From the NCBI RefSeq assembly GCF_028747785.1, contig NZ_CP118158.1:3224001-3288000 (forward strand): a stretch of DNA of 64,000 nt. The letters run 5' to 3'. Of the stretch, positions 1-64,000 are shown piece after piece. This DNA is from Halosimplex aquaticum (GTDB lineage: Archaea > Halobacteriota > Halobacteria > Halobacteriales > Haloarculaceae). Position 1 is the stretch's first letter; each line of letters opens with the position of its first letter. Position numbers and translations under genes: made by a program. The notes under the pieces were generated by a model. The model ran no database searches. It saw only the letters and a program-made list of their open reading frames with translations, and had not been told where the DNA came from.

Positions 1-237
1 CGGGCAGATCTCCGCCTTCTCGTTGATGACCGCGCCGCACTCGGCGCAGAACTTCTCGTCCGGCCCCTTCTTTGGACTCCCGGTGGGGCCGCCGTCCGCC
101 GACTGATCGGCCCCGCCGGCGTCGGTCGGCTGTCCGTCGTCGACTGGGGACGCGTCGCCTTCGTCGACGCTGTCGCTGACCCAGTTGTCGTCGGCGCCGT
201 CGGGATCGCCGTCGTTCCCGGACTCGTCACCTGACAT
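1..237 (-). CDS. Zinc-ribbon protein, N-terminal 79 residues only (runs off the window)
   Basis: The reading frame starts at an ATG ending at 237 and is open to base 1, so only the N-terminus is visible. The first 55 residues are an acidic, Asp/Gly/Pro-rich disordered stretch without a signal peptide. They are followed by KFCAECGAVINEKAEICP, the first half of a double-CxxC zinc ribbon (Cys pair plus the start of the second knuckle). In this family such a ribbon usually precedes short membrane segments (TM2 or DUF4870-like), but that part is outside the window, so the function is unknown. Leaving the window truncates it; this is not a broken gene. Confidence 0.75.
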   Translation of the reverse strand, partial: MSGDESGNDGDPDGADDNWVSDSVDEGDASPVDDGQPTDAGGADQSADGGPTGSPKKGPDEKFCAECGAVINEKAEICP

Positions 238-303
238 ACCCCTGACGATGGGAGTCACGAGTGTAAAGTTACCGACCGCTCGCGGCCGTCGCCGCGCCCG
301 CGG

Positions 304-1116
304 TCACTCCGTCCCGTCGAACGCGCCGAGGAGCGCGTCGTTGACCGCCGCGCTCTCTTCGATAAAGCAGAGGTGGCCCCCTTCGACGGCCGTGAACTCG
401 CCCCGGGGGAGACCGTCGGCCAGGTCCCGACCCGCGTCCGCGGGAACCACCGCGTCGTCGACCCCGTGGTAGACCCGCGCGGGCGCCGTGATCTCGTAGA
501 GCGAGTCCGACCGATCGAAGGCTCGCATCGCGGCGGCCTGGGCCTCGAACCCCCCGCGGTCGGCGTCTTCCTCGCGGCGCCAGCCGACGATATCGGACAC
601 CACGTCCTCGTGGGCGTCCAGGTCCGCCGCGAACGCGTTGCGCAGCGACGCCCGGAGCGCGGCGGGGTCCTCGCGCGGTACGAACAGCGAGTCGAGGGCG
701 TCGGCGTCGACGCGGTCGCCGCTCGCCGCACTGGCGAACAGCGTCAGCGACGTCGCGCGCCCGTACCGGTGGGCGTACTCCAGGGCGACCATTCCGCCGA
801 GTCCGGCGCCCACGACGTGCGCGTCGGCGACGCCGTGGTCCGCGAGCACCGCTTCGAGGTCGCCCGCGAGCGTTTCGACTGTGTAGGGCCCCGCGGGCGC
901 GTCCGACCGGCCGGTGCCCCGGAGGTCCCAGACGACCGTCTCGAAACCGGAGGCCAGCGCGGCGTGTTGCCAGCCCCACACCCACGCGCCGTAGCCCGCC
1001 GGGTTGACGAACGCGACCGCGTCCACATCGCGGTCGGCGTCCTCCGGCGGAGTCGGATCGCCTTTCGCCTCGTAGTAGAGGTCGACGCCTCCGTTGGTGA
1101 CGACTGCCATTTCCAT
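304..1116 (-). CDS. Alpha/beta-hydrolase fold protein with Gly in place of the nucleophile Ser
   Basis: The 270-residue product has the alpha/beta hydrolase layout: an oxyanion-side strand (FVNPAGYGAWVWGWQ, about residues 36-50), the WDLRGTGRSD strand-turn (63-72), a nucleophile elbow around 101-110, an acid on YHGVDDAVVP, and a late His in EGGHLCFIEE. The elbow reads VVGAGLGGMV, so the G-x-S-x-G position is G-A-G-L-G: residue 105 is Gly, not Ser. Either chemistry without a serine nucleophile or a non-hydrolytic role is implied. Two ATGs lie two codons apart (1116, 1110). It is monocistronic and divergent from the small membrane-protein gene at 1361. Fold assignment is firm; substrate is unknown. 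Confidence 0.85.
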   Translation of the reverse strand: MEMAVVTNGGVDLYYEAKGDPTPPEDADRDVDAVAFVNPAGYGAWVWGWQHAALASGFETVVWDLRGTGRSDAPAGPYTVETLAGDLEAVLADHGVADAHVVGAGLGGMVALEYAHRYGRATSLTLFASAASGDRVDADALDSLFVPREDPAALRASLRNAFAADLDAHEDVVSDIVGWRREEDADRGGFEAQAAAMRAFDRSDSLYEITAPARVYHGVDDAVVPADAGRDLADGLPRGEFTAVEGGHLCFIEESAAVNDALLGAFDGTE

Positions 1117-1284
1117 CCCCTTCGACCGGGCGGGGTAAGGGGCTCCCGGTTCCCGGTAAGAGCGGCTTTCGACCCGGTACGGGGGATGAGAAGCCGGTCC
1201 AGCGGCAGGAGCGTGCGACCGGCTATCGCGATGTGTGGTACCGTCCCGAAACGTAATTAATTGTTTACTCGCGACCGAGTAAGA

Positions 1285-1313
1285 TTTTTATCCCCGCCCT
1301 ATCCTACGGTAGG
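1285..1313 (+). promoter_or_regulatory. TATA box and 11-bp palindrome at the start of the 1317/1361 transcript
   Basis: A T-rich TATA-like element (TTTTTA, 1285-1290) stands about 27 bases before the ATG at 1317. The sequence CCTACGGTAGG at 1303-1313 is a perfect palindrome around a central G and would overlap the expected transcription start, a position suited to a repressor. Both are read directly; function is inferred. Confidence 0.5.
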
Positions 1314-1316
1314 TCG

Positions 1317-1364
1317 ATGACAACGACGCAGCTCTCCAACGACTCGAACGGTGACGGAAAATGA
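1317..1364 (+). CDS. Possible 15-residue leader peptide, overlapping the next start codon
   Basis: This short frame encodes MTTTQLSNDSNGDGK followed by TGA. The TGA overlaps the ATG of the gene at 1361 in an ATGA arrangement, the classic geometry for translational coupling. Its ATG lies where a leaderless transcript from the TATA element at 1285 should begin. No Shine-Dalgarno-like sequence is obvious for the 1361 ATG, so ribosomes finishing this peptide could supply the downstream gene. It may equally be chance; it is too short for homology to decide. Confidence 0.35.
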   Translation: MTTTQLSNDSNGDGK

Positions 1365-1693
1365 TCTGGCAGGACCTCGTCTTCCTCTGCGGCAGCGTCT
1401 TCTCGCTGTGCGTGCTCCTCCCGACGCTACGCGACGCGAGCGCCCGCGTGCCGCTGGGGACCGCGCTCCCCTCCGCGTGCATCGGCCTCGTCTACGGGAC
1501 GACGTTCTTCACGCTCGGGATGACCATGTCGGCGGTCGGCTCGACGGCCGCGGCGACCATGTGGTCGCTCATCGCGCTCATGCGGTCGCCCCACCGGTTC
1601 AACCCGACGGACGGCGCCGCCGCCCGCGCGGCGACGACCGACACGACTCGGTCGTCGAACGACGCCTCCGGCTACACCGCTCACGCGGACTGA
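1361..1693 (+). CDS. Small haloarchaeal membrane protein, function unknown
   Basis: This 110-residue protein has two or three hydrophobic segments: roughly residues 5-23 (VFLCGSVFSLCVLLPTL), 32-55 and 57-74. A hydrophilic Thr/Ser/Asp-rich tail of about 35 residues follows and is probably cytoplasmic or disordered. There is no signal-peptide cleavage site and no motif I recognise. The ATG at 1361 overlaps the stop of a 15-codon frame (ATGA), suggesting coupled translation. Gene reality is supported by the acidic tail, hydrophobic periodicity and upstream promoter. The haloarchaeal restriction is my inference from composition. Confidence 0.7.
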   Translation: MIWQDLVFLCGSVFSLCVLLPTLRDASARVPLGTALPSACIGLVYGTTFFTLGMTMSAVGSTAAATMWSLIALMRSPHRFNPTDGAAARAATTDTTRSSNDASGYTAHAD

Positions 1694-1744
1694 TACCCGT
1701 TCGATTCGGTCGGTAGCACAGCGATTCGAAACACTTCTGGCGCC

Positions 1745-1894
1745 CTACCGGGCGGTGTCGTCCGCGACCCGACGTCCGTCGGCGGGCGCACTCGTCCCGA
1801 ACAGTTCCGGCGCGACGTCGAAGGCGGCATCAGGTGCGGCGTCGGCGTCGCGGCGACTCCGGGCCCGCTCAGAGTGAGGGCGTTCTTCGCGCAT
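1745..1894 (-). CDS. Possible 49-residue protein directly downstream of nirA
   Basis: An ATG two bases after the nirA stop opens a 49-codon frame beginning MREERPHSERARSRRDADAA. It is Arg/Asp/Ala-rich with a short DVAPELFGTSAP core and no recognisable domain or membrane segment. Immediate juxtaposition to nirA would put it at the 3' end of that transcript. The composition fits either a small accessory protein or a chance frame in GC-rich DNA, so I list it only as possible. Confidence 0.3.
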   Translation of the reverse strand: MREERPHSERARSRRDADAAPDAAFDVAPELFGTSAPADGRRVADDTAR

Positions 1895-1896
1895 GG

Positions 1897-3663
1897 TCAG
1901 TCGTCGGCCGAGAGCGGTTGGCCCTCGGCGTCGGTGGGCGCGGGGCTCTCCCCGTCGGCGAAGGGGTACCACGACTGCTTGGCGTCGGTGAGACACGGGT
2001 CTTCGTAGCCCTCGACCTCCTCGGGTTCGGCGAGTTCGACGATGGTCTCGTGGCCGGTGGCGTCGACCCACTCGCGGAAGGTCTGGCCCTCCTCGCGCAG
2101 CGCTGCGTAGGCCTCGACGAGGTTCCGGATCATTCCGGGCACCTCGTCGGCGGGCACGCGCTGGCGCACCCACTCGATGAACGAGGGGTCCTCGCCGACG
2201 CCGCCGCCGACGCCGACGTCCATCGCCTCGACCATCTCGCCGTCCTTCCGCGCGCGCATGCCCTGCATGCCGATGTCTGCGGTCATCGCCTGCCCGCAGT
2301 CGGCCGTACAGCCCGAGTAGTGCATCTTGATGCGGTCGACGTCGGCGGGCAGGTCGACCTCCTCGCCGAGCCACTGCAGCAGGCGGGCCATCCGCGTCTT
2401 CGTCTCGGTCAGCGCGATCGAGCAGAACTCCGTCCCGGTGCAGGCCATCGCGCCCTGTTCGAAGGGGTTGGGCTCGGGCTGGTAGGTCTCCAGCAGGTCC
2501 TCGTTGAGGAGGTTCGCGAGCCGGCCGTCCGGCACGTCCATGATCAGCGGGTTCTGGCGGCGCGAGAGCCGGATCTCGCCGGAGCCGTACGCGTCGGCCA
2601 GGTCGGCGAGTTCGATGGCGTCCTCGGCGGGCATCCGCCCGACCGGGACCGAGAGGCCGACGTAGTTCCTGTCGTCCTTCTGGTCGTAGACGCCGACGTG
2701 GTCGTGGGCGCCGCGCTCGGCGGACTTGCCCGCGTTGTAGGTGTACTCGCCGCGGAAGTCCGTGCCCGCGCGCTCCAGTTCGAAGTCCAGGCGCTCGTCC
2801 ATCGCCTCGCGGATCTCGTCGGTGCCCCACTCGTCGACGAAGAAGCGCGCGCGGTTCTTCGAGCGGTTCTCGCGGTTGCCCTCCTCGTGGTAGAGCTCGA
2901 CGAACGTCCGGACCGTCTCCTTGGCCTGGTCGCGGGTGACGAACATGTCCAGCGGGCGCGCCGCCCGTGGCTCTCGACCGCCGAGGCCGCCGCCGACGCG
3001 GACGTTGAACCCCTTGACCTCCTCGCCGTCGATGAGCTTCCGGGCGGGTTCGAGCCCGATGTCGTTGATCGAGTCCTGCGCACAGCCCTGTTTGCACCCG
3101 GTCACCGAGATGTTGAACTTCCGGGGCATGTTACAGAGGTCGTCGTCGTCGCGGATGTCCGCCTGGATCTCGTCCAGGAGCTCGCGGCTCTCGACGTACT
3201 CCTCGGCCTTGCCGGCGACGGGACAGCCGGAGATGTTACGCATCGTGTCCCCGCCCGCCGACCGGGAGGAGACGCCGACGGCCTCTAGCTTGTCCCAGAT
3301 CTCGGGGACGTCCTCCAGTTTGAGCCAGTGGAGCTGGATCGACTGCCGCGTCGTGAAGTCGACCCAGCCGTTGCCGAACTCGGGGTTCTCGACGGGGCCT
3401 CTGGCGTAGTCGCGGGCGACTTCACCGATGGTCCGTAGCTGACCCGGCTCCAGCACGCCCCCGCAGTTGGTGAGGCGCATCATGAAGTAGCTCTCCTGGC
3501 CGCCGCGGTGGTGGAACACGCCCCAGAACTTGAAGCGGGCGAACCACTCGTCGCGCTCCTCCTCGGGGATCGACTCCCACCCCTTCTCCGCGAACTCCTC
3601 TATTTTCTCGCGCACCGCGTCGCCGTACAGTTCGTCCTTCCAGGCTTCCTTCTTGTGTGGCAT
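1897..3663 (-). CDS. nirA: Ferredoxin-type assimilatory nitrite reductase (siroheme, 4Fe-4S)
   Basis: The enzyme performs the six-electron reduction of nitrite to ammonium in the cytoplasm. The 588 residues have the duplicated NiR/SiR half-domain plan: first half with FFTRQ-like substrate loop (VDFTTRQSIQLHW, about 101-113), a linker with SGCPVAG and TGCKQGC, then the cofactor half. The 4Fe-4S/siroheme ligands are CTGTEFC (Cys408, Cys414) and SGCTADCGQ (Cys452, Cys456), the standard Cx5C...Cx3C. Length matches haloarchaeal NasD. Its context of nasA, narK and mobA makes nitrite rather than sulfite the likely substrate. It has its own 207-bp upstream gap and is probably a separate unit, like nasD of Haloferax mediterranei. 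Confidence 0.92.
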   Translation of the reverse strand: MPHKKEAWKDELYGDAVREKIEEFAEKGWESIPEEERDEWFARFKFWGVFHHRGGQESYFMMRLTNCGGVLEPGQLRTIGEVARDYARGPVENPEFGNGWVDFTTRQSIQLHWLKLEDVPEIWDKLEAVGVSSRSAGGDTMRNISGCPVAGKAEEYVESRELLDEIQADIRDDDDLCNMPRKFNISVTGCKQGCAQDSINDIGLEPARKLIDGEEVKGFNVRVGGGLGGREPRAARPLDMFVTRDQAKETVRTFVELYHEEGNRENRSKNRARFFVDEWGTDEIREAMDERLDFELERAGTDFRGEYTYNAGKSAERGAHDHVGVYDQKDDRNYVGLSVPVGRMPAEDAIELADLADAYGSGEIRLSRRQNPLIMDVPDGRLANLLNEDLLETYQPEPNPFEQGAMACTGTEFCSIALTETKTRMARLLQWLGEEVDLPADVDRIKMHYSGCTADCGQAMTADIGMQGMRARKDGEMVEAMDVGVGGGVGEDPSFIEWVRQRVPADEVPGMIRNLVEAYAALREEGQTFREWVDATGHETIVELAEPEEVEGYEDPCLTDAKQSWYPFADGESPAPTDAEGQPLSADD

Positions 3664-3728
3664 TGGGTCCCTCCGTTTGTGTTTGTCCGCAATTTCGGCG
3701 GATATCCGAACGCACGTCTTCTGATTTA

Positions 3729-3755
3729 CGTTTTATCTAGCCAAGTTCGACGAAC
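3729..3755 (-). promoter_or_regulatory. nirA upstream region: TATA-like element and GTTCGaCGAAC dyad
   Basis: On the minus strand a TATA-like GATAAAACG lies at 3737-3729. A perfect dyad GTTCG-A-CGAAC sits just upstream at 3745-3755, where an activator or repressor could act. Two copies of CTCGAAAT lie further upstream, near 3788 and 3811. The dyad is seen directly; its role in nitrate or ammonium control is inferred. Confidence 0.4.
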
Positions 3756-3870
3756 ATAAGCGTAATCGTTTACAAAGTTCGAATACACTCTCGAAATCCG
3801 GACGAACGCTCGAAATACAAAGACCTTAAACGCATTTGGGTGGGGTCGCGTGGCGGAACTGACCGGGCGG

Positions 3871-4434
3871 TCAGGTGCCCAGTCGGTCGGAGGCGGTCAC
3901 GAGGTCCGCGTGCGAGCCGACGGTCAACGGATGGGCGTCGACGTCGGGCGCGTCCGCGTCGACGACGACCGGATCGAGCCGCGAGAGCACGTCGTAGAGG
4001 CGACCCGATCCGGAAGCGAGCGTGCGGTCGCAGGCGACCCGAGCGGCGTCGGCCTCGTAGACCGCGTGGAGCGGGTGGAGCCGGCCGTCGCTCCGGGGGA
4101 CCGCGGCGGCGTCGCACGCGTCGAAGAGGTCTTCGAGGAGCGGCGCGTCGACCGTCGGCACGTCGCCGGCGACGACGGCGACGCGGTCGCTGCTGGCCAC
4201 GCGGACGCCGGTCCGGATAGACGCGACCGGTCCCTCGTCCGCGACCGGGTCGACCGCCAGACGGTGGTCGACGTCGCTCAGCGCGTCGGCGACCGCGCTC
4301 CGGCGGTCGTCGCGACAGGCGACGACGACTTCGTCGACGACGGATCCGACGGCCGCAGCGACTCGGTCGAGGGGCGGCTCGCCGTCCTCTGGGTCCGCAC
4401 TCCCGATCTCGCTCAGCAGGAGCGCCGACCGCAT
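3871..4434 (-). CDS. mobA: MobA-like nucleotidyltransferase of the nitrate cluster (divergent)
   Basis: This 187-residue protein lies one base after the narK stop and so is co-transcribed with it, as the nasC gene is in Haloferax. It aligns by pattern with MobA (molybdenum cofactor guanylyltransferase): VVVACRDDR strand, the GPVASIRTGV segment, a VVAGDVPTVDAPLLEDLF block equivalent to MobA's D-x-P strand, and HPLHAVYEAD. The N-terminal GTP-binding signature LAGGxSxRxGxxK is absent; the start reads MRSALLLSEIGSADPEDGE. GTP binding is therefore doubtful. It may be a NasA-specific cofactor chaperone or loader rather than an active transferase. Family is fairly clear; activity is not. Confidence 0.75.
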   Translation of the reverse strand: MRSALLLSEIGSADPEDGEPPLDRVAAAVGSVVDEVVVACRDDRRSAVADALSDVDHRLAVDPVADEGPVASIRTGVRVASSDRVAVVAGDVPTVDAPLLEDLFDACDAAAVPRSDGRLHPLHAVYEADAARVACDRTLASGSGRLYDVLSRLDPVVVDADAPDVDAHPLTVGSHADLVTASDRLGT

Positions 4435-4435
4435 C

Positions 4436-5758
4436 TCAGTCGTCCCCCGGGACCCGCGACTCGGAGTTCGGACTGGCGTTGACGAACCCGCTCTCGGTCG
4501 CGATCTCGGCGATGTGGGGCTGGAATACCCACGCCGCCAGCAGGACGATGGGGACCATCGAGACGGCGACGACGGCGTACCCCAGGTGCAGGTTCGCCAG
4601 GAACGGCGCGGAGTACACCAGCGGGTAGACGATCCCGCCGACCGTCCCGACGCCGCCGACGACGCCCGCGACGGCCCCGGAGCTGTTGGGGAACATCGCC
4701 GGCACCTGCGCGAAGATCGACCCCTCGGCGAAGGCGCAGGCCATTCCGACCACGAAGCCGGCGCCGACCGCGACCAGCACCTGCCCGGAGAGGCCGGCGA
4801 GCGTCATGCCGAACATCGAGACGACCACGAAACAGAGCGTCACGAACGTCCACTGCTCGCGGTAACGCCCCTCGAACAGCGGGATGATGTTCCTCTCCTT
4901 GCGCGCGAGCACGTCGCTGACGTAGCCGCCGATGGGCCGCAGCAGACCCGCGGCGACGGAGAACGTGGCCGCGAACGTCGAGGCGAGCACGAGGTTGTCG
5001 GTGTCGAAGCCCTCGCGGTAGTAGGTCGCGAGCCAGCCGTTCATCGACAGTTCGAGGCCGAAGGTCATCACGTACGCGAGCGCGAGCACGACCGTCCCGT
5101 AGCGCGTCGCCGTGTAGAACCAGCCCTCGAAGCTCGCCGACTCGGCGGTCGCCTGTCGCTTCTCCTCGCTCTTGGCGGCTTCGCCGAGCGCGTAGTAGAC
5201 GACCGCGAGCAGGATCGAGACGCACCCCGTGTAGAAGAACGCGGCCCGCCAGTTCGTCTCGAACAGCGGTCCGCTCCAGTTCGACCCGAACACTCGCGGG
5301 AGAACGAGCGCGCCCCCCGCGGCGCCGGCGTTCCCGACGCCCGCGTAGATGCCCTCGGCCGTCCCGAGCTGTTCTTCCTCGAACCACTCGGAGACGTGCT
5401 GGATGCCGATGACGAACGTGATCCCCGCCGTCGCGACGATGAGCCGCTCGACGAAGAACACGGCGTAGCTCTGGGCGAACGCGCTCGCGATCGAGAACAC
5501 GCCGACGTACGTGAGCACGATGGCGAAGACGGCCGGCGCACCGGACTTGTCCGAGAGCCAGCCGGTCAGGATCCGGCCGAACGGCGCCAGCCAGATCGCC
5601 GCGCTCGCCAGGATCCCGATCTCGGCCAGCGAGAGGCCGAACTCCGCGGCCATCGGCCCCGTGAACGGGGCGAACGAGAACCAGATCAGGAACGAGAAGT
5701 TGAACCCGACCGTGGCGAGCGCCAGCGTCCGCCACTTGGTCATCCTGATCAGTCCCAT
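4436..5758 (-). CDS. narK: Nitrate/nitrite antiporter, MFS (NNP) family
   Basis: The 440-residue carrier shows about twelve hydrophobic helices starting with [22 protein letters not shown] (near residue 12) and ending around residue 420. Features of nitrate porters are present: a first-helix/loop region with conserved aromatic residues, the loop [13 protein letters not shown] between helices 2 and 3, and the glycine-rich helices [19 protein letters not shown] and [11 protein letters not shown] that correspond to the two nitrate-signature helices. It imports nitrate, possibly exchanging nitrite. It leads a two-gene unit with the mobA-like gene (one-base gap) and has a 496-bp upstream region with promoter and dyad. 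It is equivalent to nasB of Haloferax mediterranei. Confidence 0.9.
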
Positions 5759-6254
5759 GCGTGCCCCCCCGCCGCGGCCGCCGGTGCCGTAGTCGTCGCG
5801 GCCGACACTTCGTCGACGACTGCCGACTCTTCTGGCTGGCAGAGCCTCGGCCCACGATCAGTCACAATTTCCGCCCGTCCATTCAGTATTTTACTCGATC
5901 TCATTTCGAACGTCCACCTTTCTACGGATATGTGTTGGACAGTCCAACCACATAACGGTAGTTGTTTAATTTGTAAACCACAGACTATCGCCACTGGACG
6001 GACGAACGATATTAGGACGGATACTGTAGATATAAGGATGTAATTCGTCGAATCGGTGGACGGCAAACCGGACGGACGTCGACTTCGAGCGATCGGTCCG
6101 ACACTCCCCGATCAGGCGGCGGGAACGCGAGGCGCGCGCCGGACGCGGGTAGCGATCGCCGTCTGACCGGCCATGCTGATCGTTCGGAGCAGTGGGAAAA
6201 CGAGAGCGGCAGACGACTGGCGAGTCGAAACTGGGCCGAATTCCGGGCCGGGAG
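5759..6254. other. Intergenic region between nasA and narK
   Basis: I see no protein-coding gene in these 496 bases. The half nearest narK is unusually A+T-rich for this genome. On the minus strand it holds a TATA-like GTAAAATAC (5894-5886) and a 15-bp palindrome at 5934-5948. The half nearest nasA (6050-6254) is GC-rich, and I find no clear terminator hairpin in it. Confidence 0.6.
5934..5948. promoter_or_regulatory. 15-bp palindrome upstream of narK (candidate operator)
   Basis: GTTGGAC-A-GTCCAAC is a perfect inverted repeat around a central A. It lies about 40 bases upstream of the TATA-like sequence for narK and is embedded in TGTG...CACA flanks that nearly extend the symmetry. This is a suitable place for an activator. 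No regulator gene is encoded nearby, so the binding protein is unknown. Confidence 0.45.
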
Positions 6255-8405
6255 TCAATCGTCGGCGCGGACGGGCGCGTCGGCGGTCGCGGCCGTTTCG
6301 TCAGCCGGCGCGACGAGCCTGACGGCGCATTGCTTGAAGTTCGGCTCCTTCGACTGGGGATCCAGCGCATCGATAGTCAGCCGGTTCGTCGCCGGGTGGT
6401 GGATGGGGAGCCAGACGAGGCCCTCCGGAACGGCGGCGTCCGGGTCGACGGACGCGCGGACTGCGTCCCGGCGCGACTCGACGACGACCTCGCCGTCCCT
6501 GATCGCGTCGCTCTCGGCGACCGTCTCGGGGTTGATCCGGGCGACGACCGGGTCGAGGTCGTCCACGTCACGCGAGCGAACGCCCGTGTTGTAGGCGTCG
6601 GACTCACGGGCGGTCGTCAGCGTGAGCGGGTACTCGTCGTCGACGGGTTCGGGGAGCCCCTCCTGCCGGGCGGTCGAGAATCCCGCCAGCCCGCTCGCGG
6701 TCGGGAACGACCACGACTCCTCGCCGGTCTCGTCGGGGGCCGGCTCGTCCTCGTCGCGCGGGACGTAGCCGCGGTTGCCGTCGTCGCCGTCGTAGTAGCG
6801 ATAGCCTGCGTCGGTCTCGGCGTCCGGCGCCGGCCAGCGGAGCGCCTTGAGGTCCTCCAGGCGGTCGTAGGTGATCCCCGACATGTCCGCGACGGTGCCC
6901 GCGGTGAGGCCCGCGAACTCGTCGAACAGCGCCTCCGGGTCGGGATCGGGGTCGTCGAACAGGTCGGGGAACAGGCGCGCGCCCACCGTCGAGATGATCC
7001 GCAGGTCGCTCCAGACACCGCTCGGCGCCTCGGTCGCCGCGCGCACCCGCGAGACGGTCCGCTCCATGTTCATCGCCGTCCCCTCGGACTCGCCCCACGT
7101 CGCCGCGGGCAGGACCACGTCGGCGAGGTCGGTCGTCTCCGTCCGGAAGGCGTCCTGCGCGACGAGGAAGACGTCTTCGAGGTTCTCTTTCGCGGTGCTC
7201 GCGTCTGGCATGCCCGCGACGGGGTTCGTCGCGACCGTGTAGGCCACCTCCACCTCGTCGCCGAGCGCCTCGGCGATGCCGACCGGTCCGGGACCGGGAT
7301 CCGGCGGCAGACGCTCGACCGGAATGTCCCACTGCTCGGCGACGGTCCGGCGCTCGTCGGGATCGGCGAACGGCCGCTGCCCCGGCCAGGTCCCCTTGCA
7401 CGAGCAGACGCGGGTACCCATCGAGTTGGCCTGACCCGTCAGCGAGAACGGGCCGCTCCCCGGCCGGAGGTTGCCGGTCGCGAGACACAGGTCGATCAGC
7501 GCCCGCGCGATGTCGGTCCCCTGGACGTGCTGGTTGACGCCCATCCCCCAGTAACAGAGGGCGTCGCGCTCGAACGCGTCGGCGAGTCTGTCGACGTCTG
7601 CGGTCGAGACGCCAGCGCGCGCTGCCGCAGACTCGCTGTCGGGCAGGGCGTCCCGCAGGTCGTCGAACCCCTCGGTGGCCTCGGCGACGAACCCCTCGTC
7701 GACCCGGTCGGTCTCGACGATGCGGGCGAGCACCGCCCGCGCGAGCGCCAGGTCCTGGCCGGGATCGGGCGCGACGTGCGCGTCGGCGGCCTCGGCCGTC
7801 TCCGTCTCGACGGGGTCGACCGCGAGCAACTCGACCCCTTCGTCGCTCGCGGCCTGACGGATCCACCGGAACATGACCGGATGGGCCGCGGCCGGGTTCG
7901 CGCCCCAGACGACGTGGGCCTCGGCCTCGGGGATGTCGTCGTAGCTGCACGGGGGCGCGTCGCTGCCGAACGCCTGGTAGTAGGCCGTGACGGCGCTGGC
8001 CATACACAGCGTCGTGTTCGCGTCGTAGTAGCGCGTCCCGAACCCGCCGCGGGCGAGCTTCCCCAGCGCGTAGGCGGCCTCGTTGGTCTGCTGGCCGCTC
8101 CCGAGCACCGCGACCTCGCCAGCCGAGTCGACCGCACCCTGGAACGCCCGAAGCGCCTCCGACAGCGCCACGTCCCAGGTCGTGGAGACGAGTTCGCCGT
8201 CGCGGCGGACCATCGGCCGAGTCAGCCACTCCCCCTGCGGATCGGACGTCTCCCGGACGCCGCGCTGGCAGGCCAGCCCCTGATTGACCGGGTGCGCGGC
8301 GTCCCCGCGTACCACGTCGATGCCGGTCCCGATATCGGCACCGCGCTGGAGGTGCCCGCAGCCGACCGCACACCGCATGCACGTCGTCGGCACCCAGTCG
8401 CTCAT
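6255..8405 (-). CDS. nasA: Assimilatory nitrate reductase catalytic subunit (Mo-bisMGD, 4Fe-4S)
   Basis: It reduces nitrate to nitrite in the cytoplasm. The chosen start (ATG at 8405) gives 716 residues beginning MSDWVPTTCMRCAVGCG. It has a GGTGATC Shine-Dalgarno match six bases upstream, better than the in-frame ATG at 8477. Cys9, Cys12, Cys16 and Cys46 bind the N-terminal 4Fe-4S cluster. The segment NTTLCMASAV carries the cysteine expected to ligate molybdenum, and a C-terminal molydopterin dinucleotide-binding domain (LTLTTARESDAYNTG onward, ending near WLPIHHP) closes the protein. There is no Tat signal, so it is not the periplasmic NapA/NarG type. Size and companions match haloarchaeal NasA. 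Confidence 0.92.
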   Translation of the reverse strand: MSDWVPTTCMRCAVGCGHLQRGADIGTGIDVVRGDAAHPVNQGLACQRGVRETSDPQGEWLTRPMVRRDGELVSTTWDVALSEALRAFQGAVDSAGEVAVLGSGQQTNEAAYALGKLARGGFGTRYYDANTTLCMASAVTAYYQAFGSDAPPCSYDDIPEAEAHVVWGANPAAAHPVMFRWIRQAASDEGVELLAVDPVETETAEAADAHVAPDPGQDLALARAVLARIVETDRVDEGFVAEATEGFDDLRDALPDSESAAARAGVSTADVDRLADAFERDALCYWGMGVNQHVQGTDIARALIDLCLATGNLRPGSGPFSLTGQANSMGTRVCSCKGTWPGQRPFADPDERRTVAEQWDIPVERLPPDPGPGPVGIAEALGDEVEVAYTVATNPVAGMPDASTAKENLEDVFLVAQDAFRTETTDLADVVLPAATWGESEGTAMNMERTVSRVRAATEAPSGVWSDLRIISTVGARLFPDLFDDPDPDPEALFDEFAGLTAGTVADMSGITYDRLEDLKALRWPAPDAETDAGYRYYDGDDGNRGYVPRDEDEPAPDETGEESWSFPTASGLAGFSTARQEGLPEPVDDEYPLTLTTARESDAYNTGVRSRDVDDLDPVVARINPETVAESDAIRDGEVVVESRRDAVRASVDPDAAVPEGLVWLPIHHPATNRLTIDALDPQSKEPNFKQCAVRLVAPADETAATADAPVRADD

Positions 8406-8487
8406 CGCCCGATCACCGCCTGTCGAGCGGTGTTGCTGGATCGTACTGATAATCGCGAACTCTGTAGACGAACGCAAACCATTCTGT

Positions 8488-8540
8488 CGTTTTGTAGCGC
8501 ATATTCAGAACACAAAACGCTATCCCTTGAACAATTAAAA
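8488..8540 (-). promoter_or_regulatory. nasA promoter: TATA-like element and wide inverted repeat
   Basis: The minus strand has a TATA-like TTTTAATTGT (8540-8531), predicting a transcript start near 8510 and a leader of about 100 bases, in keeping with the Shine-Dalgarno used by nasA. Just downstream of the TATA, CGTTTTGT (8488-8495) and ACAAAACG (8512-8519) form an 8-bp inverted repeat with a 16-base spacer spanning the predicted start. Control by nitrogen status is inferred. Confidence 0.45.
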
Positions 8541-8659
8541 CGTGATCCCACACGAGGATTCCGGGTCCGTCAATTCCGATCGGCGGAGCCACCGCTCGGG
8601 CGTCCCGGTCGCTGACGCGGGAGGAACGTCTCTGGGGCGGCAGCGGCCGTTCCAGGTCG

Positions 8660-9415
8660 CTATCCGGGCAGGTAGTCCGCCACCGAGGAGGAGTCGGGCT
8701 CGGGCAGATCGACCTCGACGCCGGTGACGGTTTCGACGGCCGACCCGACCGCGACGCTGAACTCCGCCGGCTCGACGGCGGCCGGCGATTCCGAGAGGGC
8801 GGCCGCCTCGCTCGGCGGGACCACGGCGTCGGCCGCGTCGACGGTCGGCGACTCGGGGTCGCCCCGGTTCGCGACGACTGCGTCCACGCCGGCGTCGACG
8901 TCACCGAGACGGTCGCAGTGGCGCGGGACGGCGTCGACGCCGCGTTCGCTGTCGGGCACGACCAGCGCGACGGCGTCCGCGGCGGTCACCGCGGCGACCG
9001 CCTGGTTGGCGCCGACCGGCGGCACGTCGACGAAGACGGCGTCGTACCGGTCGGCCGCCGCGGACAGCCGCTCGGCGAGCCGCCGGGCGCACTCGCTCGT
9101 CTTCGCCCGCGCCAGCCGCTCGAAGGAGGCCAGCGCCGGCGTGACGGTCACCGTCCCAGGCAGGTCTAGCGACAGCGTCCGCTCGGCCTCCTGCAGCGGC
9201 CGGTCGTCCGTGAGGACGCGCGTCAAGTCCGGGTCGATCCGCTCGGGTACGAGCGCGGCCAGCCCCTGCGTCGTGAACGACGCGTCCACGACGGTCACGT
9301 CGCGTCCGTCCCGCGCCAGCGCCGCCGCGAACTCCGCCGAGAGCCGCGTCGCCCCGGCGCCGCCGACCCCGCTCACCACCGCGTACACCTCACCGCTCCC
9401 CTGCGTTCCGGTCAT
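8660..9415 (-). CDS. ParA/MinD-like protein without Walker A lysines
   Basis: The 251-residue product has the ParA/MinD fold: an N-terminal P-loop region, the switch-like strand VTVVDASFTTQGLAALV (39-55), a second strand with YDAVFVDVPPVGANQAVAA (Walker B-like D-x-P) and VALVVPDSERGVDAV. The P-loop reads SGVGGAGATR (15-24) where ParA-type ATPases have K-G-G-x-G-K-T-T; the signature lysine is Val17 and the catalytic lysine is Ala22. ATP hydrolysis is therefore improbable. A short acidic tail ends in VADYLPG. It may be a regulatory partner of an active MinD paralogue. The neighbours (nasA upstream, HIT gene upstream on the same strand) give no functional hint. Confidence 0.8.
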   Translation of the reverse strand: MTGTQGSGEVYAVVSGVGGAGATRLSAEFAAALARDGRDVTVVDASFTTQGLAALVPERIDPDLTRVLTDDRPLQEAERTLSLDLPGTVTVTPALASFERLARAKTSECARRLAERLSAAADRYDAVFVDVPPVGANQAVAAVTAADAVALVVPDSERGVDAVPRHCDRLGDVDAGVDAVVANRGDPESPTVDAADAVVPPSEAAALSESPAAVEPAEFSVAVGSAVETVTGVEVDLPEPDSSSVADYLPG

Positions 9416-9538
9416 GTACCGCCATTGCCACCTACCCCTTGAAAAAGATACGTGTTGCTCGGCGAACCGTTCGGCGTCGAGTCGCCGTCGCCGAGCCGAC
9501 GCGTTGGCGCGCCGGTCGTCGATGAGGCCGGGAGCGAA

Positions 9539-9970
9539 TCAGTCGCCGGCGTTCTCGGTTATCGACGCGGCGATGTCGTCGAGTTCGTCGTCGTCCAGAT
9601 CCGGGCGCTGGCCGAAGATCGAGTGGATGGGGCCGCCCCCGTCGTCCTCGAACCGCGGGACGACGTGGCCGTGCGCGTGCGGGACCTCCTGGCCGGCCGC
9701 CTCGCCGTTGTTGAACGCGACGGTCGTCCCGTCGGCGTCGACGGCCGACTCGATCGGGTCGACCAGTCGATGCATCACCGCGAACACGTCGCTCGCGAGG
9801 TCGTTCGGCATGTCCTGGACGTGTTCGTGGTGGGATTTCGGGATGACCAGCGTGTGCCCCGGCGCCAGCGGGTTCGCGTCGAGGAAGGCGAACACGTCGT
9901 CGTCCTCGTACACCGTGCGACTGGGGATCTCTCCGGCCACGATCTGACAGAAGATGCAGTCCTCGCTCAT
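9539..9970 (-). CDS. HIT-family nucleotide hydrolase (Hint type)
   Basis: The 143-residue protein carries the histidine-triad motif HAHGHVV at residues 98-104 (His98, His100, His102), preceded by the usual acidic-substrate segment TTVAFNNGEAAGQEVPH. An N-terminal CIFC pair (Cys5, Cys8) is the zinc-binding element of Hint-type members. Family members hydrolyse adenosine 5'-phosphoramidates or related nucleotides in the cytoplasm. The start at 9970 (MSEDCIFC) is preferred over a frame extension to 10000 because homologues begin with this motif. It is transcribed away from the hairpin-rich region at 10.0-10.5 kb. Confidence 0.9.
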   Translation of the reverse strand: MSEDCIFCQIVAGEIPSRTVYEDDDVFAFLDANPLAPGHTLVIPKSHHEHVQDMPNDLASDVFAVMHRLVDPIESAVDADGTTVAFNNGEAAGQEVPHAHGHVVPRFEDDGGGPIHSIFGQRPDLDDDELDDIAASITENAGD

Positions 9971-10020
9971 GTGCGAGAGGTCGGAGCGAGCCCCAATCAA
10001 GCTTAGCCCTCTTTTTCGTC

Positions 10021-10186
10021 GGGGGGTCGCCTGCGGCGACCCCCCGTCTGCTCACGGGCGGCTTCGCCGCCCGTTTGCACGGTCCGAGGGACCGAAGGTC
10101 CCTCGCTAACCAAAAACATAGGTGAAAAAGGCCGCGAGCGCCGTAGGCGCTCGCGGAAGAACCGCGCCTCGCTTCGCTCGGCGCGG
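10021..10186. repeat. Run of five consecutive stem-loops with 3-11-base loops
   Basis: The perfect stems are 10021-10030/10036-10045 (10 bp, loop CTGCG), 10054-10062/10066-10074 (9 bp, loop TTC), 10085-10093/10097-10105 (9 bp, loop GAA), 10132-10142/10146-10156 (11 bp, loop GTA) and 10162-10168/10180-10186 (7 bp). Their stem sequences are unrelated to one another, so this is repeated structure rather than repeated sequence. Confidence 0.75.
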
Positions 10187-10349
10187 ATGCTCAATACAGC
10201 CCAGAGAGTGAACAATCGTGGTGGCGCGCGCTGTCGCGCGCTCTTATGCGCGCGACGAAGCCGCGTGAGGGATGAGCGAACGAGCGCAGCGAGTGAGCGA
10301 ATCGGCTGGGGAGGCGTGAGGCGCGGTGCTGTGCGGTTCCTGGCGGACT

Positions 10350-10456
10350 GAAAGGGCGAGGCGCGCTCGCGTCCAGTTCAGTCGCTTGAGCAGGCCCTAT
10401 CCGAGCGAAGCGAGGATAGGGCCTGCTCAGCGACCGCGAGCGCGCCGAGGGCTTTC
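10350..10456. repeat. Nested inverted-repeat element with GAAAGGG/GGCTTTC edges
   Basis: The outer arms 10350-10371 and 10435-10456 are imperfect reverse complements sharing CGCGAGCGCGCC and ending in GAAAGGG versus GGCTTTC. Inside, 10387-10402 and 10414-10429 form a perfect 16-bp stem (TGAGCAGGCCCTATCC) with an 11-base loop. The element looks like a structured RNA or a small non-autonomous dispersed repeat. I do not recognise a named family. Confidence 0.65.
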
Positions 10457-10603
10457 GTTGGCTGCTGTCGCCTGCGGTCGTCCCGGTTCGACTTCTATTC
10501 GCCACTCCTCCACCAGAAACAACTACTCTGTATGCAATCGATACTGAACGCCGTTCCCCGAGTACCACCCACGCTTAGGTGTGCGCACGCCCATCACCAA
10601 TCC

Positions 10604-10942
10604 ATGCAGGTCGAAGCTCACTCGGCGAACGAGACGGTCGAAGTCGTGGACGGCGTCCACCTCACACAGTTGGCGGTCGGTGAGCGGACGAGCGTCCAGC
10701 ACGTTCACATGGAACCGGGCGCGGTCGTCCCGGAACACAGCCACGAGCACGAGCAGGTCGGGTACATCACCGGCGGCTCGGGCGTGTTCGTCGTCGACGG
10801 CGAGGAGTTCCCCGTCAGCTCCGGCGACTCCTATCACCTCGTAGCGGACGAACCGCACAGTCTGGAGAACACCGGCGACGAACCGCTCGACGGCATCGAC
10901 GTGTTCGCGCCGCCGCGAGCGAACCCCGACTGGCAGGACTGA
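10604..10942 (+). CDS. Single-domain cupin protein
   Basis: The 112-residue product is one cupin barrel. Motif 1 is PGAVVPEHSHEHEQVGYITGG (about 38-58) with His45 and His47 and the E-Q pair as likely metal ligands; motif 2 is around VSSGDSYHLVADEPHSLENT, supplying the last His. Such small cupins bind a metal and serve as isomerases, dioxygenases or small-molecule sensors, and sequence alone does not choose. The ATG at 10604 is preferred over an in-frame ATG at 10532 because a TATA-like GCTTAGGT lies 25-30 bases before it (leaderless mRNA) and the barrel begins just after it. Confidence 0.88.
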   Translation: MQVEAHSANETVEVVDGVHLTQLAVGERTSVQHVHMEPGAVVPEHSHEHEQVGYITGGSGVFVVDGEEFPVSSGDSYHLVADEPHSLENTGDEPLDGIDVFAPPRANPDWQD

Positions 10943-11026
10943 GCGGCCCGGTCTCACGCAGATCCGGACGCGGCGAACGCGTGAGTCCAAAGGTCTAAGC
11001 CCCGTCGTCGCTAACGTCGAGACACT

Positions 11027-11401
11027 ATGAGTACCGAAACCGAGGGCGGCGACGACCTGGAGGAGCGGATTTCGAACTTCCTGCGGCGCAACTTCCCGCA
11101 GATCCAGATGCACGGCGGGTCGGCCGCCATCGAGGAGATCGACCGCGAGGAAGGCTCGGTCACCATCCAGCTCGGCGGCGCGTGTTCGGGCTGTGGCATC
11201 TCCCCGATGACCATCCAGGCCATCAAGACGCGAATGACCAAGGAGATCCCGGAGATCGAGACCGTCAACGCCCGCACCGGCGGCGGCATGGGCGGCAGCG
11301 AAGGCATGATGGGCGCCGACACCGGCCCCTCGATGCCCGGCGAATCCCGCGGCGGCGACATCGGCGGCGACGACGACGAAGGCCCCGAAGCGCCGTTCTG
11401 A
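11027..11401 (+). CDS. NifU C-terminal-domain Fe-S scaffold protein
   Basis: The 124-residue protein is a NifU-like (Nfu) domain: LEERISNFLRRNFPQIQMHGG then VTIQLGGACSGCGISPMTIQ, with the cluster-binding CxxC at Cys53 and Cys56. It transiently assembles or delivers 4Fe-4S clusters in the cytoplasm. The C-terminus (from about residue 86) is a Gly/Met/Asp-rich tail that is probably disordered. A TATA-like TCTAAG at 10994-10999 puts the transcript start at or near the ATG. It is a single gene between the cupin gene and the convergent presenilin-like gene. Confidence 0.92.
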   Translation: MSTETEGGDDLEERISNFLRRNFPQIQMHGGSAAIEEIDREEGSVTIQLGGACSGCGISPMTIQAIKTRMTKEIPEIETVNARTGGGMGGSEGMMGADTGPSMPGESRGGDIGGDDDEGPEAPF

Positions 11402-11490
11402 ACGCCGCCTCCTCGGTCCACTTCTCGTCTTTTCCACCGCGCCAGTCGCGACGCTGTCGGTGGTGTTCGAATTGCCGAAAACGCGGTCGA

Positions 11491-12552
11491 CTATAGCCCC
11501 AGCGCCGTCGTGACGGGGATTCCCGCCGCGACCGCGCCGAGGAGGTACCCGCCGAGGACGCCGGCGTTCAGCGGCGGGAGCCCCGCGTGGGCGCCCTCGA
11601 CTCGGTGGACGAGATAGAGGAGTCCGGCCATCCCGACGAGGCCGCCGACGAGCGCGCCGATCGCTGGCGCGTTGGCGTTCAGCGCGGGGACGACGGTCGG
11701 TGCGTCGAGGAAGTGGCCGGCGCTGACGGCGAGCATCCCCGGGATGAGCGCGTCGCCGAGGCCGAGGAGGGCGATCTCGGCGCGTGCCGGGCTCTCGGCG
11801 GACTGATCTTCGGCGGACGCCGCGCCGGCTCCGCCCTCCTCGTTGTCCTCTCCCTCTTCGCCACCGCCCATCAGGTCGAAGTCGGGGTCGCGCATCGAGA
11901 AGTCGAGCGAGTGCGGGACGACGAAGACGATGGGCGCTTTGAGGTCGCCGAGCCCGGCGGCGAGTTCCTGCATGTGCCCGGAGACGTAGACGGCGTAGGC
12001 GTCGTAGCCCGCCCAGACGACCAGGAGCACGACCACCGGGAACGGACCGAACCCGAGTCCGAGCATCGGGATCGCCGCCGCGCCGAAGATCACGGCGGCG
12101 ACGTCGTTGACGTACCACTCGGGGTAGCCCCAGAGGACGACGAACGTGACTGCGGCCACGGCGATGGAGGCGGGACTCGTCGGTAGCCCCATCAGCACGC
12201 TCCCGCTCGCCGCGATCTCTCCGATCCCCGTCAGGGCGACGAACGCCACGGAGGTGAGCGTGCTCGCGGACCCGAGGAGGAAGACGCGGACGAGCGCCTC
12301 GCCGTACCCGTAGCGGAACGCGGCGACCATGACACCCGTCGCGACCAGCAACAGTACGGCGAAGACGCCCACGTTCCCGACGTTCCCGGGATTCTGGAAC
12401 ATGGCCAGCCCCATCTCGGCCACCTCGTCCGTCATCGAGAGCCCGAGGACGATCGTGGCGGTGTAGAGCGCGACGATCCCGACGTAGGCGTACGTCCCCG
12501 AGGGGATCGCCGGCGTCTCGTCGCGGGACTCGGCGGCCGCGTGGTCGCTCAT
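11491..12552 (-). CDS. Presenilin-like intramembrane aspartyl protease
   Basis: The 353-residue membrane protein has eight to nine hydrophobic helices. The two catalytic aspartates are in WAGYDAYAVY (YD motif) and LLGLGDALIPGM (GxGD motif). The C-terminal region has GLPPLNAGVLGG where presenilins have PAL, here PPL. Between the catalytic helices lies a long acidic Gly/Glu loop (about residues 205-240, MGGGEEGEDNEE), as in archaeal presenilin homologues where it is cytosolic. It would cleave transmembrane segments within the bilayer. I start it at MSDHAAAES (12552); in-frame upstream codons look non-coding. It converges with the NifU-like gene. Confidence 0.9.
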   Translation of the reverse strand: MSDHAAAESRDETPAIPSGTYAYVGIVALYTATIVLGLSMTDEVAEMGLAMFQNPGNVGNVGVFAVLLLVATGVMVAAFRYGYGEALVRVFLLGSASTLTSVAFVALTGIGEIAASGSVLMGLPTSPASIAVAAVTFVVLWGYPEWYVNDVAAVIFGAAAIPMLGLGFGPFPVVVLLVVWAGYDAYAVYVSGHMQELAAGLGDLKAPIVFVVPHSLDFSMRDPDFDLMGGGEEGEDNEEGGAGAASAEDQSAESPARAEIALLGLGDALIPGMLAVSAGHFLDAPTVVPALNANAPAIGALVGGLVGMAGLLYLVHRVEGAHAGLPPLNAGVLGGYLLGAVAAGIPVTTALGL

Positions 12553-12790
12553 CGGTCGGCCCCCCGGTGGCGGTCGGTCGTCGGCTTCCCCTGCGACGGC
12601 ACCCGGTGCATGTTCGGGTCGGACGGCCACCGCGTGCAAATACCTCTCGGACTCCGGCCAGGTGCTGACGGTCGCGGAGACGTTGCTTCTACGTACGGCA
12701 CAGCACCGAACTGGAACTCCGACACAGTGTGAAAGCCCTCGCGCCGCGGCCCCGGGGATCGCTGCGTGCCTCGAACGAGGAATCACGGAC

Positions 12791-12797
12791 TTTAATT
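12791..12797 (+). promoter_or_regulatory. TATA box for the sulfatase-fold gene
   Basis: TTTAATT at 12791-12797 lies about 27 bases before the ATG at 12821, giving a leaderless or nearly leaderless transcript. Confidence 0.55.
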
Positions 12798-12820
12798 CCG
12801 TGCGTGGCGGTTCCCTTTGC

Positions 12821-14374
12821 ATGAGCGAGACAGACGGTCCGGGGAACGTCCTCTTCGTCGTCACGGACACGGTCCGGAAGAGCCACCTCTCCGTGTACGG
12901 CTACGACCGGCCGACGACGCCGAACCTGGAAGACTTCGCCGACGACGCGCGGGTCTTCGAGCACGCCGTCGCGCCGGCGCCCTGGACCCTCCCCGTCCAC
13001 GCCTCGCTGTTCACGGGGCTGTACCCCACCCAGCACGGGGCCACCCAGGAGAACCCCTATCTGGAGGACGCGACCACGCTCGCGGAATCACTCAACGCGG
13101 CCGGCTACGCCACCGCCTGTTACTCCTCGAACGCCTGGATCACGCCCTACACCAACCTGACGGACGGCTTCGACGACCAGGACAACTTCTTCCAGGTCAT
13201 GCCGGGCGAGTTCCTCTCGGGCCCGCTGTCGAAGGCCTGGAAGACGATGAACGACAACGACGCGCTGCGGCGGGTCGCCGACAAACTCGTCGAACTCGGC
13301 AACACCGCCCACGAGTACTTCGCCGAGAGCGGCGGCGGCGACACGAAGACGCCCGAGATCGTCGACCGCGTCCAGGAGTTCGTCACCGACGCCGAGCGAG
13401 CGGGCGACGAGTGGTTCACGTTCATCAACCTGATGGACGCCCACCTGCCGTACCACCCGCCCGACGAGTTCGCCGAGGAGTTCGCCCCCGGCGTCGACTC
13501 GACCGAGGTCTGCCAGAACTCAAAGGAGTACAACTCCGGCGCCCGCGACATCGACCACGACGAGTGGGAGGCAATCGAGGGTCTCTACGACGCCGAGATC
13601 GCCCACATCGACCACCACCTCGGCCGCCTGTTCGACTGGCTGCGCGACACGGGCCGCTGGGAGGACACCCTCGTCGTCGTCTGCGCCGACCACGGCGAGC
13701 TGTTCGGCGAACACGGCCTCTACGGTCACGAGTTCTGCATCTACGACCCCCTCGTCAACGTGCCGCTCATGGTCAAACATCCCGAACTCGACGCCGAGCG
13801 CGACGACGAGACGCAGGTCGAACTGCAGGACCTGTACCACACGGTCCTCGACCACGCCGGCGTCTCGGTCGCGGCGGGCGGCGAACCGTTCGACGCCGCG
13901 CGGTCGCTCCTGCGCGCTGACTACCGTGAGTTCGCCGGCGTCGACGCGCCGCGCGGCGCCGAGTCGCGCTTTTCGGCCCACGACGACGGCGAACTGGACG
14001 ACTACGCGTTCGTCGACTACCACCGCCCCGTCGTCGAACTGAACCAGCTGGAGAGCAAGGCCGAGGCGGCGGGGATCGAACTCGATACGAACTCCCGCTT
14101 CTACTCGCGGATGCGCGCCGCGCGACGGACCGACGGGAAGTACATCCGCAACGAGCGCATCCCGGACGAGGCCTACCGGATCGACACCGACCCCGAGGAA
14201 CTGGAGGACGTGGTCGACGCCGACGACGAGGTGATCGCCGCGGCCGAGGAAGCGCTGGTCACCTTCGAGTCGGAGATGGACGGCGAGTGGGCGGACGTGA
14301 CCGACGAGGACGTCCTCGACGACATGGGCGACGAGGCGAAAGACCGCCTGTCGGACCTGGGGTACATCGAGTAA
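12821..14374 (+). CDS. Sulfatase/alkaline-phosphatase superfamily enzyme with Thr at the nucleophile position
   Basis: The 517-residue protein begins with the superfamily metal-binding strand NVLFVVTDTVRKSHLSVYG (9-27) and shows PWTLPVHASLFTGLYPTQHG (55-74). It aligns with the formylglycine motif C/S-x-P-x-R, but the nucleophile is Thr56 and the Arg is His60. The second metal site is VVCADHGELFGEHG. A Thr nucleophile is used by phosphoglycerol and phosphoethanolamine transferases, so phospho- or sulfo-group transfer or hydrolysis are both possible. No signal peptide or membrane helix is present, so it is likely cytoplasmic. A GTG start for a flippase-like protein follows after two bases, suggesting joint work on a lipid-linked glycan. 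Confidence 0.85.
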   Translation: MSETDGPGNVLFVVTDTVRKSHLSVYGYDRPTTPNLEDFADDARVFEHAVAPAPWTLPVHASLFTGLYPTQHGATQENPYLEDATTLAESLNAAGYATACYSSNAWITPYTNLTDGFDDQDNFFQVMPGEFLSGPLSKAWKTMNDNDALRRVADKLVELGNTAHEYFAESGGGDTKTPEIVDRVQEFVTDAERAGDEWFTFINLMDAHLPYHPPDEFAEEFAPGVDSTEVCQNSKEYNSGARDIDHDEWEAIEGLYDAEIAHIDHHLGRLFDWLRDTGRWEDTLVVVCADHGELFGEHGLYGHEFCIYDPLVNVPLMVKHPELDAERDDETQVELQDLYHTVLDHAGVSVAAGGEPFDAARSLLRADYREFAGVDAPRGAESRFSAHDDGELDDYAFVDYHRPVVELNQLESKAEAAGIELDTNSRFYSRMRAARRTDGKYIRNERIPDEAYRIDTDPEELEDVVDADDEVIAAAEEALVTFESEMDGEWADVTDEDVLDDMGDEAKDRLSDLGYIE

Positions 14375-14376
14375 CC

Positions 14377-15405
14377 GTGAGCAGTTCCGGGCTGGGTCTG
14401 GGAGACTTCGTCGACCGCACGACTGCCGTCAAGATCGTCGGCGGGTTCGCCATCGCGCTGGTGATCCTCGCGCTCATCGCCTACGGCATCGGCATCGAGA
14501 AGATCCGGGGGGAACTCGCCCGCGCGGACCCTCGCTGGCTCGCCGCGGGCTGTCTCTCGACCGCCGTCGGGCTGGTCGCCTGGGCGAAGGCCTGGCAGGT
14601 CGTCCTCCGCGTCGTCGGCTACCGCGTCCCGTTCCGCAAGCTCGTGGTGACCTACTACGCGGCGACGTTCGCGAACTACGTGACGCCGCTCGGGCAGGCC
14701 GGCGGCGAGCCCTTCATCGCCTACGTGCTCTCCCGGGACACGGACGCGAGCTACGAGGACTCGCTGGCCTCGGTCGTCACGGCCGACCTGCTCAACCTCC
14801 TCCCCTTCTTCACGTTCGCCGCGATCGGGACGATCGTCCTCGTCGTGCGGTCGACGCTGTCGAACCAGATCCGCGGCGTCGCGGGGGTCCTCGTCGTCTT
14901 CGCGGTCGGCGCGCCCGCCGCGGCGGTCGTCGGCTGGCGCTCGCGCCGCCGCGTGGGGAACTTCGCGCTCCGGGTGGTCGCGCCGGTCGCCAGGCGAAGC
15001 CGGTTCGTCAGCGTCGAGGGGCTCCGCGACCGGATGCGCGAACTCAACACGGCCTTCGAGCGCATCGCCGCCGACCGGACCGCGCTCGCCCACGCGCTGG
15101 TCTACTCGTTCGTCGGCTGGCTCTTTTTCGCCATGCCCCTCTACTTCGCCGTCCGCGCCGTCGGCCGCGAGATATCGCTCTTCCTCGTCTTCTTCATCGT
15201 CCCCGCGAGCACGCTCGCGGGACTGACTCCCTCGCCGGGGGGACTCGCCGGCGTCGAGGCAGCGCTCGCCGGCCTGCTCGGGACGCTCGGCGGGTTCACC
15301 TTCGCCACCGGCCTCTCGATCGCCATCGTCTATCGGGTCGCCAGCTACGTGTTCGCGATCTTGCTCGGCGGGATCGCCGCGGTCTACGTGGTCTTCCGGT
15401 CGTAG
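14377..15405 (+). CDS. Flippase-like membrane protein (UPF0104/LPG synthase TM family)
   Basis: Starting at GTG two bases after the preceding stop, the 342-residue protein has about eight transmembrane segments. It has the family's landmarks: AWAKAWQVVLRVVGYRVPFRKLV near residue 65, the loop ANYVTPLGQAGGEPFIAYVL near 95, and TLAGLTPSPGGLAGVEAAL near 280. Members include the membrane domain of lysylphosphatidylglycerol synthase and archaeal proteins linked to lipid glycans. The catalytic soluble domain of MprF is absent here, so lipid or glycan-lipid translocation is more likely than aminoacyl transfer. It is co-transcribed with the sulfatase-fold gene. Confidence 0.88.
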   Translation: MSSSGLGLGDFVDRTTAVKIVGGFAIALVILALIAYGIGIEKIRGELARADPRWLAAGCLSTAVGLVAWAKAWQVVLRVVGYRVPFRKLVVTYYAATFANYVTPLGQAGGEPFIAYVLSRDTDASYEDSLASVVTADLLNLLPFFTFAAIGTIVLVVRSTLSNQIRGVAGVLVVFAVGAPAAAVVGWRSRRRVGNFALRVVAPVARRSRFVSVEGLRDRMRELNTAFERIAADRTALAHALVYSFVGWLFFAMPLYFAVRAVGREISLFLVFFIVPASTLAGLTPSPGGLAGVEAALAGLLGTLGGFTFATGLSIAIVYRVASYVFAILLGGIAAVYVVFRS

Positions 15406-15410
15406 CGACC

Positions 15411-16103
15411 CTACAGCTTGTCCGTCGAGTTGACGCTGATGTCGGTCAGTTCGACGCGGTCGGGCCGAGTGAGCGTGAACACGACGGTCTCGGCCACGTC
15501 CGCGGGGTCCATCGCACGGCCGTCCCAGTGCTCCCAGTCGTTCAGTTCGGTCACGACCGGTCCCGGCATCAGGATGCAGACTCGCACGTCCTCGTCGGAC
15601 AGCTCCTTCCGGAGCGAGCGGCAGAAGCCGTTGACGCCGAACTTCGAGGCCGTGTAGCCGCTCCCGCCCTCCTGGGGGAAGCGGGCGCTCAGCGACGAGA
15701 CGGTGACGACGTCGCCGTCGGAGTCCAGCAGGTCCGGCAGCAGCGTGTGGGTGACGTTCATCACCCCTTCCAGGTTGACCCGAACGTTCTGCCGGAGTTC
15801 CGCCAGGTCCGCGTCGGCGACCGGCCCGCCGCGGGCGACCCCGGCGTTGTTCACCAGGATCTCGACGGTGCCCAGTTCCGCGCGGACCGTCTCCGCCATG
15901 GCCGTCACCGCGTCCTCGTCGCTCACGTCCGTCGGGACCACGAGCGTCTCTCCGTCGATATCGTCGGCGATCGCTTCCAGGCGCTCCTCGCGACGGGCCA
16001 CCAGCGCGACGGCACAGCCCTCCCGGGCCAGCGCCCTCGCCGTCGCCTCGCCGATGCCCGAGGACGCGCCGGTCACGACCGCGACTCGGTCGGTCAGGTC
16101 CAT
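15411..16103 (-). CDS. Short-chain dehydrogenase/reductase
   Basis: The 230-residue protein is a classical SDR: NAD(P)-binding TGASSGIG at 11-18, the structural NNAG motif, a catalytic Ser in VVTVSSLSARF and the YTASK catalytic pair. The basic residues after VALVARREERL favour NADP. The PG motif (MPGPVVTELN) after strand 6 is also present. The substrate is unknown. The ATG at 16103 is chosen because it directly precedes the first strand; upstream codons to 16187 are rich in Arg/Ser and atypical. It is convergent with the flippase gene, with stops five bases apart. Confidence 0.9.
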   Translation of the reverse strand: MDLTDRVAVVTGASSGIGEATARALAREGCAVALVARREERLEAIADDIDGETLVVPTDVSDEDAVTAMAETVRAELGTVEILVNNAGVARGGPVADADLAELRQNVRVNLEGVMNVTHTLLPDLLDSDGDVVTVSSLSARFPQEGGSGYTASKFGVNGFCRSLRKELSDEDVRVCILMPGPVVTELNDWEHWDGRAMDPADVAETVVFTLTRPDRVELTDISVNSTDKL

Positions 16104-16194
16104 GGGGTCGCTGTGTCCGGGGACTGGATAGGCTTTGGCCCGCCGCGCGGCCGGCGACGACAAGACACTTGTCAGTTCGCGGGACAATGACCGT

Positions 16195-16401
16195 ATGCGC
16201 GACGACGCGCTCTTGGTGCGACTGAACGCGATACTCGCCCTCTCGGTGCTGGCGGTGAGCCTCCTGCTCGGACTCGTGCTCGGGGAGACCCGACAGACAG
16301 AACTGTTCGTCGCGATCGGGTCGCTCCTCGTGTTCGCCGCGCTCGCCGTCGTGGCCGCGATGGGGCGGTCGAACCGGACCGAGCCACCGGACGGTCAGTG
16401 A
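16195..16401 (+). CDS. Small two-helix membrane protein, unknown
   Basis: The 68-residue product has two hydrophobic helices, ILALSVLAVSLLLGLVLG (about 13-30) and LFVAIGSLLVFAALAVVAAM (about 39-58), separated by a short ETRQTE loop, and an Arg/Asn/Pro tail. There is no motif I recognise. It is divergent from the SDR gene. I take the start at 16195 (MRDDALLVRL) because the N-terminus is then charged and immediately precedes the first helix. Confidence 0.6.
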   Translation: MRDDALLVRLNAILALSVLAVSLLLGLVLGETRQTELFVAIGSLLVFAALAVVAAMGRSNRTEPPDGQ

Positions 16402-16412
16402 GGGCGCCGCCG

Positions 16413-16562
16413 TCACGCCACCAGCGGTTCGAGTTCGTCCTCGTAACACGACCGGCAGACGTACCGGTCGAAGGTGCCCGCGTCACTCTGGGTGTTGACG
16501 ATCAGGTGGACGGTCTCGCCGAAGGGGACCGTCTCGCCGCAGACACCACACTCCTCGGGCAC
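16413..16562 (-). CDS. 49-residue two-knuckle zinc-finger protein
   Basis: A GTG-started frame encodes a compact protein with knuckles ECGVCGET near the start and YVCRSCYED near the end, each a CxxC pair, separated by a beta-strand-like stretch (VPFGETVHLIVNTQSD). This matches the numerous small zinc-finger proteins with paired CxxC motifs of haloarchaea, several of which affect growth, biofilm formation or stress tolerance. It is below common gene-calling thresholds. It lies tail-to-tail with the 16195 membrane gene and downstream of the helicase gene on the same strand (83-bp gap). Confidence 0.6.
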   Translation of the reverse strand: MPEECGVCGETVPFGETVHLIVNTQSDAGTFDRYVCRSCYEDELEPLVA

Positions 16563-16644
16563 TGTCGCTCTCTGTGTGAGTTGATCACGTGTCGCAAAGA
16601 AGGTGAGGGTCGATCGAGGCGACGACCGTCGGCCAACCGCTCGT

Positions 16645-18501
16645 TCAGTCCGCGGCGACGGCGTCGTCGACTTCCTGGGCGTCGGCGATCACGTCGTCGA
16701 TGGAGTCGCCCGTCGGCTCGTTGTTGAGGAGCACGTCGATGGGCAGGGTCGGGGCGCCGTCGACGAGGTTCTCCATGATGATCAGGCGCTCGCGGGCGCG
16801 GGACATTCCGACGTAGAACACGCGGCGCTCGTTGTCGGTGAGGGTGGGGACCGGCGAGGTGTGCTTGGTGAACTCCTCGTCACCGGGCACCTCGCGGTCG
16901 GACTGGTCGACCGTCGCGGCCATCTGCTCGACGACCTTCTCGGTGAGGTCGGTCGCGACGAAGACGTGGTCGGCTTCACGGCCCTTCGCGCTGTGGATGG
17001 TGCCAACGCGGACGCGGTCGGTCTGCATGCCCGCGTACTCGCCGCCGAAGTACGCCTCGACGCTGCGCTCCTGGAAGCTCGTCACCTTCCGGAGCATGTC
17101 CGCGGCCGCCCGCGGTTCGGGGACGAAGGGGGCGAAGTCGCGGATCGTGTCGGGCTCGACCGACAGCTCTTCCAGGTCCTCGACGTCGGCGGCCTCTTCC
17201 ATCTCGTCGAGCTCGTCGAACAGCTCGTCGCGCTCGCTCGTCCCGAACGCGGAGTCGGCGAGCATGTCGGCCAGCCGGCGGGCCTCCAGGCCGGTCACCG
17301 GTTCGTCCTCGTCGAGGGATTCGATCGCGCTGACGTACTGGCTGAGCCGGTCGGTCCACATCCGCTGGTCGGTCAGGCAGGTGAAGGGGATGCCCTCGTC
17401 GATGAACTCGTCGATGAACTGGAACATCTGGTAGCGGGCGCGGAAGAGGATCATCGCGGTGCCCTCCTCGTCCTGTTCGATCGTCCGGCGGACGTTGCGG
17501 ACGAGGTCGATCATCGAGGGGTTCTTGACGCCCTCGACGCGGCCGCCCTCCTTGCGCGGGTTGAGGTCTTTCTCCTGGCGCTTCTCGATGTGGCTGACCT
17601 CCCGGTTGACCACGTTGAGGATCCGGGAGGGAAGGCGGTAGGAGTTGGGCAGGATGTTGTCGTCGGTGACCTGCTCCTCCAGCAGGAGGTCGGGGTCGGC
17701 GCCCTGCCAGGCGTAGACGACCTGGTCGTCGTCGCCGGCGATGAGGACCGTCTCCATGTGGGGGCGCCACTCCTGGTAGACGTCGTACTGGAGGGTGGTG
17801 ATGTCCTGGAACTCGTCGATGACGAGGTAGTCGACGCTGGGGAGCAGCGAGCGCTGGGCGACGCGTTCGAGCATGTCGGCGAAGCCGACGACGTCGTTCT
17901 CGCCCTTGTACTCGCGCCAGGCGCGGATCGTCTCGGGGACGCTGATGCGGTCGTCGTCGGAGGGCCAGGTCGGCGTGTACTTGTTGCCGGTCTGGGCGTT
18001 CTCGTCGATGTCGGGCGGGAGACGAACGACCTCGTCGTCCCACTTGAACGGGACGTCGTACCAGTCGGCCACGTCGCGGCGGGTCCGCTGGAGCCACTGG
18101 CTGGTCGCGATGATCTTGTTGCCGATGGTCGTCGACCGGGCGGACCGGCGCCGCGACCCCTCGTACTCGTCCTCGTACTCGATGCCGAACTCGTCGCAGA
18201 ACTCTTCCTTGTCGGACTCGCCGACGACGTCGCCGCGCGAGAGGTTGAGCAGTTCGTAGGCCTTCGCGTGCATCGTGCAGACGTTGCCCTTGAGCGCCCG
18301 CGGCGACTCCCCCAGTCGCTCGGCGAGGCGCTCGCGGATCTCGGCGGCCGCCGCGCGCGTGTACGAGACCACCAGCACGTCGCGGAACTCCACGTCGTCG
18401 TTCTCTTCGAGCAGGGTCTCGACCCTGTCGAGCAGTGCCGTCGTCTTCCCGCTCCCGGGACCACCAAACAGGCGCGTCACCTGGGTGGACGCTTCAGTCA
18501 T
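16645..18501 (-). CDS. UvrD/Rep-type superfamily 1 DNA helicase
   Basis: The 618-residue enzyme contains SF1A helicase motifs: Walker A GGPGSGKT (13-20), motif Ia VVSYTRAAAAEIRERL, motif II VIDEFQDIT, motif III GDDDQVVYAWQGADP, motif IV region AMILFRARY, motif V VGTIHSAKGREADHVFV and motif VI RVFYVGMSRARERLII. It should be a 3'-5' DNA translocase for repair or replication restart in the cytoplasm. It is shorter than bacterial UvrD (about 720), with compact inserted domains. I choose ATG 18501 (MTEASTQ) over 18525. It stands alone, with no nuclease partner beside it. Confidence 0.92.
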   Translation of the reverse strand: MTEASTQVTRLFGGPGSGKTTALLDRVETLLEENDDVEFRDVLVVSYTRAAAAEIRERLAERLGESPRALKGNVCTMHAKAYELLNLSRGDVVGESDKEEFCDEFGIEYEDEYEGSRRRSARSTTIGNKIIATSQWLQRTRRDVADWYDVPFKWDDEVVRLPPDIDENAQTGNKYTPTWPSDDDRISVPETIRAWREYKGENDVVGFADMLERVAQRSLLPSVDYLVIDEFQDITTLQYDVYQEWRPHMETVLIAGDDDQVVYAWQGADPDLLLEEQVTDDNILPNSYRLPSRILNVVNREVSHIEKRQEKDLNPRKEGGRVEGVKNPSMIDLVRNVRRTIEQDEEGTAMILFRARYQMFQFIDEFIDEGIPFTCLTDQRMWTDRLSQYVSAIESLDEDEPVTGLEARRLADMLADSAFGTSERDELFDELDEMEEAADVEDLEELSVEPDTIRDFAPFVPEPRAAADMLRKVTSFQERSVEAYFGGEYAGMQTDRVRVGTIHSAKGREADHVFVATDLTEKVVEQMAATVDQSDREVPGDEEFTKHTSPVPTLTDNERRVFYVGMSRARERLIIMENLVDGAPTLPIDVLLNNEPTGDSIDDVIADAQEVDDAVAAD

Positions 18502-18609
18502 TGGCCCACGAAAGGGGCTACACACGCATAAACGACGTGGGTTGGCGGCGACGAGGGGTCGCGGGCCACTCGGACGCCGACCGCTCGCGCCAGCACCGCG
18601 AGCGCCCGT

Positions 18610-18909
18610 TCAGTCGCGGTACAGCGAGACGTACAGCATCGCGAACCCGATGATAAAGGGGACGGACTCGGTCATCCGGAAGAACAGCCGGACGGCCTCG
18701 GTAGCCTCGCGGGCGCCGACCTGCGCGATCACCGTGCTCGCGACGCCCATGCTGATGAACGCGAACCCCATGAACGCGTACTGCAGCCGCTCGGTCGGCC
18801 GCTGTCGATACGCCTGAAAGCTGATGATAGTGATCCCGAGCGAGAGCCCGAACACCGCCATCCGCATCAGCGCCAGTATCCCCCGCATCACCGCGACGAC
18901 TTCTACCAT
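18610..18909 (-). CDS. Three-helix membrane protein paired with a HTH gene (DUF7521-like)
   Basis: The 99-residue product has three hydrophobic segments: ILALMRMAVFGLSLGITIISF, YAFMGFAFISMGVASTVIAQVG and FFRMTESVPFIIGFAMLYVSLY. A charged QAYRQRPTERLQ loop follows the first. In pattern and size it resembles the DUF7521 family, which in haloarchaea is often found next to winged-helix regulators, as here (HTH gene 102 bp upstream on the same strand). I name the family from memory of its layout. No enzymatic motif is visible; a membrane sensor for the adjacent regulator is a guess. The start at 18909 (MVEVVAVMRG) is preferred over upstream codons rich in Arg and Thr. Confidence 0.65.
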   Translation of the reverse strand: MVEVVAVMRGILALMRMAVFGLSLGITIISFQAYRQRPTERLQYAFMGFAFISMGVASTVIAQVGAREATEAVRLFFRMTESVPFIIGFAMLYVSLYRD

Positions 18910-19011
18910 TGTTCGCGTCGTCTGTCCGACAGCACGGTCTCCCATATAGTTTCGCCGGTCCGCCGACGCCCTCTCGCGGTTCGGGCGGTCCGAGCGGAGG
19001 CTCGCTGCCGG

Positions 19012-19362
19012 TCACTCCGGGTTGAGGTCGTCCCAGAGCTGGCTGAACCGGTCGGGGAGGTTCTCCTCGCGGTAGATGCGGACCTTGTACTCGTCGTCCT
19101 CGAGGGAGATGACCGTCGATTCGAAGTTGGACTCGTACACCTTGTAGTGGTTACCGTCGTCGGCGACGAGCGTCTGGTCTTTGACCAGGTCGTACTGACT
19201 GAGCATCTCGATGCGGCGGTACACTGTCGGCAGCGACAGGTCGCACTCCTCGCTCAGGTCCTTCGCCGACTGGGGCTCGCGGCTGATCGCGGCGAGCACC
19301 CGGCGGGCGTGTTCGTCGCCGATGGTGTCGAGTATCTCCTCGATAGCCCGTTCTTCGTCCAC
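19012..19362 (-). CDS. Winged-helix transcriptional regulator (ArsR-like HTH)
   Basis: The 116-residue protein starts with EERAIEEILDTIGDEHARRVLAAI. The winged helix follows: SAKDLSEECDLSLPTVYRRIEML as helix-turn-helix and YDLVKDQTLVADDGNHYKVYE as the wing, then a C-terminal VISLEDDEYKVRIYREE effector or dimer segment. I select the GTG at 19362: the TATA-like CATATG (19387-19392) is about 28 bases upstream, so the mRNA would be leaderless. The longer frame to 19479 crosses the promoter. It probably controls itself and the membrane-protein gene downstream. Confidence 0.82.
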   Translation of the reverse strand: MDEERAIEEILDTIGDEHARRVLAAISREPQSAKDLSEECDLSLPTVYRRIEMLSQYDLVKDQTLVADDGNHYKVYESNFESTVISLEDDEYKVRIYREENLPDRFSQLWDDLNPE

Positions 19363-19551
19363 TACCGGTGTGATCTCTCGACCTCTTACATATGCCTTTC
19401 GAGCGTCGGCTCTTTCAGCCTCAGAAAACGCGCCTGCCCCATTATGTGAATGCCCCCTGTAGCATCGAGTGCGGACCAAGTGCGGGCCCGACGAACCCCG
19501 AATCGCACCGTGCGCATCCGTGTGTGCCAGTGGTGGGGTGTGGGTTCACCC

Positions 19552-19610
19552 GGTCCGCGGCGGGAGCACGAGACAGCGCCGTCACGGCGCCCGGTGCTCC
19601 CTCGCGGACC
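19552..19610. repeat. Nested stem-loop with inner 15-bp palindrome
   Basis: The outer stem pairs GGTCCGCG (19552-19559) and GGGAGCAC (19562-19569) with GTGCTCCC (19594-19601) and CGCGGACC (19603-19610), with tiny bulges. Inside, GCGCCGT-C-ACGGCGC (19576-19590) is a perfect palindrome. It could be a terminator or structured RNA of either strand. Confidence 0.65.
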
Positions 19611-19683
19611 GGCCGGGGTCACCGGGCTCGCACGCGGTCCTCGCCGGCACGAGCGCGTTGCCGGAGGTCGTTCCCGGCGTTTC

Positions 19684-19821
19684 CCCCCCCCCAACGCGTC
19701 ATCCCCCCGACGCGGCCCGGGAACGAACGGGTCCCCCGACCCGCCGGTTATCCCCCTTACCGGCCTCCGTTGCCCGCTTTCCGGTGGACTTCCCCCCTAT
19801 TCCCCCCAAACGTTCCCCCCC
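19684..19821 (-). other. C-tract block; G-quadruplex potential on the minus strand
   Basis: Within 138 bases the plus strand has C runs of 9 (19684-19692), 6 (19703-19708), 5 (19733-19737), 5 (19752-19756), 6 (19792-19797), 6 (19802-19807) and 7 (19815-19821). Read from the minus strand these are G runs lying downstream of the small zinc-finger gene, so they could form quadruplexes in its 3' RNA. Confidence 0.6.
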
Positions 19822-19998
19822 TTTCCTTTCAGCGCGTCGGACGCCGAGACCGCTCACTCGAGAGCGTCGCCGCTCCGAGCGGTGATCCGCCGCACGCCGC
19901 CGACGGAACCGGTCCGCACCCACGAGCGCGGCCGCCGCTCTCCGGTCGGTCGCTCACCGCACTCGCCGCCGAAAAAATCAGTGGTCGGTGGTCGCGCG

Positions 19999-20175
19999 TT
20001 ACGCCGGGGACCAGCCGCATACCGAGCACTCTGTCGCGGCCGAGTCGTGGAGTCCCCCGCAGTCGGGACACTGCTTTTTGTTATAGTTCTCTTCCCAGCC
20101 CGTCGACTCGACGTCGTGCCCACGATCGGTCAGAAACTCGTCGAACATGTCGTCGGTGCTCGGTGCGGACGCCAT
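19999..20175 (-). CDS. 58-residue zinc-finger protein (HVO_0416-like)
   Basis: The protein has an acidic helical N-terminus (TDDMFDEFLTDRGHD), a WEENYNKKQ linker and a zinc knuckle pair CPDCGG...CSVCGW. This layout fits the small haloarchaeal zinc-finger family I know as HVO_0416-like; the family name is recalled, the cysteine pattern is seen. The ATG at 20175 is supported by a TATA-like CTATATG (20206-20200) about 27 bases upstream, giving a leaderless mRNA. The function of the family is unknown to me; nucleic-acid or protein binding is plausible. It is divergent from the PQQ-repeat lipoprotein gene. Confidence 0.75.
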   Translation of the reverse strand: MASAPSTDDMFDEFLTDRGHDVESTGWEENYNKKQCPDCGGLHDSAATECSVCGWSPA

Positions 20176-20333
20176 ACGTGCTACGATATACCATACCAGC
20201 ATATAGGTCTATTGGTATGCGAAACCTTTGCACAGTATTCGAGGTCGACCGGGACGCCGAACCAGCCCAGACGGCGCGTGAGCGGTTCGAACAAACCCCA
20301 GAGCATATCAACCAGTTCACCGATACGTCGGCT

Positions 20334-21662
20334 ATGGCACGGAAGCGGGTGAGTCGTCGCACGTACCTGGCAACGGTGCTGGGCGCGTCGACCGTCGGAC
20401 TGAGCGGATGCGGGTCAGACGACGGTGGGACGGCGACGACAGGGGACGAGCGAGCGGGGACAGGCACGAGGACCGATCGGCCGACGGACACTGCGACGCC
20501 GACGGACGCGCCGACGGCGACGCGCACACCGACGGACACGCCGACAGAGACGCCGACGGACACGCCGACGGCGACCGAGACGGCGACGCCCACGCCGGAC
20601 GCGTCGTCGTTCGCGTCGTGGCCGGCGTTCATGGGCAACAACGAACACTGGGGACACCACCCGGACGCGAGCGGGCCCCACGACGGTGCCTCGGTGGACT
20701 GGAAGCGGTCGTTCGACCAGGACCAGATCAACGCCACGGCGGTGCTGGCTGACGGGACACTGTACGTCGGCGCGGGCGGCGCGGGCGACTCGAGCGGTTC
20801 CTTCCACGCGCTCGACCCGATCACCGGGGAGACGAAGTGGTCGAAAGACACCGCGGCGCCGGTCACCAGCGCCGCCGCGGTGAGCGGAGGGCTCGTCTAC
20901 GTCGGCACGTCCCACGGGATGCTCTACGCGCTCCAGCCCGCCGACGGCTCGAAGTTCTGGGAGTGGGACCTCACCTCGACTGAAGCGTTCACCGCCCCGG
21001 TCGTCGCCGAGCGGGACGTCTACATCGGCTCGACCGGCAGTCGCGTCTACAACTTCGACGCCCTCGACAGCACTCAGAAGTGGAACCAGGACACCTACGG
21101 CGCGATCACGGCCTCGCCGGTCTTCGCCGACGAGATGATCTACGCGCCGAGCGCCGACCACAGCCTCTACGCGATCACGCCCGGCGGCGACGTGGAGTGG
21201 AAGAAGAAGCTCGACGGGAGCGTCAACGGCGTCTCCTACCGCGACCGCCGCCTCTACGTCGCCACCGAGGGGGGAACGCTCTCGCAGATCAACACCCGCG
21301 GCAGCGTCGACTGGGAACGGCCGCTCGGTGCCGGGATCGCCGCCACCCCCGCGGTCACCGGAGACCGGGTGTTCGTCGGGACGCGCGACAGCACGCTCTA
21401 CGCCGTCGACGCGAGCGACGGCGTGGAGCACTGGCGGTTCACCGATCCGACCGACGGCGTGACCGCGCCGCCCGCCGTCGCAGACGGCACCGTCTACGTC
21501 GGCAGCCGCGACGGCACCGTCTACGCCGTCGACACCGAGAACGGCGACGAGGAGTGGTCGTTCGAGACGGGCAACAACATTGACCAGGCCGCCCCCATCG
21601 TCGCCGGCGGCCGCGTCTACATCGGCAGTCAGGACGGCACCTTCTACGCGCTCAGCGAGTGA
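20334..21662 (+). CDS. Tat-exported lipoprotein with PQQ-type beta-propeller repeats
   Basis: The 442-residue protein begins with a twin-arginine signal (VSRRTYLATVLG) and a lipobox ending at Cys26 (VGLSGC), so it is folded inside, exported and lipid-anchored. Residues about 30-90 are a Thr/Pro/Asp repeat linker. From residue 97 (WPAFMGNNEHWG) come about seven beta-propeller blades of the PQQ/quinoprotein kind, each with an A-x-G-x-VYVGS...YAVDxxxGxxxW pattern such as GTVYVGSRDGTVYAVD. Such repeats commonly form scaffolds; no PQQ-dehydrogenase active site is visible. A TATA-like GCATATCAA (20303-20311) precedes a leaderless ATG. It is divergent from the zinc-finger gene. Confidence 0.9.
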   Translation: MARKRVSRRTYLATVLGASTVGLSGCGSDDGGTATTGDERAGTGTRTDRPTDTATPTDAPTATRTPTDTPTETPTDTPTATETATPTPDASSFASWPAFMGNNEHWGHHPDASGPHDGASVDWKRSFDQDQINATAVLADGTLYVGAGGAGDSSGSFHALDPITGETKWSKDTAAPVTSAAAVSGGLVYVGTSHGMLYALQPADGSKFWEWDLTSTEAFTAPVVAERDVYIGSTGSRVYNFDALDSTQKWNQDTYGAITASPVFADEMIYAPSADHSLYAITPGGDVEWKKKLDGSVNGVSYRDRRLYVATEGGTLSQINTRGSVDWERPLGAGIAATPAVTGDRVFVGTRDSTLYAVDASDGVEHWRFTDPTDGVTAPPAVADGTVYVGSRDGTVYAVDTENGDEEWSFETGNNIDQAAPIVAGGRVYIGSQDGTFYALSE

Positions 21663-21704
21663 GGGCCGGCGCGACCGGGACCCTCCGGCGATCCGTTCGC
21701 ACAC

Positions 21705-22052
21705 TCACCACACCGCAGTCGCGAGCGCCGACCCGAGCCACACCGCGGCGAGCGCGCCGACCAGGTTGACGAGCGCGTTCGCCGCGGCGCGGTACCGTTC
21801 GCCTCTCTCGCAGAGCTGCACCGTCTCGAACGCGAACGTCGAGAACGTCGTGAACGCGCCGCAGAAGCCGGTACCGACGGCGAGCGCGAGGGAGTCACTG
21901 GCCGGCGCCGCGAGCACCGCGCCGAGCGCGAAGCTCCCCAGCAGGTTCACCGCCAGCGTGTCGCCCGTCCGCGCGTCGATGCGCTCGCCGAGCAGGTGTC
22001 GGGCCAGTGCGCCGGCGACGCCGCCGACGCCGACGAGGACGAGCGGGTTCAC
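21705..22052 (-). CDS. crcB: Fluoride channel subunit CrcB/Fluc (second of pair)
   Basis: The 115-residue membrane protein has four hydrophobic helices and the Fluc signatures GVGGVAGALARHLLG, the TLAVNLLGSFALG segment with the conserved Asn, and GTGFCGAFTTFSTFAFE with the phenylalanine and Thr/Ser track that lines the fluoride pore. Fluc channels export fluoride and work as dual-topology dimers or heterodimers. The GTG at 22052 overlaps the stop of the other crcB copy by four bases (GTGA) and has a GAGGTGG Shine-Dalgarno match. The overlap implies equimolar, coupled synthesis of the two halves. Confidence 0.92.
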   Translation of the reverse strand: MNPLVLVGVGGVAGALARHLLGERIDARTGDTLAVNLLGSFALGAVLAAPASDSLALAVGTGFCGAFTTFSTFAFETVQLCERGERYRAAANALVNLVGALAAVWLGSALATAVW

Positions 22053-22441
22053 GACAGCCACCTCGCGACCCGGCGGCCACAGAGCACGCCCGCGAACCCC
22101 AGCCCGTAGTTCGCCGCGACGTTCGCCGCCGCGAGCACCGGTGCCTGTCCGCCCGCCAGCCCCGCCGTCTCCGCTGCGAACGTGCTGTAAGTCGTGAACG
22201 ACGACAGAAATCCCGTCCCGACGATCAGTCGGGTCTCCCCGCTCAACGCGCCGGCGAAGCGCTGCTCGTACAGCACGACCCCGAGCGCGAAGCTCCCCAG
22301 GACGTTGGCCGCGAGCGTCCCCCACGGGACGGCGCCGGGCAGCGCGAGCGCGACCAGATGGCGAGCGACCGCGCCCGCGAACCCGCCGACGCCGACGAGT
22401 GCGAGCGGCTGCAGGCGCGCTGAGACGTGGGTGGCAGACAT
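22049..22441 (-). CDS. crcB: Fluoride channel subunit CrcB/Fluc (first of pair)
   Basis: The 130-residue partner has the same plan: GVGGFAGAVARHLVA, TLAANVLGSFALGVVLYE and GTGFLSSFTTYSTFAAETAGL, with four helices in total. A slightly longer N-terminus (MSATHVSARLQPLAL) precedes helix 1. It is translated first and overlaps the second copy. Haloarchaea and many Gram-positive bacteria encode such tandem pairs, presumably with opposite membrane topology. No fluoride riboswitch consensus is obvious to me in the 156-bp gap upstream. Confidence 0.92.
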   Translation of the reverse strand: MSATHVSARLQPLALVGVGGFAGAVARHLVALALPGAVPWGTLAANVLGSFALGVVLYEQRFAGALSGETRLIVGTGFLSSFTTYSTFAAETAGLAGGQAPVLAAANVAANYGLGFAGVLCGRRVARWLS

Positions 22442-22597
22442 CTATCGCTCCGAGGGACTCTCCGGGGATACTCGTGTGTTTCCGTTCGGCCACGACACTG
22501 CCGGCCGGACCCGATCGCCAAACCAGCAAATTACCGAGCGATCGCCGGTAAACCCTCGCACGAGCCTTTATCAGAGAGACCCGGACCAGGGCCGCCC

Positions 22598-23047
22598 ATG
22601 GAGCTACGAACGCTCACGGGAGACGAACGCGCAATCGAGGGACTACCGATCAGGCTCGTCATCGCGCTGGTCGTCGGCGTCGCCAGCCTGAGCGTGATGA
22701 TGAACACGCTCGGAGGGATCCAGACCCTCGGCGTGACCGAACTCGACGTGCGGCCGACGCCGGAGGTCATCGACGACAGCACGACCGACCTCTCGGTCGA
22801 GGTGGTCGGCCCGCAGGGCGACCGCATCGCCAACGCCACCGTCGTCGCGTCGGGCGGTACCGCGACCCTCGACTCGGTGACCACCGCGCGGACGAACGCG
22901 AACGGGACGGCGGCGCTGTCGCTATCGCCCTCGCTGGGGCCGAATCAACCGGAGGGGACGATACAGTTCAGCGTGAAACCGCCCGCGGGCGGGCAGTACG
23001 CCGACGACCGCGGGAACACGGAGGTGCTCGTCGTGAGCGAGAAGTGA
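22598..23047 (+). CDS. Membrane-anchored Ig-like domain protein, unknown
   Basis: The 149-residue product has an N-terminal hydrophobic helix, LPIRLVIALVVGVASLSVMMNTL (about 17-39), preceded by DERAIEG. It resembles an archaeal pilin-type or single-anchor N-terminus, though no clear prepilin-peptidase site is present. The rest is a beta-rich domain of the carboxypeptidase-regulatory/Ig type (LSVEVVGPQGDRIANATVVASGG...TARTNANGTAALSLSPS) predicted outside the cell. CTTTATCAG at 22565-22573 serves as TATA, placing the transcript start close to the ATG. It converges with the methyltransferase gene. The function is unknown. Confidence 0.7.
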   Translation: MELRTLTGDERAIEGLPIRLVIALVVGVASLSVMMNTLGGIQTLGVTELDVRPTPEVIDDSTTDLSVEVVGPQGDRIANATVVASGGTATLDSVTTARTNANGTAALSLSPSLGPNQPEGTIQFSVKPPAGGQYADDRGNTEVLVVSEK

Positions 23048-23068
23048 CCGGTTCGCCGCGCCCGCCGC

Positions 23069-23815
23069 TCAGCGGCCGGATCCGTCGTCCCAGTCGATCC
23101 AGCCCTGTTCCCAGCCGGTGCGGCCTTCGGCGTTGCGCCGGGCGAACTCGCGGTCCTCGCGGCGAGTTCGGTTGCGCTCGACCGTGTCGGCCTGCTCGCC
23201 CTCGACGAGCATCGGCTGGAAGGCCACGCCGCCGAGCCGCTCGGTTATCTCCCCGTCTTCGACGACGACGAGGTGCTGGTCGCCCGCGCCGTGGGGCATG
23301 ACCAGCCGACCGTCGTCGGCCAGCTGGTCGACCAGGGCCGACGGCGGGCTGACGGCCGCGGCTTCGAGCAGGATACGGTCGTAGGGGGCGTACTCGGCGA
23401 GCCCCTCGGCGCCGTTCCGCCGGTCGACGAGGACGCCGTCGTAGCCCGCCTCGGCGAGGTTCCCGCGCGCCTCGACGACGAGGCGGCGAGCGATGTCGAT
23501 CGCGTGGACGTTGTGCTCACCGGCGAGTTCCGCGACGACGGCCGCGGTGTAGCCGACGCCGGCGCCGACGACGAGGACGGAGTCGCCCTCGTACACGTCG
23601 AGCGCCTCGACGAGCCGAGCGACGGTGCTCGGCGCGAGGACGCGCGTGCCGAGGCGTTCGAACGGCCGGTCGGCGTAGGCGCCGCGGTCCTCGCCGACGA
23701 ACGCCTCGCGCGGGACCTCCCGCATCGCGACGGACAGCCGGTCGCTCCGGAGACAGCCCTTGCTCTCGTGTTCCAGGCTGTCGACCATGTCGTCGCGCAA
23801 CACCGCTGGGTCCAT
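23069..23815 (-). CDS. Protein-L-isoaspartate O-methyltransferase-like protein (divergent copy)
   Basis: This 248-residue protein has the PCMT fold: an N-terminal helical part with MREVPREAFV, the segment RVLAPSTVARLVEAL where canonical PCMT has the ISxPxMxAxM motif, then SAM-binding VLVVGAGVGYTAAVVAEL (about 79-96), and a long acidic/Arg-rich C-terminal extension ending in GWEQGWIDWDD-like sequence. The substrate motif is altered compared with its neighbour, so it may have another methyl acceptor or be structural. It lies 84 bp downstream of the canonical pcm gene in the same direction and probably belongs to one transcription unit. Confidence 0.82.
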   Translation of the reverse strand: MDPAVLRDDMVDSLEHESKGCLRSDRLSVAMREVPREAFVGEDRGAYADRPFERLGTRVLAPSTVARLVEALDVYEGDSVLVVGAGVGYTAAVVAELAGEHNVHAIDIARRLVVEARGNLAEAGYDGVLVDRRNGAEGLAEYAPYDRILLEAAAVSPPSALVDQLADDGRLVMPHGAGDQHLVVVEDGEITERLGGVAFQPMLVEGEQADTVERNRTRREDREFARRNAEGRTGWEQGWIDWDDGSGR

Positions 23816-23899
23816 GGGTTTCCGTCCGCCCTCGACGGTAATGAATGGCGCGACTTGTGGGGGTCACCCCCGACCCGTCGGGGAGTCAGAAGCGGTCGC

Positions 23900-24520
23900 T
23901 CACTGCAACTCGACGAAGCGGACGGCGCCGTGCTCCTCGCGGTCGAGGGAGCCGTCGGCGCGCCGGCGGGCGCGGACGAGCGTCTGGCGGCCCCGGCCGA
24001 CCGGGGCGAGCACGTAGCCGCTGGGGCGGACCTGCTCGACCACGGAATCCGGGATCGACGGCGCGGCGCAGGTCAGGTACGCCCGGTCGTAGGGAGCGTG
24101 GCCGGGCCACCCTCCCTTGCCGTCGCCGGCGCGGACCGACACGCCCTCGTATCCGAGTCGCTCCAGGCGTTCGCGGGCCTGGTCGGCGAGTCGGTCGTGG
24201 TACTCGACGGAGTAGACGTGTTCGGGGCCGACGAGTTCGGCGGTGACGGCGGCGTGGTAGCCGCAGCCGGTGCCGATCTCCAGCACCTCGTCGCCGGGGC
24301 GCAGGTCGAGCAGGTCGGCCATGATCGCGACCATGTGCGGGGCGCTGATGGTCTGGCCCTCACCGATAGGGAGAGGTCTGTCGCGGTAGGCACCCTCGCG
24401 CTGGCCCTCGGGGACGAACTCGTGGCGAGGAACGGACTCCATCGCGTCGAGGACGCGCTCGTCGTCGACGCGGCCGGCGAGGCGCTCGACTAACCGCTGG
24501 CGGGCGGCCTCGGAGCCCAT
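23900..24520 (-). CDS. pcm: Protein-L-isoaspartate O-methyltransferase
   Basis: The 206-residue enzyme repairs isoaspartyl residues using S-adenosylmethionine. The motifs are canonical: VPRHEFVPE, IGEGQTISAPHMVAIM (substrate motif), VLEIGTGCGYHAAVTAEL (SAM motif I), EYHDRLADQARERL and APYDRAYLTCAAPSIP. Length matches archaeal Pcm. Its ATG is one base after the stop of the upstream zinc-finger gene, so they are co-transcribed, followed by the divergent second copy. The order zinc-finger / pcm / pcm-like suggests a shared housekeeping unit for protein maintenance. Confidence 0.93.
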   Translation of the reverse strand: MGSEAARQRLVERLAGRVDDERVLDAMESVPRHEFVPEGQREGAYRDRPLPIGEGQTISAPHMVAIMADLLDLRPGDEVLEIGTGCGYHAAVTAELVGPEHVYSVEYHDRLADQARERLERLGYEGVSVRAGDGKGGWPGHAPYDRAYLTCAAPSIPDSVVEQVRPSGYVLAPVGRGRQTLVRARRRADGSLDREEHGAVRFVELQ

Positions 24521-24521
24521 G

Positions 24522-25175
24522 TTACCACGCGGACCAGGCCGATGAAGACTCGTCGCGCGCGTACAACCGGTTGATGTCCTTTGCGAACGCGGTATCGCCG
24601 TCGAAGTCCAGCTTCTCCTGGTGGTAGCCGTGGGCGTCGTCGCGGATGTGGATCCCCTCGACGGTGAACTCCTCGCCGCCGAGTTCGTCCTCCTCGCCGA
24701 CGGTGAACTCGTAGTCGCCGGGCACCTGCACGGTCATCGAGCGCGTCTCGTCGTGGCGGCCGTCGCTCGGGTGCAGCGTCAGGTTGACGCCGACGTTGCC
24801 GACCGCGCGGGTCCAGATGGTCCGGACCTCCTCGGCGTCGGCCTCCTCGACGCGCTCGTCGCCGTCGAGTTCGAGGCTGGTGATCCGGACGGTCATGATC
24901 GCCTCCTCGGTGTCGAGGAGGAACTCCTCGCCGACGGCGAGTCGTTCGCCTTCGGGCACGTCCGCCGTGGCGGTGAACGACTCCCCGCCCTGAGAGACGA
25001 CGACTTCGCGCTCGAACTCGGTCGTCGATTCCAGCTGGTCCTTGTGGGTGTGGCCGCACTCCGTACAGCGGATCGTGGCGTGGCCGCCGCCCGTCGTGAG
25101 CACCTCGTGGACCGTCTCGAGGTCCGGCGAACACGAGGGGCAGGCGACGGCGACCCGCTCCGTGGTCTCTGTCAT
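24522..25175 (-). CDS. Zinc-finger protein with beta-rich C-terminus (HVO_0476-like)
   Basis: The 217-residue protein opens with a zinc ribbon, VACPSCSPD...IRCTECGHTHKDQLE, with two CxxC knuckles at about residues 12-15 and 37-40. It continues into an acidic beta-rich domain with VVVSQGGESFTATADVPEGERLAVGEEFLLD (in two blocks), VRTIWTRAVGNVGVNLTLHPSDG and VEGIHIRD. I know this as the HVO_0476 family; the function is undetermined. The ribbon suggests binding of RNA, DNA or a protein, and the constant association with pcm suggests a role in translation or protein repair. It is the first gene of the pcm unit. Confidence 0.8.
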   Translation of the reverse strand: MTETTERVAVACPSCSPDLETVHEVLTTGGGHATIRCTECGHTHKDQLESTTEFEREVVVSQGGESFTATADVPEGERLAVGEEFLLDTEEAIMTVRITSLELDGDERVEEADAEEVRTIWTRAVGNVGVNLTLHPSDGRHDETRSMTVQVPGDYEFTVGEEDELGGEEFTVEGIHIRDDAHGYHQEKLDFDGDTAFAKDINRLYARDESSSAWSAW

Positions 25176-25347
25176 GTCCGTACGTTGCCGGCGAGCGCGT
25201 AAAAGTCCGCTGAGTCGCCCCGGTTCGGCGACGCTCGCCCCGCGTCCGGGCGAAGACGCGCCGTCGCCGTGAGATTTCCCCGGGGTCACGCGGTCGTGGC
25301 CGACCAGTGGCGAATATTCACGTGGGTGGGCGGAGAACGTCGGACCG

Positions 25348-26349
25348 ATGGGACCTGCTCCCGGTCGGCCGGCCGACTCCCCGTTCGAGTCTGCCGACGG
25401 CGAGGACGGGCTCGAACGGCGCCGGATCGCGGTCTTTCTCGGGGTCGCGTTCGGCGTCTCGTGGGCGACGGCCGCGGTCATCTACGCGCTGGGGGGCATC
25501 GGCGCCGGGCCGACGCTGGGCATGGGGATCCCGCTGTGGCTCCTCCTGCTCGCCGGGCCGTACATGTGGGGACCGGCGATCGGCCACGTCGCCGCCCGCT
25601 GGCTCACCGACGAGGGGTTCGACCGGGAGTCGATGCTCCTGCGCGTCCGGACCCGCCCGCTCCCGTGGGTGGTGGGTTGGCTCGGCCCGCTCGTCCTCAT
25701 CCTGGCCGGTGCCGGGCTGTACTTCCTCGTCTTCCCCGGCCGCTTCGGCGGGCTGGACGCCGTCGCGGACCTGCTGGCGACCATCGAGGCCGAGACCGGC
25801 CGGGAGATCCCGCTCTCGCCGACGGCGTTTCTCGGCGTCCAGCTCGTCCAGGCGGTCGTCGCCGCGCCGCTGCTCAACAGCCTCGCGACCTTCGGCGAGG
25901 AGTTCGGCTGGCGGGCGTACCTCCTGCCGAAACTCGCCCCGCTGGGCTGGACGCGGGCGCTGCTCGCCCACGGCGTCGTCTGGGGCATGTGGCACTGGCC
26001 GGTGATCGCGATGGGGTACAACTACGGGCTGGACTACGCGGGCGCGCCGTGGCTCGGCATGCTCGCGATGGTCGTCGCGACCGTCGGGCTCGGGGTGTTC
26101 CTCGGCTGGGTCACCCTGCGGAGCGGGAGCGTCTTCCCCGCCGTCGTCGGCCACGCGATGATAAACGGGAGCGCGGGCATGGCGACGCTGTTCGCGACCG
26201 CCGTCCCGAACCAGGTGTTAGGCCCGACGCCCGTCGGACTGATCGGCGTCGTCCCCTGGTTCGTCGTCGCCGCCGCTCTCTTCGCCCGGCCGGAGTGGCT
26301 GCTGCCCGACGGGGCCGAAAGCACGGACCGGAGCGCAGAACGAGTCTGA
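25348..26349 (+). CDS. CPBP-family intramembrane glutamic protease
   Basis: The 333-residue membrane protein has about eight helices. The Rce1/CPBP (ABI) motifs are present: TFGEEFGWRAYLLPKL with Glu184-Glu185, AHGVVWGMWHWP with the catalytic-site His, and VVGHAMIN with the second His. Family members cleave prenylated or other membrane proteins, and some act as bacteriocin-immunity proteins. The N-terminus to residue 24 is acidic and cytoplasmic. It is a single gene divergent from the zinc-finger/pcm unit, and it converges with the aminopeptidase gene. Confidence 0.9.
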   Translation: MGPAPGRPADSPFESADGEDGLERRRIAVFLGVAFGVSWATAAVIYALGGIGAGPTLGMGIPLWLLLLAGPYMWGPAIGHVAARWLTDEGFDRESMLLRVRTRPLPWVVGWLGPLVLILAGAGLYFLVFPGRFGGLDAVADLLATIEAETGREIPLSPTAFLGVQLVQAVVAAPLLNSLATFGEEFGWRAYLLPKLAPLGWTRALLAHGVVWGMWHWPVIAMGYNYGLDYAGAPWLGMLAMVVATVGLGVFLGWVTLRSGSVFPAVVGHAMINGSAGMATLFATAVPNQVLGPTPVGLIGVVPWFVVAAALFARPEWLLPDGAESTDRSAERV

Positions 26350-26399
26350 GCGGTCAGTTCGCGCTCGGCAGGTCGACTTCTTCGCCGTCTCACGGATCG

Positions 26400-27365
26400 C
26401 TACGCTTCCCGTTCGACTGACGGGAGATCTACGATCTCCCCGTCGGCGTACACCGTCGGCCCGGTGATGATCCCGTCGAGGTGGATCGGCGCGTGGGTGT
26501 CGCCGCCGATGCCGTGGTCGTCGCCGATGGCGATGTGGACGGTGCCCGCGGCTTTCTCGTCCAGCAGGACCGATCCCACGAGGTCCTCGACGGCGAGGTT
26601 GGTCCCGATGCCGAGTTCCGCGAGGTTGTAGGCGTCGTCGCCGACCTCCTCGGCGGCCTCCTCGACGTCGGCGCGGACGGCGTCGTCGGAGATGTCGGTC
26701 ACGTAGCCGTCTTCGACCTCGAATTCGAGGGTCTGGCCGTCTTCGAGTTTGCCGTGGGGCATCATCGTCCCGTCGACGACGAACCGGCCGTTCGCGTCCT
26801 CGGGGCTGTGGAAGATCTCGCCGGCCGGCAGGTTCGACATCTGACCGGGCTCGTGGACGATGCCGGTGTCGAGTTCCCACTCGCGGTCGCCGGGTTCGAA
26901 CGTGATGTCGGTGCCCAGTTCGGTCGTCACGCGGATCTCCTCGGCGTCTTCGACCTGTTCGAGGAGGCGCTCGGACTCGGCGGCGATGGACTCGTAGTCG
27001 GCGTCGAGCCCCATGAGGAAGACGCCGTCGGTGATGCCGGGGAGCGTCGCGACGCGGGCGCCCGCCTCGTTGGCGTCGGTGCGGGCCTGCGTGTGAGTGA
27101 GGCTCTTGGTCGTCGGGGCGAGCACCACGTCGGCGCCGGCCATCGCGGCGGCGACTGGCTCGGGCGGTTCCTCGCCGTGCTGGTCGCCGGGCGGGTAGCG
27201 GACGATTACCGCGTCGTCGGTGATCTCGCTGGCGACGGCGTACAGCGCCTCGCCGATGGCCTGCCGCTCGTCGTCGGTGACGACCGCACAGGACTCGTCG
27301 GCGCGCAGGTCCATGCACTGCCGGACCGCGGTCTCGGCCGGCGCGCGTAGCGATGAATCGCTCAT
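26400..27365 (-). CDS. Thermophilic-type (M29-like) aminopeptidase
   Basis: The 321-residue protein resembles leucyl aminopeptidase T of family M29. An alpha/beta N-domain ends in VVLAPTTKSLTHTQARTDANEAGAR, and the C-terminal metal domain contains MSNLPAGEIFHSPED (Glu ligand), AELGIGTN (Glu) and HIAIGDDHGIGGDTHAPIHLDGI (His and Asp ligands). It would remove N-terminal residues from peptides in the cytoplasm with two divalent metals. It is shorter than bacterial AmpT/AmpS (about 410), as expected for the archaeal group. No operon partners are seen. Confidence 0.85.
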   Translation of the reverse strand: MSDSSLRAPAETAVRQCMDLRADESCAVVTDDERQAIGEALYAVASEITDDAVIVRYPPGDQHGEEPPEPVAAAMAGADVVLAPTTKSLTHTQARTDANEAGARVATLPGITDGVFLMGLDADYESIAAESERLLEQVEDAEEIRVTTELGTDITFEPGDREWELDTGIVHEPGQMSNLPAGEIFHSPEDANGRFVVDGTMMPHGKLEDGQTLEFEVEDGYVTDISDDAVRADVEEAAEEVGDDAYNLAELGIGTNLAVEDLVGSVLLDEKAAGTVHIAIGDDHGIGGDTHAPIHLDGIITGPTVYADGEIVDLPSVEREA

Positions 27366-27728
27366 GTCAGAACCCGAGGCGCGGCCGCCGGTTATGTGTT
27401 ATCCTCGGGCGGCCGTGGGCCGTTTCCCCGGCGAACCGCCGACCGGCGATAACTACAATCGCTCTTTGAGTCTCGACAAGGAGTATAAGAGAGCCGGGTG
27501 TATCCCCGAGTGCCTTCCGAACCTACCCCTGTCCGCTGGCGGGTCGGCCCTCCACCCACTCCGTCCCCGCCCCATCTCCGCCTCCGGTCGTCGTCCGTTT
27601 CTCCGCCTCTCGGCGCTGACACCGGGCCGAGCCGTCACTGCTCCACTGTCACGCCGCTGTCGGAGGCGCGACTCCCGCCCGGGCCGTCTGTCCAGAAAGT
27701 ATTTGTCCGGTTTGTAACAGTATCCGGT
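27366..27728. other. 363-bp divergent intergenic region
   Basis: I see no gene here. It holds the promoter of the aminopeptidase gene (minus-strand ATAACACATAACC around 27402-27390) and that of the lipoprotein gene (AAGTATTT at 27697-27704, about 27 bases before its ATG). The central part is pyrimidine-rich and has no notable repeat. Confidence 0.5.
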
Positions 27729-29348
27729 ATGCCCTCTCGCAGATCCGTCCTCGCCGCTCTGCTAGCCGGGACCGGAAGCGCGCTCGCCGGGTGTTCGTTC
27801 GCGTCGAGCGACGGCGAATCGCCCACGCCGGACGGAGAGACGCCCGCAGATGCGCCCCTCACGCCGACGGCGACGCTCATCCCCGCTGCAACGCCCACTT
27901 CGACAGCGCCCCTCACGCCGACGGGAACGCTCACCTCCGCTGCAACGCCCACTTCGACAGCGACGCTCACGCCGACGGGAACGCCGCCGAACACGGCGTC
28001 GCCGAAGCCGACGGCGACACTCTCGCCCGTTCCGACGACCGCGGGGTCCTCGCAGACGCAGACGGCGTCGACCTGGGATACGCCGACGGCGGCGGACGGC
28101 ACACAGATCGCCCGGTTCTCCGGCGAGAATTCTCAGAAGTACGACGAGTTCGGTCAGTCGGTCGCGGCAGATGGAGACACGCTCTTGGTCGCCGCGCCCG
28201 GGGACAGTCACCAGGATCTGGAGGGCGCTTCCGGGTCAGTGTACGTCTTCGACCGCGTCGACGGCGAATGGACCCAGCGGGCGAAACTCGTCCCGGAGCC
28301 CGGGGCGCTCCCGTTCGACTACAGGTTTGGCACCGCTCTGTCTGTCTCGGGCGACCGCGCGGTGGTCGGTGCGCTACAGCACGTGGGCCCCCATCGAGTC
28401 CCGGATGGTGGGGCGTTCGTGTACGAACGGGCGGGCGGCGAGTGGCACCGGGCGGCAGTGCTGCAGTCCGGCGCGGACAAGGAGTACGACGGATTCGGTC
28501 GGTCGGTCGAACTGGGCGGCGATCGGATCCTCGTCGGCGCGCCCTACGGTGACCGCGCGGACGGGACAGACACTGGTGTCGCGTACGTGTACGCGCCTGC
28601 AGACGGTCGATCGGCGACCGACACCGCCGATCGGTCGGAGCGCGGTCGCTCGACGCCCGATCGCGAGCCGGCGTCCGGTGAGTGGACCCAACGGGCGACG
28701 CTCGCTCCCCCCGACGGAGGTGACTACGATCGGTTCGGTTACTCGGTCGCGCTGGACGGCGACACTGCTCTGGTCGGCGCCCCCGACTTCGAGGCGCCCG
28801 ACGGGGACACCATCGGGAAGGCCTATCTGTTCGAGCGCGCCGACGGCGAGTGGAACCATCGGACGACGCTGACGCCGACGGCCGACCACGACGACCAGGA
28901 CTACTTCGGGAGCTCGGTCGTGCTGGACGGCGACACCGCCCTCGTCGCGTCCTGGGGCGACGACGACCCCAACGGCTTCTACGCGGGGTCGGCCTACGCG
29001 TTCGAGCGGATCGACGGCAGGTGGATCATGGACACGAAACTGGTCGCCGCCGACGGGAGCCGCGAGGACGTGTTCGGGAGTTCGATCGCGCTGGACGGCG
29101 ACACCGCCTTGGTCGGCGCCGAGCACGACGACGAGCCCAACGGCGACAACGCGGGATCGGCGTACCTGTTCGGATTCGAAGGCGGCGAGTGGGACCAGCA
29201 GACGAAACTCCTCCCCGACCACGGAGATTCCCCGGACCTGTTCGGTTCGTCGGCGGCGGTCGCGAACGGACGAGGCTTCGTCGGCGCCATCTACAAGGGG
29301 AGCAATGGGACGGACAAGACGGGCGCCGTGTACGTATTCTCGACGTAG
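27729..29348 (+). CDS. Tat lipoprotein with FG-GAP-like beta-propeller repeats
   Basis: The 539-residue product begins with a twin-arginine lipoprotein signal (MPSRRSVLAALLAG, lipobox LAGC, Cys22). Residues 24-115 are a Thr/Pro/Ala linker containing 18-residue tandem repeats. From about residue 130 there are seven repeats of the type FGxSVALDGDTALVGAPxxDxxNGxxAGSAYLFERxDGEW. They match the FG-GAP/kelch-like 'VGAP' propeller repeat of secreted haloarchaeal and marine proteins; several contain the Dx[DN]xDG-like calcium loop (DDDPNG, DDEPNG). It should sit on the outer face of the membrane and may bind surface partners. An Arg/Ser-rich insert interrupts the middle (around residues 298-320). It converges with mgsA, with a one-base gap. 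Confidence 0.88.
   Translation: MPSRRSVLAALLAGTGSALAGCSFASSDGESPTPDGETPADAPLTPTATLIPAATPTSTAPLTPTGTLTSAATPTSTATLTPTGTPPNTASPKPTATLSPVPTTAGSSQTQTASTWDTPTAADGTQIARFSGENSQKYDEFGQSVAADGDTLLVAAPGDSHQDLEGASGSVYVFDRVDGEWTQRAKLVPEPGALPFDYRFGTALSVSGDRAVVGALQHVGPHRVPDGGAFVYERAGGEWHRAAVLQSGADKEYDGFGRSVELGGDRILVGAPYGDRADGTDTGVAYVYAPADGRSATDTADRSERGRSTPDREPASGEWTQRATLAPPDGGDYDRFGYSVALDGDTALVGAPDFEAPDGDTIGKAYLFERADGEWNHRTTLTPTADHDDQDYFGSSVVLDGDTALVASWGDDDPNGFYAGSAYAFERIDGRWIMDTKLVAADGSREDVFGSSIALDGDTALVGAEHDDEPNGDNAGSAYLFGFEGGEWDQQTKLLPDHGDSPDLFGSSAAVANGRGFVGAIYKGSNGTDKTGAVYVFST
27852..27992 (+). repeat. 54-bp tandem repeat (2.6 copies) in the lipoprotein linker
   Basis: The unit encodes APLTPTATLIPAATPTST and its variant, an 18-residue period starting at residues 42, 60 and 78. 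The DNA copies are nearly identical over ACGCCCACTTCGACAGCG, so this is recent duplication rather than protein-level convergence. The linker length is probably variable between strains. Confidence 0.75.
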
Positions 29349-29349
29349 C

Positions 29350-29736
29350 TCACTCCATCCGGTCCGCGTCGGCGGCGAGTCCGTCGAGGACGTACTCGGC
29401 GCTGGTTCGCGTCGTCGCCAGCGGCGTGTCGTGGACGTCGCAGATCCGGAGGAGCGCGCTGATGTCGGGTTCGTGCGGCTGGGCGGTCAGCGGGTCCCGC
29501 AGGAAGATGATCCCGTCGAGGCGGTCCTCGGCGACTTCGGCGGCGATCTGCGCGTCGCCGCCGATCGGACCCGACTCCTTCAGTTCGACGTCCAGATCGG
29601 TCTCTTCGGCGACCCGCTTGCCGGTCGTGCCCGTCCCGACGAGGTCGAAGGTCGCGAGCAGCGACTCGTAGCTCTCCGCGAGGTCTATCATCTCGGGCTT
29701 CTCGTCGTCGTGGGCGATGAGCGCCAGGCGCGTCAT
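29350..29736 (-). CDS. mgsA: Methylglyoxal synthase
   Basis: The 128-residue enzyme converts dihydroxyacetone phosphate to methylglyoxal. All signature regions are present: LALIAHDDEKPEMIDLAES at the N-terminus, VGTGTTGKRVAEET (phosphate-binding), the catalytic SGPIGGDAQIAAEVAE, FLRDPLTAQPHEPDI and LATTRTSAEYVLDGL. Length is that of the bacterial enzyme without extensions. A TATA-like GTCTAACA near 29765-29758 lies about 25 bases upstream. It is a single gene convergent with the propeller lipoprotein. Confidence 0.93.
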   Translation of the reverse strand: MTRLALIAHDDEKPEMIDLAESYESLLATFDLVGTGTTGKRVAEETDLDVELKESGPIGGDAQIAAEVAEDRLDGIIFLRDPLTAQPHEPDISALLRICDVHDTPLATTRTSAEYVLDGLAADADRME

Positions 29737-29808
29737 ACGAACGGATCGGCCCCCGGGCTGTTAGACCTGTCCCGCGACGCCCGTTCGGACGCGCCCCGAG
29801 CGACCCCC

Positions 29809-30096
29809 TCACTCGCTGGGGTCGACCGAGACGTGGCCGCCGCCGTCGATGGTGACGTCGTGTCCCTCGACGGTGAACGTCAGCGAATCGTCGTCGTCCT
29901 CGCCGTCGAGGAGCGTCTCGACCCGGTCGATGTCGACGTACGCGTCGGCGTCGTCGACGTCGTCGGCCGCCAGGTCGGTCGCATCGGCGACCGCAGCGCC
30001 GACGGCCTCGGTTATCGGCCGGGGACTCACCCACCCGTCGCTCTCCGCCTCGCCCTCCCCGGGGGCGAGCACGTACAGTTCTCCGTTGGCTGGCAT
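29809..30096 (-). CDS. HalOD1 output-domain protein
   Basis: The 95-residue protein is essentially one HalOD1 domain: ITEAVGAAVADATDLAADDVDD (helix), AYVDIDRVETLLDGED and LTFTVEGHDVTIDGGGHVSV (terminal strands). HalOD1 is a haloarchaeal domain found alone or after PAS/receiver modules and is thought to act in signalling output. An extra N-terminal strand segment (GELYVLAPGEGEAES) precedes it. The ATG at 30096 is leaderless, given the TATA box CTATATACC at 30125-30117. Confidence 0.82.
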   Translation of the reverse strand: MPANGELYVLAPGEGEAESDGWVSPRPITEAVGAAVADATDLAADDVDDADAYVDIDRVETLLDGEDDDDSLTFTVEGHDVTIDGGGHVSVDPSE

Positions 30097-30466
30097 ACTC
30101 TCTACGTCACCGGAACGGTATATAGAACCGTGAGTGCGGTTTCACGCTCTGAAAGAACTACCCGGTCCCGTCCGTCGATTCGCTCGCTCGCGCGCGCTCC
30201 AGCGACGGCGTTTTTGCGGCGCCGCTCGCGGACACGCCCGGTCGAGCCCGTCGAACGGACCCGCGTCTCGGCGGCGCGAGTCAGAGAAATCGGGGAGACC
30301 CCCGATACACCGGTGTTGGAGGCGTCGTCCGGTGTTGGATGTCAGAGGCACGGTCCGGTCGATCTCCCCCCCAACACCAGGTGTACCTTTCACTACTGTC
30401 TCGATTAATCTTACGGCTTGGTCTAACAGGGTCGGCGGCGCTGGGCGGCCCCGGCCGCGGCGGCGG
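30097..30466. other. 370-bp gap with ACACC/GGTGT dyads
   Basis: I see no gene here. The left edge is the promoter of the HalOD1 gene. Between 30307 and 30384 there are two palindromes, ACACCGGTGT (30307-30316) and ACACC-A-GGTGT (30374-30384), with a further GGTGTTGG half at 30331-30338; CCGGTGTTGGA occurs twice (30310, 30329). An A+T-rich patch follows at 30400-30425. Confidence 0.5.
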
Positions 30467-30943
30467 TCACTCGATCCCCTCGCGCTGGTAGGATCCGTCG
30501 TAGGTGTCGGCGTGCTCGGCCTCGGCGAGGACGAGTTGCGCGATCCGCGCGCCCCGTTCGAGTTCGACGGGATGGTACACTTCCAGCAGCCCCTCGCCGC
30601 GCCCCTCGTAGCCGGCGTCCCAGACGGCCGTATCGAGCATGCAGGAGTTGCGAAGCAGCGACGACCGCGGGTAGAGGAAGCCGACGTGGCCCTCCGGGAT
30701 CCGGACGGTGTCGGCGTACTCGACGACGTACCCGCCCGGATCGAGGCGGTAGACGTCCCCGTCTCCGTCGCTCTCCGGGTCGCGTTCACGGCGCTCGCCG
30801 ACGGTCTTGCCGTCCGTGCCGATGCGACCGGGCTCGACCTGCTCGTACACCGCACCGAGTCGCAGGTCGACGCCGTTTGGCTGGATCTGGTCGTCGTTCA
30901 CGTCACCGAGGACGTCCGCGACGAACCGCCCGCTCTCGAACAT
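30467..30943 (-). CDS. dut: dUTP diphosphatase (archaeal Dcd/Dut family)
   Basis: The 158-residue enzyme hydrolyses dUTP to dUMP and pyrophosphate. Motifs of the trimeric dUTPase/dCTP deaminase fold are visible: IQPNGVDLRLGAVYEQ (motif 1 region), YPRSSLLRNSCML (motif 2), DAGYEGRGEGLLEVYHP (motif 3) and ARIAQLVLAEAE (motif 4). A DPESDGDGDV insert is rich in acidic residues. I judge dUTPase over dCTP deaminase because there is no deaminase-specific Glu motif that I can see, but bifunctionality cannot be excluded. The ATG at 30943 precedes the fold directly; the frame to 31069 is Arg-rich and unlikely. Confidence 0.85.
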   Translation of the reverse strand: MFESGRFVADVLGDVNDDQIQPNGVDLRLGAVYEQVEPGRIGTDGKTVGERRERDPESDGDGDVYRLDPGGYVVEYADTVRIPEGHVGFLYPRSSLLRNSCMLDTAVWDAGYEGRGEGLLEVYHPVELERGARIAQLVLAEAEHADTYDGSYQREGIE

Positions 30944-31190
30944 ACCGACGGTGGATCCCTCGCCGGCATAGCCGTTTCGCTCTCGCAACTCCGAGACCGC
31001 ACCGGTTCGTGCCTCTGCAGGCCCTCGACGCCGACCGTCGCCCCGGTTCTGTGGATCGTCGAACTGCAAGACGGCGTTCGTCGAAGCCGAACGCGATCTG
31101 CCCCTTCCAGAATTGTCTCGGATGTGTCACGAACGGAATCGCAAGACGGCGGCGGGGTGGTAACTGACAACACTCGCGGTAACTCGCGGG

Positions 31191-31198
31191 TTTTATAT
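31191..31198 (+). promoter_or_regulatory. TATA box of the aconitase gene
   Basis: TTTTATAT at 31191-31198 is the clearest TATA box of the window, about 30 bases before the ATG at 31225. It implies a leader of roughly five bases or none. The direct repeat ACTCGCGG (31171, 31183) lies immediately upstream, where a TFB-recognition or regulator site would be. Confidence 0.65.
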
Positions 31199-31224
31199 CC
31201 GCGCGTGTGCCATTGTCGGACGTT

Positions 31225-33201
31225 ATGGGACAGACACTCACGGAAAAGATTCTCGACGAGCACCTCGTCGAGGGCGAACTCGAACCCGGCGAGGAGATCG
31301 GGATCGAGATCGACCAGGTCCTCACGCAGGACACCACGGGAACGCTCGTGTGGCTGCAGTTCGACGCGCTCGATCTGGACAACGTCCAGACCGAAATCGC
31401 CGCGCAGTACTGCGACCACCAGACCTATCAGTTCGACTTCAAGAACACGGACGACCACCGCTTCCTCCGTTCGGCGGCGGGCAAGTTCGGCGCGCACTTC
31501 TCGCGCCCGGGCAACGGCATCTGCCACAACGTCCACAAGGAGAACTTCGCCGCGCCGGGCAAGACGATGCTCGGGTCGGACTCCCACACCCCGACCCCCG
31601 GCGGCATGGGCGAACTCGCCATCGGCGCCGGCGGCCTCGACGTCGCCGTCGCGATGGGCGGGGGCGCCTACTACATCGACATGCCCGAGGTCGTCAACGT
31701 CCGCCTCGAAGGTGAGCTCCCCGAGTGGGCCACCGCGAAGGACGTAATCCTCGAGCTGCTCCGTCGCCTCTCGGTGAAGGGCGGCGTCGGCAAGATCTTC
31801 GAGTACACCGGCCCCGGCGTCGAGACGCTCTCGGTGCCCGAGCGGACGACCATCACCAACATGGGGACGGAGCTCGGCGCGACCTCGTCGATCTTCCCGA
31901 CCGACGAGCGCACCGAGGACTACCTCGAAGCCGTCGGCCGGCCCGAGGACTACGAGAAGGTCGAGCCCGACGAGGACGCCGAGTACAGCGACCAGATCAC
32001 GGTCGACCTCTCGGAGCTCGAACCGCTCATCGCCGAGCCGTCGATGCCCGACAAGGTCGTGCCCGTCAGCGAGGTCGCCGGCACCGACGTCGACCAGGTC
32101 ATCATCGGCTCCTGTACGAACGGCGGCTACGAGGACATGCTCCCGGCCGCGAAGATGCTCGAAGGCCGCGAAGTCGCCAAGACGACGGACATGATCATCC
32201 AGCCCGGCTCGAAGCAGGCCAGCGAGATGCTCGCCCGCGAGGGCTGGACGGCGGAGCTGATGGCGGCCGGCGTCAACTTCTCCGAGGCCACCTGCGGCGC
32301 GTGCATCGGGAACGGCCACGTGCCCGCCTCCGATTCGGTCTCGGTGCGCACCTTCAACCGCAACTTCGAGGGCCGCTCCGGCATCGAGGACGACTCCGTC
32401 TACCTCTGCTCGCCGGAAGTCGCCACGGCGGCCGCCCTCAAGGGCGAGATCGTCGACCCGCGCGACCTGGCCGACGAGCTGGGCGACCTCGAGGACCCCG
32501 GCTTCGAACTCGCCGACAACTACGTCGGCGTCAGCGGTTCGGACCTCATCACGCCCGACGAGGCCGTCGACGACGAGCTCATCAAGGGCCCGAACATCGG
32601 CGACGTGCCGCTGAAGGACCCGCTCCCGGCCGACCTGCAGGGCGAGATCCTGCTGAAGATGCCGGACAACATCACGACCGACCACATCAGCCCGGCCAAC
32701 GCCGACGTGCTGATGTACCGGTCGAACATCCCGAAGCTCTCGGAGTTCACGCTCACCCGCGTCGACGAGACGTTCCCCGAGCGCGCGCTCGAGAACGACG
32801 GCGGCATCCTGCTCGCCGGCGAGAACTACGGCCAGGGCTCCTCCCGCGAGCACGCCGCACTCTGTCCGATGTACCTCGGCATCGACGCCGTCCTCGCACA
32901 GAGCTTCGCCCGCATCCACAAGGCGAACCTCTTCAACTTCGGCATCGTCCCGCTGACGATCGACGAGGACACCTACGAGGACATCGAGCAGGGCGACGAC
33001 GTCGAGATCGTCGACGACGTCGCCGAGGCGGTCCGCTCCGGCAAGGAAGAGTTCACCATCCGCGTCAACGACGACTGGGAGGCCTCGGCGTACCTCGACG
33101 CCTCCGAGCGCGAGCGCGAGATCCTCGCCGACGGCGGGAAGCTCACCCACGTCAAACAGCAGTACGAGTCCGAGGGCTCCGGCGCGCCCGCCGACGACTG
33201 A
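31225..33201 (+). CDS. acn: Aconitate hydratase
   Basis: The 658-residue enzyme interconverts citrate and isocitrate in the cytoplasmic citrate cycle. It shows GKTMLGSDSHTPTPGGMGELAIGAGG, the cluster cysteines IGSCTNGG (Cys297) and ATCGACIGNGH (Cys357, Cys360), and the C-terminal swivel domain with GENYGQGSSREHAALCP and SFARIHKANLFNFGIVPL. Length fits the short mitochondrial/archaeal-type aconitase rather than AcnA/AcnB. It begins with MGQTLTEKILDEH; in-frame codons before the ATG at 31225 overlap the promoter. It is monocistronic with a T-run terminator, and is probably highly expressed given its strong TATA box. Confidence 0.94.
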   Translation: MGQTLTEKILDEHLVEGELEPGEEIGIEIDQVLTQDTTGTLVWLQFDALDLDNVQTEIAAQYCDHQTYQFDFKNTDDHRFLRSAAGKFGAHFSRPGNGICHNVHKENFAAPGKTMLGSDSHTPTPGGMGELAIGAGGLDVAVAMGGGAYYIDMPEVVNVRLEGELPEWATAKDVILELLRRLSVKGGVGKIFEYTGPGVETLSVPERTTITNMGTELGATSSIFPTDERTEDYLEAVGRPEDYEKVEPDEDAEYSDQITVDLSELEPLIAEPSMPDKVVPVSEVAGTDVDQVIIGSCTNGGYEDMLPAAKMLEGREVAKTTDMIIQPGSKQASEMLAREGWTAELMAAGVNFSEATCGACIGNGHVPASDSVSVRTFNRNFEGRSGIEDDSVYLCSPEVATAAALKGEIVDPRDLADELGDLEDPGFELADNYVGVSGSDLITPDEAVDDELIKGPNIGDVPLKDPLPADLQGEILLKMPDNITTDHISPANADVLMYRSNIPKLSEFTLTRVDETFPERALENDGGILLAGENYGQGSSREHAALCPMYLGIDAVLAQSFARIHKANLFNFGIVPLTIDEDTYEDIEQGDDVEIVDDVAEAVRSGKEEFTIRVNDDWEASAYLDASEREREILADGGKLTHVKQQYESEGSGAPADD

Positions 33202-33516
33202 TCGGTCCGCTACCTTCCCGTTTTTTCGACGTGCCGTCGCTCCGGGAGCCGCGGCGCTCGTCGGTCGGACGGCGACGCCGCCGGCTACCGAACGAGTCGA
33301 GGACTGTCCGATTCCGCTCGGAAAGAGAGTGGGGTGGGGAGGGTGGAGTGGCACCCATCTGGGGTGCGTCCGGAGGTGTGACCGTCGCCGTTAAGAATTT
33401 TGTGGAGCGCGCCAGCGTCTCCCGGTCGCGCCGGCCGCGGCCGCCGATTGGCCGCCGTAGCGGGCGATCCGGCCGCGGCAGTAGACATTTGTACGCCGGT
33501 CACCTACGCGGCGACA
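33202..33516. other. 315-bp gap with aconitase terminator and G-rich patch
   Basis: There is no gene here. T6 at 33221-33226 is a likely archaeal terminator for acn. At 33331-33346 the plus strand has GGGGTGGGGAGGGTGG, a compact quadruplex-type run. It is followed by a small hairpin whose arms are GCACCC (33351-33356) and GGGGTGC (33361-33367). The rimI promoter is at the right edge. Confidence 0.5.
33221..33226 (+). terminator. T-run terminator after aconitase
   Basis: Six thymines lie 20 bases after the aconitase stop codon, preceded by CCC and without an obvious hairpin, as usual for archaeal oligo-T termination. Confidence 0.5.
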
Positions 33517-34035
33517 GTGACGACGGTCGCACCAGACGAGGCGTCGGGACCGGACGTACGGATCCGCGAGGCCGAGCGCGCCGACCTGCTCGCCGTCTTC
33601 CACATCGAACAGGAAGCGTTCCCCCAGCCGTGGCCGTTCTCGGCGTTCGAGCGGTTCCTCGACGAACCGGGTTTTCTGGTCGCGCAGGTCCGCGACGCCG
33701 AGGACTCCAGAGAGACCGCGACGGTCGGCGACGACGGCCGCGTCGTCGGCTACGTCGTCGCGGACGTGGTGCCGAACCACGGCGAGGACCTCGGCCACGT
33801 CAAGGACATCGCGGTCGCCGAGGAGCGCCGCAGCGAGGGGATCGGCCGACGCCTCCTCCAGCGCGCGCTGACCGCGCTCGCCGCCCAGAACGCCGCCTCG
33901 GTGAAACTCGAAGTCAGGGAGTCCAACGACGGGGCGATGGACCTGTACCGTCGGTTCGGCTTCGAGCACCACGGCACCCTCCCGGGCTACTACGCCAACG
34001 GCGAGGACGCCCTCGTGATGGTCCGCGAGTTCTGA
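33517..34035 (+). CDS. rimI: Ribosomal-protein-S18-alanine N-acetyltransferase family (RimI/Ard1)
   Basis: The 172-residue GNAT enzyme shows IREAERADLLAVFHIEQEAFPQPWPFSAFERFL (substrate side), then VKDIAVAEERRSEGIGRRLLQRAL with the acetyl-CoA loop R-x-x-G-I-G, and VKLEVRESNDGAMDLYRRFGFEHHGTLPGYYANGEDALVMV, the RimI-specific C-terminus. In archaea the enzyme acetylates N-termini of many proteins co-translationally. I choose the GTG at 33517 (TTVAPDEASG follows). The alternative upstream frame crosses unrelated GC-rich sequence. Confidence 0.88.
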   Translation: MTTVAPDEASGPDVRIREAERADLLAVFHIEQEAFPQPWPFSAFERFLDEPGFLVAQVRDAEDSRETATVGDDGRVVGYVVADVVPNHGEDLGHVKDIAVAEERRSEGIGRRLLQRALTALAAQNAASVKLEVRESNDGAMDLYRRFGFEHHGTLPGYYANGEDALVMVREF

Positions 34036-34054
34036 GCGGCGACGGCTCGATCGC

Positions 34055-35545
34055 TCAGCGTCGGCGGCCGTCGCGGACGTGTCCCGCTGCGATCCGGCTC
34101 CCCTCGAGACAGGCGACGGTCCCGAGCCCCGGCCAGGTGGTGTCGCCCGCGAGATAGAACCCGTCGACGCCGACGTCCTGCGGGACGGCGTTCTGGTTCG
34201 TGTTGCCCAGTGTCTGCCGGTAGCCACCGATCGCGCCTCGCGGCCGGTCCGTGAACGCCTGGTAGGTGACCGGCGTCCCGACCTCGTAGACGACCGGGTC
34301 GGTCCCGAGGTCCGGATACACCGTTCGAGCACCGGTGAGCAGGCGCTCACCGATCGCCCGCTTCTTCCGTTCGTACTCCTCGGGACCGAGCCCTTGCCAC
34401 TCTGCCACGTCGCAGTGCGTCGAGAGCATGACTGCCCGGTGGCCCGCCGGTGCGCACACCGTGTCCCCCGGCGCCGAGACGGAGACGAACATGTTGGTTC
34501 CGTCGCCGAGCGGTTCGTCGTACGACCGGAGGACCTGGTGGTGGGTCAACTCGCGGTCGGCGACTTCCTCCTCGGGGACCCCGAGGAACACGACGACCGC
34601 GCCGCCCTCGTGCTCGCGTACCATCGCCGTCCAGTCGACGAGTCTGTCGCCGACGACGTCGGGCGCGAGTCGCTCCGTGAGCGTGACCGGGACCGCGCTG
34701 ACGACCTGGTCGGTCCGGTAGTCGCCGCGGTCGGTCTCGATTTGGAACCCCCCGTTCCGCCGCCGGATCTCGGTGACCGCGTGCTCCGTCTTCACCGTCC
34801 CGCCCATCTCGTCGTAGTGATCCGCGAACGCCGTCCAGAACCCGTACATCCCGCCCCGCGGGCGTCCGAGCCCGGCCCGATGGATCGTCATCCCGAGGAC
34901 GCCGTTGAGCAGCGGCGCGGACTCGACGCTCGCGTGGACGGTGTCTTCGAGGAGGATGCCGATGGCCGACCGCAACGGCCCGTCGTCGGCGAGTCCGTAG
35001 TGAGCGAGCGCATCGCCCATCGTCCAGTTGCGATAGCGCAGGAGCCCGAGGTCGGCCAGCCCGACCGCCCGGAGGTTTCGCAGGAGGTCGCCGACGTTCT
35101 GGACCGGGAGTTTCACGTCGGCCCTGGTGAGCGCCCAGAGCCGTTCGGAGAGGTCGTCGAGGAACTGGTAGAACCGACGATGGGCCTCGTCGTCACCGAA
35201 CGTCGCACGCCGCTCGCGACGCCACCGTTCCTGGTCGCGATAGAGCGTGACGGTCCGGTCGGGCAAGTGGAGCGCGTAGGCGTCCTGCACGTCGATCGGC
35301 GGCGGGTCGAATCCAATCTGGTCGAGGAACTGCCCGCCGACGCCGCCCGGGCCGAAGTCGACGAGCGTCGTCGCGCCGACGTCGAACGCGAACCCGTCCT
35401 GCCGGTAATACCCGGCACAGCCGCCGATCTGGTCGTGTTGTTCGAAGATCACCGTCGAGAATCCGTCGGCCTGCAGCCGCGCGGCGGCACTCGCGCCGGC
35501 CACGCCACCGCCCACGACCCCGACGTCGTACCGTTCGACACCCAT
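34055..35545 (-). CDS. FAD-dependent phytoene-desaturase-like oxidoreductase
   Basis: The 496-residue flavoprotein has the dinucleotide-binding GGGVAGASAAARL (12-24) after a VGVV strand. FEQHDQIGGCAGYY follows (adenine ribose Glu), then the GATTLVDFGPGG motif of CrtI/CrtISO-type enzymes, and the C-terminal FAD motif VDGFYLAGDTTWPGLGTVACLEGSRIAAGHV. It belongs to the carotenoid desaturase/isomerase group and may act on a carotenoid or prenyl lipid in haloarchaeal pigment or lipid metabolism. No crt genes are nearby, so the substrate is open. A TATA-like ATTTAAG (35575-35569) gives a leaderless ATG at 35545. Confidence 0.85.
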   Translation of the reverse strand: MGVERYDVGVVGGGVAGASAAARLQADGFSTVIFEQHDQIGGCAGYYRQDGFAFDVGATTLVDFGPGGVGGQFLDQIGFDPPPIDVQDAYALHLPDRTVTLYRDQERWRRERRATFGDDEAHRRFYQFLDDLSERLWALTRADVKLPVQNVGDLLRNLRAVGLADLGLLRYRNWTMGDALAHYGLADDGPLRSAIGILLEDTVHASVESAPLLNGVLGMTIHRAGLGRPRGGMYGFWTAFADHYDEMGGTVKTEHAVTEIRRRNGGFQIETDRGDYRTDQVVSAVPVTLTERLAPDVVGDRLVDWTAMVREHEGGAVVVFLGVPEEEVADRELTHHQVLRSYDEPLGDGTNMFVSVSAPGDTVCAPAGHRAVMLSTHCDVAEWQGLGPEEYERKKRAIGERLLTGARTVYPDLGTDPVVYEVGTPVTYQAFTDRPRGAIGGYRQTLGNTNQNAVPQDVGVDGFYLAGDTTWPGLGTVACLEGSRIAAGHVRDGRRR

Positions 35546-35594
35546 CTGTCATATCACTGCACCCATACGACTTAAATCGTCGTGTCGGGGGCCC

Positions 35595-35870
35595 CTATTC
35601 GTCCCTGAGCGCCTCGGCGATCGCCTGCAGGTCCGCCTTTCTGAAGCTATCGCCGCTGTCCTCGCCCTCACCGTCGAGGCCGTCGACGGCCGCGCGGATC
35701 GCCGTCCGCATCGCTGGTTTTGACGGCTGGGCGTCCGTGTCGATATCGGCGTCGACGGCGTCGCAGATCGCCGCGAGCGCCTCCTTGGTGAACGAACTCG
35801 ACACCTCGCGCTCGAAGCGGCCGACCGAGACGCGGATCTCGTTGCGCAGCGCGTGGACTGTCGGTGACAT
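35595..35870 (-). CDS. Small acidic helical protein with two similar segments
   Basis: The 91-residue protein appears fully helical and acidic. Two segments resemble each other: FTKEALAAICDAVDADID (27-44) and FRKADLQAIAEALRDE (76-91). Both have aromatic-x-K-x-x-L-x-A-I-x-x-A spacing like small helix-extension-helix (HeH/SAP-like) units; between them lies SKPAMRTAIRAAVDGLDG. I cannot name the family. DNA or protein binding is conceivable from the helical repeats. It lies 49 bp upstream of the desaturase-like gene on the same strand but probably has its own promoter. Confidence 0.6.
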   Translation of the reverse strand: MSPTVHALRNEIRVSVGRFEREVSSSFTKEALAAICDAVDADIDTDAQPSKPAMRTAIRAAVDGLDGEGEDSGDSFRKADLQAIAEALRDE

Positions 35871-36349
35871 GGTGTGGTCGTCGTCGGGGTTCGTGGTGTA
35901 CGTTGTGGTCGGCGAGTGAGAGGCGGCGAATCCGAATGTATCCGTCCCGGTAGAGAGCGAACAGCGAGCGACCTGATCGTAGCGGAACTCGTGACCGCAA
36001 ACAGGGTGAAAGCCCCCGCTCGCTCCGGTCTCGCGACTCGCTGCGCGCTTCGGTCGCTCCGCTCCCGACAGTGCTTACTTCGTCGTGCTTCCCGGAGCGA
36101 GCGGCCCCCTTTCATTCCCACCCGCATAGACTGTTGGGAAGCCGATACGGGTGGGAATGAAAGGGGCGACCTGTTCGACGAAGCCCGGCGACGTAAGCAC
36201 GCAAACGAAGTGAGCGCGCGCAGCGAGCCGCGCGAGTCGAACAGGTCGGGGCTTTCACGCTGTTCTCGGCACCAGTCGAGTCCGCGGTCGCGGTCCAGTC
36301 GGCGGTCGTGGTAGCGGTGTCGCCACCGGCACAACCACCGGAACTCACG
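35871..36349. other. 479-bp gap containing a multi-stem inverted-repeat element
   Basis: There is no gene here. The first 130 bases include the upstream region of the small helical-protein gene. From 36000 to 36264 the DNA forms a nested set of long stems, described separately. From 36265 to 36349 nothing notable is seen beyond the 3' side of the MFS gene. Confidence 0.7.
36000..36264. repeat. 265-bp four-stem structured element with inverted arms
   Basis: Closing stem P1: 36000-36016 with 36248-36264 (17 bp, one mismatch; edges AACAGGGTGAAAGCCCC). P2: 36016-36028 with 36092-36104 (13 bp). P3: 36106-36124 with 36148-36166 (19 bp, perfect). P4: 36167-36179 with 36236-36248 (13 bp). P2, P3 and P4 abut with at most one or two unpaired bases, giving a four-way junction. 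The P2 and P4 arms contain inverted related loop sequences: CTCGCTGCGCGC (36038-36049) versus 36216-36227, and GTGCTTAC (36071-36078) versus 36193-36200. Confidence 0.75.
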
Positions 36350-37594
36350 TCACCACGCGGCGAGCGCGTCGCGGCCGTGGTTGTACGAGAGGATGCCGAG
36401 GAAGGCGAAGACGCCGGTGAAGGCGAAGGCGCCCCCGAGGAAGAACACCCAGTCGATGCCGACGTTGCTGGTGAGCCACCCGCCGGCCAGCGGCGCGAGG
36501 ACCGACCCGGGCCGCCAGACGAGGTCGCGCACGCCGAAACTGGAGGCGACGCCCTTGCCCTTCCCCTCGTCGGCGAACAGCGCCATGCTCGCGGGCTCGC
36601 GGATCGAGTCGGCGACGCCGAGCAGGCCGTTGAGCACCACGAGCGGCAGGAACGCCGCGGAGAGCGTCCCGAGGAACGGGAAGGTGGTCGGGAGCGCGAG
36701 CGCCCCGCCGATGGCCGGGGTGAACGGGACGACCACGGCGACGGTGCCGTAGAACAGGCCGCCGATGAAGACGAACCGGGCGCGGCCGAACTTGTCCGAG
36801 AGTCCGCCCGTGTAGGGCTGGCAGAGCATGTTCGTGAACTTCTCGGCGGCGATGACGACCGAGATGGCGGTCGCTGCCTCGAAGCCGAGACCGCCGTCGG
36901 CGGCGGAGAGACCGGCGTAGATGGGCACCCACGTCCGGACGAGCGTCACCGCGACGGCGTACTGCGCGCGGAAACTCGTCATCGTGAGGATCCGCTTGTT
37001 GAACGCGAGATCGGTGAAGGGGAAGCCGTGGATCCGGGTGTCGTCGGGCTCGACCCAGATCCAGACGACGACGAACGCCGAGGCGGCCATGACCATCAGC
37101 AGCGCGAAGACCGCATCGAACCCGAACAGGTCGTAAAGGATCCCGGCGGAGAAGGTCCCGCCGATGGCCGCCGCGAACCGCCAGGCGTTCGAGGTGCCGA
37201 TGGTGTTCGCCCGCTCGGACTCGCGGGCGAGGTCGCCGACGAGCGCCAGTCCGATGAGCCCGGCCGCTGTGGCGGCGATGCCCTGGACCGCCCGGACAGC
37301 GATGAACTGCCAGCTCGTCTCGACGAAGGCGAAGCCCAGATAGACGAACACGGACATCCCGAGACCGCCGAGCAGGATCGTCCGCTTGTCGTAGCGGTCT
37401 GCCGCCCACGAAATCGGGATGATTCCGACCGCCTGGGCGAAGGTGAGCCCGGTCGCGAACAGCCCGAGGATAAAGCCCTCCGCACCGAGCACTTTGATGA
37501 ACTCCGAGAGCAGCGTCAGCAGCGTGATGAGTCCGAACGAACTCGCGAATCGGGTGAAGTAGAGCGCCCGTAGTTGCTTTCCCGTATCAGTCAC
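36350..37594 (-). CDS. MFS transporter, substrate unknown
   Basis: The 414-residue carrier has twelve predicted helices and the major facilitator landmarks: the loop 2-3 motif SWAADRYDKRTILLGGLG (near 60) and its echo GGLSDKFGRARFVFIGG between helices 8 and 9 (near 275). GIAATAAGLIGLALVGDLARESERANTIG lies at the domain middle. The N-terminal TGKQLRALYFTRFASSFG is typical of multidrug or sugar-phosphate type MFS members of archaea. No binding-site residues identify the substrate. The gene stands alone between the structured element and ileS. Confidence 0.88.
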   Translation of the reverse strand: MTDTGKQLRALYFTRFASSFGLITLLTLLSEFIKVLGAEGFILGLFATGLTFAQAVGIIPISWAADRYDKRTILLGGLGMSVFVYLGFAFVETSWQFIAVRAVQGIAATAAGLIGLALVGDLARESERANTIGTSNAWRFAAAIGGTFSAGILYDLFGFDAVFALLMVMAASAFVVVWIWVEPDDTRIHGFPFTDLAFNKRILTMTSFRAQYAVAVTLVRTWVPIYAGLSAADGGLGFEAATAISVVIAAEKFTNMLCQPYTGGLSDKFGRARFVFIGGLFYGTVAVVVPFTPAIGGALALPTTFPFLGTLSAAFLPLVVLNGLLGVADSIREPASMALFADEGKGKGVASSFGVRDLVWRPGSVLAPLAGGWLTSNVGIDWVFFLGGAFAFTGVFAFLGILSYNHGRDALAAW

Positions 37595-37772
37595 TGATCG
37601 GGCGGTTGCGATACGCGTAAAAATGGATTTCGATAGTCGAAGAATCCCCTTCCGCGAGCGACAGGTCTCGCCGCGGTCGGCGTCACTCAGCCAGACGCCT
37701 CTGTGTCGAGGCCGAGTTGAGCGCGCACGGCGCGAGGCCCGACCGCGAGGTGACCCCGCGACTGCGCTGCGG

Positions 37773-40700
37773 TCAGTCCGACGCTTCGGCGGTCGCGAGC
37801 GGTTCTATCGCGATCTCGACTTCGATGTCCTCGACGTCCCAGGTCTTGCGGTGGCCGTCCGACACCGCGCCGACCTCGGTCGCGCGCACCTCGTCGGCGA
37901 TGAGGTCCTCGTGTTCCGAAACGAGGTCGGCCACGCGGTCGTCGCGCACCTCGTACTCCAGGCGGATCGACTCTTCCATGTCGAGTTCGAGTTCCTTGCG
38001 CATCTCCTGGACGCGGCGGACGACCTCGCGGGCGTAGCCCTCGCTCTCGATGTCCTCGGTCAGGGTGGTGTCGACGTAGACGACGCCCTCGCTGTCGAGC
38101 GCCCGGAACTCGGCGCCGGCGACGCCGTCGGGCGTGTGGCGGACGAACTCGACCATCTCTTCGTCGAGGTCGACCGACTCGCCGAGCGCGTCGGCGACCG
38201 CCGATTCGAGCGCCTCGACGGTCGGCTCGCTGACCCGGGCGTCGTTGAGTGCGCCCATGACGCGGCCGGCGTCGTCGCCGAACTCCGGACCGAGGAGGCT
38301 CATGTCGGCCTCGGCGGAGTAGGCGAGTTCGCCCCACTCGCCGTCGGGACCGACGACCTCGACTGCGCGGGCATTGAGCCGGTCGGCGAGGATGTCCGCG
38401 CGGCGTTCGACCGTGTCGGCGACTGCGGCGGCGTCGGCTTCCCCCGCGTCGTCCACGTCGACGACGACGCGCTGGACCGGCCAGCGGAGCTTGCGCTCGG
38501 CCTGCTGGCGGGCGTTCGATCCCGCCTCCTCGACGGCGCGGACGACCTCGATGTCCTGTTCGAGGTCCGTATCGAGCCACTGTTCGTCGGGCTCGGGCCA
38601 GTCGGCCATGTGGACCGTCGGGTGGCCGGCGTCGCCGGTCAGGGAGCCGTAGACCTCCTCGGCGACGAACGGGGTGAACGGCGCGAACAGCGTCGCGACC
38701 GCTTCGAGGACGGTGTAGAGCGTCGCGTAGGCCGCGCGCTTGCTCGGGGAGTCCGATTCGTCCCACATGCGCTCGCGGACGACCTGCACGTAGAAGCGGG
38801 AGACGTCCTCGACGACGAAGTCGATGAGCGCGTTCACCGCGCGGTCGTTCTCGAAGTCCTCCATCGCGTCGGTCATCTCCGCCTCGACGCTCTGGAGCCG
38901 GGAGAGCACCCACTCGTCGACGAGTTCGAGGTCGTCCTCGACGTCGGCCAGCGAGACCGCGTCGGGGTCGAAGTCGTCGGCTCGCATGTACGGCAGCGGG
39001 AAGCGCGCGACGTTCCAGAGGATGTTGAGCCGACGCTGCATCTCCTGGGTCTCGTCCCACGAGAAGTTCATGTCCTCGCCCTGGGCGGTCACCGACAGCA
39101 GGAACAGGCGCATCGGGTCGACGCCGTACTCGTCGATGACCTCGTGGGGGTCCACGAAGATGCCCTTGGACTTGGACATGCCGCGGCCGTCGGGCATGTT
39201 GGCGTAGCCGTGCATCAGGACCTGCTTGTAGGGGATCTCGCCGGTCGCGGCGGTGGACATGCCGAGCTGGGACCAGAACCACCCGCGGGTCTGGTCGTGG
39301 GCCTCCATGATGAGGTCGGCGGGCCACAGGTTGTCGAAGCGGCTCTGGTCTTCGGGGTAGTTCAGCGTGCCCCACGTCGCGACCGAGGAGTCCAGCCACA
39401 CGTCGAAGACGTCCGGGACGCGCTCGTAGGTCGTCCCGTCCTCGGTGATGGTCAGGTCGTCGACGGTGTCCTTGTGCAGGTCGACGCTGTCGGGGTCGAC
39501 GTCCTGGTCGACGCGCTCGGCGAGTTCCTCGCGGTCGCCGATCACGATGGCGTCGGCCATCTCGCCCGACCAGTCGTCGGGGATCCAGATCGGGATCGGG
39601 ATGCCCCAGTAGCGCTGGCGGGAGACGTTCCAGTCGGGCGCGTCCTCGACGAAGTCGCGGAAGCGGTTGTCGCGCGCCCACTGCGGGTACCACTCCGAGT
39701 CCTCGATGTTGTCGAGGAGCTCGTCTTTGATGTCGGTGACCGTGATGAACCACTGGTCGGTGACGATCTGGATGATGCCCGTGTCGCAGCGCCAGCAGTG
39801 GCCGTAGCTGTGGGTGGTCGTCTCCTCCGCGAGGAGCGCGCCGTTGGCGTCGAGATCGTCCATGATCTCGCGGTCGGCGTCCTTGACGTACTCGCCGGCG
39901 TACTCGCCCGCGCTCTCGTCGTAGACGCCGTCGGCGCCGACCGGACAGAAGATGTCCAGTCCGAGTTCGGTGCCGCGCTCGAAGTCCTCCTCACCGTGGC
40001 CCGGCGCGGAGTGGACCAATCCTGTGCCGTCGCCCTCGGTGTCGACGTACTCGCCGGTGTAGACCTGGAGCGCGCCCTCGCCGCTGGGCGCGTCGGGGAC
40101 TTCCTCGCGCAGCGGGTGCTCGTAGGTCCACCCCACGAGGTCCTCGCCGGTCAGTTCCTCGACGACCTCGTAGTCGTCGTAGCGGCCGGCCGAGAGGACG
40201 CTGTCGACCTTCGCCGCGGCGACGTACAGGCGCTCGGTCTCGCCGTCCCTCTCGGCGTCGACGCCGACGTACTCGCCCTCGCCGTCGACGGCGACGAAGG
40301 TGTTGGCGGGGATGGTCCACGGCGTCGTCGTCCAGATGACGAGGCTCCCCTCGCGGTCGCCGCTCGCGGGTCCGTCGTCCCCGCTCGCGCTGTCCGAGGC
40401 CTCTCCGTGGTCGGCCTCGCGCAGGTCGAACTTGACGTAGATCGAGGGGTCCTCGACGTCCTCGTACTCGACCTCGTTGTTGGCGATGGCCGTCTCGCAG
40501 CGCGGACACTGGGAGATAGAGCGCTGGCCCTGCTCGACGAGGCCGCGCTGGTGGGCCTTCTCGAAGCCCCACCACGCCGCTTCCATGTACTCGGGCGTGA
40601 CGGTCTTGTACGGGTCGTCCCAGTCCATCCAGACGCCGAAGGACTTGAAGTCCTCCTGCAGGCCCTCCAGCTGCTCGTTCGCGTAGGCCTTGCACTCGTC

Positions 40701-41102
40701 GATGAAGTTCTGCTCGCCGAACTCCTCGATGTCCTTCTTGTTCTCGAAGTCCAGGCGCTCCTCGACGCGGGTCTCGATGGGCAGGCCGTGCATGTCGTAG
40801 CCCGGCCGGTCGGTCACGTCGTACCCGCACATTCGGAGATAGCGGATGTAGCAGTCCTTCAGCGTCTTGTTCCAGGTCGTCCCCATGTGGGCCGCGCCCG
40901 AGGTGTAGGGCGGGCCGTCGACGAAGAAGAAGTCCTCGCCGTCGGATCGGTGCTCGACCGTCTGCTCGTAGGCGTCGACGGCGTCCCAGTAGTCGAAGAC
41001 GCGGTCCTCGACCGCGTCGGGGTCGTACTGGTCGGGGACGTCCGCGAACCGCTCGGTGCGGGCCGCGGGTTCCCCGTCTCCGTCGGCGTCGTCCGTGCTC
41101 AT
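37773..41102 (-). CDS. ileS: Isoleucyl-tRNA synthetase
   Basis: The 1109-residue class Ia enzyme charges tRNA-Ile. The HIGH motif is GAAHMGTTWNK (His72-Met-Gly-Thr75), the KMSKS motif is MSKSK at 642-646, and the editing domain lies between them (TTTPWTIPANTFVAVDG and GEGLVHSAPGHG-like GTGLVHSAPGHGEEDF). The zinc-type C-terminal region and VWLDSSVATWGTLNYPED are also typical. Length is normal for archaeal/eukaryal-type IleRS. I take the ATG at 41102 (MSTDDADGDG); a frame to 41195 has no RBS or typical sequence. It is monocistronic and divergent from the fucosidase gene. Confidence 0.95.
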   Translation of the reverse strand: MSTDDADGDGEPAARTERFADVPDQYDPDAVEDRVFDYWDAVDAYEQTVEHRSDGEDFFFVDGPPYTSGAAHMGTTWNKTLKDCYIRYLRMCGYDVTDRPGYDMHGLPIETRVEERLDFENKKDIEEFGEQNFIDECKAYANEQLEGLQEDFKSFGVWMDWDDPYKTVTPEYMEAAWWGFEKAHQRGLVEQGQRSISQCPRCETAIANNEVEYEDVEDPSIYVKFDLREADHGEASDSASGDDGPASGDREGSLVIWTTTPWTIPANTFVAVDGEGEYVGVDAERDGETERLYVAAAKVDSVLSAGRYDDYEVVEELTGEDLVGWTYEHPLREEVPDAPSGEGALQVYTGEYVDTEGDGTGLVHSAPGHGEEDFERGTELGLDIFCPVGADGVYDESAGEYAGEYVKDADREIMDDLDANGALLAEETTTHSYGHCWRCDTGIIQIVTDQWFITVTDIKDELLDNIEDSEWYPQWARDNRFRDFVEDAPDWNVSRQRYWGIPIPIWIPDDWSGEMADAIVIGDREELAERVDQDVDPDSVDLHKDTVDDLTITEDGTTYERVPDVFDVWLDSSVATWGTLNYPEDQSRFDNLWPADLIMEAHDQTRGWFWSQLGMSTAATGEIPYKQVLMHGYANMPDGRGMSKSKGIFVDPHEVIDEYGVDPMRLFLLSVTAQGEDMNFSWDETQEMQRRLNILWNVARFPLPYMRADDFDPDAVSLADVEDDLELVDEWVLSRLQSVEAEMTDAMEDFENDRAVNALIDFVVEDVSRFYVQVVRERMWDESDSPSKRAAYATLYTVLEAVATLFAPFTPFVAEEVYGSLTGDAGHPTVHMADWPEPDEQWLDTDLEQDIEVVRAVEEAGSNARQQAERKLRWPVQRVVVDVDDAGEADAAAVADTVERRADILADRLNARAVEVVGPDGEWGELAYSAEADMSLLGPEFGDDAGRVMGALNDARVSEPTVEALESAVADALGESVDLDEEMVEFVRHTPDGVAGAEFRALDSEGVVYVDTTLTEDIESEGYAREVVRRVQEMRKELELDMEESIRLEYEVRDDRVADLVSEHEDLIADEVRATEVGAVSDGHRKTWDVEDIEVEIAIEPLATAEASD

Positions 41103-41277
41103 ACCTCCACGGACCCGCCCGACGCTCTTGGAAACTTCGATTACGTGGTCGCAAGATTCGCCCGGCCACTCTGATCTCTCGGCCGACGGCCGCATCGGTT
41201 CGGGTCCTTCCTCGGATTGCGGGCGGCTGTGTGGATCTATGGCAAGCTATTTGCGATCGAGTGACGGGGCTACACGC

Positions 41278-42693
41278 ATGCCGGACTACGAACCGACGTG
41301 GGAGTCGCTGGACGCCCACGAGGTCCCCGAGTGGTTCCGCGACGCGAAACTCGGCATCTTCGTCCACTGGGGGCTCTACTCGGTCCCCGCGTGGGCGCCG
41401 CCGGACGCGGACATCGGCGGCGAGGACGCCTCCCCGTACGCCGAGTGGTACCCCTACTACATGTACGAGGACGGGTCGCCGACCCGGGAGTACCACCGCG
41501 AGACGTACGGCGAAGACCTGGAGTACCTCGACTTCGCCGACGACTTCACCGCCGAGAACTGGGACCCCGACCGCTGGGCGGACTTCTTCGCCGACGTGGG
41601 CGCGGGCTACGTCGTCCTGACCGCCGAGCACCACGACGGCTACCCGCTGTGGGACTCCCATTACGCCCGTCACACCGCCGCGACCAGCGGGCCGGAGCGC
41701 GACCTCGTCGGCGACCTCTGCGAGGCGGTCCGGGCGCGCGACCTCCGGTTCGCGGCGTCGTACCACGCCAACTTCAACTACTACCAGCCCGGTTTCGAGG
41801 GGCGGTTCGGCCACCCCGACTTCGCGGCGGGCCACCCGTTCGACGACGACGCCGGTCCCGGTCCGGAGTACGTCGACTTCATGAACGCCAAACACCGGGA
41901 GCTGATCCGGAAGTACCGACCGGACCTGCTGTGGTTCGACGTCCCCAAGGCCGACAGCGACCACCTCGAAGCGAAGGAACTCGTCGCCGACTACTACAAC
42001 GCCGCCGACGAGTGGGGCAAGGAGGTGGCGGTCAACGACCGGGCGTCGACGGACTCGATCGGGGGCCCCCTGGCCGAGGACGAGAGCGACGACGCGATCC
42101 ACGGCGACTTCGAGACGCCGGAGTACTACACGTACGACGAGATCCGAGACGACCCCTGGGAGGCGACCCGCGGCATCGGTCACTCCTTCGGGTACAATCA
42201 GATCGAGGGCGAGGACGATCATCTGGCTCCGGTCGAACTCGTCCACTCGTTCATCGACGTCGTCTCGAAGAACGGCAACCTCCTCCTCAACGTCGGTCCC
42301 AGGGCCGACGGCGCGATCCCCGAGATCCAGCGCGAGCGGCTGGCGGCGCTGGGCGACTGGCTCTCGGTCAACGGCCCGGCTATCTTCGGGACCCGACCGT
42401 GGGCCGTCTCGGAGGACAGCGACGGCGACGTCCAGGTCCGGTACACGTGGCGCGACGGCGACCTGTTCGCCGTCGCCCTCGACTGGCCCGGCGACTCCCT
42501 CGAACTCTCGGTCCCGTCCCACGTCTCGCTCGCCGACGCGCCCGACGCGGCGCTGCTGACCGCCGACGGTGACGAGGAGGTGTCCGCGACGCTCCGCGAC
42601 GACGCGCTGGTCGTCTCGCTCCCGGAACGGCCCGACCACGACCACGCCTACGCGGTCCGGCTCTCGGACGTCGCCAACCCCCGGCAGGAGTGA
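41278..42693 (+). CDS. GH29 alpha-L-fucosidase-like glycosidase
   Basis: The 471-residue protein begins with PEWFRDAKLGIFVHWGLYSVPAWAP, the standard GH29 N-terminus. It continues with YVVLTAEHHDGYPLWDS, and has the catalytic nucleophile in LLWFDVPKAD (Asp221). NLLLNVGPRADGAIPEIQRERLAALGDWLSVNG closes the barrel, and a C-terminal beta-sandwich follows. No signal peptide is visible, so it is probably cytoplasmic and acts on imported or internal fucosylated oligosaccharides. It lies alone, about 4.4 kb from the carbohydrate ABC operon on the same strand; a link is possible but unproven. Confidence 0.9.
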   Translation: MPDYEPTWESLDAHEVPEWFRDAKLGIFVHWGLYSVPAWAPPDADIGGEDASPYAEWYPYYMYEDGSPTREYHRETYGEDLEYLDFADDFTAENWDPDRWADFFADVGAGYVVLTAEHHDGYPLWDSHYARHTAATSGPERDLVGDLCEAVRARDLRFAASYHANFNYYQPGFEGRFGHPDFAAGHPFDDDAGPGPEYVDFMNAKHRELIRKYRPDLLWFDVPKADSDHLEAKELVADYYNAADEWGKEVAVNDRASTDSIGGPLAEDESDDAIHGDFETPEYYTYDEIRDDPWEATRGIGHSFGYNQIEGEDDHLAPVELVHSFIDVVSKNGNLLLNVGPRADGAIPEIQRERLAALGDWLSVNGPAIFGTRPWAVSEDSDGDVQVRYTWRDGDLFAVALDWPGDSLELSVPSHVSLADAPDAALLTADGDEEVSATLRDDALVVSLPERPDHDHAYAVRLSDVANPRQE

Positions 42694-42760
42694 GACTCCT
42701 CGCGGCTCGCTATCGACTGCTGTCGCCGCTGGTCGGTCGCACGCTCGATCTGGATGCCGA

Positions 42761-43243
42761 CTACTCGAACTCCACGCCGATGTCCATCTCGTAGCGCACC
42801 AGTGACTCGCCGTCGTCGCTCAGCACGAACTCCCCGCGGAAGGTCTCGCCGGTGACGAGGTGGGGGAGCCACACGCGGTCGTCGATCCACATCTCGCCGT
42901 AGGGTAACTCGCTCACGGGGTGTAACTCGGGCACGGCCTCCTCGGTCGCCTCGGGTTCGCCGTCGACGCCGTCGGCCGCGAACACGTGGACGTACATCGA
43001 GTCGTCGTCGACGGTGCCGTCGCGGAAGTGGAAGTCGAACTCGCCGCGTTTCTCCAGGCCGACCGGGTCCACCCGCAGTTCCTCGCGGACTTCCCGACGG
43101 GCGGCCTCGCGCGGCGTCTCGCCGGACTCGACCTTCCCGCCGGGACCCACCAGTTTTCCGGCCCCGAGACCGCGCTGTTTCCGGATGAGGAGCATCTCGT
43201 CGTCGACGACGGGGTGACAGAGCGTCGCTTCGGTCGCCTGCAT
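42761..43243 (-). CDS. NUDIX hydrolase (8-oxo-dGTPase type)
   Basis: The 160-residue enzyme has the NUDIX box GGKVESGETPREAARREVREEL at about residues 36-57 (split in two blocks here), with REVREEL supplying metal-binding glutamates. The start MQATEATLCHPVVDDEMLLIRKQRGLGAGKLVGPGG is typical of the MutT/MTH1 8-oxo-dGTP pyrophosphatase subgroup. The C-terminus HPVSELPYGEMWIDDRVWLPHLVTG also fits MTH1-like proteins. It cleans oxidised nucleotides from the pool. The frame continues upstream to 43480 but those codons are non-conserved in character; ATG 43243 is chosen. It is divergent from orc1/cdc6. Confidence 0.88.
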   Translation of the reverse strand: MQATEATLCHPVVDDEMLLIRKQRGLGAGKLVGPGGKVESGETPREAARREVREELRVDPVGLEKRGEFDFHFRDGTVDDDSMYVHVFAADGVDGEPEATEEAVPELHPVSELPYGEMWIDDRVWLPHLVTGETFRGEFVLSDDGESLVRYEMDIGVEFE

Positions 43244-43578
43244 GTCAGTGATCGACGGACTGTCACCCCGCGGTGACTTCAGTCCACCGGGCGGGGCGCG
43301 CGCCGGCCAACCCGACGCGGATATCCCGTCTACGGTGAACACGCCGCTCGCCACGAGGGCTCCGATCGCCCGCCGCGACCGAACCGATCCGCCCCGTTTC
43401 ACTTCCGCTCCGGGGGGACGGCGAGGCTCGGCTTCCCGCTCCGCTGGCGACGGTTCCGCGGGACGCGAGTCAGATTTCACGTCACGAGTCCCTGAAACGG
43501 ACCGGAAACTACCGGTCGCGTTCCACTTTCGCCGCGACTGGCAAACGGTTAAGTGGTGCGCGGAGCGTGGTGAAAGTA
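43244..43578. other. 335-bp divergent region upstream of the Orc1/Cdc6 gene
   Basis: There is no gene here. The TATA-like GGTTAAGTG (43548-43556) precedes the Orc1/Cdc6 ATG. GTTTCACTTCC (43396-43406) is followed five bases later by six Gs, and GTTCCACTT, CTGAAACGG and CGGAAAC occur near 43493-43528. These words faintly recall origin-recognition-box halves, but no full, repeated box is present. Confidence 0.4.
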
Positions 43579-44706
43579 ATGACGGAGGACCCCGAGGAGG
43601 GGATGCTGTCGTGGGACGAATCGGTGTTCCGCGACGAACACGTCTTCGAGATCGACTACCTGCCGGAGACGTTTCTCCACCGCGACACGCAGATGGAGAC
43701 GCTGAAGTACGCGCTGCGCCCCGCCGTCCGGGGGTCGCGGCCGCTGAACGTCGTCGCGCGCGGGCCGCCGGGGACCGGCAAGACCACCGCCGTCCAGAAG
43801 ATGTTCGGCGAGCTACGGGCCCAGACCGACGTGAAGACGGTGCGCGTGAACTGCCAGGTCAACTCGACGCGGTACTCGGTGTTCTCGCGGCTCTTCGAGG
43901 GCGTGTTCGACTACGAGCCGCCGTCGTCGGGCATCTCGTTCAAGAAGCTGTTCTCGCAGATAACCGACCAGCTGGTGGCCGACGACCGCGTCCTGGCCGT
44001 GGCGCTCGACGACGTGAACTACCTCTTCTACGAGGACGAGGCCTCCGACACGCTGTACTCGCTGCTGCGCGCCCACGAGGAGCAGGGCGGCGCGAAGATC
44101 GGCGTCCTCTGCATCTCCTCGGACCTGGATCTCGACGTCATCGACGAACTGGACACGCGAGTCCAGAGCGTCTTCCGGCCCGAGGACGTCTACTTCCCGA
44201 AGTACGACCAGCCGGAGATCGTCGACATCCTGCAGGAGCGCGTCGATCGGGGGTTCCACGACGGCGTGATGACCGCGCCGGTCCTCGACCTGGTCGCCGA
44301 GTACACCGAGGAGCAGGGCGGGGACCTGCGGGTCGGCATCGACCTGTTGCGCCGCGCGGGCCTGAACGCGGAGATGCGCGCCAGCCGCGAGGTCGAGCGG
44401 CAGGACGTCGAGGAGGCCTACGACAAGTCGAAGTACGTCCACCTCTCGCGGCGCCTGCAGGAGCTCTCCGAGTCCGAGAGCGCGCTGCTGGAGGTGATCG
44501 CCGAGCACGACGGCAAGCGCGCCGGCGACATCTACGACGTGTTCAACGACGAGACCGGACTGGGGTACACCCGCTACTCCGAGGTGACGAACAAGCTCGA
44601 CCAGCTCGGGATCATCGACGCCAGCTACGCCGACGTGGAGGGCCGCGGCCGCTCGCGCGAGCTGACGCTCAACTACGACGCCGACGCCGTCCTCGAACGG
44701 CTGTAG
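43579..44706 (+). CDS. Orc1/Cdc6-family AAA+ replication initiator
   Basis: The 375-residue protein has Walker A GPPGTGKT (62-69), a Walker B-like VLAVALDDVNYLF (DD instead of the usual DE), sensor-like VLCISSDLDL and LDTRVQSVFRPEDVYFPKY. The C-terminal winged helix starts at LSESESALLEVIAEHDGKRAGDIYD. It should bind origin DNA and ATP. The ATG at 43579 is favoured over two GTGs upstream because the TATA-like GGTTAAGTG is about 27 bases before it. Haloarchaea carry many paralogues and not all mark an origin. The divergent NUDIX neighbour and absence of clear ORBs leave its origin role open. Confidence 0.9.
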   Translation: MTEDPEEGMLSWDESVFRDEHVFEIDYLPETFLHRDTQMETLKYALRPAVRGSRPLNVVARGPPGTGKTTAVQKMFGELRAQTDVKTVRVNCQVNSTRYSVFSRLFEGVFDYEPPSSGISFKKLFSQITDQLVADDRVLAVALDDVNYLFYEDEASDTLYSLLRAHEEQGGAKIGVLCISSDLDLDVIDELDTRVQSVFRPEDVYFPKYDQPEIVDILQERVDRGFHDGVMTAPVLDLVAEYTEEQGGDLRVGIDLLRRAGLNAEMRASREVERQDVEEAYDKSKYVHLSRRLQELSESESALLEVIAEHDGKRAGDIYDVFNDETGLGYTRYSEVTNKLDQLGIIDASYADVEGRGRSRELTLNYDADAVLERL

Positions 44707-44735
44707 CGGGCCGTGACGGTCACGAGCGCGCGATT

Positions 44736-45137
44736 CTACAACGCCGGCAGCGGCACGACGACCACCGGAACGTCGACGCTCCCCAGCAGCGCGCGGACAG
44801 TCGAGCCGGGAACGTCGCCGTCCGCGGAACCGGTCGACTCGCTCTCCTCGGGGTCGCCCCGTCGGGACCCCATCACGACCACGTCCGCGTCGCGCTCGGC
44901 GAGAACGGCGCGGATCTCCTCGGCGGGTTCGCCCTCGCGTTCGAGCACGTCGACGGTCGCGGGGAGCAGACGCGTCCGGGCGACGTTGGCGGCGTCGCCG
45001 GCGTCGCGCGCGTCGAGATCCGGTTCCGCGACGGTCACGACGACCACCTCGTCGTCGGCGGTGAGGCGGTCGCCGAGGTGGTCGGCGGCCGCGGCGGTCG
45101 TGTGGACCGACGCGGTCGCGAGCAGATAACGGGTCAT
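44736..45137 (-). CDS. Universal stress protein (UspA family)
   Basis: The 133-residue protein is a single USP domain: RYLLATASVHTTAAAADHL, a central helix VDVLEREGEPAEEIRAVLAERDADVVVMGSRRG and the ATP-loop region GSRRGDPEES...PGSTVRALLGSVDVPVVVVP. The loop contains an acidic/Ser insert (ESESTGSADGD) compared with the G-x2-G-x9-G-S/T consensus, so nucleotide binding may be modified. It is likely cytoplasmic. It lies tail-to-tail with orc1/cdc6 and 21 bp downstream of the zinc/membrane gene on the same strand, possibly co-transcribed with it. Confidence 0.85.
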   Translation of the reverse strand: MTRYLLATASVHTTAAAADHLGDRLTADDEVVVVTVAEPDLDARDAGDAANVARTRLLPATVDVLEREGEPAEEIRAVLAERDADVVVMGSRRGDPEESESTGSADGDVPGSTVRALLGSVDVPVVVVPLPAL

Positions 45138-45158
45138 GCGAGCCCGATCGCCGCCGAC

Positions 45159-46109
45159 TCACTCGAAGGCGGCGAACTGTGTCCGGCAGTCCCGGCAGAC
45201 GAGCGCCCGGAGCGGGTGCCCCTCGGCGTCGGTGCGCGGCGGGCCGCAACAGCCGCCGGCTTTCCCCTCGCTCAGGGGGGTCTCGCAGACCGGACAGTCG
45301 TCGAGGAACACCGCGAGGCCGTGGGCGGCGACCGCGCGCCGGCCGGGGTCGAGGTCCGTCGCCTCGGCCAGCGCCCGCGCGGCGGCGGTCTCGGCGACCG
45401 CGACCGGCCGCCGGAGCCAGACCTCGCCCGCCGGTTCGCCGGAGCCGTCCGAGAGGACGACGTAGGCGCGGTCGCGCTCGGTCACCGCGTCCGCGTCGTT
45501 CGCGGCGGGCGCCGCCGCCAGCGTCGCGGCGGCGAGGTCCGCGGGCGACCGCTCGCGGAGGTCCCGGATCGCCGACTGCCAGCGCTCCTCGAAGGACGCC
45601 GCGAGTCGCACCTCGTCGCCGCTCGCGTCGGCGACGCCGGCCGCGACGAGGTCGGACAGGACCGCCTCCCCGTCGGCGACCGTCGCGTCGGCCAGCGTGG
45701 CCGGGGTTCGGTCTGAGTCTGCGTCGGCCGCGTCGGTGTCGGCCGCGTCTGCGTCGGTATCGTCGTCGGACTGTCGACCGCTCTCGGAGTCCGCCCGGCC
45801 GCCGCCCGACGGAGGATCGGCCGGCGCGGCTCGCGGCCCGGGCGGGTGGCCTGCGCCGGCGGGGAAGGGGGTCCACGGCAGTCGGGCGACCAACCGGGGC
45901 GCGAACTGTGGCGTGTACGGCACCAGGTAGCCGCGCAGCCAGATCGCGGCCGCCCCGGCGAAAGCGAGGACAGCGCTCGCCGGCGGCGAGACGACCGCAA
46001 GGGCGAGACAGCCGATGGCGAGCAGCGCGAGGTTGACCGCCGTACAGGGCCAGCACCGGTCCGCGCCGGTGTGGGCCGGTCGGCGGATCGTCGACTGAGA
46101 GGGTCGCAT
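45159..46109 (-). CDS. Membrane-anchored protein with C-terminal zinc ribbon, unknown
   Basis: The 316-residue product has two hydrophobic segments near the N-terminus (AVNLALLAIGCLALAVVSPP and AVLAFAGAAAIWLRGYLVPY, about 24-65). A proline-rich then Asp/Ala/Thr-rich disordered linker follows (about 80-140), then a helical acidic domain and a C-terminal Cys region, DDCPVCETPLSEGKAGGCCG and LVCRDCRTQFAAFE. The Cys pairs look like a zinc ribbon. The N-terminal CWPC could bind metal too. I know no family name. The soluble part is likely cytoplasmic. Confidence 0.7.
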   Translation of the reverse strand: MRPSQSTIRRPAHTGADRCWPCTAVNLALLAIGCLALAVVSPPASAVLAFAGAAAIWLRGYLVPYTPQFAPRLVARLPWTPFPAGAGHPPGPRAAPADPPSGGGRADSESGRQSDDDTDADAADTDAADADSDRTPATLADATVADGEAVLSDLVAAGVADASGDEVRLAASFEERWQSAIRDLRERSPADLAAATLAAAPAANDADAVTERDRAYVVLSDGSGEPAGEVWLRRPVAVAETAAARALAEATDLDPGRRAVAAHGLAVFLDDCPVCETPLSEGKAGGCCGPPRTDAEGHPLRALVCRDCRTQFAAFE

Positions 46110-46269
46110 CGCCGACAGTTCGGCGGGCGCTCGTTTTAGCGTGTCGTCGGTTTCCTCGAATAGGCCGGCGTTACTGCCTCTAGGCGCCCGTTACGGTTGT
46201 CTCGGTGACAGTTCCGGACAGCCGTCGCTGTGACGTGTAATTTACACTTCTGGGTTACGGCCCCGGGAG

Positions 46270-46965
46270 TCACGGCTCGGGCAGGTCCCAGGTGTCCGTC
46301 GTCACGCCGTCGACGCCCCGTTCGGCGAGCGCGCGGACGGTCGCGGCCCGGTCCGACGGGTCGCCGGCCGCGTCGAGCAGTCCCCAGGCGTAGACCCCGA
46401 ATCCGGCGTCGTGGGCCCGCTCGACGACGTCCGTATCGAGGCACTGGCGCGCGTGCGGGTGGACGTTCGCGCAGTCCAGCACCGCCGCCAGGTCGAGGTT
46501 CGCGTCGGGATACTCGCCGAACAGCAGGCCCGTCTCCGGATCCCAGTCAGACCGGGCGATCTCGGCCAGCGCCGGCGCCGAGAAGCTGGTGACCCGCAGG
46601 GGCGGGGGGTCGTCACGCTCCGCGAGTTCGCGCCGCACGTCGGCCCAGAGTCCGGGTTCCTTGAGTTCGACGTGGAGCGTCGTCTCGGCGGGCGCGGCGT
46701 CGAGGATCTCCCCGAAGGTGGCGACCCGCTCGTCCGATCCGTCGACGCGCAACTCCCGGAGCGCCGCCAGGTCGAGGGCCGCGACGCGGCCGCTCCCGTC
46801 GGTGAACTCGTCGACGCGCTCGTCGTGAGTGGCGACGAGTTCGCCCGAGGCGCACCGGCGCAGATCGATCTCGACGGCCGGGAGGCGGCGAGCGGCCGCC
46901 GCGACCGCCGACGGGGTGTTCTCGGGGCCGTGATCAGCGCAGCCGCGGTGACCGACGAGGTCCAT
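46270..46965 (-). CDS. Glycerophosphodiester phosphodiesterase family protein
   Basis: The 231-residue protein starts with the signature MDLVGHRGCADHGPENT, the family's HRG...PENT metal and catalytic site. It goes on with VEIDLRRCASGELVATHDERVDEFTDGSG (E-x-D and HD motifs) and LHVELKEPGLW (E-x-K), all typical of GDPD TIM barrels. It hydrolyses glycerophosphodiesters to glycerol phosphate and an alcohol; in haloarchaea the natural substrate may be an archaeal-lipid breakdown product. No signal sequence is seen. It is a single gene, divergent from the ABC operon. Confidence 0.92.
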   Translation of the reverse strand: MDLVGHRGCADHGPENTPSAVAAAARRLPAVEIDLRRCASGELVATHDERVDEFTDGSGRVAALDLAALRELRVDGSDERVATFGEILDAAPAETTLHVELKEPGLWADVRRELAERDDPPPLRVTSFSAPALAEIARSDWDPETGLLFGEYPDANLDLAAVLDCANVHPHARQCLDTDVVERAHDAGFGVYAWGLLDAAGDPSDRAATVRALAERGVDGVTTDTWDLPEP

Positions 46966-47025
46966 GCCCTATGTCGAGCCGCCGTCATCAAAGCGGCGTC
47001 GACGGTTTCGAACGCGTGACAGCCG

Positions 47026-47078
47026 GTAACCCGGTGTTACTCCCGGAGTGTCAGCGGATGCCGGACTATACCTTAGTC
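47026..47078 (+). promoter_or_regulatory. Promoter and two dyads before the carbohydrate ABC operon
   Basis: CTATACC (47067-47073) sits about 30 bases before the ATG at 47101 and can serve as TATA. It is embedded in the inverted repeat GACTA-N5-TAGTC (47064-47078). A second dyad, GTAAC-N5-GTTAC (47026-47040), lies 38 bases upstream, suggesting one operator on the TATA box and one above it. TrmB-type sugar regulators are a candidate, but none is encoded here. Confidence 0.5.
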
Positions 47079-47100
47079 TGCAAGGCGGATCATCTGAAAC

Positions 47101-48714
47101 ATGTCGAACGAATCCGCGTCGTCGAACGGAGCGGAGAGCACGTCGTCGCGCTCGCGCCGACGGTTCGTGAAAGCGGTCGGCGTCGCCGGGGCGGTCGGGC
47201 TGGCCGGCTGTCCGAGCGGCGGCGACGGCGGTGACGGGACGGCGGGCGACGGGAACGGTGGTGGCACAGGCGACGGCGGTGGAGGCGGGACGCCCGGCGG
47301 TGGCGGCGGTGACGGTGGCGGCGGAGCGACCGTCGAGATGGCGATGCCCTCGAACGTCACCGACAGGGCCGAGGAGACCCGCGAGGCGCTGCACGACGCC
47401 GGGCTCTCGCAGGACATCACCGTCGAGTTCCTCTCGACCTCCGAGATCTCGGGCGACGTCCAGTCGCAGTACCGTAGCTGGCTCAACGCCGGCCGCGCGA
47501 CGCCCGACATCTTCCGGATGGACAGCGGGTGGACGATCCCCTTCATCGTGCGCGACCAGCTCGTCGACCTGACCGATCACCTCTCCGACGACGCGCTCTC
47601 GATGATCAACGAGTACTACTTCGAGGCGCCGCTGGAGAGCGCCCGCGCGCCGGCCAACGCCGTGGGCACGCAAGCGCAGACTGACACCGGAACCGGTCGA
47701 GGCGGCGGTCCGCGGGGCGAGCTTTACGGCGTCCCCTGGCAGGTCGGCTTCCCGACGATCCAGTACCGGAAGGACCTGGTGACCGAAGCCGGCTTCGACC
47801 CGGACGGGAACAACTGGGCGACCGAGCCGATGACCTGGCAGCGCTTCTCGGAGGTCATCTCCCAGACCCACCAGAACGCCGACGTGGAGTACGGCTTCAA
47901 CTGGCAGGGAACCGACTACGTCGGCCTCTCCTGCTGTACGTTCAACGAGTTCATGAGCACGTGGGGCGGCGCGTACTTCGGCGGCCGGGACAACCTCTTC
48001 GGGCCCGTCGGCGAGCGGCCCATCACCGTCGACGGGGAGCAGGTCATCCAGGCGCTCCGGATGGTCCGGACGCTGATCCACGGCTCCGGCGACCAGTACG
48101 CGCTGGACGGCTACCAGCAGATCTCGCCCAACGCCGTCCTGGAGTGGACCGAGGGGCCGTCGCTCCAGCCGTTCACGAACGGCAACGCCGTCGCCCTGCG
48201 CTACTGGCCGAGCGGCATCTTCGAGGCGGCGACGGCCTTCGAGGAGTCGGACAACCTCTCGCCGGACGCGCTGGGCGTGATGCCGATCCCCTACGCGGTG
48301 ACCGAAGAGGAGTCCCAGTACGAGAACATCGGCGGCACCGCCTCGGCGCTGGGCGGGTGGCACCTCACCGTCAACCCCAACTCCGACAACGTCGACGCGG
48401 CGGTTCAGGTGATCGAGGCGACGATGCAGAAGAGCTTCCGGTCGTTCCAGTTCAGCGAACTCGGCTACCTGACCGGCGACCGGCGGCTGTTCGACCCCGC
48501 GAACGTCGGCGACGTCGAGCCCTGGGGCCCCCACCTGGAGACGCTCCGGATCGCCGGCGAGAACGCCATCCCCCGGCCCGTGACGGTCGTCTGGCCCGAC
48601 CAGTCGTCGCAGATCGCCAGCCGCGTCAACGGCGTGATCGCCCAGCAACAGCCCCCCAGCGAGGCGATGTCCCAGCTCGCACAGAGCCTCGAGGAGATCG
48701 AGCAGAGCGTCTAA
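47101..48714 (+). CDS. Carbohydrate ABC transporter substrate-binding lipoprotein
   Basis: The 537-residue protein opens with a twin-arginine signal (SRSRRRFVKAVG) and a lipobox LAGC (Cys37), then a Gly/Asp-rich linker to about residue 77. The mature part is an extracellular solute-binding protein of the CUT1/maltose type: VTVEFLSTSEISGDVQSQYRSWLNAGRATPDIFRMDSGW, GVPWQVGFPTIQYRKDL, NIGGTASALGGWHLTVNPNS and a C-terminal helical hinge. It binds a sugar outside and passes it to the permeases encoded next. It heads the operon with a leaderless start, and its mRNA joins the next gene after one base. Confidence 0.92.
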   Translation: MSNESASSNGAESTSSRSRRRFVKAVGVAGAVGLAGCPSGGDGGDGTAGDGNGGGTGDGGGGGTPGGGGGDGGGGATVEMAMPSNVTDRAEETREALHDAGLSQDITVEFLSTSEISGDVQSQYRSWLNAGRATPDIFRMDSGWTIPFIVRDQLVDLTDHLSDDALSMINEYYFEAPLESARAPANAVGTQAQTDTGTGRGGGPRGELYGVPWQVGFPTIQYRKDLVTEAGFDPDGNNWATEPMTWQRFSEVISQTHQNADVEYGFNWQGTDYVGLSCCTFNEFMSTWGGAYFGGRDNLFGPVGERPITVDGEQVIQALRMVRTLIHGSGDQYALDGYQQISPNAVLEWTEGPSLQPFTNGNAVALRYWPSGIFEAATAFEESDNLSPDALGVMPIPYAVTEEESQYENIGGTASALGGWHLTVNPNSDNVDAAVQVIEATMQKSFRSFQFSELGYLTGDRRLFDPANVGDVEPWGPHLETLRIAGENAIPRPVTVVWPDQSSQIASRVNGVIAQQQPPSEAMSQLAQSLEEIEQSV

Positions 48715-48715
48715 G

Positions 48716-49696
48716 ATGGCGACCAGCGACGAGCACTCCCGGAGCCGCCTGCGGTCGGCAGCCGTCGCCCCGGCCAACTGGACCGAGCGCCTCTCCGAAC
48801 AGCAGTTCGCGTACGTCCTCCTGCTCCCCACCCTGCTGCTCGTCTCGACGATGGCGGTCTGGCCGCTGGTGAACACGTTCCAGATGTCGCTGCACGCGGA
48901 CGCGCTGTTCAGCGGGGAGTACGTCGGCGAGTTCGTGGGTCTGGAGAACTACGTCGAGTTGCTCACCGGCCAGCGAAACGCCGTCCTCGGGAGCCCCTTC
49001 GTCGACCTCAGCCAGCCGTTCCAGAGTGCGCTGACGGTGACGCTCATCTACGTGGCCATCGCCGTCACGCTCGAGACGATCCTCGGCTTCGGTCAGGCGC
49101 TCGTCCTCGACCAGAGCTTCCGCGGCCGGCGCTGGGTCCGCGTGGCGATCCTCATCCCGTGGGCGGTGCCCATCGCCATCCAGGGGCTGATCTTCTGGCT
49201 GTTCTTCCAGCCGGGCGTCGGGTTCGGGACGACGATCATGCGCGACTGGCTCGGCATCTTCTCGCAGAACCCGCTGATCAACAGCGTCGACACGATGATC
49301 ATCGTCATCGTCGCCGACGTCTGGAAGACCTCGGCGTTCATGGCGCTGCTCATCCTCGCGGGCCTCCAGAGCGTCGACCGCAGCCTCTACGACGTGGCGA
49401 AGGTCGCCGGCGCCTCGCGGGTCCAGCAGTTCCGCTACATCACCTTCCCGCTCGTCCTGCCGGCGCTGCTCGTGGCGCTGCTGTTCCGGACGATCCAGTC
49501 GATGCGCGTCTACGGCATCATCGAGACGACCGGCGGGTGCTCGACGATGCCGTCGCTGACGTGCATGGTCGTCGACACCTTCCGCTCGGGCCGCTACGCC
49601 ACGGCCGCCGCCGTCGCGTTCATCACCGCCGGCATCGTCGCCGCCGTGGCGATGATCTACATCGTCAAGTTCGCCGACCTGGAGGTGGGGACCTGA
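48716..49696 (+). CDS. Carbohydrate ABC transporter permease (MalF-like)
   Basis: The 326-residue inner-membrane protein has six helices and the CUT1 permease EAA loop, DVAKVAGASRVQQFRYITFPLVLPALLVAL, which docks to the ATPase. Its N-terminus is about 40 residues of charged sequence before the first helix, YVLLLPTLLLVSTMAVWPLVNTFQMSL. It begins one base after the binding-protein stop and ends in GGAGGTG-type Shine-Dalgarno sequence for the next gene, with a TGATG overlap. Confidence 0.92.
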   Translation: MATSDEHSRSRLRSAAVAPANWTERLSEQQFAYVLLLPTLLLVSTMAVWPLVNTFQMSLHADALFSGEYVGEFVGLENYVELLTGQRNAVLGSPFVDLSQPFQSALTVTLIYVAIAVTLETILGFGQALVLDQSFRGRRWVRVAILIPWAVPIAIQGLIFWLFFQPGVGFGTTIMRDWLGIFSQNPLINSVDTMIIVIVADVWKTSAFMALLILAGLQSVDRSLYDVAKVAGASRVQQFRYITFPLVLPALLVALLFRTIQSMRVYGIIETTGGCSTMPSLTCMVVDTFRSGRYATAAAVAFITAGIVAAVAMIYIVKFADLEVGT

Positions 49697-50652
49697 TGGC
49701 CTCCGCGACCGCGGACGAGGACGGCGGCGACGGCGACGACGGCGGTCCGCTCCAGCGCCGGACCCGGGAGGCCATCCGCAACCCCGGCGGCGCCTACCAG
49801 TTCCTCTTCTACGTCGTCACGCTCTTTTTCCTCGTGACGACGCTGTTCCCCTTCTACTGGCTGCTCGTGCTCGCGCTGACGCCGCAGGGGGAGTTCAGTA
49901 ACCTCGGCCTGTTGCCCAACGGGTTCAACCCCTACTCGTTCGTCGAGATGTTCGAGCGGCTGCCGTTCCACGTCTACATGTTCAACAGCATCGTCATCGC
50001 GCTGACGACGACGGCCATCGTCCTGCTCGTCGCGACGCTGGCCGGCTACGCGTTCGGCCGCCTGGACTTCCGCGGCAAGACGCCGATGCTCCTCCTCTTG
50101 CTCGCCATCTCCTACTTCCCGCCCGCCGCGTTCATCATCCCGCTGTTCCAGTTCTTCACGGGCAACGTCGAGATCCTGACGCTACCGGTGTTCGGGACCA
50201 TCTACAGCCCGGACTGGTTCAACACCCCCGGCGCGATGGTGACGCCGTTCAGCGCGCTCTTTCTCCCCCTCTCTATCTTCATCCTCACGACCTTCTACAG
50301 CCAGATCCCGGACGGCCTCGAGGACGCCGCCCGCGTCGAGGGGGCGACGCGACTGGGCGCGCTCTTCCGGGTGATCGTCCCGCTGTCGGCGCCCGGCGTC
50401 GCGACGGCCGGCGTGCTGACGTTCATCGGCGTCTACAACGAGTTCTTCATCTCCTTTTTGATGACCGACGGGCAGGCGGAGAACTGGGCGCCCATCGTCT
50501 GGGGCGTCGTCAACTACCAGGGCCAGTACCAGGCCTTCTACAACCTGATGGCGGCGGCGAGCATCGTCGGGGTCCTCCCCGTCGTGATCCTCGTCGTCAT
50601 CGCCCAGGAGCGCATCGTCAGCGGACTGACCGCGGGAGCACTCAAGGAGTAA
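49696..50652 (+). CDS. Carbohydrate ABC transporter permease (MalG-like)
   Basis: The 318-residue second permease has six helices (first about 36-57, FLFYVVTLFFLVTTLFPFYWL) and the EAA loop DGLEDAARVEGATRLGALFRVIVPLSAPGVATAGVL. It pairs with the MalF-like subunit to form the sugar channel. Its ATG overlaps the previous stop by one base (TGATG) and has a perfect GGAGGTG Shine-Dalgarno 8-14 bases upstream, so I chose it over the longer open frame. The acidic N-terminal 30 residues are cytoplasmic. Confidence 0.92.
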   Translation: MASATADEDGGDGDDGGPLQRRTREAIRNPGGAYQFLFYVVTLFFLVTTLFPFYWLLVLALTPQGEFSNLGLLPNGFNPYSFVEMFERLPFHVYMFNSIVIALTTTAIVLLVATLAGYAFGRLDFRGKTPMLLLLLAISYFPPAAFIIPLFQFFTGNVEILTLPVFGTIYSPDWFNTPGAMVTPFSALFLPLSIFILTTFYSQIPDGLEDAARVEGATRLGALFRVIVPLSAPGVATAGVLTFIGVYNEFFISFLMTDGQAENWAPIVWGVVNYQGQYQAFYNLMAAASIVGVLPVVILVVIAQERIVSGLTAGALKE

Positions 50653-50654
50653 CA

Positions 50655-51857
50655 ATGGGAGACGTCATCTTAGACCACGTCACGAAACGGTACGCGGACG
50701 TCACGGCAGTGGACGACATGAACCTCGACATCGCCGACGGCGAGTTCGTCACGCTCGTCGGCCCGTCGGGCTGTGGCAAGTCGACCACGCTCGAAACGAT
50801 CGCCGGCCTCACCATCCCCAGCGAGGGACGGATCACCATCGCCGGCGACGACGTGACGACGAAGCCGCCGAAAGACCGGGACATCGCGATGGTGTTCCAG
50901 AACATCGCGCTGTTCCCGCACATGGATGTCCACGACAACATGAGCTTCGGGCTCCGCCTCCGGGACTACCCGAAAGACGAGATCGACCGCCGGGTGGCCC
51001 GCGCCGCCGAGATCCTCCAGATCGAGGAACTGGTCGACCGGATGCCCGACGAGCTCTCGGGCGGCCAGCGCCAGCGGGTCGCCATCGGCCGCGCCATCGT
51101 CCGCGAACCCGCCGTGTTCCTCATGGACGAGCCCCTCGCGAACCTCGACGCCAAGCTCCGCGTCCACATGCGCACGGAGCTCCAGCGCCTCCACAAGGAA
51201 CTGGAGACCACCATCATCTACGTCACCCACGACCAGGCCGAGGCGATGACCATGAGCGACCGCATCGCCGTCATGAACGAGGGGCACCTCCAGCAGATCG
51301 CCCCGCCGCTCGTGTGTTACGACGAGCCCGCCAACCTGTTCGTCGCCGGGTTCATCGGCTCGCCGAGCATGAACTTCATCGAGGGGACCGTCCGCGGCGG
51401 CGAGATCCAGACCGAGGGGTTCGACGTCGACTTCGACCCCGCGCAGGTCGCCGAACTCGCCGAGGGCGACGCCGTGACCGTCGGCGTCCGCCCCGAGGAC
51501 GTCTACCCCGCGAGCAAGGCGGGCGAACTCGTCAACCCGACCCGCCGCATCCGCGCCCGGACGGACGTCCTCGAACCGATGGGCGACGAGATATTCGTCT
51601 ACCTCGTCCTCCAGGGCGAGGACGCCGCCGGCGGCGATACCGGCACCGCCGGCGCCGCCAGCGCCCACGGGGCCGACGAACTCCTGATGAGCGTCGAGCC
51701 CGACAGCGATCTGGCCGCCGACGAGGACCTGGAGGTCGTCCTCGACAGGGGGAAGATCCACGTCTTCGACACGGCGACCGGCGACGCGCTCTGCCACGAC
51801 ATCGTCCGCTCGGAGGCGATGGGCGGCGGGCACCCCGGCGCCCGGGAGGAGAGCTGA
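50655..51857 (+). CDS. ABC transporter ATPase (MalK/UgpC family)
   Basis: The 400-residue cytoplasmic ATPase has Walker A GPSGCGKS (36-43), the signature LSGGQRQRVAIGRAIVREP, Walker B VFLMDEPLANLD and the H-loop YVTHDQAEAM, then the MOBE/TOBE regulatory domain (VTVGVRPEDVYPASKAG). The TOBE domain carries an insertion rich in Gly/Ala/Asp (EDAAGGDTGTAGAASAHGA) not expected in MalK. It powers the importer encoded just upstream and starts two bases after the permease gene. No LacI-like or TrmB-type regulator is fused. Confidence 0.93.
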   Translation: MGDVILDHVTKRYADVTAVDDMNLDIADGEFVTLVGPSGCGKSTTLETIAGLTIPSEGRITIAGDDVTTKPPKDRDIAMVFQNIALFPHMDVHDNMSFGLRLRDYPKDEIDRRVARAAEILQIEELVDRMPDELSGGQRQRVAIGRAIVREPAVFLMDEPLANLDAKLRVHMRTELQRLHKELETTIIYVTHDQAEAMTMSDRIAVMNEGHLQQIAPPLVCYDEPANLFVAGFIGSPSMNFIEGTVRGGEIQTEGFDVDFDPAQVAELAEGDAVTVGVRPEDVYPASKAGELVNPTRRIRARTDVLEPMGDEIFVYLVLQGEDAAGGDTGTAGAASAHGADELLMSVEPDSDLAADEDLEVVLDRGKIHVFDTATGDALCHDIVRSEAMGGGHPGAREES

Positions 51858-51859
51858 CC

Positions 51860-52063
51860 GTGGTCTCGACCGGCCTCCTGCTGTACTTCGGGATGGGGAC
51901 CCTGCTCTTTTTCTTCTGGGTCTACGGCATCTACGCGTTCGTCCGCGACTGCCGACAGACCTACGTCCCGGGATTCAAGGCCTGGCTCGCCCGCCGCCGC
52001 GAGCAGCGGGCGGAGAACGAGCGAGAGCAGGACCGCGACGAGAAGGAGAAGCAGCTGTACTGA
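51860..52063 (+). CDS. 67-residue one-helix membrane protein at the end of the ABC operon
   Basis: A GTG start two bases after the ATPase stop encodes a protein with one hydrophobic helix, LLLYFGMGTLLFFFWVYGIYAFV (about 6-28), followed by a cytoplasmic tail rich in Arg, Glu, Gln and Lys (RRREQRAENEREQDRDEKEKQLY). It is not part of canonical CUT1 importers. The tight spacing makes co-transcription nearly certain. I cannot name the family. It may stabilise the transporter or link it to another cytoplasmic protein through the charged helix. Confidence 0.7.
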   Translation: MVSTGLLLYFGMGTLLFFFWVYGIYAFVRDCRQTYVPGFKAWLARRREQRAENEREQDRDEKEKQLY

Positions 52064-52142
52064 GCGCGTCCGTTCGCGCGCCGGCGCTCTCTCCAGGCCC
52101 GACCGGTCCGACAGAACGGACGAGTCGTTCGCATCGGAAAAC

Positions 52143-52150
52143 ATATATCT
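52143..52150 (+). promoter_or_regulatory. TATA box for the GTG-started small gene at 52172
   Basis: CATATATC (52143-52150) is a strong TATA match about 25 bases before the GTG at 52172, indicating a leaderless transcript and supporting the reality of that small gene. Confidence 0.6.
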
Positions 52151-52171
52151 CGCCTGAGAGTTCAACCGGTC

Positions 52172-52414
52172 GTGCTCTCGAACGCCGTCCAGTCGTTCAG
52201 GTACGCGTTCCGGCGGGAGTTGCTCGCGCTCTACGCCGCTGTCGTCGTCGGACAGTGGATTATGGACCTCTCGAACGTGGTGCTCGCTGTGGTGCCCTTC
52301 CTACCGCGGTTCGTCCGCAGGGTGCTCTCGTGGCCGATATTCCTCCTCGGGCTCGCGCTGGTCGTCGGCGGCGTCGTCGGCGTCCTCCATCGCGTCGTAT
52401 CCGATGCCGGGTAA
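52172..52414 (+). CDS. Small two-helix membrane protein, unknown
   Basis: The 80-residue product has hydrophobic helices ALYAAVVVGQWIMDLSNVVLAVV (about 19-41) and WPIFLLGLALVVGGVVGVL (54-72), with an amphipathic N-terminus (AVQSFRYAFRRELL) and a PRFVRRVL turn. No known motif. The good TATA box for a leaderless GTG supports expression. It is followed by another small membrane-protein gene after 66 bp but with a different upstream sequence. Confidence 0.6.
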   Translation: MLSNAVQSFRYAFRRELLALYAAVVVGQWIMDLSNVVLAVVPFLPRFVRRVLSWPIFLLGLALVVGGVVGVLHRVVSDAG

Positions 52415-52480
52415 CGCCGGCGGAACCGTGTGGAGCGGGACAGCGAAGGTCTTTCGGCGCGGTTGCCGAACGGGACACGA

Positions 52481-52636
52481 ATGAACGTTCGGACGGACTC
52501 GTATCCGCTGTGGTTGCTCGTCTTTCTGGTGCCGGCCGTCGTCGTCGGTGTGGCGAACGATTCGATCGTCGCGGCGTCGCTGACTGCCGTCGTCCTGGCC
52601 GCGCTCGCGTATCTCTACTTCAATTATCCGTTCTGA
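52481..52636 (+). CDS. 51-residue two-helix membrane protein, unknown
   Basis: The protein MNVRTDSYPLWLLVFLVPAV... has two helices, LWLLVFLVPAVVVGVAND and IVAASLTAVVLAALAYLYF, and ends in NYPF. There is no signal-peptide cleavage site or motif. Small proteins of this hydrophobic hairpin kind are common in haloarchaea but mostly uncharacterised. I take the ATG at 52481, since an upstream extension to 52430 is rich in Arg and Ser and lacks membrane character. It converges with the rhomboid gene. Confidence 0.55.
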   Translation: MNVRTDSYPLWLLVFLVPAVVVGVANDSIVAASLTAVVLAALAYLYFNYPF

Positions 52637-52661
52637 CTGACGGAACCCGGCCGCGGAACGG

Positions 52662-53249
52662 TCACCGCGACGGCCGCAACAGGTGCGCGCGGCCGGCGAG
52701 CAGGCCGATCAACAGGCCCGTGAAGTGGGCGACCAGCGCGACGCCGCGGCCGCCGGTCACCACGGTGATCGCGCCCGCCACGACCACGAATATCACCAGC
52801 TGCGCGCGCGGGCTGAGCGGCGTGCGGTCCAGGACGGTGTCGCTCATGCGGTTGCCGGCGAGCAGGTAGCCGACCAGGCCGGCGATGCCGCCGCTGGCGC
52901 CGAGGACGGCCACGCCGGGCCCGACGAGGTCGCTGACCCACACCTGGGTCAGGCCGGCCAGTGCGCCGGTGGCGAGGAAGAAGGCGTGAAAGCGCAGCCG
53001 GGAGGTCTGCTGTTCGAGATAGAGGCCGACGACCAGCAGGACGACGACGTTCGCGACGAGGTGGCCGACGCCGACGTGGGCGTAGACGCTGGTGACGATC
53101 GTCCAGGGCTGGCGGCCGACCGGCGCCGAGAGGGCGAAGGCGAGCGGTATCTGGAGGAACGCGACCGCTCGCTGGACGAGGAAGACGACGACGATCACGC
53201 CAACCAGCGTCAGCGTCGGACTTCGCGACACGAACGGAGGTTCGGCCAC
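52662..53249 (-). CDS. Rhomboid-family intramembrane serine protease
   Basis: The 195-residue protein has about six helices and the catalytic pair: Ser119 in VLGASGGIAGLVG (GASG) and His175 in VAHFTGLLIGLLAGR. The upstream HLVANVVVLLVVG matches the HxxxN part of the oxyanion hole. It cleaves membrane proteins inside the bilayer. Length is minimal, without the N-terminal zinc finger found in some archaeal rhomboids. It converges with the 52481 gene and is divergent from DUF123. Confidence 0.92.
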   Translation of the reverse strand: MAEPPFVSRSPTLTLVGVIVVVFLVQRAVAFLQIPLAFALSAPVGRQPWTIVTSVYAHVGVGHLVANVVVLLVVGLYLEQQTSRLRFHAFFLATGALAGLTQVWVSDLVGPGVAVLGASGGIAGLVGYLLAGNRMSDTVLDRTPLSPRAQLVIFVVVAGAITVVTGGRGVALVAHFTGLLIGLLAGRAHLLRPSR

Positions 53250-53319
53250 CGGCTACAAGAAAGGTCGGGGCGCCCGGAGGCGGAACGCACTTGCCGCCGG
53301 TCCCCGAACCGCGGAGTCG

Positions 53320-53817
53320 ATGACGGAACCGACCGCGGAGGGGACGTACACGCTCGTCCTCGAACTGGCCGCGTCGGCGACTATCGAGGTCGGCGCCCTC
53401 GGCGCCCGCGAGTTCGCGCCCGGGTGGTACGCCTACTCCGGGAGCGCGTTCGGTCCGGGCGGGTTCGCGCGGGTCGAGCGCCACCGGGAGCTGTGCGCCG
53501 GCGAGCGCGACGCTCGCCACTGGCACGTCGACTACCTGCTCGACCACCCCGACGTGCGCGTCGAGGCGGTCGGCCGCACGCCGGACGAGGACGTCGAATG
53601 CGAGGTCAGCCGGCTACTCGCGGGCGAGGAGAGCGACGACCGGGGCGGCGCGGACGAGCGCGAACGGGTTCCGGGTTTCGGCGCGTCGGACTGCGACTGC
53701 GGGTCGCACCTGGTGTACGAGGCCGGCGGCGAGTCGCTCCGGCGGGCGGTCGAGCGAGTACACCGCACGTATCGTAAATCTATGTGTAGTCGGGTCGAAA
53801 TAAACTCACAGGCTTAA
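53320..53817 (+). CDS. DUF123 (GIY-YIG-related) protein
   Basis: The 165-residue protein matches the archaeal DUF123 domain, a degenerate GIY-YIG nuclease fold: GTYTLVLELAASATIEVGALGAREFAPGWYAYSGSAFGPGGFARVERHREL..., then RHWHVDYLLDHPDVRVE and SDCDCGSHLVYE. In other archaea the domain is adjacent to or fused with endonuclease III, implying DNA repair, but no nth gene is adjacent here. The catalytic Tyr/Arg pattern of active GIY-YIG enzymes (GWYAYSGS and R near the helix) is partly present. A hairpin of CCCCTC/GAGGG lies just after the stop. Confidence 0.85.
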   Translation: MTEPTAEGTYTLVLELAASATIEVGALGAREFAPGWYAYSGSAFGPGGFARVERHRELCAGERDARHWHVDYLLDHPDVRVEAVGRTPDEDVECEVSRLLAGEESDDRGGADERERVPGFGASDCDCGSHLVYEAGGESLRRAVERVHRTYRKSMCSRVEINSQA

Positions 53818-53822
53818 GGTCC

Positions 53823-53840
53823 CCCTCACGAAAGAGGGTG
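53823..53840 (+). terminator. Short hairpin after DUF123
   Basis: CCCCTC and GAGGG flank a short ACGAAA loop just after the DUF123 stop. With no T-run following, it may act as an mRNA end or as part of the kinase leader. Confidence 0.3.
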
Positions 53841-53857
53841 TAGACCGGCCACGAGAC

Positions 53858-56281
53858 ATGAGCGGCACATCGACGGCGATACGGGTCCTCCACGTCGACG
53901 ACGACCGGGACCTGGGTGGACTCGTCGCGGCGGCGCTCGAACGCGAAGACGACCGCTTCGACGTGCTGACGGCGACGGATCCCGACGATGCACTGACCCT
54001 CCTCGACGAGGAGCGAGTCGACTGCGTCGTCTCAGACTACGACATGCCCGGACAGACGGGCATCGAGTTCCTCGAGACCGTCCGCGAGCGCGACCCCGAC
54101 CTCCCGTTCGTCCTCTACACCGGGAAGGGCAGTGAGGAGGTCGCGAGCGAGGCCATCTCGGCGGGCGTGACGGACTACCTCCAGAAGGGGACGGGGACCG
54201 ACCAGTACGCGCTGCTGGCCAACCGGATCGAAAACGCCGTCTCCGCCGCGCGGTCGCGGAGCGCGCTCGAAGAGCGCAACCGGAGCCTCGAGACGCTGAT
54301 CAGCAACCTCCCCGGCGTCGTCTACCGCTGTCGGAACGACCCCGGGTGGCCGATGGAGTTCGTCGCGGGCGAGTGCGAGCGGCTCACCGGCTACACCGCG
54401 GCCGAACTGGAGCGCGGCGCGGTCGTCTGGGGCGAGGACGTGCTCCATCCCGATGACCGCGGACGACTCTGGGAGACGGTGCAGTCGGCGGTCGACGCGG
54501 GCGACCCATTCGAGGTGAGCTACCGGATCCGGACGGCCGACGGCGAGGTCCGCTGGATGTGGGAGCGGGGCCGCGCCGTCGGCGACGACGCCGAGCGGAT
54601 CGAGGGGTTCATCACGGACGTGACCGAGCGCCGGGAGCGCGCCCAGACGCTCGAACGCTACCGGTCGATGGTCGACGCCATGCCCGACGCGGCGTGTATC
54701 TACGACGCGGACGGCCGATTCGTGATCGCGAACGACTACCTCGCGGACTTCTTCGGCGCGTCGCCCGAGGCGCTCGAAGGCGAGCAGAGCGCGCTCGTCG
54801 CGGAGATCCGCGCCGATGCCGAGGCGGGCGAGGACCCGTATCGGGAACTCGTCGAGGGCGACCGCGAGGAACTCCAGGGGATAGTCGAGGCGGTGTTCCC
54901 CGAGCACGGCGAGGCTGTCCTCGACTATCGCCTCGCGCGACTGGAGATCGACGGCGAGTTCGACGGCGTCGTCGGCGTCGCCCGCGTCGTGACCGAACGT
55001 AAGCGCCGCGAGGGCGCCCTGAGCGCGCTCACGGACGCGACCCGGCAGTTCATGGACGCTCCCGACCGCGAGACCGTCGCGGAGCACGCCGTCGAGACGG
55101 CGGCCGCGGTGCTGGACGAGGAGGTCAGCGGCCTCTGGTTCGTCGACGAGGACGGGTCCGCGCTCCGCCCGGTCGCCGCGACCGACGCGGCCCTCGACCT
55201 GATCGGCGACCTGCCGACCTACACCGGCGGCGAGAGCCTGACGTGGGACGCGTTCCGGAGCGGCGCGGTCACCGTCTGCGAGGACCTCCAGACCGAACCG
55301 GACCGCTACAACGCCGAGACGCCCCTGGAGAGCGAGATCATCCTCCCCCTGGGCGAGTACGGCGTCATGGCCGTCGGCGCGACCGAACTGGCGAGCTTCG
55401 ACGAGGTCGACGTCTCGCTGGCTCGCATCCTGGCGAACACGGTCGAGGCCGCGCTCGACCGCGCGGCCCGAGAACAGGAGTCCCGCGAGCATCGCCGGGA
55501 ACTCGAACGCCAGAACGAACGGCTGGACGAGTTCGCGGGCATCGTCAGCCACGACCTGCGCAACCCGCTCCAGATCGCGTCCGCCCGCGCCGAGTTACTC
55601 GCCGAGGAGGTCGACAGCGAACACCTGCGTTCGATCCGGCGCGCTCACGACCGCATGGAAGCGCTCATCGACGACCTCCTCACGCTCGGCCGCGAGGGCG
55701 AGACCGTCCTCGACATCGAACCCGTCGCCCTCGGCCCGGTCGCACGGACCTGCTGGGAGACCGTCGGCGCGTCCCCGGCCACGCTCGTCGTCGAGACCGA
55801 CGACAGCGTCCGCGCCGACCGACGACGACTCCAGCAGCTCCTCGAGAACCTGATCGGAAACGCGGTCGAGCACGGCTCCACGACTGCCGATTCGCGCGCT
55901 CGTCGGGGTGCCGACTCGCAGGTACCCGAGAACGCGAACGGGACCGACCCCGACGACTCCGGGGAGGCACGATCCGGATCAGCGCCGAGACGGGTGGACG
56001 GACCGGTCCGGGGCGACGCGGCGCGTTCGGGGGTGACGGTCAGGGTCGGGACGCTCGACGACGGGTCGGGCTTTTTCGTCGCCGACGACGGTCCCGGGAT
56101 TCCCGAGGGGCGTCGTGAGGAGGTGTTCGAGAGCGGCTACTCGACGGACGCGGAGGGGACGGGCTTCGGGCTCTCGATCGTCGAACAGATCGCGCAAGCC
56201 CACGGCTGGTCGGTCGCTGTCACAGAGAGTGAGTCCGGCGGCGCCCGCTTCGAGATCACCGACGTCGACGTCGCCGACTGA
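53858..56281 (+). CDS. Hybrid sensor histidine kinase: receiver-PAS-PAS-GAF-HisKA-HATPase
   Basis: The 807-residue protein is cytoplasmic. A receiver domain comes first (VLHVDDDRDLG, phospho-acceptor Asp60 in VVSDYDMPG, Lys in YLQKGTG). Two PAS domains follow (about 145-265 with RWMWERGRAV and DVTERRERAQ; about 270-385), then GAF (395-545). HisKA has His565 in FAGIVSHDLRNPLQ, and HATPase has the N box LLENLIGNAVEHG, G1 DDGPGIPEG and G2 GTGFGLSI. A disordered Asp/Arg/Ser insert of about 45 residues follows the N box. Haloarchaeal kinases of this order feed unknown regulators; GAF/PAS may sense light, redox or small ligands. No partner regulator is encoded adjacent. Confidence 0.92.
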   Translation: MSGTSTAIRVLHVDDDRDLGGLVAAALEREDDRFDVLTATDPDDALTLLDEERVDCVVSDYDMPGQTGIEFLETVRERDPDLPFVLYTGKGSEEVASEAISAGVTDYLQKGTGTDQYALLANRIENAVSAARSRSALEERNRSLETLISNLPGVVYRCRNDPGWPMEFVAGECERLTGYTAAELERGAVVWGEDVLHPDDRGRLWETVQSAVDAGDPFEVSYRIRTADGEVRWMWERGRAVGDDAERIEGFITDVTERRERAQTLERYRSMVDAMPDAACIYDADGRFVIANDYLADFFGASPEALEGEQSALVAEIRADAEAGEDPYRELVEGDREELQGIVEAVFPEHGEAVLDYRLARLEIDGEFDGVVGVARVVTERKRREGALSALTDATRQFMDAPDRETVAEHAVETAAAVLDEEVSGLWFVDEDGSALRPVAATDAALDLIGDLPTYTGGESLTWDAFRSGAVTVCEDLQTEPDRYNAETPLESEIILPLGEYGVMAVGATELASFDEVDVSLARILANTVEAALDRAAREQESREHRRELERQNERLDEFAGIVSHDLRNPLQIASARAELLAEEVDSEHLRSIRRAHDRMEALIDDLLTLGREGETVLDIEPVALGPVARTCWETVGASPATLVVETDDSVRADRRRLQQLLENLIGNAVEHGSTTADSRARRGADSQVPENANGTDPDDSGEARSGSAPRRVDGPVRGDAARSGVTVRVGTLDDGSGFFVADDGPGIPEGRREEVFESGYSTDAEGTGFGLSIVEQIAQAHGWSVAVTESESGGARFEITDVDVAD

Positions 56282-56356
56282 CCGTCGCCTCCCTCGCCCG
56301 ACTCGTAGTGGCCTCGATTCAGGGTCCCGGTCGCACGTCCGGGGGCGCCGGCGCAG

Positions 56357-56641
56357 TTATTTCCCCGCCGCGGTTCGGTTCGCCGATCCGTCGCCGGATT
56401 TACCGGCCGTGGCCGTCGGCGTGACGGTGACGTCACCCGTCTCGTCGACGACGACCTCGTAACCGTAGTACGTAAACGTGACTTCGAGCGTTCCCCCCTC
56501 TCGCTTGCTCGCCGACTCGACCATCGTCTCCAGCGCACCCACGTCTATCACGTCGTAAAGCGGTTTATCCAAATGTAGCGGATCGACGCCCTCGCGCGCC
56601 GCGATCTGTCTGGTTACCTTGGTACTCAACATTTCACCCAT
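56357..56641 (-). CDS. HalOD1 output-domain protein
   Basis: The 94-residue protein is one HalOD1 domain: VTRQIAAREGVDPLHLDKPLYDVIDVGALETMVE then GTLEVTFTYYGYEVVVDETGDVTVTPTATAG, matching the helix/beta signature (PLYDVID, F-x-Y-x-G-Y-x-V). A disordered Gly/Ser/Asn tail ends it. The ATG at 56641 is leaderless in view of the TATA-like CAATTAAG near 56669-56676. It is convergent with the hybrid kinase, which could be its signalling partner by proximity alone. A decayed relative lies 190 bp further on. Confidence 0.85.
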   Translation of the reverse strand: MGEMLSTKVTRQIAAREGVDPLHLDKPLYDVIDVGALETMVESASKREGGTLEVTFTYYGYEVVVDETGDVTVTPTATAGKSGDGSANRTAAGK

Positions 56642-56779
56642 CACCGTGCGTCGCCTCGAAACGGATCGGCTTAATTGTGGCGATGCACTTGCAAGATTTA
56701 AGAGGAACGGCCGCTGTCTCGCCAGGTTTCGCCGATTTCCAGTTCTAGCGATTGGTTGGAGGAAAATATTTTACAAGTT

Positions 56780-56991
56780 ACAAGTTCTGCGGTCCAAACC
56801 AACTGTCCGGCCGGGCAGCGAGGGGTCGAACTCGCGGCGTCGACGGGCGCTTCCGAAGCGTCCGCGCCGACCGCGTCGTCGAACTGCCCGCCGAGCCGGA
56901 GCGGGTCGACCCCCTCGCGCGGCAACCGCCTTCGCCGACTCGGGACTCGGTATCTGAGTATTACCGTCGTCGGTCGGCGTTCGACGCTCAC
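56780..56991 (-). pseudogene. Frameshifted HalOD1-like relic
   Basis: From a GTG at 56991 one frame reads SVERRPTTVILRYRV, a typical beginning for HalOD1 proteins. A second frame encodes SPESAKAVAAR, and the first frame resumes as REGVDPLRLGGQFDDAVGADASEAPVDAAS. That aligns with REGVDPLHLDKPLYDVIDVGALETMVESAS of the intact gene 190 bp away. At least two frameshifts are needed, and the terminal strands are unrecognisable. I infer a dead paralogue from an old tandem duplication. Confidence 0.55.
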
Positions 56992-57196
56992 CAGGCGCCG
57001 TTCGCGGCGTCGACACGAGTGGGCGTACCCGCAGCGGCCCGATCCGAACGGTTCGGTCGGAAACTCGGTTTCGGCGTGAATCACGCACGTCTACGTATCG
57101 ATCTGGAACTCCCTGGAAAGGGACACGGACGTATCCGCACGCGGGACGACCAACCGGGAGTGGGGCGGCGGCCGGTCTGGCGACCGGCCGCCCCCA

Positions 57197-57237
57197 CCAG
57201 ACCGTCTCGCCGACCTCGCCAGACCGTCTCGCCGACC
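57197..57237. repeat. 19-bp direct repeat, two copies
   Basis: CCAGACCGTCTCGCCGACC occurs at 57197-57215 and 57219-57237 with a three-base spacer. It lies in non-coding DNA between the HalOD1 relic and the VanZ gene. No function is apparent; it could be a tandem operator or a slippage product. Confidence 0.6.
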
Positions 57238-57372
57238 GGTCGGCCGCGGCACCGAAGTAAGTCGCCCCTGTCGGGTCGGTACGGAGTGGATGTGGCGGCT
57301 CGTGCTCGGTAGTTCGCGACCCGAATCGGGTAGCAGTCGTCTGTTTTTCCGGCCGGCTCCCCAACCGTTCAC

Positions 57373-57786
57373 ATGGAGCTATCTGATGCGTCAGCGCTTC
57401 CCGCGCCGACGCGGTTCTCCATCGCCTGTGGGTTCGCGCTCGCTGTGGTGTTCGCCTCGCTCGCTCACCCGCCTGCGTTCGTCGACCAGACCGGCATGTT
57501 CGGAGACGTGGGAATCGACAAGTGGATCCACGCCGGGAGTTACGCGCTGGTCACGTTTCTCCTCGCCTACGCCGTTCTCGCCGAGAGCGTCCTGTCGCTC
57601 GTCGGAATTGCCGCCGTCGCCATCGCACTCGGCATCGGGGTCGAGTTCGTCCAGAGCACTATCGCCTGGCGGAGCAAGGAGGCCGCCGACGTGATCGCCA
57701 ACGTCACCGGAACCATCGTCGCCGTCGGCGCCTGGAAGCTAGTCCAGTGGTGGTTGCCGGCCGGTCCGAACCGCTCGGGAGACTGA
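57373..57786 (+). CDS. VanZ-like membrane protein
   Basis: The 137-residue protein has three or four helices. It shows the VanZ landmarks GIDKWIHAGSYALVTFLLAYA (D-K-x-x-H near residue 49) and GVEFVQSTIAWRSKEAADVIANVTGTIVA (E-x-x-Q...D-x-x-x-N), in which the polar residues align in the membrane. Family members are linked to antibiotic resistance or envelope homeostasis in bacteria; the archaeal role is unknown. The gene stands alone. Confidence 0.85.
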   Translation: MELSDASALPAPTRFSIACGFALAVVFASLAHPPAFVDQTGMFGDVGIDKWIHAGSYALVTFLLAYAVLAESVLSLVGIAAVAIALGIGVEFVQSTIAWRSKEAADVIANVTGTIVAVGAWKLVQWWLPAGPNRSGD

Positions 57787-58069
57787 CCGCCCGGAGCGGT
57801 CGGTCACCGAAGGTTCCGTCTGCGTGCACTGGAGTGACCGCCGAGCGGCGGGGCGGGGCGCGCCCCCGACCAGAAGCGGACGTTCCGCCTGTTCCGGCTG
57901 TTCGACGGTCTCCTGGGTGGGGTCGCCGCGCCCACCGGCGACTGCCCGATGCGATCCGAGTCGAATCCGCACCGTTCGGCCGTCGAACGGCCCGAAATCG
58001 GGACGCCTGCAGCTTCCGGGGAACGGCTTTGCGTGTCGAGGCCCACGGTGTATCCGGAGGATTCTCACA

Positions 58070-58804
58070 ATGGGTACCGCGACAGCGTCGACGGAGGCAG
58101 TCGACCGGATCATCGAGGACTGGCCGTCGAAGACGCCGGGCCAGCAGCAACATCCGAAGGAGACCGCCGAGAAGATGCGGGCGAAGTACGGCGAGCCCGA
58201 CGAGGCGACGGCGGAGCGACTCGTCTGGCACGACAACGGTCCGTGGAAACGCACCGAGGTATACCGCGAGGGGACGAAACACCGGTTCCCGATCCCCCAC
58301 ATCGACCACCTCTACCAGTACGTCGACTACCAGGTCCCGACGGAGAAGTACGACGACCTCGCCCGGTTCGACGGGAGCGTCCACGCCCACCGGACCGAGG
58401 GCGAACTGGTGGCGACCTGCCACAAAGAGGAGGCCAACGTCCTGGCGATAAACCTGGCCCACGACGTGATCACCGAGCGGAAGGCGGTCGAGGAGGCCCG
58501 CGAGGCGTACGCGACGATCAACGCGAAGCTGATGGCCGGCGGGTCGCCGCCGGCCACGCAAGGGTTCCTGTTCTCGCTCCCGGAGGGCGACCAGCGCGAC
58601 CCCGACGTGACCGTCGTCACCGACAGACTCGGGCGCAATCGCGGGAAACTCGCGCTCGTCGCCCTCGCTGCCATAGGCGTCCTCCTCGCGGCCGCGCGGC
58701 GACGGCGCCGAGGTGGCGACCGGTCGACGGGCGACCGCGCCGCTCGCCCGTCGCGGACGGGCAGTCGGTCAGGCGGGTCTGCTCGAACGCGGCCGAAGCG
58801 CTGA
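58070..58804 (+). CDS. Unknown protein with C-terminal membrane anchor
   Basis: The 244-residue product has a soluble part of about 185 residues rich in His, Tyr and Asp: EDWPSKTPGQQQHPKETAEKM, a WHDNGPWKRTEVYREGTKHRFPIPHIDHLYQYVDYQVP segment, and a helical CHKEEANVLAINLAHDVITERKAVEEAREAYATINAK. A hydrophobic helix LALVALAAIGVLLAAA (about 195-210) and an Arg-rich tail follow. It thus seems tail-anchored in the membrane with the bulk on one side. A GGAGG sequence lies 11-15 bases before the ATG. I cannot name the family; the clustered His residues could bind metal. Confidence 0.65.
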   Translation: MGTATASTEAVDRIIEDWPSKTPGQQQHPKETAEKMRAKYGEPDEATAERLVWHDNGPWKRTEVYREGTKHRFPIPHIDHLYQYVDYQVPTEKYDDLARFDGSVHAHRTEGELVATCHKEEANVLAINLAHDVITERKAVEEAREAYATINAKLMAGGSPPATQGFLFSLPEGDQRDPDVTVVTDRLGRNRGKLALVALAAIGVLLAAARRRRRGGDRSTGDRAARPSRTGSRSGGSARTRPKR

Positions 58805-58822
58805 CCGGCGTTCTCACCGCCG

Positions 58823-59476
58823 ATGTCGGTCACCGCAGTCGTCGACGACCGGGAGCCCGACGCGGTCGGGGCGGCGGTGCGCGCTCACCCAGACGTGACG
58901 GCGGTCGAGGTGCGCCGCCTCGACGCGGGCGACATCGTCATCGGGGAGGTCGGGTTCGAGCGCAAGACCGTCGGCGACTACCTCGGCTCGGCGCTGGGGC
59001 GGACCGGCACCGACCTCGAAGCGCAGGTCGCCGCCCTCGACGAGGCCTGCGAACACGCCTACGTGCTCGTCGAAGGGACGTGGGCCGATCTTGAAACCCA
59101 CTGGCCGGGCGTCGCCGCGGCGTCGATCCGGGGGTCGGCCGCCTCGATCACGGCGCGGTTCGGCGTCCCCGTCGTCCCCTGCGGCGACCTGGAGCGCCTC
59201 GTCGACGTGGCCGTCCGCCTCGCCCGCAAGCACGCCGAGGCGCCGTCGACGCGCCCGCTCCCGACCAGCGCCGTCCCCTCGCGGTCCGAGCCGGTCGCCA
59301 AGCGCATGTACGGCTGCATCGACGGCGTCGGGCCGACGACGGCCGCGGCACTCTACGAGGCGTTCCCGACCGTCGAGTCGCTCCTCGCGGCCGACGAGTC
59401 CGAGTTGCTCGCCGTCGAGGGCGTCGGCGCGACGCGGGCGGCGGCGATCCGCGCGGCGCTGTGCGGCCCCGAGTAA
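58823..59476 (+). CDS. XPF/ERCC4-type nuclease with HhH, no helicase
   Basis: The 217-residue protein has the ERCC4 nuclease signature: AVVDDREPDAV, GDIVIGEVGFERKTVGDYL (GDx8ERKx3D, Glu46-Arg47-Lys48), and a C-terminal double helix-hairpin-helix, IDGVGPTTAAALYEAFP and VEGVGATRAAAIRAAL. Unlike archaeal Hef it lacks the SF2 helicase, so it corresponds to the short XPF form, which cuts branched DNA, typically with PCNA. No clear PIP box is visible at the C-terminus. It lies 18 bp after the preceding gene. Confidence 0.9.
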   Translation: MSVTAVVDDREPDAVGAAVRAHPDVTAVEVRRLDAGDIVIGEVGFERKTVGDYLGSALGRTGTDLEAQVAALDEACEHAYVLVEGTWADLETHWPGVAAASIRGSAASITARFGVPVVPCGDLERLVDVAVRLARKHAEAPSTRPLPTSAVPSRSEPVAKRMYGCIDGVGPTTAAALYEAFPTVESLLAADESELLAVEGVGATRAAAIRAALCGPE

Positions 59477-59597
59477 CCCGTCTCGATCGGCGGGCCCGAT
59501 CCCTCGGCCTTTCACTTGCAGGCCCCGGCCCCTTTCCGGCACGGCCCGTACCCCGGATACCACCCGACGGCGGGGCCGGTCGGGACTTCTCTCACCG

Positions 59598-60740
59598 ATG
59601 ACGACAGCGTACGAACTCGCCGACCGAATCGAGGAACTGTCCGGGATCGACGCCGCCGGCGACCGCCTGCTGACGGTGGCCGTGCCGCCCGACGAACCGG
59701 TCGGCGCGGTGCTGGAACGCGTCGAGGAGGCCCACGCCGACGCCGAGTACATCCACTCCGAGGACGCCGACGACGCCGCCCGCTCGACGCTGGAGCAGGC
59801 CCGCCACCTCCTCCACCGCTACGAGGAGTCGGGCACGCCCGAGCACGGCCTCGTCCTCTACGTCGGGACGGTCGACGGCGAGACCCGGGAGTGGATCTTC
59901 GACGACCTCCCGACGCCGGTCGCCGAGTCCGTCTACCGGCTGGACCGCTCGTTCGACACCGCCCCGCTGGAGCGGACGACCGGCGACTCGCGGACCTACG
60001 GCCTGCTCGTCGTCGAGCGCGGCGGCGCCGTCCTCGGCCGACTCGACGGCGACGCGGTCGTGCCCGTCGAGTCCATCGAGAGCGCGGTGATGGGCAAGAC
60101 CCGCGCCGGCGGCCAGTCCGCCCAGCGGTTCGCCCGCGAGCGCGAGCGCCAGAAGGAGGAGTTCTTCGAGGAGGTCGCGGCAGAAGCCGAGCGGGCGTTC
60201 CTGGCCGGGCCGGAGGGGGCAACCGCCGCTGATGCGGCCGACGCCGCCAGCGACGACGAGGGGAACGGCCTCGCCGTCGACGGCCTGCTCGTGGGCGGGA
60301 CGACCGTCACCGTCGACGACTTCCTGGAGGGCGACCACCTCGACTACCGGCTCGACGAGGCCATCGTCGGCGGCCACTACGCCGTCGAGTACGCGGGCGA
60401 ACAGGGCCTCCACCAGCTGGTCGACCGCGCGAGCGACGACCTGGAGGCGGCCGCCGAACGACCGGCGCGCGACGCGCTCGACGACTTCTTCGACGCCCTC
60501 GGCGCGGACGAGCCGGTCGTCTACGGCCCAGAGGAGACCGAGGAAGCGCTCGACTACGGCGCCGTCGAGACGACGCTCTGCTCGGCGGCGCTCCCCGCGG
60601 AGGAGATCCGCGAGTGGGAAGCCCGGACGGACGAGGAAGGTGGCGAGACGGTGGTCGTCCCCGACGGGTTCGACCAGGGCGCCCGCTTCCGCGAGGCGTT
60701 CGGCGGCGTCGGCGCGCTCCTCCGGTTCCCCATCGAGTGA
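59598..60740 (+). CDS. Vms1/Ankzf1-type (VLRF1) peptidyl-tRNA hydrolase with GGQ motif
   Basis: The 380-residue protein has the release-factor-like fold of archaeal aRF1 relatives: an N-terminal domain with HGLVLYVGTVDGETREWIFDDLP, then YGLLVVERGGAVLGRLDGDAVVPVES and SAVMGKTRAGGQSAQRFARERERQ with the catalytic GGQ at 171-173. A C-terminal eL30-like part (VDGLLVGGTTVTVDDFLEGDHL...VDRASDDLEAA) follows. Homologues release nascent chains from stalled ribosomes. It is not aRF1: the stop-codon-reading NIKS motif is absent. The neighbouring nuclease gene may be coincidental. Its ATG at 59598 follows a 121-bp gap. Confidence 0.88.
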   Translation: MTTAYELADRIEELSGIDAAGDRLLTVAVPPDEPVGAVLERVEEAHADAEYIHSEDADDAARSTLEQARHLLHRYEESGTPEHGLVLYVGTVDGETREWIFDDLPTPVAESVYRLDRSFDTAPLERTTGDSRTYGLLVVERGGAVLGRLDGDAVVPVESIESAVMGKTRAGGQSAQRFARERERQKEEFFEEVAAEAERAFLAGPEGATAADAADAASDDEGNGLAVDGLLVGGTTVTVDDFLEGDHLDYRLDEAIVGGHYAVEYAGEQGLHQLVDRASDDLEAAAERPARDALDDFFDALGADEPVVYGPEETEEALDYGAVETTLCSAALPAEEIREWEARTDEEGGETVVVPDGFDQGARFREAFGGVGALLRFPIE

Positions 60741-60771
60741 TCGGCGGCAGGCGGGGGCGCGGACGGCGCCG

Positions 60772-61584
60772 TTACCACCCGAGTTTCGACCGGATGGCGT
60801 CCACCGCCCCGCCCTGCTCGGCCAGTTCCTCCATCTCGTCGTCGGTCAGTTCGAAGTCGAAGACGTCGAAGTTCGCGCGGATGTGCTCGGGCGAGGACGA
60901 CATCGGGATCGTCGAGACCATGGGCTGCTGGATCAGCCATCGGATGGCGACCTGGGCGGCCGACTTGCCGACGCGCTCGCCGATCTGTGCGAGCAGCGGG
61001 TCGTCGGCCAGGTCCCCCACGTCGAGCGGGCTGTAGGCGGTCAGCATCACGTCTTCCTCGATGCAGAGCGACAGCAACTCGTCGCGGCGCTCGCGGACGT
61101 GGTACTCGACCTGGTTCGTCAGGATCGGCGCGTCGGAGAGGTCCATGGCCTCGCGCAGCTGGTCGACCGAGAAGTTCGAGACGCCGAGGTGGCGGACGAA
61201 CCCGTCGTCGCGGAGCTCGTTCATCGCGTCCAGCGTCTCCTCGTGGGGAACGTCGTCGTTCGGCGAGTGGATGAGCAGCAGGTCGACGGCGTCGAGGCCG
61301 AGGCGCTGGAGGCTCTCGCCCGTGGACTCGATGACGTCGTCGTAGGCGCGGTTGTCACCGGAGAGCTTGGTCGTGACGAACACGTCCTCACGGTCGACGT
61401 CGGACGCGGCGAGCGCGTCGCCGACGGCGCCCTCGCTCCCGTAGCTCTGGGCGGTGTCGAGGTGTCGGTAACCCACGTCGAGCGCCGTCTCGACGGCCCG
61501 CCGGCGCTCCTCGTCGGTGTCCATCCGGGCGGTCCCGAATCCCAGTGCCGGCACGTCGACGCCGTTGACGGTGACGTACTCCAT
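60772..61584 (-). CDS. Aldo/keto reductase
   Basis: The 270-residue enzyme is a TIM-barrel AKR. The catalytic tetrad is visible: Asp43 in RHLDTAQSYG, Tyr48, Lys73 in VTTKLSG and His in LLLIHSPND. The NADPH-binding C-terminal IPMSSSPEHIRANFDVFDFELTDDEM is typical (I-P-K-S in most members; here MSSS). Length fits bacterial/archaeal prostaglandin-F-synthase or 2,5-diketogluconate reductase-like AKRs. The substrate is unknown. The ATG at 61584 (MEYVTVNG) is chosen; upstream codons are Arg-rich. It converges with the GGQ gene. Confidence 0.92.
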   Translation of the reverse strand: MEYVTVNGVDVPALGFGTARMDTDEERRRAVETALDVGYRHLDTAQSYGSEGAVGDALAASDVDREDVFVTTKLSGDNRAYDDVIESTGESLQRLGLDAVDLLLIHSPNDDVPHEETLDAMNELRDDGFVRHLGVSNFSVDQLREAMDLSDAPILTNQVEYHVRERRDELLSLCIEEDVMLTAYSPLDVGDLADDPLLAQIGERVGKSAAQVAIRWLIQQPMVSTIPMSSSPEHIRANFDVFDFELTDDEMEELAEQGGAVDAIRSKLGW

Positions 61585-61723
61585 GGGCCCGGTTCGGCGC
61601 CGGCGGCGAAAAGGGAACGGCAAGTGCTCGCAGGGCGGTCGAGAGTCCGTCTCGGCGGCGAAATACCCGCCGAGGACGGCCGACGAGTTCCGGCTCGATA
61701 GCGGTCGAGGCGGCCGGTCGCGC

Positions 61724-62053
61724 TCAGTCGCGGAGTTCCCAGTCGGGCGCGTCGGCCAGCCGGGCGCGGGCGGCGTCGATGGCGTCGGCGGCGGTCTCGT
61801 AGAACAGCTCGCGCCCGACGGGCGTCCGGACGCGGACGAGCGCGGTGTGGTCCGCGACGTCGAAGACGGCCAGTTCCCACGGCGCGGTCACGCACTCCCA
61901 CCGACCGGACAGCGCCGCGTCCGCGCCGCGCGTCAGGCGCTCGCCCAGTTCCCAACTGAGCCGCGTCGTTCGCTCGGGCGAGACGGGGACCGCGTCGGGA
62001 AGCCCGCCCTCCGCGCGCCCGGCCGCCCCGTCGACAGAGCGTCGTGTGGACAT
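61724..62053 (-). CDS. Small unknown protein, possibly haloarchaeal-specific
   Basis: The 109-residue protein has a low-complexity start (residues 1-25) then a compact alpha/beta part: RTTRLSWELGERLTRGADAALSGRWECVTAPWELAVFDVADHTALVRVRTPVGRELFYETAADAIDAARARL. Its strands VAPWELAVFDVADHTALVRV suggest a small beta-sheet domain with a C-terminal helix. There is no catalytic motif and no membrane segment. The chosen ATG at 62053 gives MSTRRSVDG. It lies between the aldo/keto reductase and the ABC permease genes, all on the minus strand with promoter-sized gaps. Confidence 0.55.
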   Translation of the reverse strand: MSTRRSVDGAAGRAEGGLPDAVPVSPERTTRLSWELGERLTRGADAALSGRWECVTAPWELAVFDVADHTALVRVRTPVGRELFYETAADAIDAARARLADAPDWELRD

Positions 62054-62168
62054 GTCACAGACCAGGCCCCTGGCCATGAAAAATCATCCGGTTCGGTGCG
62101 CCATCCCATCACGTGTTCGGGGCGCGGTCGGTCGGTGGGATTCGACGGTGGGGCCCGGCGCGGTCCAG

Positions 62169-63263
62169 TCACTCCTCGCCGGACTCGTAGTGGTCGCCCG
62201 CGGCCTCGGGGATGCGGGTGCGGCCGACGAGCGCGAGCACGACGATGACGGCGACGAAGGGGATGGTCTGGACGAGCGCGTCGGGGACGCCGAGGATCTG
62301 CTGGGTCTGCAGTCGGAGCTGGACGGCGTCGAGCCCGGCGAACAGCATCGTCGACCCCAGCGCGCCGACGGGGTTGTAGTTGCCGAAGAGGTACGCGACG
62401 ATGGCGATGAACCCCTTCCCGTTGACCATCGTCGGGCCGTTGCCGGTGAACTGGCCGATGTTGAACGCGAGCGCGGCGCCGCCGAACCCCGAGAGGACGC
62501 CCGAGAGCAGGACGGCGGCGTAGCGGACGCGCGAGACGTCGACGCCGGCGGTGTCGAGCGCCCGGGGGTTCTCGCCGGAGGCGCGCACCCACCGGCCGAA
62601 GGCGGTCCGGTTGAGGGTGTACCACGCGGCGGCGACGGCGACGAACATCAGGTACACCGGCGGCGCGGCGTCGAAGACGGCGCCCAGCAGCGGCACGTCC
62701 GCGAGGACCGGGACCGTCCACGTCCCGAGGGTGTCGACGCTGTCTGTGTTCGGGCCGCCGTAGACGACCTGCGAGAGGAACGGCGCCAGCCCGAGCGCGA
62801 TGAGCCAGATCGCCAGCCCGGCGATGATCTGGTCGGCGCGGAACTCGATGCAGACGACGGCGAACAGCCCGGCCAGCGCCGTCGACGCGAGCACGCCGAT
62901 CAGGAAGCCCGCCAGGAGCGAGCCCGTGACGTCCGTGCCGTAGATGGCGGCGAACGCGGAGATGATGAGCAGCCCTTCGAGGCCGATGTTGATGACGCCG
63001 GACTTCTCGGCGAAGATCCCCCCGAGCGCGGCGAAGACGATCGGGACCGATAGCCGGAGCGTCGCCGCCAGCGTCGAGGTCGAGACGATCACGCCGAACA
63101 GTCGCCCAACCGACGACTCGGGGGCCACCACCGCGGCGACGCCCAGCAACGCCAGCAGCGCCACCGCGGCGAGCGCGACCCACAGGCGTCCGGAGAGTCC
63201 GCTGGTCCCGGCCGTCGCGCCGCCCTCGTCGGACCGGGTCGACGCTTCAGTGCCGTCAGTCAT
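62169..63263 (-). CDS. ABC transporter permease, nucleoside/simple-sugar type (second permease)
   Basis: The 364-residue protein has about ten helices and the branched-chain/nucleoside-permease signature GGIFAEKSGVINIGLEGLLIISAFAA (about 85-110), then RAVGENP-like VRASGENPRALDTAGVDVSRVRYAAVLLSG and GKGFIAIVAYLFGNYNPVG. This is the YufQ/BmpA-associated family of importers. The ATG at 63263 has a GGAGGTG Shine-Dalgarno six bases upstream and overlaps the preceding gene's stop by eight bases. The acidic tail (RTRIPEAAGDHYESGEE) is cytoplasmic. Confidence 0.9.
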   Translation of the reverse strand: MTDGTEASTRSDEGGATAGTSGLSGRLWVALAAVALLALLGVAAVVAPESSVGRLFGVIVSTSTLAATLRLSVPIVFAALGGIFAEKSGVINIGLEGLLIISAFAAIYGTDVTGSLLAGFLIGVLASTALAGLFAVVCIEFRADQIIAGLAIWLIALGLAPFLSQVVYGGPNTDSVDTLGTWTVPVLADVPLLGAVFDAAPPVYLMFVAVAAAWYTLNRTAFGRWVRASGENPRALDTAGVDVSRVRYAAVLLSGVLSGFGGAALAFNIGQFTGNGPTMVNGKGFIAIVAYLFGNYNPVGALGSTMLFAGLDAVQLRLQTQQILGVPDALVQTIPFVAVIVVLALVGRTRIPEAAGDHYESGEE

Positions 63264-64000
63264 CGGCGGCACCTCCCGGCGAGGCGGCGACGCCCGGCTC
63301 CTCGGGTTCGATCCGGCGACCGATCAGCCGGAAGAACTCGGGCATCGCGACGAAGAGGATGATCAGCCCGCGGAGGACGCCGACGAGCTGCGGCGGCACG
63401 TCGGTGGCGAAGTCGACGACCGACGAGCCCGACTGGAGCACGCCGAACAGGAACGCGGCGAACACCGCGCCGACGGGGTGGTTCCCGGCGAGGATGGAGA
63501 CGGTGATGCCGTCGAACCCGTAGGAGGGGACGCCCGTCTGGAACCGGCCGAGGATCATCAGCACGTACACCGCGCCGCCGACGCCGCCGAGCGCGCCAGA
63601 CAGCGTCAGCGACGCGACGACCGTCCGGGCGGAGTCGACGCCGGCGTACTCCGCCGCTGCGGGCTGAAGCCCGGCCGTCCGCAGGTCGAAGCCGAACGAC
63701 GTGTGTTCGAGCAGGTAGTAGACGCCGCCGACGACCGCGAGTGCGACCGCGAGCGCGACCAGCGAGAAGTCCAGCCGCGGATCGAACAGTATCGAGGGGA
63801 ACCGCGCGAACTCCGGCACCGACGCCGTCTGGATGGCCTGGCTCGTCGGGTCCTGGAAGTGGTCGCTGACGAGGTAGCGGACCACGAGCACCGCGACGAA
63901 GTTCAGCATGATCGTCGTGATCACCTCGTTGGCGTCGGCGTAGGCCTTCAGCACGCCGGGGATCGCGCCGTAGAACCCGCCGCCGAGAGCGCCCGCGGCG
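63256..64000 (-). CDS. ABC transporter permease, nucleoside/simple-sugar type (first permease), N-terminus outside the window
   Basis: The open frame reaches base 64000 without a start, so the N-terminal part lies beyond the window. Visible sequence includes ALGGGFYGAIPGVLKAY, ANEVITTIMLNFVAVLVVRYLV, LEHTSFGFDLRTAGLQPAAAEYAGVDSART, and GFDGITVSILAGNHPVGAVFAAFLFG. These are the signature loops of YufP-type permeases that pair with the YufQ-type gene downstream. Substrate is likely nucleosides or a simple sugar. An ATPase and binding protein would be expected upstream, outside the window. Confidence 0.88.
   Translation of the reverse strand, partial: AAGALGGGFYGAIPGVLKAYADANEVITTIMLNFVAVLVVRYLVSDHFQDPTSQAIQTASVPEFARFPSILFDPRLDFSLVALAVALAVVGGVYYLLEHTSFGFDLRTAGLQPAAAEYAGVDSARTVVASLTLSGALGGVGGAVYVLMILGRFQTGVPSYGFDGITVSILAGNHPVGAVFAAFLFGVLQSGSSVVDFATDVPPQLVGVLRGLIILFVAMPEFFRLIGRRIEPEEPGVAASPGGAADD

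What the first reader, a model, noticed from the sequence alone, without database searches (positions are those of the whole stretch)
10350..10456. Nested inverted-repeat element with 16-bp core hairpin
Outer arms of about 22 bp (GAAAGGG...GGCTTTC edges) enclose a perfect 16-bp hairpin around TGAGCAGGCCCTATCC. The order 'outer imperfect stem, inner perfect stem' and the GAAAG/CTTTC edges recall the element at 36.0-36.3 kb, though the sequences differ.
Basis: seen in the sequence. Interest (0 to 1): 0.5.

Follow-up and report, generated by a model that had tools for sequence, protein, structure and literature searches.

The report
Haloarchaeal structured mobile repeat
The hairpin is one of at least thirty copies, in this salt-loving archaeon's genome, of a folded non-coding DNA repeat that occurs in many haloarchaea; relatives of it have jumped between genome sites, and gene order often differs between species at its copies.

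Summary
The hairpin is real and beyond chance (z -6.4, 0 of 200 shuffles). It is only the 3' module ("R") of a larger element, about 10223-10490; the 5' module ("L") has its own hairpins and conserved boxes. The genome is Halosimplex (inferred). A covariance model finds 34 copies there (lower bound) and hits in 23 of 57 family genomes, patchily. The L boxes occur in 72 of 242 genomes of the class, reversed-pattern control 0. Base pairs covary. In a related genus, R pairs lie in elements with terminal inverted repeats and 8-bp target duplications (22 of 25 match at 7/8 or better), and two of two elements tested have empty orthologous sites: they transposed. Halosimplex copies show no target duplication; some are inherited in place, but more often species share only one flank, as recombination between copies predicts. 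The 36-kb element is a true relative. No Rfam match. Best reading: an old, structure-conserved, non-autonomous mobile repeat family. What the fold does, and whether it acts as RNA or single-stranded DNA, is open.

The parts
10223..10258 (+). L module: conserved 5' start GGCGCGCGCTG and hairpin P1
   Evidence: Start motif found upstream of 58 of 63 cores examined (the other 5 printed no match); printed flanks
10267..10275 (+). L module: conserved box GAGGGATGA
   Evidence: box pair with GAATCGG..GGGGAGG in 72 of 242 class genomes (that pattern begins CGAGGG, while this copy reads TGAGGG, so it is not itself counted there)
10271..10303 (+). L module: hairpin P2 (GAT/ATC, then two-base Watson-Crick steps alternating with tandem G.A/A.G steps)
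   Evidence: Read from the sequence; covariation of P2 in 41 distinct 49-nt relatives
10299..10314 (+). L module: conserved box GAATCGGCTGGGGAGG
10339..10349 (+). Conserved foot CCTGGCGGACT just 5' of the R hairpin
10349..10456 (+). R module (the reported hairpin): stem GAAAG/CTTTC, G-rich internal loop GGCGA/GAGGG, outer stem, 9-nt bulge, inner stem, GCGAAGC loop
   Evidence: R1 match 115.3 bits
10457..10490 (+). Semi-conserved tail (nnCGCTTGCTGTC..CTGCGGTC type); right edge uncertain
36008..36114 (-). Left arm of a related R pair (second R type, GTAAGCAC motif)
   Evidence: R1 match E 0.0084; 69% identical to the right arm over 84 aligned columns and similar to named R domains
36158..36256 (+). 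Right arm of the same related R pair
   Evidence: R1 match E 0.0078; 80% identical over 98 nt to the R domain of L159, which follows an L domain

Best explanation
It is one copy of an old family of short non-coding transposable repeats, spread over the class Halobacteria, whose folded single strand is conserved. Two modules, L (5') and R (3', the reported hairpin), occur as L-R (here), as outward-facing R pairs, or as inward-facing L pairs. SHOWN: dispersal, covariation, and mobility of R-pair elements in a related genus (terminal inverted repeats, 8-bp target duplications, empty sites). INFERRED: those elements are moved in trans by a transposase that acts on the terminal repeats, and L and R are structured end modules that travel with them. 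In Halosimplex the copies are mostly resident: some are inherited at the same site, and recombination or gene conversion between copies exchanges flanks and sequence variants. NOT KNOWN: what the fold does (candidates: stopping read-through transcription at element ends, a protein-binding RNA, a folded single-stranded DNA intermediate) and how the L-R copies themselves moved.
For: 34 copies in the own genome (150 of 12706 candidates scored); hits in 23 of 57 family genomes, patchy even inside a genus (G045 35 copies, G010/G058/G070 none). Covariation: 13 of 37 pairs in A1 (0 of 500 shuffles), 23 of 37 in A2, 29 of 37 in A3. L boxes in 72 of 242 class genomes, control 0. Genus g37: terminal repeats with zero control hits, 8-bp duplications in 22 of 25 at 7/8 or better, empty sites for 2 of 2 elements tested. 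Halosimplex: 10 locus pairs with both flanks shared, 24 with one flank on the same side and strand only; presence/absence at L038.
Against: No target duplication and no terminal inverted repeat was found for the Halosimplex copies (8-mers 20 observed, 19.2 in shuffles). No transposase was identified beside the lone terminal repeats of g37. At ten orthologous pairs the fold is not clearly kept in place: 12 compensated pair changes, 6 one-sided changes that keep pairing, 26 where a standard pair is missing in one of the two. 10 of 44 flank pairs are cross-side or inverted, contrary to pure exchange. At L028 the site difference is not a simple insertion.
Confidence: 0.72

Rival explanations
1. 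It is a multi-copy structured RNA gene or regulatory RNA of the host (L-R RNA of about 270 nt), kept for a host function; mobility is incidental.
For: Near-invariant boxes between covarying stems over a whole class; ten Halosimplex locus pairs keep a copy at the same site; more G-U than A-C mismatches on the written strand (62 to 24 and 81 to 29), as expected if that strand folds.
Against: Patchy presence, 35 copies against none within one genus; target duplications and empty sites in g37; orientation to neighbouring genes about random; in-place compensation not supported. The G-U count is biased because the alignments were fitted to a model that accepts G-U. Expression was not tested.
Confidence: 0.17
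2. It is a REP- or PATE-like element moved as single-stranded DNA by a Y1 (IS200/IS605, RAYT) transposase, the hairpins being the recognition sites.
For: Conserved hairpins near element ends, inverted pairs, no target duplication in Halosimplex.
Against: PF01797 has no match in G000, G045 and G056, which hold many copies, and 2, 5 and 4 matches in G010, G058 and G070, which hold none by the model; g37 elements have 8-bp duplications, which Y1 transposition does not make (recalled). An unknown or lost HUH enzyme, or TnpB, was not tested.
Confidence: 0.08
3. It is an ordinary GC-rich terminator or a by-product of a hairpin-rich genome, with no family.
For: The neighbourhood is full of short GC-rich hairpins.
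Against: Conserved boxes over about 270 nt, zero control hits in 242 genomes, covariation, no run of T after the hairpin.
Confidence: 0.02

Closest known systems
Small mobile repeats, SMR-A (HqIRS42, HqIRS43, HqIRS55) of Haloquadratum walsbyi (PMC3119063, passages)
   Same: About 110 bp with prominent terminal inverted repeats, up to 54 copies per genome, no target duplication, mode of movement unknown; the R module here is 102-123 bp in most copies, palindromic, tens of copies, no duplication in Halosimplex
   Different: Their sequences could not be seen, so homology is untested. SMR-A mainly enters PATEs and IS605-type transposons; here an L module precedes R, and g37 relatives do make 8-bp duplications
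MITEs
   Same: g37 relatives: short, non-coding, terminal inverted repeats, 8-bp target duplications, empty sites
   Different: Internal structured modules conserved across genera; no partner transposase identified; the window copy has no detected terminal repeat or duplication
REP/BIME elements with RAYT (Y1) transposases
   Same: Dispersed hairpins, mostly between genes, inverted pairs
   Different: Larger, two distinct modules; Y1 genes do not track the copies
PATEs and IS605-type elements of haloarchaea (PMC3119063, passages)
   Same: Near-terminal palindromes, no target duplication in Halosimplex copies
   Different: No Y1 gene in G000; g37 relatives have terminal repeats and duplications

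Membership tests
MITE | Terminal inverted repeats | tested here: inconclusive
   Met in g37 relatives (54 and 85 hits for GTGTTCAGATAAG at up to 1 mismatch in G060 and G072, control 0); no hit for that repeat in G000, and other ends were not found for the window copy
MITE | Target site duplication | tested here: not met
   For Halosimplex copies, the window copy included among 116 loci: no excess over shuffles. In g37 relatives it is met: 22 of 25 at 7/8 or better. So the window copy is not filed as a MITE; its g37 relatives behave as MITEs
MITE | Partner transposase with matching ends | tested here: inconclusive
   Five stretches with lone terminal repeats fetched; ORFs of three were listed and I recognised no transposase; no family search was run on them
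REP/RAYT | Cognate Y1 transposase in genomes with copies | tested here: not met
   PF01797: 0 in G000, G045, G056 with many copies; 2, 5, 4 in G010, G058, G070 with none; also present in G002, G004, G060, G072, G013, G008
PATE / IS605-derived element | Near-terminal palindromes matching an IS605-type element, no target duplication | tested here: inconclusive
   Palindromes and no duplication in Halosimplex, but no Y1 gene in G000; tnpB and ISNph ends were not compared
SMR (Haloquadratum) | About 110 bp, terminal inverted repeats, no target duplication | tested here: met
   R module in Halosimplex: 102-123 bp in most copies, GAAAG/CTTTC ends, no duplication signal
SMR (Haloquadratum) | Sequence homology to HqIRS42/43/55 | not testable with these tools
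   Sequences are in a supplement that could not be read
Rfam RNA family | Match to a curated covariance model | tested here: not met
   Window 8000-13000, E up to 1: no match among 4227 families
Structured single-strand element | Compensatory base-pair changes above shuffle and slid controls | tested here: met
   A1, not fitted to the model: 13 of 37 pairs, 0 of 500 shuffles; further pair types 3 of 500. A2 and A3, fitted to the model: 23 and 29 of 37 pairs, 0 of 500

The most novel reading that the evidence does not exclude
An unnamed folded nucleic-acid family of the class Halobacteria whose L module is a hairpin built from two-base-pair steps alternating with tandem sheared G.A pairs between invariant boxes. 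It serves both as the recognised end of a mobile element and as a structure that the host reads as RNA or DNA, and it gives haloarchaeal chromosomes dispersed sites at which they recombine.
Probability: 0.35. Interest if true: 0.78.

Novelty: new variant of a known kind. Interest (0 to 1): 0.62.

Why it matters
About 30% of the sampled haloarchaeal genomes (72 of 242) carry the L box pair, yet no Rfam family matched and eight searches of open-licence papers turned up no description of it. It is a testable case of a non-coding mobile element whose fold, and not only its ends, is conserved across a class, and a candidate cause of gene-order change among Halosimplex species.

Tried and rejected
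Y1/RAYT transposase as the driver: weakened by presence and absence. Target duplications in Halosimplex copies: none. Autonomous partner beside lone terminal repeats in g37: not found; ORFs of three of the five fetched stretches were read by eye, without a family search. Fold kept in place at ten orthologous pairs: not supported; 12 compensated changes, 6 one-sided, 26 with a missing standard pair in one copy, and the differences look like exchanged variants (the alignment was forced to A1 columns). Simple insertion at L028: G005 matches through the element; in G001, G002, G004, G006 and G007 the flanks are collinear with about 630-650 bp between them, no element match being listed there (the list is cut); in G003 the flanks are on different contigs. 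Phage records: no match. Strict 3'-UTR element: orientation about random (++9, +-9, --7, -+7, two without a neighbour call); by my crude gene finder 25 of 34 copies have two called neighbours that do not overlap the element, 7 are overlapped by a call, 2 lack a call. Hammerhead-like reading of GATGA..GAATC and crRNA-handle reading of the R foot: considered by eye only, dropped.

Papers: PMC3119063, PMC12306157 and PMC10969869 were seen as passages; all others only as search listings. 'Not described' rests on those eight searches of open-licence papers; subscription papers and the Haloquadratum supplement were not seen.

Rows left out: L115 (single R with other ends) and L134 (same site as L089) were not counted; the 25 elements are about half of the terminal-repeat pairs listed. 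7 of 123 loci without the start motif or with short flanks were left out. One search's 34 one-flank pairs were re-sorted by orientation. One of the 123 loci (L006) is from genus g17, not Halosimplex.

Full report
CHECK. The two nested inverted repeats are at the stated places. The stretch folds far better than shuffles as RNA (z -6.42, 0 of 200) and as DNA (z -6.77, 0 of 200). The larger stretch 10221-10490 also does (z -5.09, 0 of 200). It lies between a HIT-like gene on the minus strand and a small cupin-like gene on the plus strand (gene names by eye).

WHERE IT IS. The window is G000:C1:3224001-3288000 of a 5.16-Mb genome. Two congeners match named Halosimplex contigs by length (5199031 bases, H. 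pelagicum R2; 205920 bases, H. carlsbadense 2-9-1), so the genus is Halosimplex by inference.

A FAMILY. DNA 10340-10466 matches 25 places in its own genome and 17 of 40 genomes searched, the own one included (at most 21 first-look candidates scored per genome). Aligning 23 copies showed near-invariant segments and variable loops; 21 copies gave alignment A1. In A1, 13 of 37 pairs have changes on both sides (shuffles 4.6, 0 of 500 as high) and 97.4% of cells pair (shuffles 92.2, 0 of 500); further pair types are reached by 3 of 500. Model R1 found 34 copies in G000 at E <= 0.001, with 150 of 12706 candidates scored, so this is a lower bound. In 57 genomes of the family 23 have hits at E <= 1e-4, 66 candidates scored in each: 31 to 65 in the five Halosimplex genomes sampled, 35 in G045 but none in G010, G058 and G070 of the same genus. 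With 100 matches, nearly all Halosimplex, 23 of 37 pairs covary; with 60 distinct matches from other genera, 29 of 37. These two alignments are fitted to the model, which favours the structure; A1 is not.

ANATOMY. Printing the flanks of the 34 own copies (the output was cut in the middle) showed that the reported hairpin (R) follows a second conserved domain (L): GGCGCGCGCTG and hairpin P1, box GAGGGATGA, hairpin P2, box GAATCGGYTGGGGAGG. P2 is built of two-base Watson-Crick steps alternating with tandem G.A/A.G steps. In 41 distinct 49-nt relatives the outer GAT/ATC is invariant, the inner positions pair in 32 to 41 of 41 rows with several pair types each, and each of the six G.A positions is kept in 32 to 41 rows; part of the exceptions belong to a second register. 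The L box pair occurs in at least 118 stretches of named genomes (Halosimplex, Natrinema, Haladaptatus, Halorussus, Natronococcus, Halococcus and others; the scan stopped at its limit) and in 72 of 242 genomes of the class, 31 of 73 genera, with no hit for the reversed pattern. Of 84 L motifs in the named loci, 29 are followed within 160 nt by an R foot, so L also occurs without R. Both modules occur as inverted pairs: L facing in (L162, L165, L201), R facing out (G045 and others). The element at 36.0-36.3 kb is such an R pair of a second type: its right arm is 80% identical over 98 nt to the R domain of Salinibaculum locus L159.

MOBILITY. In genus g37 the R pairs lie between terminal repeats GTGTTCAGATAAG, found 54 and 85 times in G060 and G072 at up to one mismatch, control 0. 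Of 25 elements read, 18 have an exact 8-bp duplication directly outside the GGTA-type ends, 4 match 7 of 8, and 3 match 6, 5 and 2; L089 and L090 are one shared site, so 24 are independent. Two elements were tested for empty sites. L103 is absent from G072 (flanks abut with 6 bases overlap) and from G047. L110 is absent from G060. At the site shared by L089 and L090 the element is inverted relative to its flanks. So elements carrying this hairpin have transposed.

HALOSIMPLEX. In 116 loci no excess of short repeats links left and right flanks (8-mers 20 against 19.2 in shuffles). Ten locus pairs from different genomes have both flanks orthologous, hence inherited copies. More often one flank only is shared: of 44 pairs, 10 share both, 24 share one flank on the same side and strand only, one shares one flank plus a cross match, and 9 are cross-side or inverted only. 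Exchange between copies preserves side and strand; independent insertion beside the same gene would not. Flank alignments next to the element broke 4 times in 36.9 kb, against 21 one-sided and 8 two-sided junctions at the element. This control is imperfect: flanks are mostly coding, pairs share loci, and intergenic sequence diverges. At the window site, of 8 Halosimplex genomes, G000, G003 and G004 carry a copy beside HIT, G006 a short remnant (25 nt at 92%, E 1.7e-5), and the cupin neighbour was found in the fetched stretch only in G000 and in G005, which lacks the element; the G001 contig ends after about 230 nt. In G003 the cupin-side flank lies beside another copy (L295). G001 has the gene pair around copy L038 with 99 nt between the two alignments and no element; in the other six congeners the right-hand gene lies elsewhere.

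FUNCTION. Not established. Strand-skewed mismatches (G-U 62 to A-C 24; 81 to 29) suggest that the written strand folds, but the model accepts G-U. In-place compensation at orthologous sites was not supported. The placement of L and R at element ends fits insulation against transcription or a recognition role; this is inference.

KNOWN THINGS. No Rfam family matches window 8000-13000 at E up to 1. Y1 transposases do not track the copies. Ten plasmid records (Halorussus, Haloarcula, Halobaculum, Natronococcus, Haladaptatus) hold partial matches; phage records none. The nearest described elements are the SMR-A repeats of Haloquadratum (PMC3119063, passages), whose sequences I could not see. A survey of REP sequences in bacteria and archaea (PMC12306157) has no word beginning with 'halo' in its main text. 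An IS family with 8-bp duplications, such as ISH6 or the ISH4 group, may be the partner; that is recalled, not tested.

Noticed in passing
window 10005-10215; L010, L011, L014, L016 upstream of HIT: A second hairpin-rich unit (GGTGAAAAAGGC between hairpins, AAAAACATGGGTG type) lies between HIT and the element and recurs beside HIT in at least four congeners and upstream of several other copies; it may be another repeat family.
   Followed up: partly
L122, L127, L136, L033 downstream of the R core: Tandem tail units (CTAGCGAGCG..GAGGGCTTTC plus about 25-30 variable nt) repeat the 3' strand of the R stem one to three times; they could pair with the R 5' strand in its place.
   Followed up: no
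L089 and L090, 1312-1600: At one orthologous site the element is inverted between G060 and G072 while the flanks stay collinear.
   Followed up: partly
L034, L037, L039, L040 inside or beside the R core: Extra mini-hairpins of the form (two bases, GA)n loop (GA, two bases)n are inserted in loops of the fold; the same motif is common in neighbouring intergenic DNA.
   Followed up: no
L015 (G006) about 1270-1294; L040 (G000): A decayed 3' remnant lies between HIT and a hemC-like gene (name by eye) in G006, while in G000 the same downstream gene lies beside another copy (L040), as exchange between copies would leave it.
   Followed up: partly
G045 against G010, G058, G070: Within one genus, one species holds 35 R copies and three hold none by the model, a natural system for studying invasion.
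   Followed up: no

What the first reader, a model, noticed from the sequence alone, without database searches (positions are those of the whole stretch)
36000..36264. Four-stem element whose two side arms are inverted homologues with different but complementary stems
A 17-bp closing stem (edges AACAGGGTGAAAGCCCC / its complement) holds three abutting stems of 13, 19 and 13 bp with almost no unpaired bases between them. The loops of the first and third arm are related inverted copies (CTCGCTGCGCGC and GTGCTTAC blocks), yet their stems differ in sequence (CCGCTCGCTCCGG versus CGACCTGTTCGAC) while each stays perfectly paired. That is the pattern expected of selection on structure. It sits in a gene-free gap. 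It could be a structured RNA, a cruciform-forming DNA site or a mobile non-autonomous element.
Basis: partly seen in the sequence, partly recalled or inferred. Interest (0 to 1): 0.68.

Follow-up and report, generated by a model that had tools for sequence, protein, structure and literature searches.

The report
Invertible cloverleaf DNA repeats in haloarchaea
The four-stem sequence is one copy of a DNA repeat found between genes in most salt-loving archaea tested and in no other relatives tested; copies stay at fixed sites for long periods while flipping in place, swapping arms and changing both strands of their stems together, which makes it a natural test case for how folded DNA evolves.

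Summary
The element spans window 35995-36269 and is one of a dozen or so full copies in its Halosimplex genome. A covariance model of the arm hits 47 of 295 phylum genomes, all in the same order. Each copy has a conserved outer stem (P1), a conserved central hairpin (P3) and two oppositely oriented arms. Each arm is closed by a 13-bp stem that differs between copies but stays paired (12 of 13 pairs with two-sided changes; 0/500 shuffles).

Twenty-two loci are shared by 2-6 of the 8 Halosimplex species examined, so these are old residents and not recent insertions. At shared loci the element is often inverted: 14 direct and 14 inverted among clear pairs, for example 98.5% identical inverted against 65% direct. 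The centre inverts independently. Near-identical arms sit at different loci. One-sided stem mismatches stay constant with divergence while compensated pairs accumulate, and G-U pairs are not enriched.

This favours a DNA-level element remodelled by template switching, recombination and gene conversion over a one-strand RNA. It probably descends from a non-autonomous mobile element. No transposase, target duplication or clean insertion site was found; any host role is unknown. I found no earlier description in the open library.

The parts
35995..36016 (.). P1, 5' side (CCGCAAACAGGGTGAAAGCCCC): outer inverted repeat; family consensus ACCGCGAACAGCGTGAAAGCCCC
36016..36028 (.). Left arm variable stem, 5' side (CCGCTCGCTCCGG)
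   Evidence: covariation
36029..36091 (+). Left arm interior with conserved CTCGCTGCGC / GTGCTTAC..TTCG blocks and conserved unpaired T positions
36092..36104 (.). Left arm variable stem, 3' side (CCGGAGCGAGCGG)
36106..36124 (.). P3, 5' side (CCCCTTTCATTCCCACCCG): central inverted repeat
36125..36147 (.). Centre (CATAGACTG...AGCCGATA type), inverted relative to this copy in some orthologues
36148..36166 (.). P3, 3' side (CGGGTGGGAATGAAAGGGG)
36167..36179 (.). Right arm variable stem, 5' side (CGACCTGTTCGAC)
36180..36235 (-). Right arm interior, inverted homologue of the left arm interior
36236..36248 (.). Right arm variable stem, 3' side (GTCGAACAGGTCG)
36248..36269 (.). P1, 3' side (GGGGCTTTCACGCTGTTCTCGG)
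10221..10456 (-). Related composite elsewhere in the window: one arm (GAAAGCCC...GCCCTTTCAGTCC; model hit 10350-10456) followed by a conserved 'tail' module (CCTCCCCAGCCGATT...CTCATCCCTCACGCGG...GCGCGCCAC)
   Evidence: R1 hit 25 bits, E 0.00058; sequence; family; outer ends approximate

Best explanation
The element is a member of a haloarchaea-specific family of interspersed intergenic DNA repeats built as nested inverted repeats: P1 [ arm - P3 hairpin - inverted arm ] P1. Most likely the family descends from a non-autonomous mobile element that has long been resident at fixed sites, and its fold is kept at the DNA level. While it can fold as single-stranded DNA or a cruciform, replication template switching (or recombination between the inverted repeats) copies one stem strand onto the other. 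The same processes flip the P1-bounded element and the P3-bounded centre in place, and gene conversion between copies swaps arms and homogenises P1 and P3 within a genus. Shown here: the family, the fold's covariation, the shared loci, the in-place inversions, the arm exchange and the genus-specific P1/P3 variants. Inferred: the molecular mechanism (template switching, homologous recombination or a dedicated recombinase), the mobile ancestry, and that the conserved unpaired bases and P1/P3 sequence are recognised by a protein.
For: Family and range: many related places in the own genome, 10-30 matches in most same-genus genomes, 47/295 phylum genomes, all in the same order, named hits all haloarchaea. 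Pairing: 28 arms, S13 helix 100% paired, 12 of 13 pairs with two-sided changes, covariation score 0.634 against 0.173 shuffled, 0/500. Shared loci: 22 groups, 112 two-sided orthologous pairs, while intergenic flanks show no more than background identity (0.57). In-place inversion: L073/L075 98.5% inverted against 65.4% direct with gene flanks 92% in the same orientation, L094/L095 95.8% against 71.7%; 14 direct and 14 inverted in clear pairs; centre orientation independent of arm orientation (Fisher p 0.56); the right flank of L073/L075 aligns directly at 86% up to P1. Arm exchange: arms 94-100% identical at different loci, e.g. L072_R (G003) and L083_L (G004) 100% over 81 nt, L078_L and L085_R within one genome 96.4%, while no pair of whole elements at different loci exceeds 88.3%. 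Step-wise compensation: in arm pairs binned by interior identity, one-sided stem changes stay at about 0.43-0.48 per pair while two-sided changes rise from 1.3 to 5.0. No G.U excess: combined stems 97% Watson-Crick, 1.7% G.T or A.C, 1.2% other. Genus-specific variants: CTTTCATTC in Halosimplex (83 arms) against CTTTCAGTC elsewhere (53 of 65) (partly ascertained by the pattern used).
Against: No experiment or population data show template switching or inversion in these cells. The 13-bp arm stems rarely flip their interior (3 clear cases among 70 elements), which a purely generic template-switch process might not predict unless polarity is selected. Some orthologous elements are more conserved than the neighbouring genes (6 of 42 pairs) and the inner helix keeps mismatches such as G39.U77 in 28/28, which points to functional recognition beyond passive upkeep. 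No autonomous partner, target duplication or clean insertion site was found, so the mobile ancestry is an inference.
Confidence: 0.55

Rival explanations
1. Host-functional DNA site: the cruciform or hairpin is a binding or folding site used by the cell (REP/BIME-like: chromosome organisation, replication or repair protein), kept by selection on shape.
For: Kept at shared loci in up to 6 species; P1 and P3 about 95-96% identical between orthologues while flanks are unalignable; some elements more conserved than adjacent genes; conserved unpaired T and mismatch positions; orientation-independent as expected of a near-palindrome.
Against: Individual copies are dispensable: no element at the L006 locus in G004 and G006, remnants only in G001 and G007; no consistent gene context; no protein identified.
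Confidence: 0.22
2. Structured RNA: one strand is transcribed and the cloverleaf is the functional RNA.
For: Strong fold with covariation; intergenic; inner conserved G.U wobble at one position.
Against: Stem mismatches show no G.U excess; element orientation is random relative to flanking genes between species; no Rfam family; no fixed position relative to gene starts or ends.
Confidence: 0.1
3. Currently active MITE moved by a transposase in trans.
For: Multi-copy, short, non-coding, terminal inverted repeats; absent from some orthologous sites; in L213 two oppositely oriented arms flank about 0.85 kb with two small predicted genes.
Against: Most copies sit at shared old loci; no near-identical whole elements at different loci (best 88.3%); Y1 transposase (PF01797) not found in the own genome and no correlation with element presence; TnpB genes lie elsewhere; no target duplication seen.
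Confidence: 0.08
4. Dedicated site-specific inversion system: P1 and P3 are recombinase sites and inversion has a role such as switching.
For: Inversion between the P1 repeats and between the P3 repeats appears saturated and independent, while the 13-bp arm stems rarely flip; P1 and P3 are conserved in sequence as well as pairing.
Against: No recombinase identified; the flipped sequence is nearly symmetrical, carries no promoter or gene that I recognised, and sits next to unrelated genes; a generic length threshold (17-22 bp against 13 bp) explains the same contrast.
Confidence: 0.05

Closest known systems
MITEs, PATEs and SMRs of Haloquadratum walsbyi (PMC3119063)
   Same: Short, non-coding, multi-copy haloarchaeal repeats with inverted repeats or near-terminal palindromes; SMR-A are about 110 bp with prominent terminal inverted repeats, no target duplication, and sit inside palindromes of other elements; here arms of about 105 bp sit inside a larger palindrome.
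   Different: SMRs are reported as over 95% identical within a type; here whole elements at different loci reach 88% at most and stems differ in nearly every copy.
REP/BIME elements with RAYT (Y1) transposases
   Same: Interspersed intergenic palindromes at many sites.
   Different: Much larger and nested; PF01797 is absent from the own genome, which has a full set of elements.
Integron attC sites
   Same: Variable stem sequence with conserved fold and conserved unpaired bases (known from general knowledge, not tested).
   Different: Four-way element with two opposed arms, no integron integrase or cassette array seen; presence of an integrase was not searched.
Template-switch-maintained hairpins (PMC8794818) and inverted-repeat homogenisation with spacer inversion (PMC8604942)
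   Same: Compensated changes, arm homogenisation and inverted spacers are the reported footprints; all occur here.
   Different: Those are scattered single hairpins in rRNA or yeast genes; here a whole multi-copy family with nested repeats shows all three at saturating levels.
Structured RNA families (Rfam 15)
   Same: Covarying helices.
   Different: No match at curated thresholds; G.U pairs not enriched.

Membership tests
MITE | Short, non-coding, multi-copy, terminal inverted repeats | tested here: met
MITE | Target site duplication | tested here: inconclusive
   Flanks too diverged to define the pre-insertion site
MITE | Ends shared with an autonomous transposon | not tested
   No systematic search for P1 ends around transposase genes; L213 has arms around two small genes without a recognised transposase
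MITE | Insertion polymorphism / dispersal | tested here: inconclusive
   Absent at some orthologous sites, remnants at others, but most copies at shared loci
REP/BIME (RAYT-associated) | Y1 transposase (PF01797) in the genome | tested here: not met
   0 matches in the own genome at E 0.001
IS200/IS605-derived PATE | Near-terminal palindromes related to an IS605-type (TnpB) element | tested here: inconclusive
   TnpB matches (PF07282) in the own genome are at other places than the elements; no direct comparison of ends made
SMR of Haloquadratum | Sequence homology to HqIRS42/43/55/40/41 | not testable with these tools
   Sequences are in supplements that could not be opened; main text only
Structured RNA | Covarying helices with G.U tolerance | tested here: not met
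   Covariation met, but G.U not enriched
Structured RNA | Strand-specific transcript | not testable with these tools
   No RNA-seq available
Structured RNA | Match to a curated family | tested here: not met
   Rfam: none at gathering score in the window; only weak miRNA-model matches far below their cut-offs
attC recombination site | Integron integrase and cassette context | not tested
   Not searched
Invertible DNA (inverton) | Segment between inverted repeats found in both orientations at one locus | tested here: met
   Between species: 14 direct, 14 inverted; within one population not testable here
Invertible DNA (inverton) | Dedicated recombinase and a switched gene or promoter | not tested
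   No recombinase or promoter search made

The most novel reading that the evidence does not exclude
A new class of haloarchaeal DNA element that is recognised by its folded single-stranded shape: an unidentified haloarchaeal protein binds the arms (conserved unpaired T positions, free stem sequence, somewhat like attC), and the same activity flips the element and centre and moves arms between loci as cassettes.
Probability: 0.12. Interest if true: 0.85.

Novelty: new variant of a known kind. Interest (0 to 1): 0.6.

Why it matters
Compensatory changes in a stem are normally read as proof of selection on an RNA. This family offers many orthologous and paralogous copies in which compensated stem changes, in-place inversion and arm exchange all occur, with no G.U excess and no strand preference. 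It would let one measure how much covariation DNA-level processes produce on their own, and it warns against calling such repeats RNAs from covariation alone. It is also a large repeat family found across Halobacteria (other sampled orders of the phylum had none) that I could not find described, and it is worth annotating. If the conserved unpaired positions are a protein recognition surface, an unknown archaeal DNA-processing activity may be behind it.

Tried and rejected
First estimate that orthologous stems differ as much as random ones was wrong in part because it ignored in-place inversion; redone inversion-aware (mean 6.5 of 24 positions against 7.8 for non-orthologous pairs, so the stems still retain only a modest locus signal except in the closest pairs). 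Terminator or promoter role: gene ends and starts face the element about equally, 52 and 41. REP/RAYT: no PF01797 in the own genome. TnpB/IS605 neighbour: not adjacent. Phage carriage: no match in the phage collection; some partial matches on haloarchaeal plasmids. Literature: exact-sequence and topic searches found no description; subscription papers and supplements were not searchable. A shuffle control for the region 'outside' the element is invalid because masked N bases matched each other; one search replaces it. Rfam weak miRNA-model hits are ordinary long-hairpin noise.

Full report
1. What is in the window. The four-stem element is at 35995-36269. The left arm stem (13 bp), the P3 stem (19 bp) and the right arm stem (13 bp) are perfect. 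The fold is far more stable than shuffles on both strands (z -9.9 and -10.3), and these are the only perfect inverted repeats of 13 bp or more with a 20-90 nt loop in the 64-kb window. One covariance model built from arms (R1) finds both arms, on opposite strands, with 104.3 and 101.2 bits. The site lies between a 91-aa ORF without Pfam match and an MFS transporter.

2. A family. A blastn-type search of the own genome with the element gives 71 matches at E <= 1, among them a dozen or so near full-length places. In 59 relatives, 41 have matches at E <= 1e-6. The R1 model hits 47 of 295 genomes sampled from the phylum, and every hit genome is in the same family or order as the window; the listed genomes outside the order have none (at most 13 candidates are scored per genome, so counts are floors). 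A pattern scan of named genomes returned only haloarchaea, including Haloarcula, Natrinema, Natronococcus, Haladaptatus, Halorussus, Halonotius and Halobellus. Contig lengths identify G005 as Halosimplex salinum YPL4, so the genus is Halosimplex.

3. Anatomy. Copies read: [ACCGCGAACAGC]GTGAAAGCCCC - arm - GCCCCTTTCATTCCCACCC - centre - GGGTGGGAATGAAAGGGGC - inverted arm - GGGGCTTTCAC[GCTGTTCGCGGT]. Each arm has a 13-bp outer stem with free sequence, an inner helix with a usual mismatch, and conserved unpaired T positions. In 28 arms the outer stem is 100% paired with two-sided changes at 12 of 13 pairs, the remaining pair being an invariant T-A; the covariation score is 0.634 against 0.173 +/- 0.014 in shuffles. 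The 28 arms were chosen for having a paired stem, so the 100% figure is ascertained; the unbiased parse anchored only on P1 and P3 gives 97% Watson-Crick in both arms. Single-arm forms and an arm-plus-tail composite exist in many genera; a composite of the latter kind is also in this window at about 10221-10456, minus strand.

4. Fixed sites. Flanking genes place elements of 8 Halosimplex genomes in 22 orthologous groups of 2 to 6 species, with 112 two-sided matches. At the window locus six species carry an element. Elements can be lost: at the L006 locus G004 and G006 have none, and G001 and G007 have remnants. Mean identity in 42 length-matched orthologous pairs is 0.79 for the element in its better orientation, 0.88 for flanking coding DNA and 0.57 for the adjacent intergenic DNA, the last being about what unrelated flanks give. 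Six pairs are more conserved in the element than in the genes.

5. Inversion in place. With the genes held in one orientation, L073 (G003) and L075 (G004) are 98.5% identical when one element is inverted and 65.4% when it is not; L094 and L095 give 95.8% and 71.7%; L102 and L103 give 95.8% direct and 73.6% inverted. Of 28 pairs with a clear difference 14 are direct and 14 inverted. The centre orientation is independent of the arm order: same/direct 14, same/swapped 12, inverted/swapped 12, inverted/direct 9 (Fisher p 0.56). The pairs are not independent, since species recur in several groups, so these numbers show that both orientations are common and do not give a rate. For L073/L075 the right flank aligns directly up to P1, which puts that boundary at or near P1. 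Arm interiors flip rarely: 3 clear cases.

6. Arm exchange and concerted change. Arms 94-100% identical occur at different loci and in different positions, for example L072_R (G003) and L083_L (G004) at 100% over 81 nt and L078_L and L085_R inside one genome at 96.4%, while no two whole elements at different loci exceed 88.3%. The P3 variant is CATTCCC in Halosimplex and mostly CAGTCCC elsewhere (the outside set was found with a pattern that allows both letters).

7. How the stems change. Arm pairs grouped by identity of the arm interior show about 0.43-0.48 one-sided stem changes per pair in every band, while two-sided changes rise from 1.3 to 5.0 per pair. A steady small load of mismatches that are later matched on the other side is what either selection on pairing or template-switch repair would give. 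Stem positions change several times more often than interior positions, but the bands were defined on the interior, which exaggerates this ratio. Mismatches are not biased to G.U: of 1524 stem positions 10 are G.T, 16 A.C and 18 other. RNA-level selection would be expected to tolerate G.U on one strand.

8. Interpretation. The near-palindrome makes both strands and both orientations equivalent, and both are found. That, with the absence of a G.U excess and of any fixed relation to gene ends, makes a one-strand RNA unlikely. Published work shows that template switching between inverted repeats homogenises the arms, makes compensatory changes and inverts spacers (PMC8794818; PMC8604942). Gene conversion between copies would move arms as units and keep genus-specific P1 and P3 variants. 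These known processes explain most of the pattern. They do not explain why inner mismatches and unpaired T positions are conserved, why the arms keep opposite polarity, or why copies persist at the same sites. Those features suggest recognition by a protein, past or present, which I could not identify. The Haloquadratum SMR elements (PMC3119063) are the closest description: about 110 bp, terminal inverted repeats, no target duplication, inserted into palindromes, mobilisation unknown. Homology to them is untested.

9. Limits. No transcripts, no population data and no experiments were available. Orthology rests on blast of 870-bp flanks. The paper library holds open-access papers only. Element boundaries outside P1 are uncertain because weak conservation with a 3-base rhythm extends to about 45 bases on both sides.

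Noticed in passing
window 10221-10456 (minus strand): A second, related composite: one arm plus a conserved tail (CCTCCCCAGCCGATT...CTCATCCCTCACGCGG...hairpin...GCGCGCCAC). The same tail occurs at about ten places in the own genome and in other genera.
   Followed up: partly
Flanks of P1 in 66 elements, about 45 bases on each side (e.g. window 35950-35994 and 36270-36315): Weak conservation with a 3-base rhythm in phase with both ends; read inwards it gives an open frame such as TATADSIGTANS-VKAP with fewer stops than the other inward frames. Could be degenerate repeats of ACCGCG, CpG decay, or a coding remnant. Unexplained.
   Followed up: partly
L213:236-1384 (haloarchaeal MAG QH_6_64_20): Two oppositely oriented arms with P3 halves flank about 0.85 kb holding two small, possibly related membrane-protein ORFs (76 and 118 aa), as if the centre had been expanded by genes.
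   Followed up: partly
Arms of L092, L093, L099, L101, L097, L106: Arm loops carry extra chains of short perfect hairpins (for example GAGAGAGCTTCGCTCTCTC, GGGAAATCGTAGATTTCCC) that recur between arms, as if hairpins insert into hairpins.
   Followed up: no
L006 locus in G001 (L139): Remnant P1 hairpin without arms (AACAGCGTGAAAGCCCC-CGG-CCCCTTTCACGCTGTT), showing that arms can be lost cleanly between the CCCC blocks.
   Followed up: no
L002 locus in G005 (L127): The element site in this species holds about 1 kb of sequence that looks coding instead of the element.
   Followed up: no
L197, L220, L233: Single-arm elements that appear to sit at the same locus in two Natrinema species and a Haloterrigena, again with different stem sequences; judged by eye from flanking sequence.
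   Followed up: no
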